A DNA stretch of 20,110 nucleotides from a virus, in IMG/VR virus record IMGVR_UViG_3300028909_000085, positions 1 to 20,110 of that record, one strand, 5' to 3'. A program made the position numbers and the translations under genes. Positions 1-20,110 of the stretch are shown one piece after another. The notes under the pieces are model-generated. The model ran no database searches. It saw only the letters and a program-made list of their open reading frames with translations, and was not told the origin of the DNA. Numbering within the stretch: position 1 is the first letter of the stretch; every line of letters starts with the position of its first letter.

Positions 1-2
1 AT

Positions 3-185
3 ATCGTACAGGTAGATAATAGTTTTACCTGTCTTCCAATAAATGGATATCGCATTGTGCATGAAGATCGTGAAACAAATAAGTTGTACATCACATGCAA
101 ATGTGGTAAGCATATGCTTGATCGTCAGTACGAAAACGATGACCATAAGGCCAAGGCTTATTATGTTGGAATTTACAAGATTTGA
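3..185 (+). CDS. 3' end of an unidentified gene, cut by the window edge
   Basis: Frame 3 is open from the window edge to TGA at 183-185, giving the last 60 residues of a protein whose start lies outside. The end contains a Cys-Lys-Cys-Gly turn near residue 32 and is charged and polar, with no membrane segment. The stop overlaps the TTG start of the next gene (TTGA), which is typical of translational coupling and supports this frame over the other open frame at 43-237. I do not recognise the family; a single CxC pair is too little to call a zinc finger. Confidence 0.6.
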   Translation: MVQVDNSFTCLPINGYRIVHEDRETNKLYITCKCGKHMLDRQYENDDHKAKAYYVGIYKI

Positions 186-415
186 ACGGGCAAAAATTCA
201 TGCAAATTCAAAAGAATGGTCTGATGTTTCTCGCTAAGGTCGGTGATAAGGTTATGTGTGTCGATGCGAACGATACTCATGATCAGATCAAAAGAAATCA
301 AATTTACGAAGTTGTAGGGCATTTTCGCGACAAACGTAACGTAGTCACAAATTATTACCTGAAGGGTGTGCCTTCAGGATTTATGATCCATAGGTTTAAA
401 CAGGTAGACGTATAA
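182..415 (+). CDS. small protein of unknown function
   Basis: A 77-residue frame ending directly before the HAD gene (stop 413-415, next ATG 416). The body reads as a compact beta-rich domain (KVGDKVMCVDAND near residues 19-31, then a lysine/arginine-rich middle and a final HRFKQV), the style of small phage proteins that bind a partner or RNA, but no family is certain. The start is uncertain: TTG at 182 overlaps the previous stop (TTGA), while ATG at 200 and ATG at 224 are in frame; 224 has a weak AAAGAA seven bases upstream and would begin just before the conserved-looking part. Confidence 0.6.
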   Translation: MNGQKFMQIQKNGLMFLAKVGDKVMCVDANDTHDQIKRNQIYEVVGHFRDKRNVVTNYYLKGVPSGFMIHRFKQVDV

Positions 416-910
416 ATGAAATTTAATCCGAAAGTAAATCAACTTTTTCTTGATTGTGACGGTGTTCTTGCGGACTTCGATAAAGAAGCCATGAGGATTT
501 TTGGAATGCATCCTGAAGAATATGATCGTCTTCATGGACAGGAAAAGTTTTGGGAAGCTATTAATACAAATCCTAATTTCTTTTATGATTTAGAATTGAT
601 GCAGGATGCTCGTGAACTTTATGATGCAGTACGTCATCTGAGGCCGATCATTCTGACTGGAATTCCTCGTAACATGGATGCATTTGAAAATCAGAAGCAT
701 CTTTGGTCTGCTAAACATTTTGGTAAAGAGCAGTCAGTTATTTGTTGTCGAGCCGCTAAGAAGCATATGTTCATCAAACATCCGGGTGATATTCTGGTTG
801 ATGATCGTACTCGATATAAGAAGCTTTGGGAAAAAGCCGGTGGTACGTTTGTAGTGCATAAATCTGCAAAACAATCACTTGACATTCTGAGAGAAATGGG
901 TGTAGTATGA
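416..910 (+). CDS. HAD-superfamily phosphatase, 5'(3')-deoxyribonucleotidase-like
   Basis: A 164-residue HAD-fold hydrolase. Seen: motif I DCDGVLADF with the nucleophile and acid Asp13 and Asp15, motif II Thr81 in ILTGIP, and motif IV ILVDDRTRY with Asp129/Asp130, followed by a W..AGG..VVH segment typical of NT5C-type nucleotidases. Known of the family: dephosphorylation of (deoxy)nucleoside monophosphates, using a phospho-aspartate. The T4 Pnkp phosphatase half belongs to the same superfamily, so a polynucleotide 3'-phosphatase role is an alternative given the RNA ligases nearby. It starts one base after the upstream stop and its own stop overlaps the next start (ATGA at 907-910), so the four genes at 3-1119 look like one transcription unit. 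Confidence 0.85.
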   Translation: MKFNPKVNQLFLDCDGVLADFDKEAMRIFGMHPEEYDRLHGQEKFWEAINTNPNFFYDLELMQDARELYDAVRHLRPIILTGIPRNMDAFENQKHLWSAKHFGKEQSVICCRAAKKHMFIKHPGDILVDDRTRYKKLWEKAGGTFVVHKSAKQSLDILREMGVV

Positions 911-1119
911 TTACATTAGAAGAATTAGATCATTTAGATAAAAAGTTAAAAAATCGATGGAAACCAGAAATGAAAAAACGAGCTTTCGAGTTAGCCAGCG
1001 TATGGTTTAACGTCGAAAATCGTAACGGAAAAATGTTAGCAGATTGTCTAGCTCAAGAAATCACATCATTTGTTGAAAAAGAAGTTGAGATTTTAGACAA
1101 TTCTGTTGACATTCTATAA
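907..1119 (+). CDS. small charged protein of unknown function
   Basis: A 70-residue, mostly helical, charged protein (DHLDKKLKNRWKPEMKKRA near the N-terminus, amphipathic C-terminal helix). The ATG overlaps the HAD gene's TGA (ATGA), supporting expression by coupling. No recognisable domain, signal peptide or membrane segment. Its last codons contain the -35 box and first late box of the promoter that serves the tRNA cluster. Confidence 0.6.
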   Translation: MITLEELDHLDKKLKNRWKPEMKKRAFELASVWFNVENRNGKMLADCLAQEITSFVEKEVEILDNSVDIL

Positions 1120-1135
1120 ATAAAGTGTATAAATA
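1106..1135 (+). promoter_or_regulatory. sigma70 promoter and two T4-type late boxes ahead of tRNA cluster 1
   Basis: TTGACA at 1106-1111, 16-bp spacer, TATAAA at 1128-1133 gives a near-consensus host sigma70 promoter. In the same bases two perfect T4-type late boxes TATAAATA lie in tandem at 1115-1122 and 1128-1135. From either type, transcription would begin close to the 5' end of the Met tRNA at 1140. Inferred: the cluster can be read early by host polymerase and again late. Confidence 0.75.
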
Positions 1136-1139
1136 ATAT

Positions 1140-1218
1140 TGCACGGTAGAGAAGTCCGGTCTATCTCGCCTTCGTCATAAGTAGGAGAACGTGGGTTCAA
1201 ATCCCACCCGAGCAACCA
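1140..1218 (+). tRNA. tRNA-Met (CAT)
   Basis: Cloverleaf by eye: acceptor TGCACGG with CCGAGCA (one A-A mismatch), D-stem GAGA/TCTC, anticodon loop GTCATAA (anticodon CAT), T-arm GTGGG/CCCAC with loop TTCAAAT, encoded CCA at 1216-1218. The anticodon stem has a T-T mismatch at the 30-40 pair. Whether this is elongator Met, initiator or a CAT tRNA converted to Ile2 by lysidine cannot be told from the anticodon alone; the lack of a run of three GC pairs in the anticodon stem argues against initiator. Confidence 0.85.
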
Positions 1219-1320
1219 TTTTCTTGGAGCGATACCAAGCGTGCAACATACGTAGTTGTTGTAATTCTAGATAAGAGAGCTAGAAAAGTCTGGGCCTTGC
1301 AAAAGGTCTTGAGCCTATGA
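1219..1320 (+). other. hairpin-rich spacer between tRNA-Met and tRNA-Pro
   Basis: About 100 bases without a gene that fold as four consecutive hairpins: CTTGG/CCAAG (1223-1239, 7-nt loop), CAACA/TGTTG (1244-1261), TTCTAG/CTAGAA (1265-1285) and GGCCTT/AAGGTC closing a GCAA tetraloop (1293-1308). No T-loop or CCA end is present, so it is not an intact tRNA. It may be a processed spacer RNA or decayed tRNA material. Confidence 0.5.
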
Positions 1321-1399
1321 TTGGGTGTGGGGAAGTCTGGCCGTTCCCGGAAGTTTTGGAAACTTTAGAACGCAGGTTCAAATCCTGCCACCTGAACCA
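1321..1399 (+). tRNA. tRNA-Pro (TGG)
   Basis: Acceptor TTGGGTG/CACCTGA (two wobble pairs), D-stem GGGA/TCCC, anticodon stem GAAGT/ACTTT with loop TTTGGAA (anticodon TGG), T-arm GCAGG/CCTGC with loop TTCAAAT, encoded CCA at 1397-1399. Confidence 0.9.
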
Positions 1400-1528
1400 T
1401 TATAAGACCTTCGCCTTGGAAACAAGGTCCGATGGCTAGAGAAATCTAGGGGCTGTCTAAGGGTAAGAGGTAGGGCACAGTTTTTAAGTTGTAGGTATAC
1501 TCCACGGCAGGAACCTTCAAATATTAAT
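1400..1528 (+). other. hairpin-rich spacer between tRNA-Pro and tRNA-Ala
   Basis: A 129-base gene-free spacer. It holds two hairpins closed by GAAA tetraloops, CCTTG/CAAGG at 1414-1427 and CTAGA/TCTAG at 1436-1449, a weaker CTGT/ACAG pairing (1453-1480), and a hairpin-like unit at 1486-1517 whose two halves recur at 1717-1753. No cloverleaf with T-loop is visible. Confidence 0.5.
1488..1519 (+). repeat. copy 1 of a dispersed two-part repeat
   Basis: GTTGTAGGTATA (1488-1499) and GAACCTTCA (1511-1519) recur exactly at 1719-1730 and 1745-1753, with a different sequence between them. The outer parts can pair (AAG-TT with AACCTT), so each copy may be one hairpin. One copy precedes tRNA-Ala, the other precedes the CDS at 1777. 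Confidence 0.6.
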
Positions 1529-1602
1529 GGGCTTCTCGTTCAACGGGAGGATGCCACACTTGCACTGTGGAGATTAGAGTTCGATTCTCTAGAAGTCCAC
1601 CA
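1529..1602 (+). tRNA. tRNA-Ala (TGC)
   Basis: Acceptor GGGCTTC/GAAGTCC, anticodon stem CCACA/TGTGG with loop CTTGCAC (anticodon TGC), T-arm TAGAG/CTCTA with loop TTCGATT, discriminator A, encoded CCA at 1600-1602. The D-stem is weak (GTTC/GGAT, with wobble pairs). Confidence 0.9.
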
Positions 1603-1603
1603 T

Positions 1604-1704
1604 TTAAGGATGTTACAGGTATGGTAACATATTCTGCTCTTACGGAAGCCAGTAGGCCGTAAAATTTAAACGATGACTTCTGGATTGGTCGTTTACATCC
1701 TTAA
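1604..1704 (+). ncRNA. cloverleaf-like structured RNA, not a tRNA
   Basis: Starts one base after the tRNA-Ala CCA. A perfect outer stem, TTAAGGATGT (1604-1613) with ACATCCTTAA (1695-1704), encloses three hairpins: TGTTAC/GTAACA with a 7-nt loop (1611-1629, sharing two bases with the outer stem), TTACGG/CCGTAA (1640-1662) and TAAACGA/TCGTTTA (1667-1695). This is a four-way junction like a tRNA, but there is no T-loop, no anticodon-type 7-nt loop in the middle arm and no CCA. Function unknown. It would be co-transcribed with the tRNA cluster. Confidence 0.55.
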
Positions 1705-1718
1705 TTAATGTAGCATAG

Positions 1719-1753
1719 GTTGTAGGTATATTAGGCATTACTAAGAACCTTCA
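1719..1753 (+). repeat. copy 2 of the dispersed two-part repeat
   Basis: Same two blocks as at 1488-1519: 12 identical bases at 1719-1730 and 9 identical at 1745-1753. Here the flanks pair better: AGGTT (1717-1721) with AACCT (1746-1750), plus TAG/CTA inside. It lies in the leader of the CDS at 1777, so it could be a processing or regulatory hairpin for that gene. Confidence 0.6.
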
Positions 1754-1776
1754 TATTTACTCAGAGGAAAATCAAA

Positions 1777-2157
1777 ATGAATAGTTTATCATGGTTTTTA
1801 GTTATTGGTGATATTACATCAAATTTTAAAAGTTTGTTTGTTATGTTGGGTATCTTACTAGGAATAGTTGCTATTATCTATGTAATAGCAACTGCAACAA
1901 ATAACGGTGATTATAGAAAAGGGCATTATGCAGCAACAGAAAAATGGAATTATAAAAATCCTACAAAAATATTAATTGTTTCGTTTATTTTTGTTTTTCT
2001 TGCTTCTCTTATACCTTCTAAAGAAACTTTTTATCTTGTAGCTGCTTCAGAAGTTTCTGAAAAAGTTATGCAAAATGAAAAAGTAAATGGCGTTTTAGAT
2101 TCTTCTCTTTCACTAGTCAAGAAAAAGATTGACGAAGAATTAAGTAAAAAGGAATAA
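1777..2157 (+). CDS. small membrane protein with two predicted TM helices
   Basis: 126 residues. Hydrophobic helices are visible at about residues 18-42 (LFVMLGILLGIVAIIYVIA) and 64-82 (ILIVSFIFVFLASLIP), followed by a PSKETFYLVAASEVSE segment and a Lys/Glu-rich C-terminal helix. From memory, small phage membrane proteins with a similar two-helix, PSKET-type layout are common in large myoviruses and have no known function. Start ATG 1777 is preceded by GAGGAAAA. It is the first protein gene after the tRNA cluster and is probably read from the same promoter. Confidence 0.75.
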   Translation: MNSLSWFLVIGDITSNFKSLFVMLGILLGIVAIIYVIATATNNGDYRKGHYAATEKWNYKNPTKILIVSFIFVFLASLIPSKETFYLVAASEVSEKVMQNEKVNGVLDSSLSLVKKKIDEELSKKE

Positions 2158-2208
2158 TTATTTCAATCTTCCTAATATCCTTCCTTTTAACACGGAGTAT
2201 TTATAGAA

Positions 2209-2589
2209 TTGTTACATTCATGCTTAATTCTCGGAGATTCAATAGCTGTAGGACTGTCATGGGTCATTAAAGGCTGTACAGTGGTAGCCAAGGTAGGCAT
2301 GTCGTCAGCATGGATTCTGGCTCATGCCTATTCAGGAAACTTCGATACAGTCTATATTTCTTCAGGATCGAATGATCCTTATAATCCTGCATTAGAAAGT
2401 AATTTAATTCAGACTCGACAGCGATATAAAAATTCTAGAATTATCTGGATTGCTCCTGTAAATCAAAATGCACACAAAAAGATTTATTTAGCTGCTCAAC
2501 CTAATGATGTTATTGTAAGTTTTACTCCGGGTCCAGATCATGTGCATCCTCGATCATATCAAGAATTAGCTGCCAAGACAAAGATTTAA
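2209..2589 (+). CDS. minimal SGNH/GDSL-type hydrolase, TTG start
   Basis: 126 residues with all SGNH blocks in the usual order: block I GDSIAVG (Ser11 nucleophile), a block II Gly in KVGMSS, block III SGSND, and block V DHVHP (Asp-x-x-His). Family knowledge: SGNH enzymes are esterases or lipases, and in phages often act on acetylated sugars of capsule or cell wall. At about 126 residues this is near the lower size limit for the fold. No ATG lies upstream of the GDS block in this frame, and GGAG at 2194-2197 sits about 11 bases before TTG 2209, so TTG is the likely start. No signal peptide. A terminator follows at 2615-2651. Confidence 0.8.
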   Translation: MLHSCLILGDSIAVGLSWVIKGCTVVAKVGMSSAWILAHAYSGNFDTVYISSGSNDPYNPALESNLIQTRQRYKNSRIIWIAPVNQNAHKKIYLAAQPNDVIVSFTPGPDHVHPRSYQELAAKTKI

Positions 2590-2606
2590 TTCAAAAAAAT
2601 AATCGA

Positions 2607-2634
2607 TTGACAAGTCCTAGAAATGGTGTAATAT
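2607..2634 (+). promoter_or_regulatory. sigma70 promoter for the HicA-like gene
   Basis: TTGACA at 2607-2612, 16-bp spacer, TAATAT at 2629-2634. The -10 box lies in the loop of the terminator hairpin at 2615-2645. A transcript starting near 2641 would contain only the 3' arm and so could not form the terminator. Confidence 0.7.
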
Positions 2635-2651
2635 CGTTTCTAGGATTTTTT
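2615..2651 (+). terminator. Rho-independent terminator after the SGNH gene
   Basis: Perfect 9-bp stem TCCTAGAAA (2615-2623) with TTTCTAGGA (2637-2645), 13-nt loop, then TTTTTT (2646-2651). It ends upstream transcripts, while the promoter embedded in it restarts transcription. Confidence 0.8.
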
Positions 2652-2663
2652 ATTGGAGCTACC

Positions 2664-2885
2664 ATGTCGCACAAAATTCCGGTCAATCTGTCCGAACGCG
2701 ATCTAAAGAAACTCATTGTAAAAAATGGGTGGATTTTAGAAAGAAATACTGGTGGTCACACGGTTTATGGGTTTCCCGGTCGCAAAGACAAAATTATCGT
2801 AGGTCGTCATGGAAAGAAAATTCCTCCCGGTAATATTCGTCAGACGCTTGAACAACTTCGTGGAAATGCTAACGTAGCATATTAA
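2664..2885 (+). CDS. HicA-like mRNA interferase family protein, no HicB partner
   Basis: 73 residues. The pattern is that of HicA (YcfA-like, double-stranded RNA-binding fold): an N-terminal helix, LIVKNGWILER, the TGGHTVY strand carrying the catalytic-type His, a basic KDKIIVGRHGKKIPPG segment and the closing helix NIRQTLEQL. Family knowledge: HicA toxins cleave mRNA and are normally paired with HicB. The next gene (2895) is an RNA ligase, so no antitoxin is adjacent. Start ATG 2664 is chosen because GGAG lies about 5-8 bases upstream and the homology begins there; the frame also opens earlier at TTG 2607, which is the promoter -35 box. It could be an active toxin, an inactive binding protein or a takeover RNase. 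Confidence 0.8.
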   Translation: MSHKIPVNLSERDLKKLIVKNGWILERNTGGHTVYGFPGRKDKIIVGRHGKKIPPGNIRQTLEQLRGNANVAY

Positions 2886-2894
2886 GGATTTAAA

Positions 2895-4043
2895 ATGTTT
2901 CCGATTATCAATCATATAGATGATGTTTTGCCTCATATTGCAGGAAACGATAATATCGTGGTCAATCGCAAGGATGACTATATCGTTATCGACTACATTC
3001 TTAATACGCCAGATACCTTCAACAATCCTTACGACAAGGAATGTCGTGGTCTGCTGTTCAATGCAGACGGAACGATCATGGCCCGTCGCCTACACAAGTT
3101 CTTCAACGTCAACGAGCGTCCTGAAGCTCTGGTGGAAAATCTTGACCTTTCCAAGCCTCATTGGATTTTGGAAAAGCTCGATGGCAGCATGATCACTCCT
3201 ATGATTACTCATGGTCTGTTGACTTGGGGTTCAAAGGCTGGTGTGACCTTCCTTACTCCGCAGATTGAAGAATTTGTGAAAGTAAACGATAATTATCGTG
3301 ATTTTGCAGAATTTATGATGATGATTGGATATACTCCAATTTTTGAATGGTGTTCACGCAAAAATAGAATTGTTATTGATCATCCTTTTGATCGTCTTGT
3401 ACTTATTGCCATTCGTGATACAGTTACAGGTAAGTATCAACCTTATGATTATTTTGATACTTATAAGAAAAATTATGGTATCGAAGTTGTAAATCAGTAT
3501 CTTGGTACTGTTGCAAACATGCAACAGCTTGCTGAAGATATCAAAGGAATGTCTGGTATCGAAGGCTTCGTAATTCGATTTGCTGACGGTCATATGGTGA
3601 AGGTTAAGTGCGACGAGTACTGCCGTTATCATAGGGCCAAGGACGATATTAGTCGTGAGAAGAATGTCATTTCAATTCTGATCAATGGTCAGGCAGACGA
3701 CTTTAAGGGCCTCCTTATGAAGGAAGATAAGGAAACCCTTGAACGCTTCGAACACGATTTCTGGATTGAATTCAGTGAGGTAGCCGAATTCAAAATTCTT
3801 GATATCCTTCAGGAAGTCAAATATCGTGATATAAGCCGAAAGGATTTCGCTCTCGGTTACACCAAACTTAACGGTCATGTTCGTGCAATTATTTTTAAAC
3901 TTTTTGATAAGCCTGATGTAACTCATGCTGATGTTATGACAGAAATGCTTGAAGTCATCAAAAAGAATATTAATCATCACGACAAGGTTCGTTTTCTTTG
4001 GGGCGGTCTAAATTGGGACAATTATCGGCTAGGTCTTTCCTAG
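2895..4043 (+). CDS. rnlA: T4 Rnl1-type RNA ligase
   Basis: 382 residues, close to the 374 of T4 Rnl1. Nucleotidyltransferase motifs in order: CRGLLFN and LHKFFNVNE upstream of the active site, motif I EKLDGSM with the adenylated Lys94, motif III-like FEWCSRKNRIV, motif IV EGFVIRF and motif V VKVK, then an all-helical C-terminal domain (roughly residues 245-380) as in Rnl1. Known role: ATP-dependent sealing of 5'-phosphate to 3'-OH ends, in T4 to repair tRNA cut by host anticodon nucleases. SD AAGGAT is nine bases before ATG 2895. Codon use shifts along the gene: GC-rich around 3040-3260 and 3600-3740, AT-rich between. Confidence 0.93.
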   Translation: MFPIINHIDDVLPHIAGNDNIVVNRKDDYIVIDYILNTPDTFNNPYDKECRGLLFNADGTIMARRLHKFFNVNERPEALVENLDLSKPHWILEKLDGSMITPMITHGLLTWGSKAGVTFLTPQIEEFVKVNDNYRDFAEFMMMIGYTPIFEWCSRKNRIVIDHPFDRLVLIAIRDTVTGKYQPYDYFDTYKKNYGIEVVNQYLGTVANMQQLAEDIKGMSGIEGFVIRFADGHMVKVKCDEYCRYHRAKDDISREKNVISILINGQADDFKGLLMKEDKETLERFEHDFWIEFSEVAEFKILDILQEVKYRDISRKDFALGYTKLNGHVRAIIFKLFDKPDVTHADVMTEMLEVIKKNINHHDKVRFLWGGLNWDNYRLGLS

Positions 4044-4050
4044 CCGATAA
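4022..4050 (+). terminator. strong hairpin across the end of the RNA ligase gene
   Basis: Perfect 12-bp stem TTATCGGCTAGG (4022-4033) with CCTAGCCGATAA (4039-4050), 5-nt loop TCTTT. The TAG stop lies inside the 3' arm. Only a broken T-run follows (ACTATCTTTT), so it may be a weak terminator or an RNA-stability hairpin between the ligase and the membrane-protein operon. Confidence 0.55.
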
Positions 4051-4073
4051 ATACTATCTTTTAAGGATAATCA

Positions 4074-4514
4074 ATGTACAATAATACTTTTAAGTTAATA
4101 TTCGTCAATGTATTTCTTTTTTCTGTTGTAGGTATCTCATATTTCTATGGATACATTTCACAATATTTTGAAGATGATGCGAGTCGAATTTCTTATGTAT
4201 TGGCATTTTTGATTTTTTTAAATACAATCCTTACAATTTTTCAATCCTACAAAGATGAAAAGTTAGGTGTTAAAAATGCATCTGAGATTAAAAGATGGTT
4301 ACATTGGATTAAGCCTTACATGCCGTTTATTGGCGTCATAGGGACTTCTAAGGGTCTTAGCCTACTCTTTCATGCTCTCAATGTCTCAGGCGATCCCAAG
4401 GACATTCTAACGGCTTTGAAGGTAGGTTGTTTGACTCTTGCTAATACTACTCTTATTGGTCTGATCGGTTTCTTATGGTTAGGTTTTAACTTCTACCTTA
4501 TAGGTGAAGAATGA
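4074..4514 (+). CDS. ExbB/TolQ/MotA-like membrane channel subunit
   Basis: 146 residues with four hydrophobic segments at about 6-27, 38-58, 84-105 and 113-142. The last two carry the family pattern: PYMPFIGVIGTSKGLSLLFHAL resembles the G-x-x-GT-x-x-G-aromatic motif of ExbB/TolQ/MotA, and LTALKVGCLTLANTTLIGLIG resembles the ALxTTxxGL motif of their final helix. Family knowledge: five such subunits surround a dimer of ExbD/TolR/MotB and turn ion flow into mechanical work. It is shorter than cellular ExbB (about 240) and lacks their large cytoplasmic loop. The stop overlaps the start of the next gene (ATGA at 4511-4514), which encodes the matching single-TM partner. Recognition is by motif only, so remote homology is inferred. 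Confidence 0.6.
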   Translation: MYNNTFKLIFVNVFLFSVVGISYFYGYISQYFEDDASRISYVLAFLIFLNTILTIFQSYKDEKLGVKNASEIKRWLHWIKPYMPFIGVIGTSKGLSLLFHALNVSGDPKDILTALKVGCLTLANTTLIGLIGFLWLGFNFYLIGEE

Positions 4515-5122
4515 AATCAAAGCATCGTAATGCCGAAAGTCTTATAGGATGGATTTTATTCGACATTTCAATTCAGTTTGCTGCTGTCATGATGGCAATA
4601 TTCGTTGTAATGTCAATGTTACCTCAAGGCCCTAGTGACACAAATATCATTCCGGGTCGAATCTGTGCAGAAATTTATTGGCCTAATGATCGCGACGTAG
4701 ATTTAGATTTATGGGGAATAGCTCCTACTGAAAAGATTCCTGTACGTTATAGCCGTATGCATGGTGCTGGTCTAGACCTTTTCCGAGACGTTACAGGATT
4801 TGCTAATAATCCAGAACATACAAATATGGAAGTCATGTGCGGAAACAAGATTTATCCGGGTGAGTGGACATTCGACATTAATTATTTTTCAAATCATAAG
4901 GCTACCACTGTAGATCACTCTACCGATCCTATTGATGCTACTATGATTTTAAGAATTGTATATCCTGATAATTTTGGTCGTAGTCCTGTGGTATTAAAAA
5001 CTACATGGCATTTTACTCATGAAAAAGAAGATAAAACAATGTTCAACTTTCGTATAGATGACACAGGAACATTTGTAGATTCTTCATTTAATACTGTTAA
5101 TAAATTTCTTGCCGTTAGGTAA
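4511..5122 (+). CDS. single-TM protein with periplasmic DUF2135-like domain; ExbD/TolR/MotB-like partner
   Basis: 203 residues. One N-terminal TM helix (about 11-37, ILFDISIQFAAVMMAIFVV) contains an acidic residue, Asp18, placed as the proton-carrying Asp of ExbD/TolR/MotB. The rest should be periplasmic. Residues about 54-125 (DRDVDLDLWGIAP, then DLFRDVTGFANNPEH, then IYPGEWTFDINYF) resemble the DUF2135/YfaP beta-sandwich pattern DxDLxLxxxxP...DxTxGxxPE...PGxYxxxxxY. This replaces the peptidoglycan-binding or TolR-like domain of cellular partners. The start overlaps the upstream channel-like gene by four bases. Its role in the phage is unknown. Confidence 0.6.
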   Translation: MKSKHRNAESLIGWILFDISIQFAAVMMAIFVVMSMLPQGPSDTNIIPGRICAEIYWPNDRDVDLDLWGIAPTEKIPVRYSRMHGAGLDLFRDVTGFANNPEHTNMEVMCGNKIYPGEWTFDINYFSNHKATTVDHSTDPIDATMILRIVYPDNFGRSPVVLKTTWHFTHEKEDKTMFNFRIDDTGTFVDSSFNTVNKFLAVR

Positions 5123-5127
5123 ATAAT

Positions 5128-5619
5128 ATGAATATATTTGGTTATCCACTATTTTTTTGGTTTATACTTTCATTAGTATTTCTTGCAATTACTTTTTTTG
5201 TTGAAAGTAAGTATAGAATTTATGTATTGGTTGCAAATATTTTAATGATTTGTTTCATTTACGTCGGTATTGCTAATATTATTGGTTTACCAAAACCTTT
5301 AGATTATAGTATTCCTTTATATACTATGAGTAACAGTAAATTTATTATAGAAACAGGATGGTACGATGATAATAGAATCTATCTTGTTATTCGTGGAGAT
5401 ATTCCTAAATTAGTGACATTTCCACGAACAGACGAATTTCTTGATAGATTTAAGAAGGCAGTTGAAAGAAATGGTGGACAAAGTACTGGACTTATGTTAT
5501 CTGATAACTACGCAGGAGATTTAGCTGCTCACACATGGGGTGTTGAACCTCCACCAGTTTATGAACCTCCTAAAGATGAACGAGAAGAAAATGTCCAAGA
5601 ACGCCCAACGACCGATTGA
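5128..5619 (+). CDS. membrane protein with Pro-rich tail, third gene of the channel-like operon
   Basis: 163 residues. Two hydrophobic helices at about 5-25 and 30-55 are followed by a soluble domain (about 60-135) and a proline-rich, charged tail (PPPVYEPPKDEREE). Not recognised. It starts five bases after the previous stop, so it is almost certainly co-expressed with the ExbB/ExbD-like pair. Its topology would place the soluble domain on one side of the inner membrane, where it could couple the putative channel to another target. It overlaps the next gene by 29 bases. Confidence 0.65.
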   Translation: MNIFGYPLFFWFILSLVFLAITFFVESKYRIYVLVANILMICFIYVGIANIIGLPKPLDYSIPLYTMSNSKFIIETGWYDDNRIYLVIRGDIPKLVTFPRTDEFLDRFKKAVERNGGQSTGLMLSDNYAGDLAAHTWGVEPPPVYEPPKDEREENVQERPTTD

Positions 5620-5839
5620 TTATTATTTTGTGGAATGTATTGATTCTTCAAATACATGTGGTATTTTGAGTACAGGAACGATTTATTCAACTCGTTCTAA
5701 TCTTGATGATTACATGTATCACATTATCGAGAATCGTAATATGTGGAATTCATATCGATTTCGAAAGATCAGGGTTCCGAGCATCGACGTTATTGAAGCC
5801 TTAATTACAACTGAAGCCTTAAAAGAATTTAAAGGCTAA
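5591..5839 (+). CDS. small protein of unknown function
   Basis: 82 residues, soluble, beginning MSKNAQRPIDYYFVECID. The ATG at 5591 is preferred: it follows GAGAAG, whereas the earlier in-frame starts (5540 TTG, 5576 ATG) lie deep in the previous gene. Residues 10-45 look like beta strands (STGTIYSTRSNLDDY). It is fourth in the operon and overlaps both the previous gene (29 bases) and the convergent minus-strand gene (11 bases). No family recognised. Confidence 0.6.
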   Translation: MSKNAQRPIDYYFVECIDSSNTCGILSTGTIYSTRSNLDDYMYHIIENRNMWNSYRFRKIRVPSIDVIEALITTEALKEFKG

Positions 5840-6194
5840 AATTTCTTACTCTCAGGTAAACATTGTTACCTGAGATAACATTACCTGTATTACTTGTAAA
5901 TACGGTTTGTAGGATTAATGTTCTTTCATCTTCAAAAAGAGAATTAGCAAATAATTGTTGTGTTTGCACATTATTTGCTGTAATAGAAACATTAAAATTA
6001 TTCCAAGCATTAGGAAGGTTGTTGACAACTGCTCCGATTGTGCTATTAATGTATCCTACGTCTATGTTTGCTATAATGATAGGTTCGTAATCAAGAGTTA
6101 CGACATGGCTATTTACCGACCAAGATACAGTATTATCTAAAGTCGTATTGTAGCTATAAGAAAAATTTGTGTTTGCGTAAACGTTAATATCCAT
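5829..6194 (-). CDS. small Asn/Thr/Val-rich, probably beta-rich protein
   Basis: 121 residues, with few charges and rich in Asn, Thr, Ser and Val (NNFNVSITANNVQTQ, TVFTSNTGNVISGNN), the composition of phage virion or fibre-associated beta proteins. No Cys, no TM helix, no known domain. A minus-strand late box TATAAATA lies at 6207-6200, only five bases before the start codon, and another at 6296-6289. No Shine-Dalgarno sequence is visible before ATG 6194. It converges on the gene ending at 5839. It is unlike the plus-strand frames opposite it, which are broken. Confidence 0.6.
   Translation of the reverse strand: MDINVYANTNFSYSYNTTLDNTVSWSVNSHVVTLDYEPIIIANIDVGYINSTIGAVVNNLPNAWNNFNVSITANNVQTQQLFANSLFEDERTLILQTVFTSNTGNVISGNNVYLRVRNFSL
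5851..5874 (-). terminator. strong hairpin at the convergent gene ends
   Basis: Perfect 9-bp stem CTCAGGTAA (5851-5859) with TTACCTGAG (5866-5874), 6-nt loop. It lies within the last codons of the minus-strand gene and just after the plus-strand stop at 5839, so it can stop or protect transcripts from both sides. There is no long T-run. Confidence 0.45.
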
Positions 6195-6199
6195 AACAT

Positions 6200-6207
6200 T
6201 ATTTATA
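6200..6207 (-). promoter_or_regulatory. T4-type late promoter box for the minus-strand gene
   Basis: TATAAATA on the minus strand (TATTTATA at 6200-6207). A T4-type late start some 6-7 bases downstream would fall on or beside the ATG at 6194, giving an essentially leaderless mRNA. A second box at 6289-6296 (minus) would give a normal leader. Confidence 0.55.
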
Positions 6208-6231
6208 AAGATAAATCATTTGAAATTTTCC

Positions 6232-6260
6232 TTGACATAAGAAATGAAATGTTCTAGATT
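6232..6260 (+). promoter_or_regulatory. sigma70 promoter for the DUF932 gene
   Basis: TTGACA (6232-6237), 17-bp spacer, TAGATT (6255-6260). Predicted start near 6267, giving a leader of about 47 bases to ATG 6314 that includes a small GGGA/TCCC hairpin (6273-6285). Confidence 0.7.
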
Positions 6261-6313
6261 GATTTCAAGAACGGGAAATGGTCCCTTCTATTTATAATGA
6301 AAGATCAAATCAA

Positions 6314-7255
6314 ATGTCTCACAATGTCGAAACAATGGCCTACTCTGGTGAACGCCCTTGGCACTCTTTGGGTAATGCAGTTTCCAACGATCTTACGCCA
6401 GAGGAAATGATGATCGCTTCCGGGACGAATTGGACCGTCAGCAAGCATCCTATGTATTCCCGCATTGGTGAAAATGAAGTTCTGTTGTCTCGTCAGTCAC
6501 TTTTCCGTGACAGCGACAACACCGAACTCGATATTATCGGTGGTGATGACTGGAATGTCACACAGAATTCCGAGGCTTTCGCCTTCTTCAAGGAATTCGT
6601 CGAGCGTGGTGAAATGCAGATGGAAACTGCCGGTTCACTTCAGAATGGCAAGATCGTTTGGGTTCTCGCCAAGGTCAACAAGGAATTCAATCTTTTCAAT
6701 GGTGATAAGGTCGAAGGTCGTCTTCTGTTCTCCAACTTCCACAAGTATGGTTTCAGCCGCGATATTCGATTTACACCTACTCGTGTTGTCTGCAATAACA
6801 CCTTGACCATGGCTCTGAATGGTAAGGCCGATAAGGTTTTCAAGGCTTCTCACCGCGTCGTCATCAACAACGAAATTATCAAGGAAACTCTTGGTATTGT
6901 CGAAAAGAAGATGACCGAATACGAGGAACTTGCTACCTTCCTTGGTTCCAAGCAGTATAACGATGAAAGCGTCAAGGAATTCTTTAACGAAGTGTTTCCG
7001 AAGATTTCCAAGATTGCCGTCGAAAAGGAACTGAGCAAGAACGCCAAGGCTTCTGTTCTGGCTCTTGAGCATCAACCGGGTGTGGAATTCGCTCCGCATA
7101 GCTGGTGGCAGGCCGCAAATGCGGTAACGTATGTTACTGATCATCTTATGGGTCGTACCGAAGATGCTCGCGTAAGCAACATGTGGTACGGTCAGGTCAA
7201 GGACTTGAAGCTCCGAGCAATGACACTGGCTCTTGATTATGCGAATAAGAGTTAA
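6314..7255 (+). CDS. DUF932 family protein
   Basis: 313 residues from the chosen start. The N-terminus MSHNVETMAYSGERPWHSLG and the following layout are the hallmark of DUF932 (phage/plasmid-like protein family), which is common on plasmids and large phages and has no established function. Blocks seen: PWHSLG, then a strand-rich core (LFSNFHKYGFSRDIRFTPTRVVCNNTLTMAL, about residues 135-170), and a C-terminal EHQPGVEFAPHSWWQAANAVTYVTDHLMGR region. The frame opens at ATG 6278, but there the only purine run touches the start codon, and family members begin at the MSHN-type residue, so 6314 is preferred. It is expressed from its own strong promoter. Base composition is richer in G+C than its neighbours. 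Confidence 0.88.
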   Translation: MSHNVETMAYSGERPWHSLGNAVSNDLTPEEMMIASGTNWTVSKHPMYSRIGENEVLLSRQSLFRDSDNTELDIIGGDDWNVTQNSEAFAFFKEFVERGEMQMETAGSLQNGKIVWVLAKVNKEFNLFNGDKVEGRLLFSNFHKYGFSRDIRFTPTRVVCNNTLTMALNGKADKVFKASHRVVINNEIIKETLGIVEKKMTEYEELATFLGSKQYNDESVKEFFNEVFPKISKIAVEKELSKNAKASVLALEHQPGVEFAPHSWWQAANAVTYVTDHLMGRTEDARVSNMWYGQVKDLKLRAMTLALDYANKS

Positions 7256-7290
7256 GGGGTTTCCTTAACCTTCCTCTTACAAATCCTTCT

Positions 7291-7325
7291 AATGGTGTCT
7301 CTGAAATTAAAGCAGAGACACCATT
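7291..7325. repeat. 12-bp perfect inverted repeat
   Basis: AATGGTGTCTCT (7291-7302) pairs exactly with AGAGACACCATT (7314-7325), 11-nt loop. It lies 36 bases after the DUF932 stop and could protect or end that mRNA, though no T-run follows. The same bases encode the NNGVSALISETP part of the antisense endonuclease remnant. Confidence 0.6.
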
Positions 7326-7463
7326 ATTCCACCATAGTTTACCTAATCGATAATTTACTAATTTGTCTATGGTTTCTTGTTTCATTGGTCCGGTTTTGAG
7401 TCCCTTGTTCCAAGGTGCAATATTTCGTTTGTATTTTTTTCCTTTGTTCCATGGAATACGTCC

Positions 7464-7492
7464 TTGACAAGCTTCTGAATTTTTGCGATTAT
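7464..7492 (+). promoter_or_regulatory. sigma70 promoter for the gene at 7518
   Basis: TTGACA (7464-7469), 17-bp spacer, GATTAT (7487-7492). The predicted start near 7499 leaves a short leader with GGAG at 7507-7510. It lies inside the antisense endonuclease remnant, so it probably arose or was captured when that gene decayed. Confidence 0.55.
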
Positions 7493-7517
7493 GTTCTTTA
7501 GATTTTGGAGAAATGAA

Positions 7518-7739
7518 ATGACTGAATTTGAAAATGGTGATTATGTTTGGGTCAATTTAGGCGGAATATATCTTGGTGAAGTTATTGGTATTGCTTTTTA
7601 TTTAGCTGAAGTAACACTTTATATTGTGAACTGGATTGATAAACCAGAAAATACAAAATGGTCTGCTTCTGTTATTCCTTCTTCAAGCCTTGAAAAGGCA
7701 CATCCAGACAAATATTTACGAGTTATACAGAAGATATAG
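7518..7739 (+). CDS. small protein of unknown function
   Basis: 73 residues. N-terminal MTEFENGDYVWVNLGGIYLGEVIGIAFY reads like a small SH3-like or KOW-like beta barrel (hydrophobic-Gly alternation, W-V-N-L-G-G), but this is only a resemblance. Start 7518 has GGAG seven bases upstream; an earlier in-frame ATG at 7491 lies before the predicted transcription start. It is followed after seven bases by the HNH-ligase gene and is probably co-transcribed with it. Confidence 0.65.
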   Translation: MTEFENGDYVWVNLGGIYLGEVIGIAFYLAEVTLYIVNWIDKPENTKWSASVIPSSSLEKAHPDKYLRVIQKI

Positions 7740-7746
7740 GTGACTT

Positions 7747-8775
7747 ATGTTAATGACAAGAGACGCATTTAGAGAGGCTGTTCTCGCAAGAGACGGTCAC
7801 AAGTGCGTCTTCTGCTCTAGGAAGGCCGCAGACGCCCATCACATAATGGAACGTAGACTGTGGTCTGACGGTGGTTACTATCTCGCCAACGGTGCCTCTG
7901 TGTGCGAAGAACACCATATCAAATGTGAAACTACAGAAATCACGGTCGAGGAAGTCCGTGAAGCTTGCAAGATTGCCAAAAAGGTAATTCCAGAGCAGCT
8001 TTACGATGATCAGATTTATGACAAGTGGGGTAATATCCTGCTGCCGAATGGTCAACGCCTTAAAGGTGAATTATTTTTTGACGAAAGTGTTCAAAAGGTA
8101 TTGAAACAAGGTAAGGTTTTAGAAACTTTTACAAATTATATAAAATACCCTCGTACCTATCATTTACCTTGGTCAGAGAATATTACAGACGATGATCGTA
8201 TTATTAAATCTCTCGATAAATTCAAGGAAGGTCGTATCATCATAACTGAAAAAATGGATGGTGAAAATACGACTATGTATCGCGATTACATTCATGCTCG
8301 TAGCGTAGATGGTCGTCATCATCCTTCCAGAAATTATGTAAAACAATTCAGGTCTTCTATCTCACATGAGATACCAGAAGGATGGCGAGTCTGTGGAGAA
8401 AATCTCTACGCAGTCCATTCTATTCGATATGAAGACCTGAGTCACTATTTTCAGGGATTTTCAATCTGGAACGAAAAAAACATTTGCCTTTCTTGGGATG
8501 ATACATTAGAATGGTTTACTCTGCTCGGTATCACTCCGGTAAAAGTCCTTTATGATGGATTTTGGAATGAACGTGATATCCGAGCAATTGATTATTCTAT
8601 GGATTGGAGTAACCAAGAAGGATACGTTATTCGAGTAGCCGACGAGATTTCATACAATGACTTTCGTCTAAAAGTTTCAAAATATGTGCGAAAAAATCAT
8701 GTCCAAACCGTAAAGCATTGGATGCACGGTCAGGAAATTGAACAAAATTTATTGGAGAGAAAAAATGACAGTTAA
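7747..8775 (+). CDS. HNH domain fused to an RNA ligase domain
   Basis: 342 residues. Residues 1-62 form an intact HNH/McrA-like zinc module: CVFC (Cys20, Cys23), AHHI (His31, His32), Asn48 and CEEHH (Cys53, His56, His57). Residues about 110-330 are a nucleotidyltransferase of the RNA ligase/DRB0094-Rnl type: motif I EKMDGENT with Lys169, motif III-like GENLYAVHSI, motif IV NQEGYVIRV and motif V LKVSKYV. Known of the parts: HNH modules bind or cut nucleic acid; the ligase domain joins RNA ends with ATP. Inferred: a repair or splice-like enzyme that trims and seals RNA, or a ligase using the HNH for binding. It is the second ligase in the window after the one at 2895, and is upstream of a P-loop protein and a tRNA cluster. 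In-frame ATGs at 7747 and 7753 are both possible starts. Confidence 0.88.
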   Translation: MLMTRDAFREAVLARDGHKCVFCSRKAADAHHIMERRLWSDGGYYLANGASVCEEHHIKCETTEITVEEVREACKIAKKVIPEQLYDDQIYDKWGNILLPNGQRLKGELFFDESVQKVLKQGKVLETFTNYIKYPRTYHLPWSENITDDDRIIKSLDKFKEGRIIITEKMDGENTTMYRDYIHARSVDGRHHPSRNYVKQFRSSISHEIPEGWRVCGENLYAVHSIRYEDLSHYFQGFSIWNEKNICLSWDDTLEWFTLLGITPVKVLYDGFWNERDIRAIDYSMDWSNQEGYVIRVADEISYNDFRLKVSKYVRKNHVQTVKHWMHGQEIEQNLLERKNDS

Positions 8776-9190
8776 GAAAGATAAAAGAATTGAAGAATTA
8801 GAACGTAAAGTTGTCAATGCCGACTTGCTTATGTTCGGTAAAGGTGATTGGGATGGTTATGAGGATGCATACTACCTTTTGCCTGAAGGCTTTCTAGGTA
8901 TCGAAGAAACAACTGGTGGTATAAGTGGTGGTAGTTGTTGGGATAGCAGCGATCCGCAACCTTATCATGAAGATTATTATTTAGACGTTGACAAATTGCT
9001 TCTAGGTCTTCATACTCTAGGTCTTATTGATCTTGATGTTATGACAATTCGACAATTGATGGAATTCAAGAAGAAAAATATTTTGAATTTCTCAAGAAGT
9101 GAAAGCGAATATTACGGAAATCGTACAGATTATTCAGCTTTGGCTGTAGCATACAAGTTGAACAAAGACGGTGAAATCGAGTTAATATGA
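8765..9190 (+). CDS. protein of unknown function
   Basis: 141 residues. It starts with a charged helix (KKDKRIEELERKVVNADLL) followed by a Gly/Tyr/Asp-rich part (GDWDGYEDAYYLLPEGFLGIEE) and TTGGISGGSCWDSSD. The start ATG 8765 has GGAG six bases upstream and overlaps the ligase gene end by 11 bases; the stop overlaps the next ATG (ATGA at 9187-9190). These overlaps suggest co-translation with the ligase and the P-loop protein. No family recognised. Confidence 0.7.
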   Translation: MTVKKDKRIEELERKVVNADLLMFGKGDWDGYEDAYYLLPEGFLGIEETTGGISGGSCWDSSDPQPYHEDYYLDVDKLLLGLHTLGLIDLDVMTIRQLMEFKKKNILNFSRSESEYYGNRTDYSALAVAYKLNKDGEIELI

Positions 9191-9552
9191 AAGTAACTAT
9201 AATCATAGGTTTACCGGGCTCTGGTAAAACGCATCTGGCTAGAGAAATGTATCCAGATGCGTATATCATTGACGATCCAATTTCCGTAAAGGATTTATTG
9301 GTGGGTAAGCCTCATATTGTGGTAACGCATCCTGATTTCTGTAGTCCAAACCGATTGAAATCTTTTAAACTTTTTATTAACCATCATTATGATGATGTAG
9401 AATTTGAAGAAATTTACTTTGAAAATGATCCAGATCAATGCAGAATTAATGCGTTAGGTCGTGGAGATAAAAAAGTAGGCGGTTTGATTTCTCTCTTGAC
9501 AAAAGAATATAAACCGCCTATAATAGCGATACCAGTTTGGAACAATAAATAG
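9187..9552 (+). CDS. short P-loop NTPase, kinase-like
   Basis: 121 residues. Walker A GLPGSGKTH at residues 8-16 follows a first strand KVTIII, as in polynucleotide kinase/zeta-toxin/AAA_33 type proteins. A YIIDDP segment follows, then a VVTHPDF strand with Asp in the Walker B position. The length is below that of T4 Pnkp's kinase half (about 150), and no clear lid arginines are seen. In context (RNA ligase two genes upstream, tRNA genes immediately downstream) a 5'-end RNA kinase is attractive, but this is inference. A perfect sigma70 promoter (9496-9524) lies inside its 3' end. Confidence 0.75.
   Translation: MKVTIIIGLPGSGKTHLAREMYPDAYIIDDPISVKDLLVGKPHIVVTHPDFCSPNRLKSFKLFINHHYDDVEFEEIYFENDPDQCRINALGRGDKKVGGLISLLTKEYKPPIIAIPVWNNK
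9496..9524 (+). promoter_or_regulatory. perfect-consensus sigma70 promoter for tRNA cluster 2
   Basis: TTGACA (9496-9501), exactly 17 bp, TATAAT (9519-9524). This matches both consensus hexamers at optimal spacing. Predicted start near 9531, about 27 bases before the first tRNA-like gene. It is internal to the P-loop gene's coding region. Confidence 0.85.
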
Positions 9553-9557
9553 AATAT

Positions 9558-9647
9558 GCTCTGATACCAGTCCGGTCTTCTAAGCCGCAGTAACTGTAAC
9601 AGGAGGCGATAGCATCAATGCAGGTTCGAATCCTGCTCAGAGCGCCA
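9558..9647 (+). tRNA. aberrant tRNA-like gene, possible tRNA-Arg (TCT)
   Basis: Acceptor GCTCTGA (9558-9564) with TCAGAGC (9637-9643), T-arm GCAGG/CCTGC with loop TTCGAAT, and CCA (9645-9647) are all perfect. The middle is not: a plausible anticodon arm CCGGT-CTTCTAA-GCCGC (9572-9588, anticodon TCT, 33-T and 37-A correct, outermost pair C-C) starts only seven bases after the acceptor, leaving no room for a D-arm, and 31 bases lie between it and the T-arm. Automatic assignment could differ; the amino acid is uncertain. Confidence 0.5.
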
Positions 9648-9662
9648 TTAGTTAAGAATAAC

Positions 9663-9748
9663 CCGCAGGCTGGACACGAGTGAGTCCAAGGCTCTGTAAA
9701 AGCCCCGTCTCTGTGCTGTGTAGGTGCGAATTCCTACTCTGCGGACCA
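9663..9748 (+). tRNA. tRNA-Tyr (GTA)
   Basis: Acceptor CCGCAGG/TCTGCGG, D-stem GGAC/GTCC, anticodon stem AGGCT/AGCCC with loop CTGTAAA (anticodon GTA), a 14-base variable region as expected for class II Tyr, T-stem GTAGG/CCTAC, discriminator A, CCA at 9746-9748. Oddities are an eight-base T-loop starting TGC instead of TTC, and an A-C first pair of the anticodon stem. Confidence 0.75.
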
Positions 9749-9759
9749 TTTACTATTAT

Positions 9760-9852
9760 GAGCAGGCGGCAGAGTGGTGCTGCATGAATAGAGATACTAG
9801 TTAGTGCTATTCATCCTTAAGGATTGTGGTGAAAATCCATCCCTGCTCACCA
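9760..9852 (+). tRNA. tRNA-like gene with enlarged anticodon loop (class II, isotype unclear)
   Basis: Acceptor GAGCAGG/CCTGCTC, D-arm GCAG-AGTGGTG-CTGC as in Ser/Leu tRNAs, a variable arm TCC-TTAA-GGA, and CCA at 9850-9852 are clear. The anticodon stem TGAAT/ATTCA (extendable to seven pairs) closes a loop of 19 bases instead of 7. The T-arm is degenerate (TGTGG/CCATC, loop TGAAAAT). No anticodon can be assigned. It may be an intron-bearing, decayed or repurposed tRNA. Confidence 0.45.
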
Positions 9853-9991
9853 TTTATAAAAGTCAATATATAGACGATCAATAAATTTTGTTTTTGTGCT
9901 GGTTAATCCGTAAACGACACACTACAGCTATCGGAGTGTCAACAAAAACAGCCAGTGGAGAATCGGGATTCTGGCTATTGACTTTTATAAA
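9853..9991 (+). ncRNA. structured RNA with 16-bp terminal stem between tRNA genes
   Basis: Begins right after the CCA of the previous tRNA-like gene. A perfect 16-bp stem joins 9853-9868 (TTTATAAAAGTCAATA) with 9976-9991. Inside are TGTTTTTGT/ACAAAAACA (9889-9897 with 9942-9950), GACAC/GTGTC (9916-9940), and AGCCAG/CTGGCT with a 15-nt loop (9950-9976). It would be co-transcribed with the tRNAs. No coding frame or T-loop is present. Function unknown. Confidence 0.6.
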
Positions 9992-9993
9992 TA
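9986..9993 (+). promoter_or_regulatory. T4-type late box ahead of the Leu tRNAs, gp33-like and gp32 region
   Basis: Perfect TATAAATA, overlapping the 3' arm of the 16-bp RNA stem. A late start near 10000 would precede tRNA-Leu at 10014. Confidence 0.5.
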
Positions 9994-10013
9994 GTAATGC
10001 TATTATGTATTAT

Positions 10014-10097
10014 GGGCTCATGGCGGAACGGCAGACGCAGCGCGCTTAGAACGCGCCGAGTAAAATCATGGGGGTTCAAGTCCCTCTGGGCCTACCA
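10014..10097 (+). tRNA. tRNA-Leu (TAG)
   Basis: Acceptor GGGCTCA/TGGGCCT, Leu-type D-arm (GCG-GAACGGCAGA-CGC), anticodon stem GCGCG/CGCGC with loop CTTAGAA (anticodon TAG), class II variable region of 13 bases, T-stem GGGGG/CCCTC with loop TTCAAGT, CCA at 10095-10097. Confidence 0.92.
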
Positions 10098-10109
10098 TTT
10101 AAATTAAAA

Positions 10110-10192
10110 GCCCGTATGGTGGAATTGGTAGACGCAGGGGACTTAAAATCCCCCGAGAAATCGTGTAGGTTCAAGTCCTACTACGGGCACCA
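10110..10192 (+). tRNA. tRNA-Leu (TAA)
   Basis: Acceptor GCCCGTA/TACGGGC, anticodon stem GGGGA/TCCCC with loop CTTAAAA (anticodon TAA), class II variable arm, T-stem GTAGG/CCTAC with loop TTCAAGT, discriminator A, CCA at 10190-10192. It lies 12 bases after the other Leu tRNA. Confidence 0.95.
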
Positions 10193-10211
10193 TCAACAAA
10201 TAAAGGAAAAA

Positions 10212-10457
10212 ATGTCTCTTATTCATTTAACAAGAACAAATAGATATCATTTTTATGATGTCTATGTAAACCCTAATGAAATTGTATCTATTGAAGCTCG
10301 TAGACCTATTCAGACCAAAGGAATTATTTTGTCTGAAGACCAGAACATTTTAACAATTATAGGTCTGACTAATAATAGAGTTGTTGAAGTATCAGAAACT
10401 CCTGATGAAATATTAGATTTAATTATTTCAGAAAATCCTGTAGTATTAAATGATTAA
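10212..10457 (+). CDS. small FlbD-like protein
   Basis: 81 residues. The pattern LTRTNRYHFYDVYVNPNEIVSIEA...ILTIIGLTNNRVVEVSETPDEILDLI resembles the small flagellar-type FlbD fold (x-LTRxNG-x-F-x-NxDxIxxIE...V-xES-xE-x). Similar small proteins occur in phages with no known role. Start ATG 10212 is set by AAAGGAA eight bases upstream; the frame runs open through tRNA-Leu from 10068 but that part is not coding. It overlaps the gp33-like gene by eight bases. Confidence 0.7.
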   Translation: MSLIHLTRTNRYHFYDVYVNPNEIVSIEARRPIQTKGIILSEDQNILTIIGLTNNRVVEVSETPDEILDLIISENPVVLND

Positions 10458-10659
10458 TTTCGAGTTTAATGTAGAAGAATTCAAAGAAGAATTAAACAAT
10501 CTGACTAATTTTGGATTAGATTATTTGGAAGCTATAATTGTACTATGTGATAAACGAGATATAGAGCTTGAGACTATATTTCCAATAATAAAAAAAGATC
10601 AAGAAATGAAAGCAAAACTTGCTGATGCAGCAACGAAAAAAAACTTCCTGAAAAAGTAA
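10450..10659 (+). CDS. 33: Gp33-like late transcription co-activator
   Basis: 69 residues. The core GLDYLEAIIVLCDKRDIELETIFPIIK and the following helix KAKLADAATKKNFL line up with T4 Gp33 (SYLEATTAFLEENSIPETQFAKFI...IQSEAIDENLL), the RNA-polymerase-bound protein that links the late sigma Gp55 to the sliding clamp. T4 Gp33 is 112 residues; this one is shorter and lacks T4's long N-terminal part and the hydrophobic clamp-binding LDFLL tail, ending in NFLKK instead. Its place just before gp32 and the TATAAATA boxes in the window fit. Identification is by motif and context. Confidence 0.7.
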   Translation: MINFEFNVEEFKEELNNLTNFGLDYLEAIIVLCDKRDIELETIFPIIKKDQEMKAKLADAATKKNFLKK

Positions 10660-10666
10660 CTTTTGC

Positions 10667-10695
10667 TTGATTTTTCCGAGGAAAAATGATAAATA
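10667..10695 (+). promoter_or_regulatory. probable sigma70 promoter of gp32 with inverted repeat in spacer
   Basis: TTGATT (10667-10672), 17-bp spacer, TAAATA (10690-10695). The spacer contains an inverted repeat TTTTTCC-GA-GGAAAAA (10671-10686), operator-like. GATAAATA at 10688-10695 is also one base off the late box, so late transcription is possible too. Confidence 0.5.
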
Positions 10696-10710
10696 ATACT
10701 GTGGAAACAC

Positions 10711-10746
10711 ACAATCATACAACGATACTTTGATACAATCATACAA
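10711..10746 (+). repeat. two 12-bp direct repeats in the gp32 leader
   Basis: ACAATCATACAA occurs at 10711-10722 and 10735-10746, 24 bases apart, the second copy ending directly at the Shine-Dalgarno GGAG (10747-10750). The leader is A/C-rich and almost unstructured. T4 gp32 represses its own translation by binding an unstructured leader next to a pseudoknot, so these repeats are a candidate autoregulatory site (inference). Confidence 0.65.
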
Positions 10747-10754
10747 GGAGAACT

Positions 10755-11711
10755 ATGTCACTTTTTAACGCATATAAGAAAAATAGCGATGCCTTTCTAG
10801 CAGAAGTTTCTGCCGAATTAGAAAAGCAGAATGCCCCCCAAAAAACATATGAAGCCGATCCTGACGATTGGTATCCCGGTGTAGACAAGTCTGGAAATGG
10901 AATTGCAGTTATTCGCTTCCTTCCTCCAATCGAGTCTGAAAGACTTCCATTTGTGAAGTGGTTTTCACATTCATTTGAAAATCAGGCTAATGGTCGCTGG
11001 TATATCGAAAACTCACGTACTACACCCGGCATCGATACTACTGATCCTGTTGGAGAATTCAACAAGAAACTTTGGGATTCTACAAAGGATGAAAATCATC
11101 CAAACCGTCAGCAAGCTTCTGCACAAAAGAGAAATTTAAATTTCCGTGCAAATGTCTATGTTATTTCTGACTCAGCCAATCCTGAAAATAATGGTCAGAT
11201 CAAAAAGTTTAAGTTTGGTAAGGTCATTTTTGACTATATCAATCGTGCTCTTAATCCACCAGTTATCGAAGGTAGTCTAGAACAGATTGAAAAGCTAAAT
11301 CCGTTTGATTTATTCAATGGTGCAAGTTTGAAGATTGTTATCTTCTCTGAAAAGAAGGGTAATAAACTTCAGCGTAACTATTCAAATACCTCTTGGAAAG
11401 AACGTGGTCCACTTGCCGACGAAAAGACAATGGAACAGATTTACAATGAAATTCAGTCAAATCCAAAATGGTCCTTGAAGCAGTACATCGATCCTTCAAA
11501 CTTTAAAGACTATGATGCTCTGAAGAAGCGTTTGGATTTCGTTCTTGGAATTGATACCAAGACAGGAAAGCCATTAGAAGACCAAGGAGACACCAAGAGT
11601 GAAACTCAGGGTCGTTCCCCACCAAAGGAACAGAAGGCCGCCAATGAACCTTCTAAAAAGGCTACAGGACAGGAAGTTGACGAAGAATACTTCCGCAAAT
11701 TAATGGAATAA
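10755..11711 (+). CDS. 32: Gp32-type single-stranded DNA-binding protein, without zinc cysteines
   Basis: 318 residues (T4 Gp32: 301). N-terminal SLFNAYKKNSD helix, the DNA-binding core with WYPGVDKSGNG-IAVIRFLPP (residues 39-58), FVKWFSHSFENQANGRWYIEN (66-86), FRANVYVISD and KKFKFGKVIFDYIN, then a flexible charged C-terminus from about 265. T4 Gp32 coordinates zinc through His64, Cys77, Cys87 and Cys90; here His72 remains but the aligned Cys positions are non-Cys, and the whole protein has no cysteine. Role: covers ssDNA during replication, recombination and repair and recruits partners by its C-terminus. Strong SD (AAGGAG). Ended by the terminator at 11711-11739. Confidence 0.93.
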   Translation: MSLFNAYKKNSDAFLAEVSAELEKQNAPQKTYEADPDDWYPGVDKSGNGIAVIRFLPPIESERLPFVKWFSHSFENQANGRWYIENSRTTPGIDTTDPVGEFNKKLWDSTKDENHPNRQQASAQKRNLNFRANVYVISDSANPENNGQIKKFKFGKVIFDYINRALNPPVIEGSLEQIEKLNPFDLFNGASLKIVIFSEKKGNKLQRNYSNTSWKERGPLADEKTMEQIYNEIQSNPKWSLKQYIDPSNFKDYDALKKRLDFVLGIDTKTGKPLEDQGDTKSETQGRSPPKEQKAANEPSKKATGQEVDEEYFRKLME

Positions 11712-11739
11712 AAAAGGGACTTTTAAGTCCCTTTTTTTT
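11711..11739. terminator. bidirectional terminator between gp32 and the holin gene
   Basis: AAAAAGGGAC (11711-11720), six-base TTTTAA centre, then GTCCC followed by a run of eight T. The A-run on the left becomes a T-run for minus-strand transcripts, so it can end both converging genes. It overlaps the last codons of the holin. Confidence 0.85.
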
Positions 11740-12058
11740 CGTCTCCATTCGGTGGATTGTTTGTATCATCATTATTGTCTGCTGTAAATTTCAGCATATC
11801 TCGATTTTCAGAGAATTTACCCCATGCAGAAATACCTAGAATACCACCATATGCAAGATAGAATAATCCGCCACCTTGAGTTGTCAACGGAACCCAAGCT
11901 ACGTAGGCTGTTTTTGTATATATTGAATACAAAACTAATGAAATAGGTGCAAAAACAAAGTCATATAAACAGATTATGAAAAATACGTAAGCTCCGACTA
12001 GACGCCACTCCTTATAAAACGGATCATTCTTAATTTTGCTATTGTTTAATATTTGCAT
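11723..12058 (-). CDS. holin-like protein (3TM phage holin family)
   Basis: 111 residues. Layout of the GTA-type/3TM holins: short polar N-terminus, PFYKEWRLVGAYVFFIICLYDFVFAPI (TM1, about 19-42), a TKTAYVAWVPL linker, GGGLFYLAYGGILGISAW (TM, about 63-81), then a charged C-terminal tail. These proteins are taken to form inner-membrane lesions that release endolysin. SD AAGGAA precedes ATG 12058. It is transcribed divergently from the large hydrolase gene and shares a palindromic promoter region with it, consistent with late co-expression. Confidence 0.75.
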   Translation of the reverse strand: MQILNNSKIKNDPFYKEWRLVGAYVFFIICLYDFVFAPISLVLYSIYTKTAYVAWVPLTTQGGGLFYLAYGGILGISAWGKFSENRDMLKFTADNNDDTNNPPNGDEKKGT

Positions 12059-12060
12059 AT

Positions 12061-12104
12061 TTTATTCCTTATAAATATTTGAGATATTTATTTAAAGGAA
12101 TAAA
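12061..12104. promoter_or_regulatory. palindromic divergent late promoter and ribosome-binding region
   Basis: TTTATTCCTT (12061-12070) mirrors AAGGAATAAA (12095-12104), and ATAAATAT (12071-12078) mirrors ATATTTAT (12084-12091). Each half carries a late box (TATAAATA at 12070-12077 on plus; AATAAATA on minus at 12092-12085) and an AAGGAA Shine-Dalgarno. If both strands were read through, each transcript could fold its own ribosome site into this hairpin. Confidence 0.7.
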
Positions 12105-12105
12105 A

Positions 12106-15100
12106 ATGGCATCTAGTCTAGCTAGTCGTATGGGTTCATCATTTTCAGAATGGTCTAAGGGAGTCGCTCAAAAAACATGGGACGACTCATTTCCTATGTT
12201 CAAAGGCGCTCTCTTCGATAAGTCATCTGAAGACAAGGATGATGATGAAAAACTTGATTATTTAAAGAAAAGTGATGCTATTAATGATTCGATTTCGAAT
12301 AATACTAATTCTTTAAATACTGTAGGCAGTCATCTAGAATCTGGAATTCTGGATGAATTAGGAAATATTCATACTACTCTTTCTAAGAGTAATGAAATAC
12401 TTGTTGCTATGCAGATAGATACTCATGATCTTGTCAAAAAATTCTCTGGTTTAGAACAAAATTTAAAATTAGCCGGAAATTCAGACGGTGATTCTTCTGG
12501 TGGAAAGGGTAATTCACCTTCTAGTGGCGGTGCAGATGAATTATTAGATGTTGCTGAAGGTGTTGGTATTGGTGCCATGTTCAAAAAGATGGTGCCATTA
12601 CTCGTCGGTGCCATTACTTCACCTGAAGTTGTAGGTGCTCTGGCTGTTGCTGGTGTAGGTGCAACAGCCTATTATATAGGAACAAAAGCTGATGAAAAAA
12701 ATAAAGAAGATAAAGAAAAAGAATCTAAAGTAAAAGATATATTTAAAAAAGTATATACTGAAGACGAATTGAAAAAAGCTGATGAAGTAAGCAATAAGAA
12801 TGCTCGTCTCGACGATGAAATTTCAGATGCTAATATAGACCCATTAAATCCTTTTCATGCTACACTTACTCCTTCTGATCCTAAAGATAAAAATAATTCA
12901 TCTAATCCTATTGAAAGACAAAAGGGTAAGATTGAAGACCTCAACAAAAGTGTAATTGAAGAAATTGATAAAAAGATTACTGCTACTAAAGAAACAATAG
13001 CTTCTTTAACGGCCATGGATACTCATTTAGAGTCTAATATTAATAGTAAACTTTATAATATAACTCATACTGAATCTTCTGTTGATGAAACAAAGAAGAC
13101 AGAAGAATCTACCCGAACAGAGATTTTAGAATCTTTGAAGATTCAGAAGCAATTAGAAGATCAAAAGACCTCTATTTTAGAAGAACAAAAAACTAAAATG
13201 GAAGAAATTAATGGTATTTTAAGTAAAATTGACCTTTCCAATCTAATTGAACAAGGAAAATCTGAACACGGTCGAAGTGCTGATGGTTCTCTTATTCGCG
13301 ATTCAAAGATGAAAGGATACGAACATGGACAGACAGGCGACGTTCTCTTTACCGATCCTGTAGGAAAGATTAACAATCCTATAATTCCTTCTACTGGTCC
13401 TTCTTCACATTATGCAGGCGGTGGAGGCTCACAAAGCCATTCAGGCGGTCATCAGGAAGCTCCTAAACCCACATTGACCAAGGATCAGGAAGAAGCCTTT
13501 AATGCTGTCCAGAGTGGCTCTTTGTCTGCTGACGATCCTAAAGCAAAAGCATTGGAAAGTTTAAGTCCAGAACAATTGGCTGCTGGTGGAATTGAAAAGA
13601 CTGAAATAGGAGGTCACTTTTCTTACAGTACAAAGAAAATTACCGACGAAGAAGCCAAGAAAGAAATTCCTCAAAAAGGAAATAGTAGAGAAGTCGCAGA
13701 GAAATATCTTGGAAGAAAAATGTCTGATGATGAATATCATCAGTTAAAAGCCGCTACAGTAGCCGAATCAGGAGGAAATCCTAAAGAAGATGCTATGGTT
13801 ATGGCTTCTATTCTTAATAGAGCAAGAGGATCAAAAGAAGGTGGTGTTATTGATGCACTTCATGCTCCTAATCAGTTTCAATCTGTCACAGGAACAAGTG
13901 CTGACGGTCATAGATCAAGTAGTAATTTTACTAATCCTAATCCTAAGAGATTAAGTCAAGTAGAAGAAAATGCTTCTGATTATCTTGATAATATTTCTCA
14001 TGATCAAAAGAACTTTACTGCTAATAGTTCAAAGGCTTATGGACCGGGAACCAATATTGGTTATCGTGACAACATGCTTGCTAGTGGTGGACAAGTTGTT
14101 GGAGGAAGCGTATTTAATACTGCTGCACCAACGGATAAAATTGTTAGACCTGTAGATGATAAAGATATCACACCAGAAGAATTAGCACAAGGTAAACAAG
14201 CAGTTATCGCAAGTCGTAAAGAAGCTTTGGCTGGTAGTATAGGTAAAAAATCTGATACGACACAGGAAGCAATTTCTGGCAGAAAGCCTGTATTATTAGC
14301 TGCTGGAACTAATGATTGGGATGATCCTAAAAAATCATACGAAGGTGTTAAGAAATCTATTGATGAATTAAAAGCAAAGGGTTACGATCCCGTTCTTGTT
14401 CTTCCTCGTAAAGATATGACTGCTAGTGGTCAGAAGTCTCCTACAAGTAATGCTTATGATGGAGCCTTAAAGGCTGCTACCGAAGCTGGTGTTAAAACTG
14501 AATATCCTTCAGGATGGGGTAAAGGTGAAGATAATTATCATATGACTTCTGAAGCTGGAAAAGAAATCAGAGACAAATATCCGGGTGCTATGATAATTGG
14601 TGACAGTAATGCTGGTCAAGGTAGATTGAGTGCTGTTGCTAATCCAAACTCTTTTAGTGGTAAAGGTAGTAGCTATGTAGCTGATAAAATTAGTGATTTA
14701 CCTAATGTAGCAAATTCTGATTCTATTTCAGAATCTAAGGTAGATCGTCCTAAGACACCACAAGATGTAATTGAACATTTAAGTGAAGCAAAGCGTCAAG
14801 GTTTGATTACTAATGATGAATGTGTTTCTCTTACTGCTGCATCTGTAGGTGTTAAATTAGGTGATCCTAAGCAAGGTGCAGACGCCTATGCTTCAAATTG
14901 GGTAGGTAAAGGCGCTCCTAGTAAAGATACCGCTATTGGAACACCTTTAATTACAACAACTCCTGATGGTCGTTATGCTGCTGGTACTGGTGGTGTCGGT
15001 GGTATTGGTCGTGATCATGGTGTAAATCTTCTTAAGATGGATACTGACGATAAAGGAAGTGTAAAAGGTGCATGGGTAGCTAATCAGTGGAATGGAAATG

Positions 15101-15750
15101 GTTTTGATCCTAATAATCCTGAAAAGAATCAAAAATATATTCCGTATACTGGTAAAGGTGGAGAATGGGATTTAGCTTCTTATCAGTTAGCTGGTGTTAA
15201 TGATGGTAAAGGTGGTTCACATTTATTAGGTAAAGATAATAATCCAGAGCAGGCAAGACAAAATGAAATTAAAATTGCTGAGTTACATAGAACCGAACAA
15301 ATGAAAGGTCGTAATAGTCAAAATTTGGATAGTATTGTTAAAAAATCTAGTGAAGAAGATTCTTATAATACGTCTAAGACTTCTACATTATCTAATGATA
15401 CTATTAGTAATGTTAAAGAATCTAGTGTAACTAATTCTAATTTAAGTAATATTATGAATCCTGAAAAGTCTTATTTTGATCCTGACATGACTGTTAAACA
15501 AGATAATCCTCTTGTTAATAATCTTGTACAGAAATCCAAGGAAGATTCTTATAATACGTCTAAGCCTCCTGCACCAACACAAATTAGTAGTCCTGTTCAA
15601 GCAGTTCAAAATAATATGCTTGACAATAAATCTCATCATGATAATATGCTAAAGAATATGAGAGGTCGTAATGTGGCCCCTCCTGATGAAAGATTAAAAG
15701 AATTGTTTGTGACACAGGCTCCTAATGGTCGAGCCTCAGGTTCAGTTTAA
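12106..15750 (+). CDS. 1214-residue multi-enzyme hydrolase (SleB-like, SGNH-like and Cys/His amidase-like domains)
   Basis: Start ATG 12106 (AAAGGAA upstream; the frame opens at TTG 12079 in the promoter palindrome). Residues about 1-135: helical; 160-195 hydrophobic (PLLVGAITSPEVVGALAVAG); about 260-400 coiled coil; 420-460 Gly/His-rich. About 525-665: Hydrolase_2/SleB-like, with Glu554 in TVAESGGNPKEDAMVMASILNRARG and QF downstream. About 725-860: SGNH-like, but GTND (734-737) and DNYH (809-812) come before GDS (Ser834). About 890-1010: CHAP/BPSL0067-like, with Cys906 in NDECVSLT, His971 in RDHGVNLL and VANQW. The C-terminus has a repeated EDSYNTSK. Likely a virion-associated or lysis protein that cuts glycan, ester and peptide bonds of the cell envelope; opposite a holin and late-promoted. 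The functional assignment of each domain is by motif. Confidence 0.75.
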   Translation: MASSLASRMGSSFSEWSKGVAQKTWDDSFPMFKGALFDKSSEDKDDDEKLDYLKKSDAINDSISNNTNSLNTVGSHLESGILDELGNIHTTLSKSNEILVAMQIDTHDLVKKFSGLEQNLKLAGNSDGDSSGGKGNSPSSGGADELLDVAEGVGIGAMFKKMVPLLVGAITSPEVVGALAVAGVGATAYYIGTKADEKNKEDKEKESKVKDIFKKVYTEDELKKADEVSNKNARLDDEISDANIDPLNPFHATLTPSDPKDKNNSSNPIERQKGKIEDLNKSVIEEIDKKITATKETIASLTAMDTHLESNINSKLYNITHTESSVDETKKTEESTRTEILESLKIQKQLEDQKTSILEEQKTKMEEINGILSKIDLSNLIEQGKSEHGRSADGSLIRDSKMKGYEHGQTGDVLFTDPVGKINNPIIPSTGPSSHYAGGGGSQSHSGGHQEAPKPTLTKDQEEAFNAVQSGSLSADDPKAKALESLSPEQLAAGGIEKTEIGGHFSYSTKKITDEEAKKEIPQKGNSREVAEKYLGRKMSDDEYHQLKAATVAESGGNPKEDAMVMASILNRARGSKEGGVIDALHAPNQFQSVTGTSADGHRSSSNFTNPNPKRLSQVEENASDYLDNISHDQKNFTANSSKAYGPGTNIGYRDNMLASGGQVVGGSVFNTAAPTDKIVRPVDDKDITPEELAQGKQAVIASRKEALAGSIGKKSDTTQEAISGRKPVLLAAGTNDWDDPKKSYEGVKKSIDELKAKGYDPVLVLPRKDMTASGQKSPTSNAYDGALKAATEAGVKTEYPSGWGKGEDNYHMTSEAGKEIRDKYPGAMIIGDSNAGQGRLSAVANPNSFSGKGSSYVADKISDLPNVANSDSISESKVDRPKTPQDVIEHLSEAKRQGLITNDECVSLTAASVGVKLGDPKQGADAYASNWVGKGAPSKDTAIGTPLITTTPDGRYAAGTGGVGGIGRDHGVNLLKMDTDDKGSVKGAWVANQWNGNGFDPNNPEKNQKYIPYTGKGGEWDLASYQLAGVNDGKGGSHLLGKDNNPEQARQNEIKIAELHRTEQMKGRNSQNLDSIVKKSSEEDSYNTSKTSTLSNDTISNVKESSVTNSNLSNIMNPEKSYFDPDMTVKQDNPLVNNLVQKSKEDSYNTSKPPAPTQISSPVQAVQNNMLDNKSHHDNMLKNMRGRNVAPPDERLKELFVTQAPNGRASGSV
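15355..15564 (+). repeat. 24-bp direct repeat inside the hydrolase gene's C-terminal part
   Basis: The block starting GAAGATTCTTATAATACG is identical for 24 bases at 15355-15378 and 15541-15564, 186 bp apart, with similar bases just before each copy. Both encode EDSYNTSK in a Ser/Asn-rich linker. It could mediate deletion or amplification, or be a short peptide binding motif. Confidence 0.75.
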
Positions 15751-15760
15751 GGATTTAAAA

Positions 15761-16387
15761 ATGATTAGATTTATAGGTGACATTCATGGTGATTTTGAGT
15801 CTTATGATAAAATTATCAAAGACTTAGAAGAAACGTATCCGGGTGCAAAAAGTATTCAGGTCGGAGATTATGGTATTGGCTTTGGAAACAATCCAGACAT
15901 TTCTAAAGTTAATAAAAATCATAGATTTATTCGCGGCAATCACGATTGCCTAGATGAATGCATGTTATATGATAATTTCATTGTAGATGGTCATTTAGAC
16001 CGTTTTGAAGGCGGCAGTATGATGTTTATTGGTGGTGCATGGTCTATTGATCGTGGCTATCGTCAACCTTATAAGGATTGGTGGCCTGATGAAGAAGTTT
16101 CATATGAAAAGGCTGTAGCACTTATCAATGGTTATGAATATATCAAGCCTACGATTATGGTGACGCACGACATGCCTAGAAGTGCCAGTATGAATAATTT
16201 TAGGCTTTCAGAAGAACGAGTCGGCAAAAATATGACAAATCAGATGCTCGACGAAATGTTTAAAATTCACAAGCCTAAATTGTGGATTCATGGTCATTGG
16301 CATATTCAGTATAAGACCACGTTCAATGATACAACTTTTGTTGGATTAGGAATAAATCAATATGGAGATTTAGACCTTGACATCTGA
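15761..16387 (+). CDS. calcineurin-like metallophosphoesterase
   Basis: 208 residues with the complete two-metal motif set: GDIHGD (Asp7, His9), GDYGIG, GNHDCLDE, TVTH-type MVTHDMP and GHWH. Family members hydrolyse phosphomonoesters, phosphodiesters or nucleotides; phage relatives include protein phosphatases of lambda type and RNA 2',3'-phosphodiesterases. The specific substrate cannot be told. Start ATG 15761 follows AAGGA; the frame also opens within the upstream gene at 15725. It starts ten bases after the hydrolase stop. The -35 box of the next promoter lies in its last codons. Confidence 0.88.
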   Translation: MIRFIGDIHGDFESYDKIIKDLEETYPGAKSIQVGDYGIGFGNNPDISKVNKNHRFIRGNHDCLDECMLYDNFIVDGHLDRFEGGSMMFIGGAWSIDRGYRQPYKDWWPDEEVSYEKAVALINGYEYIKPTIMVTHDMPRSASMNNFRLSEERVGKNMTNQMLDEMFKIHKPKLWIHGHWHIQYKTTFNDTTFVGLGINQYGDLDLDI

Positions 16388-16404
16388 AATGAAAGTGTTA
16401 TATT
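16377..16404 (+). promoter_or_regulatory. sigma70 promoter for the gene at 16426
   Basis: TTGACA (16377-16382), 16-bp spacer, TATATT (16399-16404). Predicted start near 16411, then AAGGAG at 16412-16417 and ATG 16426. Confidence 0.7.
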
Positions 16405-16425
16405 AGATTTATAAGGAGATAAATC

Positions 16426-16635
16426 ATGAGCAAGTATCTGTATAGAATCGTAGACACATCAAACGGAAAAGTTCTGTCTGAACATAAAACTTATGTGAAT
16501 GCAGAAATCGAACATACGATTTTGCATCGTACCAATAAGAATGCCGTGCTTGAAAAGGTGAGCACAGTTACCGAAAATCGTGGTAACGCAATTCACGCCA
16601 GCATTCACGCCGATGACAATACCGGAAGATTTTAA
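16426..16635 (+). CDS. small protein of unknown function
   Basis: 69 residues. A strand-helix pattern (YLYRIVDTSNGKVLSEHKTYVNAEIEHTILHR) that resembles small host-takeover proteins of T4-like phages only in size and in having its own strong promoter. Consensus SD AAGGAG eight bases upstream. The last codons and stop lie in a 24-bp palindrome shared with the convergent minus-strand gene, and both proteins therefore end in GRF. Confidence 0.7.
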   Translation: MSKYLYRIVDTSNGKVLSEHKTYVNAEIEHTILHRTNKNAVLEKVSTVTENRGNAIHASIHADDNTGRF

Positions 16636-16645
16636 AATCTTCCGG
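16622..16645. terminator. 24-bp perfect palindrome at convergent stop codons
   Basis: CCGGAAGATTTT (16622-16633) followed by its exact reverse complement (16634-16645). The two stop codons (TAA, 16633-16635 plus; 16634-16632 minus) overlap at its centre. In RNA it gives a stable hairpin on either strand. T-rich sequence follows on the plus side after a short gap. It probably ends both transcripts. Confidence 0.75.
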
Positions 16646-16817
16646 CTTGTTCTCTTTCTGCTTTTTCTTTTTTTTCTGCCAAATCGCGAATAATAATTCC
16701 GACTTGTAAATCTCGTTCGAATGGAATGAGATTTTCTATATCTTCTATACTAAAAGAATGATAACGTATGAGAATGTTTATTTCTTTATGGTAATCATAA
16801 AGTTTTTTATGAATCAT
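16632..16817 (-). CDS. small baseplate-operon protein, possibly hub assembly related
   Basis: 61 residues: an aromatic/His-rich N-terminal helix (HKKLYDYHKEINILIRYHSFSIEDIENLIPFERDLQVG) and a Lys/Glu-rich C-terminal helix. Its start overlaps the stop of the Gp26-like gene (ATGA on the minus strand at 16817-16814), so it is co-translated. Small proteins with a PFERD-type motif following a Gp26-like gene are known in T4-related phages and could correspond to a hub assembly factor (Gp51 role), but this is inferred from position only. Confidence 0.6.
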   Translation of the reverse strand: MIHKKLYDYHKEINILIRYHSFSIEDIENLIPFERDLQVGIIIRDLAEKKEKAEREQAGRF

Positions 16818-17515
16818 AGAAATAAAAAAAAATCTTTTATTGAACTAAATTGCCAGAATTTTTTAATACCTAAAGAATTGGTCCAATATACTTTGTGATC
16901 TATTTTCGGAGTAGACTGAAGAAAATCTTTTAATTTATTATAGGTTTTTACGTCTAGATTTCCTAAAAATTCTGCCTTTTCTTCTTGTGTAAGTCTGATA
17001 AGACTATCATGTTCGAATACCTTATCAATGCAATGTAAGATAAGATAATGTATACCTTCTTTTTTGAAGATAGTTTCTAAATCTTTTTCATCAAAAATAC
17101 TAACTGTAGGATATTTTAATACTAATGTTAAATCTTTAGTTACTTCTATTTTGTTAGAAACTTTCTCTGGAAAGTCTACTTCTACTTCGTTAAAATTTAT
17201 AATATGATTATAAGTGATGTTATCATCATTGTCTACAGATGAAAATCTTTCAATGTTGCTTATTGAGATAGCACGTAACTTTATGAAGAAATATTCTAGA
17301 TCAAATAAAGTAATATCGTTTACATTAAAGTTAGATTCTAGACAACAAGCCTGCACGATGTCTTTGATGACTATCATAATATCCTGAAATACTCCGCTTT
17401 CTTTTGCCATTAGAAGAACTTTTTCTTCTTTTACAAGAAACGGACGAAATTTTAGATTTTTCTTCGTAGACGGTTGTTCTATATAAGCCGTAGCCAGTAG
17501 TATTTTCGGTATCAT
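16814..17515 (-). CDS. 26: Gp26-like baseplate hub protein
   Basis: 233 residues (T4 Gp26: 208). The N-terminal block KFRPFLVKEEKVLLMAKES, then IVIKDIVQACC, and ITLFDLEYFFIKLRAISISN is the signature of the T4 baseplate hub family (PF12322 as I recall it): a RPF.VKEEK motif, conserved helix, and D.EYFF.KLR. The remainder is beta-rich then helical. Role: assembly of the central hub of the baseplate. It sits between a tail-tube-fold gene and a small coupled gene, transcribed leftwards as one operon with the gene starting at 18761. Confidence 0.75.
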   Translation of the reverse strand: MIPKILLATAYIEQPSTKKNLKFRPFLVKEEKVLLMAKESGVFQDIMIVIKDIVQACCLESNFNVNDITLFDLEYFFIKLRAISISNIERFSSVDNDDNITYNHIINFNEVEVDFPEKVSNKIEVTKDLTLVLKYPTVSIFDEKDLETIFKKEGIHYLILHCIDKVFEHDSLIRLTQEEKAEFLGNLDVKTYNKLKDFLQSTPKIDHKVYWTNSLGIKKFWQFSSIKDFFLFL

Positions 17516-17524
17516 TATTATTCC

Positions 17525-18160
17525 TTAAGTAGCACTTATTGCGAAATTTTGATAACTGAAATTAACCAAAATCTTTATTTTTGAATTAAGTTGATCCCAT
17601 CCTAATCTTATTGGTGTTACCATTGTAGGTAATGCTCCGATAAGTGTGTATACGTTAATTACGTTACCAGCATCGTCATATTTATATATTTTTATTGTGG
17701 TTGTTATGTCTTGACGATAATTTGTATAATATGAAGCTGTTTGGCTAACATTATCTTCTGAATAATTAAAACAGAAGTTTGTCCATATACTAAAGAAAGA
17801 CTCTAATAATCCTTCAGCATCGTTTAAAAATTGAACGTGACAATCTGAAGTGACGGCATTATAAGGCTGTTTGATTCTAGGTCCGACGCCGAGCTTGTTA
17901 GTATCGTTTGTTAAAAATGCCACCCCCGGCAAAATAACACTATCTGCACGGACTCTAAAAAAATTACTTCCTGTAGAGAATTGATTAATAATAGGATTTT
18001 GTGAACCATTAGTCAAGTTCTGAGTACCGGCAAACTGATTTAGAATGAAATTTCCGTTGACATTGTTTAGAATGTTAGGTAATGAAATATCGACTTCAAA
18101 CTTGTTAGGTGAAGCAAAACCATATGTGTTTGCACTTTGCTGAAAATCGTTAATGTTCAT
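17525..18160 (-). CDS. tail-tube-fold protein, probably baseplate tube initiator or cap (Gp54/Gp48/Gp19 type)
   Basis: 211 residues. ANTYGFASPNKFEVDISLP at the N-terminus, FFRVRADSVILPGVAF (about 67-82), VTSDCHVQFLNDAEGLLESFFSIW (about 103-126), then TTTIKIYKYDDAGNVINVYTLIGALPTMVTPIRLGWD and a final beta hairpin match the strand order and charge pattern of myovirus tail-tube-type proteins. It is longer than Gp19 (163) and shorter than T4 Gp54 (320), and its position next to a Gp26-like hub gene favours an initiator or cap rather than the main tube subunit. It begins one base after the next gene upstream ends. Confidence 0.7.
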   Translation of the reverse strand: MNINDFQQSANTYGFASPNKFEVDISLPNILNNVNGNFILNQFAGTQNLTNGSQNPIINQFSTGSNFFRVRADSVILPGVAFLTNDTNKLGVGPRIKQPYNAVTSDCHVQFLNDAEGLLESFFSIWTNFCFNYSEDNVSQTASYYTNYRQDITTTIKIYKYDDAGNVINVYTLIGALPTMVTPIRLGWDQLNSKIKILVNFSYQNFAISAT

Positions 18161-18161
18161 A

Positions 18162-18761
18162 TTACACCATTAAACTGCTTTGTAGCCACACAAAATTCTT
18201 ATCTTTCTTTTTGAATCTTTCAAGTGGTAAGAATAAGGTATAATCCCATGCTTCAGGTTGAATGTACATGAACGGAGACTGTACATGATCAAAAAGATAA
18301 GTCTTGATGCAAGGTTTAAAATATTTGAATTGTGATGCGGCCTTCAAAATGTCATAATTGATTTTTAATTTGGTTGTCTTGTTATATTTGTCGTTATTGA
18401 TGGTAGTGTACAGAGCATCCATTAAACGTGCTCTAAGGCCCGGTGCAAGGTAATGAAGATTGATTCCTAGCATTCTATCTGACTTGAAATCGATAGGGAA
18501 AATCAAAGGAAAAACGTCGTAGTATGGAAGTTTTTCTTTCCACTTAGGATCGTAGGTAAAGCAATACATCTTTCCGATTGAATTAGGAGAAAGATTCTCA
18601 ATATTCTGGAAAGGTGTTGCACTTCTCTGAAATTGTGGTACACTGGTTTTCTTGATGTTGTAGGCAAGGTTTCGGAACCATTCCCTAGATTGCTCTGGTC
18701 CTGCCTTTTTCTTGTCGAATGGTAGATTTTTTGCTACTTTTTGAAAATTGTATGTTGCCAT
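18162..18761 (-). CDS. conserved T4-like myovirus structural-region protein
   Basis: 199 residues. The central block KMYCFTYDPKWKEKLPYYDVFPLIFP followed by GINLHYLAPGLRARLMDALY, and a C-terminal FKPCIKTYLFDHVQSPFMYI-LFLPLERF block, is a pattern I associate with a family found in T4-like phages of marine and soil bacteria, encoded with tail/baseplate genes. Annotations of that family vary and I do not trust a specific name. No TM helix. It is the first gene of the leftward structural operon, with SD AAGGAT upstream and a late-box-like AATAAATA at 18790-18783. Confidence 0.65.
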   Translation of the reverse strand: MATYNFQKVAKNLPFDKKKAGPEQSREWFRNLAYNIKKTSVPQFQRSATPFQNIENLSPNSIGKMYCFTYDPKWKEKLPYYDVFPLIFPIDFKSDRMLGINLHYLAPGLRARLMDALYTTINNDKYNKTTKLKINYDILKAASQFKYFKPCIKTYLFDHVQSPFMYIQPEAWDYTLFLPLERFKKKDKNFVWLQSSLMV

Positions 18762-18782
18762 AATTATCCTTGTTGTTCATTT

Positions 18783-18816
18783 TATTTATTGACATTTCAA
18801 ATCGATATAGTAGGAT
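18783..18816. promoter_or_regulatory. divergent promoters: late box (minus) overlapping a sigma70 promoter (plus)
   Basis: Plus strand: TTGACA (18789-18794), 16-bp spacer, TAGGAT (18811-18816), driving the gene at 18840. Minus strand: AATAAATA (18790-18783), one base off TATAAATA, driving the structural operon from 18761. The two overlap by two bases, so host polymerase and late polymerase cannot use them at the same time. Confidence 0.6.
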
Positions 18817-18839
18817 GAATCATAAACACGGAGATTGTC

Positions 18840-19097
18840 ATGCATAATCATATGAGAGTAAAGACGACTTTTAAAAATGTGATGATGCGTGAGTCCTTTC
18901 AGAAGGGATTTAATGAATTTCGTGCCGGTTTACCATATGACTATGATGGTATAGTCAACCTGAATGATCAGGCGTCATATGAAAGAGGTCGTAAATTTGC
19001 AATTTTATATAGTGGTCGTTTACGTCAAGGTCGTGGAATTCATAAAGACGCTTTGGCTACATATAGTGCTCTTAGAAAATCGAAAGACATTCTCTAA
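18840..19097 (+). CDS. small protein resembling ribosome modulation factor pattern
   Basis: 85 residues, basic. The pattern SFQKGFNEFRAGLPYDYDG...YERGRKFAILYSG recalls the F-x-x-G-Y-x-x-G ... W-x-x-G-W layout of RMF-like proteins, which are widespread in phages and bind ribosomes or RNA; the match is weak. GGAG seven to eight bases upstream of ATG 18840. Its own sigma70 promoter suggests early expression. Confidence 0.65.
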   Translation: MHNHMRVKTTFKNVMMRESFQKGFNEFRAGLPYDYDGIVNLNDQASYERGRKFAILYSGRLRQGRGIHKDALATYSALRKSKDIL

Positions 19098-19104
19098 AAA
19101 GTTC

Positions 19105-19135
19105 TTGACTTTCTCCTGACTTATGATAAAGTCAG
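19105..19135 (+). promoter_or_regulatory. sigma70 promoter with overlapping operator-like inverted repeat
   Basis: TTGACT (19105-19110), 16-bp spacer, TAAAGT (19127-19132). CTGACTT (19116-19122) and AAGTCAG (19129-19135) form a 7-bp inverted repeat across the -10 box. It would drive the gene-free minigene and structured RNA region. Confidence 0.55.
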
Positions 19136-19297
19136 TCTTGTTAAACGGTTAGTTCTTAAACGAAGCCCTGAAGGAGGGGGCCAAACATGGTCTAAGTTTT
19201 AAATTTAGATTTTAGATTTTAGATTTAGATTTTAGAGAATCTTGTAAGTTTTAGATAAGATTAACTTAACCAAGGAGCTTGTCATGATCTAATCTGA
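19136..19297 (+). other. leader-like region with two Shine-Dalgarno-equipped two-codon ORFs
   Basis: No gene of normal size. Two minimal ORFs are seen: AAGGAGG (19171-19177) then ATG-GTC-TAA (19187-19195), and AAGGAG (19272-19277) then ATG-ATC-TAA (19284-19292). Both share CATGRTCTAA. The first Shine-Dalgarno is partly paired in a GCCC/GGGC hairpin (19165-19181). TTAAACG is repeated at 19141 and 19157. The layout recalls the lambda bar minigenes (ATG-ATA-TAA). Confidence 0.5.
19204..19236 (+). repeat. short tandem repeat, about five TTTAGAT units
   Basis: Four full or near-full TTTAGAT units (one shortened to TTAGAT) and a final TTTAGAG, lying between the two minigenes. TTTTAGAT appears once more at 19250. 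Function unknown: possible binding-site array or slippage product. Confidence 0.75.
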
Positions 19298-19575
19298 TAT
19301 AAATAATATATTTAGTGATTGATAAATGCGTCCTGAGCATGACATTAAAAGGCTCTTTGTTATTCAGTTTTCCTAGTTTTTTAGTTAAACTAGGTGGTCC
19401 TCCTAATGGGGGGTAGTTTCCTTATTCTATCAAAATAAGGCGGCGGGCGGCGTGTAGTACGAAAATACTACACTCCCTAGTTTCTTGTATCTATCAAATG
19501 CAAGTGGTGGAGGATGATGGGTTGAACCTACTGTCCCTAGTCCTGAGCACGACTACAAAAGGCTCAACTTTTTAT
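19298..19575 (+). ncRNA. large structured RNA with duplicated hairpin module
   Basis: Starts after a perfect late box TATAAATA (19298-19305). Flanked by imperfect direct repeats TCCTGAGCAYGAC...AAAAGGCTC (19331-19355 and 19541-19565, 21 of 25 identical). Inside: CCTAGTTT/AAACTAGG (19372-19394, 7-nt loop), CCTTATT/AATAAGG with loop CTATCAA (19420-19440), GTGTAGTA/TACTACAC (19452-19473), and CTTGTAT/ATGCAAG with the same loop CTATCAA (19484-19504). The two CTATCAA hairpins share flanks (TAGTTTC before; GYGGYGGRSG after) but have different, still-paired stems. No credible protein frame. The last repeat plus TTTTT (19544-19573) may be a terminator or leads into the tRNA. Confidence 0.6.
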
Positions 19576-19668
19576 GTATCTATAGTGTAACGGTTAGCAC
19601 ACGGTCCTTATAAGTCCGCACCGACAGATTATCGGGTAGTCTAGGTTCGAATCCTAGTAGATACACCA
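19576..19668 (+). tRNA. tRNA with TAT anticodon and long variable arm (Ile TAT by anticodon)
   Basis: Acceptor GTATCTA/TAGATAC perfect, D-arm GTGT-AACGGTTA-GCAC, anticodon stem CGGTC/GTCCG (one T-T mismatch at 30-40, as in tRNA-Met here) with loop CTTATAA (anticodon TAT), T-arm CTAGG/CCTAG with loop TTCGAAT, CCA at 19666-19668. The variable region is 22 bases and forms a CCGA/TCGG hairpin, as in class II tRNAs (Leu, Ser, Tyr), which conflicts with Ile identity. Confidence 0.7.
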
Positions 19669-19683
19669 TTTTTAAAGGTAATA

Positions 19684-20076
19684 ATGATTGATATATATGA
19701 ATATATAAAACTTTCTATTGAAGAAAGACAAAAACATTTAGATTTAAATGAAAAGTGTATTGAGCGTGGAGGTATGTCTAGTTATTACAAAGGATTACTA
19801 GCTTTTGTTCTAGACACAACAATTCCTTCTGGAATGAAAATTCATGTGTGTCATTCTTGTGGAAATAAGAAATGTAGTAACCATAAACATTTATATTTTG
19901 GAACCCCTAAAGAAAATGTAGCTGATGCGAAAAGACATGGTACGTTTATAAACGGATGGCAAGCAAAAGTAAATATGTATGGTGAAGAAGAAGCTATGAA
20001 AAAAGTAAAATCTATTTTTAATGAATATAGATACTTGGGAACGATTGCATCACCAGTGACAAAAAAGAAAGTATGA
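19684..20076 (+). CDS. HNH homing endonuclease
   Basis: 130 residues. HVCHSCGNKKCSNHKHLYFGTPKENVADAKRHGT (about 54-87) is the classic HNH core of phage freestanding endonucleases: a His, Cys pair CHSC...KKC, N-H-x-HL, GT..EN..D. An N-terminal helix and a C-terminal basic tail (VTKKKV) may bind DNA. Likely cuts an intronless allele of a nearby site and copies itself in. AAAGG is eight bases upstream of ATG. It is placed directly behind a tRNA, a usual homing endonuclease niche. Confidence 0.85.
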   Translation: MIDIYEYIKLSIEERQKHLDLNEKCIERGGMSSYYKGLLAFVLDTTIPSGMKIHVCHSCGNKKCSNHKHLYFGTPKENVADAKRHGTFINGWQAKVNMYGEEEAMKKVKSIFNEYRYLGTIASPVTKKKV

Positions 20077-20110
20077 TTATGAACGACATTACACGTAAAC
20101 TAGCAAGTAT
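20073..20110 (+). CDS. 5' end of a gene cut by the window edge
   Basis: ATG at 20073 overlaps the HNH gene's TGA (ATGA), with a second in-frame ATG at 20079. The visible residues MIMNDITRKLAS run off the window. Too short to identify. Confidence 0.5.
   Translation, partial: MIMNDITRKLAS

Follow-up and report, generated by a model that had tools for sequence, protein, structure and literature searches.

Flagella, iron uptake, the upkeep of the outer membrane, gliding and one anti-phage defence all run on ion-driven motors of the MotA/TolQ/ExbB superfamily. In the systems covered by Pfam family MotA_ExbB (PF01618), namely ExbBD, TolQR and MotAB/PomAB, a channel subunit with pore motifs in its last two helices is paired with the product of an adjacent gene, which carries an aspartate in its membrane helix and an ExbD-type or OmpA-like domain. 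The cytoplasmic domain of the channel subunit lies between the second and third helices in MotA and between the first and second in ExbB. The available extract of Puente-Lelievre et al. 2025 (PMC12505986) describes 'generic ion transporters', non-flagellar A/B pairs with varied added domains, many of them of unknown function, for which roles in uptake, envelope stress and phage defence are suggested.

The three genes described here (A, B and C) share with the PF01618 systems the pore motifs of the last two helices, the equivalents of ExbB Thr148 and Thr181, and an adjacent B gene with a membrane aspartate. They differ from these systems in that the cytoplasmic domain is nearly gone from the phage proteins (phage A has one at neither the MotA nor the ExbB position), the domain of B is a DUF2135-like beta domain, an extra protein C is present, and there is no TonB or TolA. 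Neither the trio, nor a DUF2135-type B, nor phage-borne members are described in that extract of PMC12505986. The first-pass annotation had recognized a stator-like set of genes in one T4-like phage and knew of no described function for the arrangement. We likewise found none; however, the arrangement is not peculiar to one T4-like phage. The trio is a proteobacterial chromosomal operon carried in reduced form by several unrelated phage groups, which had been missed earlier. We found no described system that matches its DUF2135-type B, its C protein, the operon itself or its reduced form in phages. The literature searches, which covered open-access papers and are thus weak evidence of absence, returned no paper dealing with DUF2135 or with an ExbB/MotA-like cassette carried by a phage, and no description of a phage with its own complete motor cassette or of the chromosomal operon.

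The cassette and its genomic setting

The window, the whole stretch of DNA analysed here, is a 20,110-base IMG/VR fragment. Its assignment to a T4-like phage, made earlier from the sequence, agrees with PHROG matches to RNA ligase/tail-fibre attachment protein, ssDNA-binding protein, tail tube, DNA end protector and baseplate hub families; a DNA-level search of phages gave no match. Genes A (4074..4514, 146 amino acids), B (4511..5122, 203 amino acids) and C (5128..5619, 163 amino acids) are all on the + strand, between an RNA ligase gene upstream (2895-4043) and a phrog_1221 gene downstream. A and B overlap by 4 bases (ATGA), as do motA and motB of E. coli, and B and C are separated by 5 bases, as expected of the three overlapping or near-abutting membrane-protein genes first noticed at this place.

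A 12-bp hairpin (4022..4050, + strand; -19.3 kcal/mol, z -7.0) lies where the RNA ligase gene ends, and its 3' arm is spanned by GATAAATACTATC, which has one mismatch to the T4 late promoter core TATAAATA. Together they form a possible transcription boundary of the cassette. A late promoter upstream of A was considered but is not claimed, because sites resembling TATAAATA number 50 in the window against 56 expected and the related 107-kb contig L002 has no such motif before its A gene, and also lacks the hairpin/promoter-like element there.

Several other features of the window were recorded. A second RNA ligase gene (7747-8775, +) encodes an HNH-endonuclease-like N-terminus fused to the ligase (phrog_24030, 1.4e-139). 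The frame at 2607-2885 (+) looks, by sequence reading, like a small HicA/YcfA-type RNA-binding toxin, with no HicB-like partner seen, and the 1,223-residue protein encoded at 12079-15750 (+), which has no PHROG match, includes internal segments that read as SGNH-hydrolase-like and cell-wall-hydrolase-like. Six tRNA genes (Met, Pro, Ala, Leu, Leu and Ile) were detected by ARAGORN at 1140-1602, 10014-10192 and 19576-19668, and Rfam gave a seventh at 9558-9644.

Comparison of the three subunits with known motor proteins

Hydropathy places the transmembrane stretches of A near residues 6-24, 39-57 and 111-138, and the AF2 model (pLDDT 85) adds a long helix at 71-103, giving four helices in an otherwise MotA-like order. 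The cytoplasmic loop between TM2 and TM3 has only about 20 residues, and just four residues follow the last helix. The TM3 pore motif GVIGTSKG occupies residues 87-94 (4332..4355, +), and TM4 contains LANTTLIGL, of which NTTLIG (4443..4460, +) includes Thr126. The window A by itself scores below the cut-off of PF01618 (E 0.01, 16.0 bits against 22.9). The same family was matched by all five of the first A relatives (best 4.6e-6) and by 21 of 25 later ones at E <= 0.1, and the chromosomal A proteins of loci L046 and L052 reach 36.7 and 36.1 bits, respectively. Profile searches of A, one of the checks proposed with the first-pass annotation, returned chiefly superfamily members: the A-family profile matched MotA (3e-6), ZorA (1.7e-5), ExbB (0.005), TolQ (0.009) and also PomA in the PDB, over the last two helices, and its single unrelated match was a chance-level one (0.76) to the F-ATPase c subunit. 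The earlier placing of the superfamily motifs in these two helices is confirmed. A Foldseek search, also proposed, was less decisive. Most of the 24 best matches of the A model are ExbB, MotA/PomA, TolQ or ZorA, but with E > 0.1, possibly because the cytoplasmic domain is missing, and those of the B model (pLDDT 72) are weak and mixed beta-sandwich proteins.

Conservation follows the same residues. Gly87, Gly90 and Thr126 are invariant in 66 of 66 A subunits, and Gly129 is present in 63. A profile alignment to E. coli ExbB sets Thr91 and Thr126 of the A family on Thr148 and Thr181, both of which are called conserved in a Ton/Tol cryo-EM paper (PMC12215075). The Thr91 position is Thr in 49 of the 66 and Asn in 15, all of the latter belonging to the 16-3-like phage group. 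On these alignments, A almost certainly belongs to the MotA/TolQ/ExbB superfamily as a remote relative. It descends from the superfamily and probably works like it, yet is not a canonical MotA, TolQ or ExbB.

Gene B encodes an ExbD/TolR/MotB-like subunit with a sole transmembrane helix (residues 15-33, by hydropathy). Asp18, near the start of this helix (codon 4562..4564, +), had been put at the proton-carrier place, and this survives comparison: the residue, presumed to carry the ion, is kept in all 28 phage B proteins and in 38 of 41 chromosomal ones, so that the refuting condition set with the first-pass annotation, a non-conserved Asp18, does not apply. The three chromosomal proteins without it (L108, L120 and L123) are possibly non-conducting variants; L120 and L123 also have two C-like matches and Ser in place of Gly129 of A. 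The absence of the Asp in 3 of 41 chromosomal B proteins, and the Asn at the Thr91 position in 15 of 25 phage A proteins, suggest that some members may not conduct ions. Chromosomal B proteins often read DPFTDLLFN, close to the TPFIDVML of ExbD. A local alignment of DPFTDLL to TPFIDVM sets the Asp on ExbD Asp25, with a score that was reached by 4 of 200 shuffles, and the best local alignment to MotB sets it on MotB Asp32. No match of B to Pfam ExbD/MotB was seen. The resemblance of B to ExbD and MotB appears weak by itself, and stronger given the neighbouring A gene.

Beyond the helix, B is predicted to consist of beta strands. A PDB search with the B profile gave nothing useful, and neither an ExbD-type nor an OmpA-like peptidoglycan-binding domain was among the Pfam or PDB matches. 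DUF2135 (PF09906, YfaP-like) is the commonest weak Pfam match of the chromosomal B proteins (13 of 29, best E 0.0057; 12.2 bits against a cut-off of 22 for that of L052), but none of the 28 phage B proteins, that of the window included, matches it at E <= 0.1. The earlier naming of a DUF2135-like domain in B therefore finds weak support on chromosomes, whereas the domain is undetectable in the window protein itself.

Gene C encodes the two helices and the Pro-rich tail first read from the sequence: hydropathy gives transmembrane stretches at 7-25 and 31-49 with a positively charged link between them, and the tail is EPPPVYEPPKDERE. By the positive-inside rule, the charged link implies that the small C-terminal domain should be periplasmic. 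Two C-terminal prolines and one lysine are nearly invariant in the chromosomal C proteins. A 23-sequence profile of C matched nothing in the PDB, and no NCBIfam or Pfam match was above cut-off. C weakly matches phrog_3619, an uncharacterised phage family of unknown function that is also matched by the window A over most of its length (6.9e-5).

Two described machines were considered as identities for the trio and rejected. A flagellar stator of the MotAB type would need a FliG-binding torque domain, for which there is no room between TM2 and TM3 of A. A Ton or Tol system does not fit C, which has two transmembrane helices, is not TonB- or TolA-like and has no PDB match.

Relatives in phages and on chromosomes

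A tblastn search with B found relatives in Sinorhizobium phage AP-16-3 and Rhizobium phages RHph_TM3_3_14B and RHph_I1_18. Second-round searches added phage 16-3, members of the Pootjesviridae (P10VF, N34 and others), RHph_N3_19 and X2_25, and a search of IMG/VR added L002 and about 17 phage or prophage contigs. No relatives were found by a viral protein search with the window A, by a protein search of phages with A alone, or by a viral scan with the B of RHph_I1_18; a viral scan with the A of L002 found its own near-copies only. L002 carries the same trio with 46% identity in B and 39% in A, and its neighbours are those of the window, an RNA ligase gene upstream and a phrog_1221-like gene downstream. 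Conservation of gene order, another of the proposed checks, is complete, with A-B-C present in 27 of the 27 related phage loci read. The loci represent 16-3, Pootjesviridae and T4-like lineages, which are unrelated to one another, and all named hosts are Rhizobium or Sinorhizobium.

In phage 16-3 the trio corresponds to p038, p040 and p042, and the annotation of the trio in related phages is uninformative throughout. The 16-3-like genomes read have a trypsin-like protease gene just upstream. Small or homing-endonuclease genes lie between members of the trio in some phage loci, the homing-endonuclease genes being inside the cassette (A/B or B/C) in four of them. The annotated starts of RHph_N3_19 EVB99_065 (5562-5990 of its fetched region) and AP-16-3 UYE95755 (6034-6525) are too late and truncate the sequence of the N-terminal transmembrane helix; the likely starts are upstream.

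Two chromosomal loci came from a genome scan: in a SAR116 bacterium the trio adjoins ABC-transporter genes, and in an uncultured gammaproteobacterium it is flanked by L,D-transpeptidase-like and tilS-like genes (neighbours named from their own sequence). The A subunits of both score above the PF01618 cut-off. The B profile matches 42 of 369 gammaproteobacterial and 62 of 385 alphaproteobacterial genomes, so that the operon is found in about one-ninth and one-sixth, respectively, of the genomes sampled. The first-sampled chromosomal set comprised 40 fetched regions and the SAR116 and gammaproteobacterial loci, and in 41 of these 42 the genes A, B and C follow one another in that order on the same strand. 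The exception, L107, has two tandem B-like genes (6917-7573 and 7617-8153), and no A or C was recognised near them. The trio is likewise present in each of the 29 further Hyphomicrobiales loci that were read, and Azospirillum megaplasmids also have relatives of B.

A DUF3108-like lipoprotein gene is a frequent neighbour directly downstream in both alpha- and gammaproteobacteria, and the lipoprotein is likely a fourth part of the chromosomal system. Twelve of the loci read have such a gene (about 235 residues, YFPL...G..W.Y) directly after C, and that of L125 is DUF3108-like. Alternatively, a vWA-FHA or FHA protein is encoded downstream and a DUF302-type lipoprotein upstream. Five loci have a vWA-type gene after C, most of them with a DUF302-type lipoprotein gene before A; both of the vWA proteins that were scanned (L109 and L113) have a C-terminal FHA domain, and an FHA membrane protein takes the place of the vWA-type gene in L112 and L120. 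These lipoprotein and vWA-FHA neighbours suggest that the system works in the envelope, with a partner in the outer membrane or periplasm.

In a tree of B subunits, phages occupy at least two places. The Pootjesviridae, N3_19 and I1_18 fall inside one chromosomal clade, and the 16-3-like phages, together with the window lineage, are next to a clade of alphaproteobacteria. Branches with good support require a minimum of two changes between phage and bacterium; the tree was built quickly, has an arbitrary root and places the window and L002 on a long branch, and it leaves the direction and exact number of changes unfixed. The wider chromosomal distribution suggests that the direction was from bacterium to phage. 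Asp35 and Gly87 of A are 38-52 residues apart in phages, compared with 62-125 (median 111) in bacteria, and by this measure most of the A cytoplasmic domain is absent in phages. The short loops of both phage groups suggest that it was lost in parallel. Thus, a membrane motor of bacteria appears to have entered these phages of root-nodule bacteria on two or more occasions.

Candidate functions of the phage trio

We consider it likely that A, B and C make up a minimal inner-membrane complex of the MotA/ExbB superfamily, driven by ion-motive force and acting in the envelope of the infected cell. A would form a ring, presumably of 5:2 stoichiometry with B, and B would be the axle, with Asp18 carrying an ion past the pore threonines of A. 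The movement of B would be passed to its own periplasmic DUF2135-like domain, and C would be the membrane partner. The phages would have acquired the trio from a proteobacterial chromosomal operon and then lost most of the A cytoplasmic domain, and because of this loss the output should lie in the membrane or periplasm. An ion-coupled A-B complex is highly probable, and an output in the envelope rather than the cytoplasm is probable. During infection the complex probably reworks or guards the cell envelope.

The retained pore residues, the lost cytoplasmic domain and a C protein without a recognisable force-transducing domain would also suit a regulated ion leak, in which A and B would let ions through but do no useful mechanical work, and would lower the proton motive force (PMF), timing lysis or shutting down the host. 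However, a plain leak needs neither the periplasmic domain of B nor C, and the former and all of the latter are kept in every locus. The persistence of the chromosomal versions in many bacteria is hard to square with toxicity, and in the Rhizobium phages that have an annotated lysozyme the trio is a few kbp from it and not adjoining. We regard a leak as unlikely.

Also unlikely is a phage or prophage defence of the Zorya type, in which the motor would sense envelope damage from an incoming phage and trigger an effector. The trio is carried by temperate 16-3-like phages, among solved structures the chromosomal A is closest to the motor domain of a type I ZorA (3.3e-4), and the best NCBIfam and PADLOC matches of the chromosomal A proteins are mostly ZorA models. 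Against this, the window A, B and C have no PADLOC match, and most of the genes read next to the chromosomal trios have housekeeping or envelope roles. An identity with Zorya itself was rejected, since A has no long cytoplasmic ZorA tail, B has no peptidoglycan-binding ZorB domain and effector genes are absent: ZorC, ZorD or ZorE was not found among the ten window genes (PHROGs) or the neighbours read in relatives.

That the phage A is a shortened version of the chromosomal A could indicate a poison or mimic, with dominant-negative subunits acting on the flagellar stator, Ton or Tol system of the host or on its own copy of the operon. Such copies are rare, only 4 of 249 Rhizobiaceae genomes having a match and three of the four carrying the short, phage-type A. 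This argues against interference with a host copy and implies that the phages bring a machine that their hosts usually lack. Moreover, a poison would need one subunit, whereas the phages keep A, B and C together, and in profile searches the outer domain of B and the whole of C have no similarity to MotB, TolR or TolA. We consider this explanation rather doubtful; the earlier suggestion of a block on a host defence built from the same parts finds no support, and there is no sign of a Zorya system. From the chromosomal relatives and the homing-endonuclease genes beside or within several cassettes it could be argued that the trio came in through recombination with host DNA, as a passenger under no selection in phages, but this is very hard to reconcile with at least two separate captures, tightly packed open frames, and gene order and key residues conserved across unrelated lineages at 20-45% identity.

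For the envelope complex that we favour, the likeliest single function is superinfection exclusion, which we offer tentatively and as a guess; we rank it above dissipation of the PMF or timing of lysis, defence of the Zorya kind and interference with host motors. The neighbouring genes give no specific pointer to it. Both temperate (16-3) and apparently virulent (Pootjesviridae, T4-like) phages carry the trio, which would fit a service of use to any phage during infection, for instance excluding a second phage or reshaping the envelope.

A broader reading, to which we give a probability of roughly 55%, is that A, C and a B of the DUF2135 type, in many cases accompanied by a lipoprotein or vWA-FHA partner, represent a new family of ion-driven, 5:2-type envelope motors that is widespread on proteobacterial chromosomes, and that Rhizobiales phages acquired it two or more times, reduced it to a motor lacking the cytoplasmic domain and use it for control of the envelope in infected cells. 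Since 16-3, long known as a temperate phage of Sinorhizobium meliloti, carries the trio, the role of these genes is directly testable by gene removal. The phage version, with little beyond its membrane helices and a periplasmic domain, may provide a minimal model of how such motors work.
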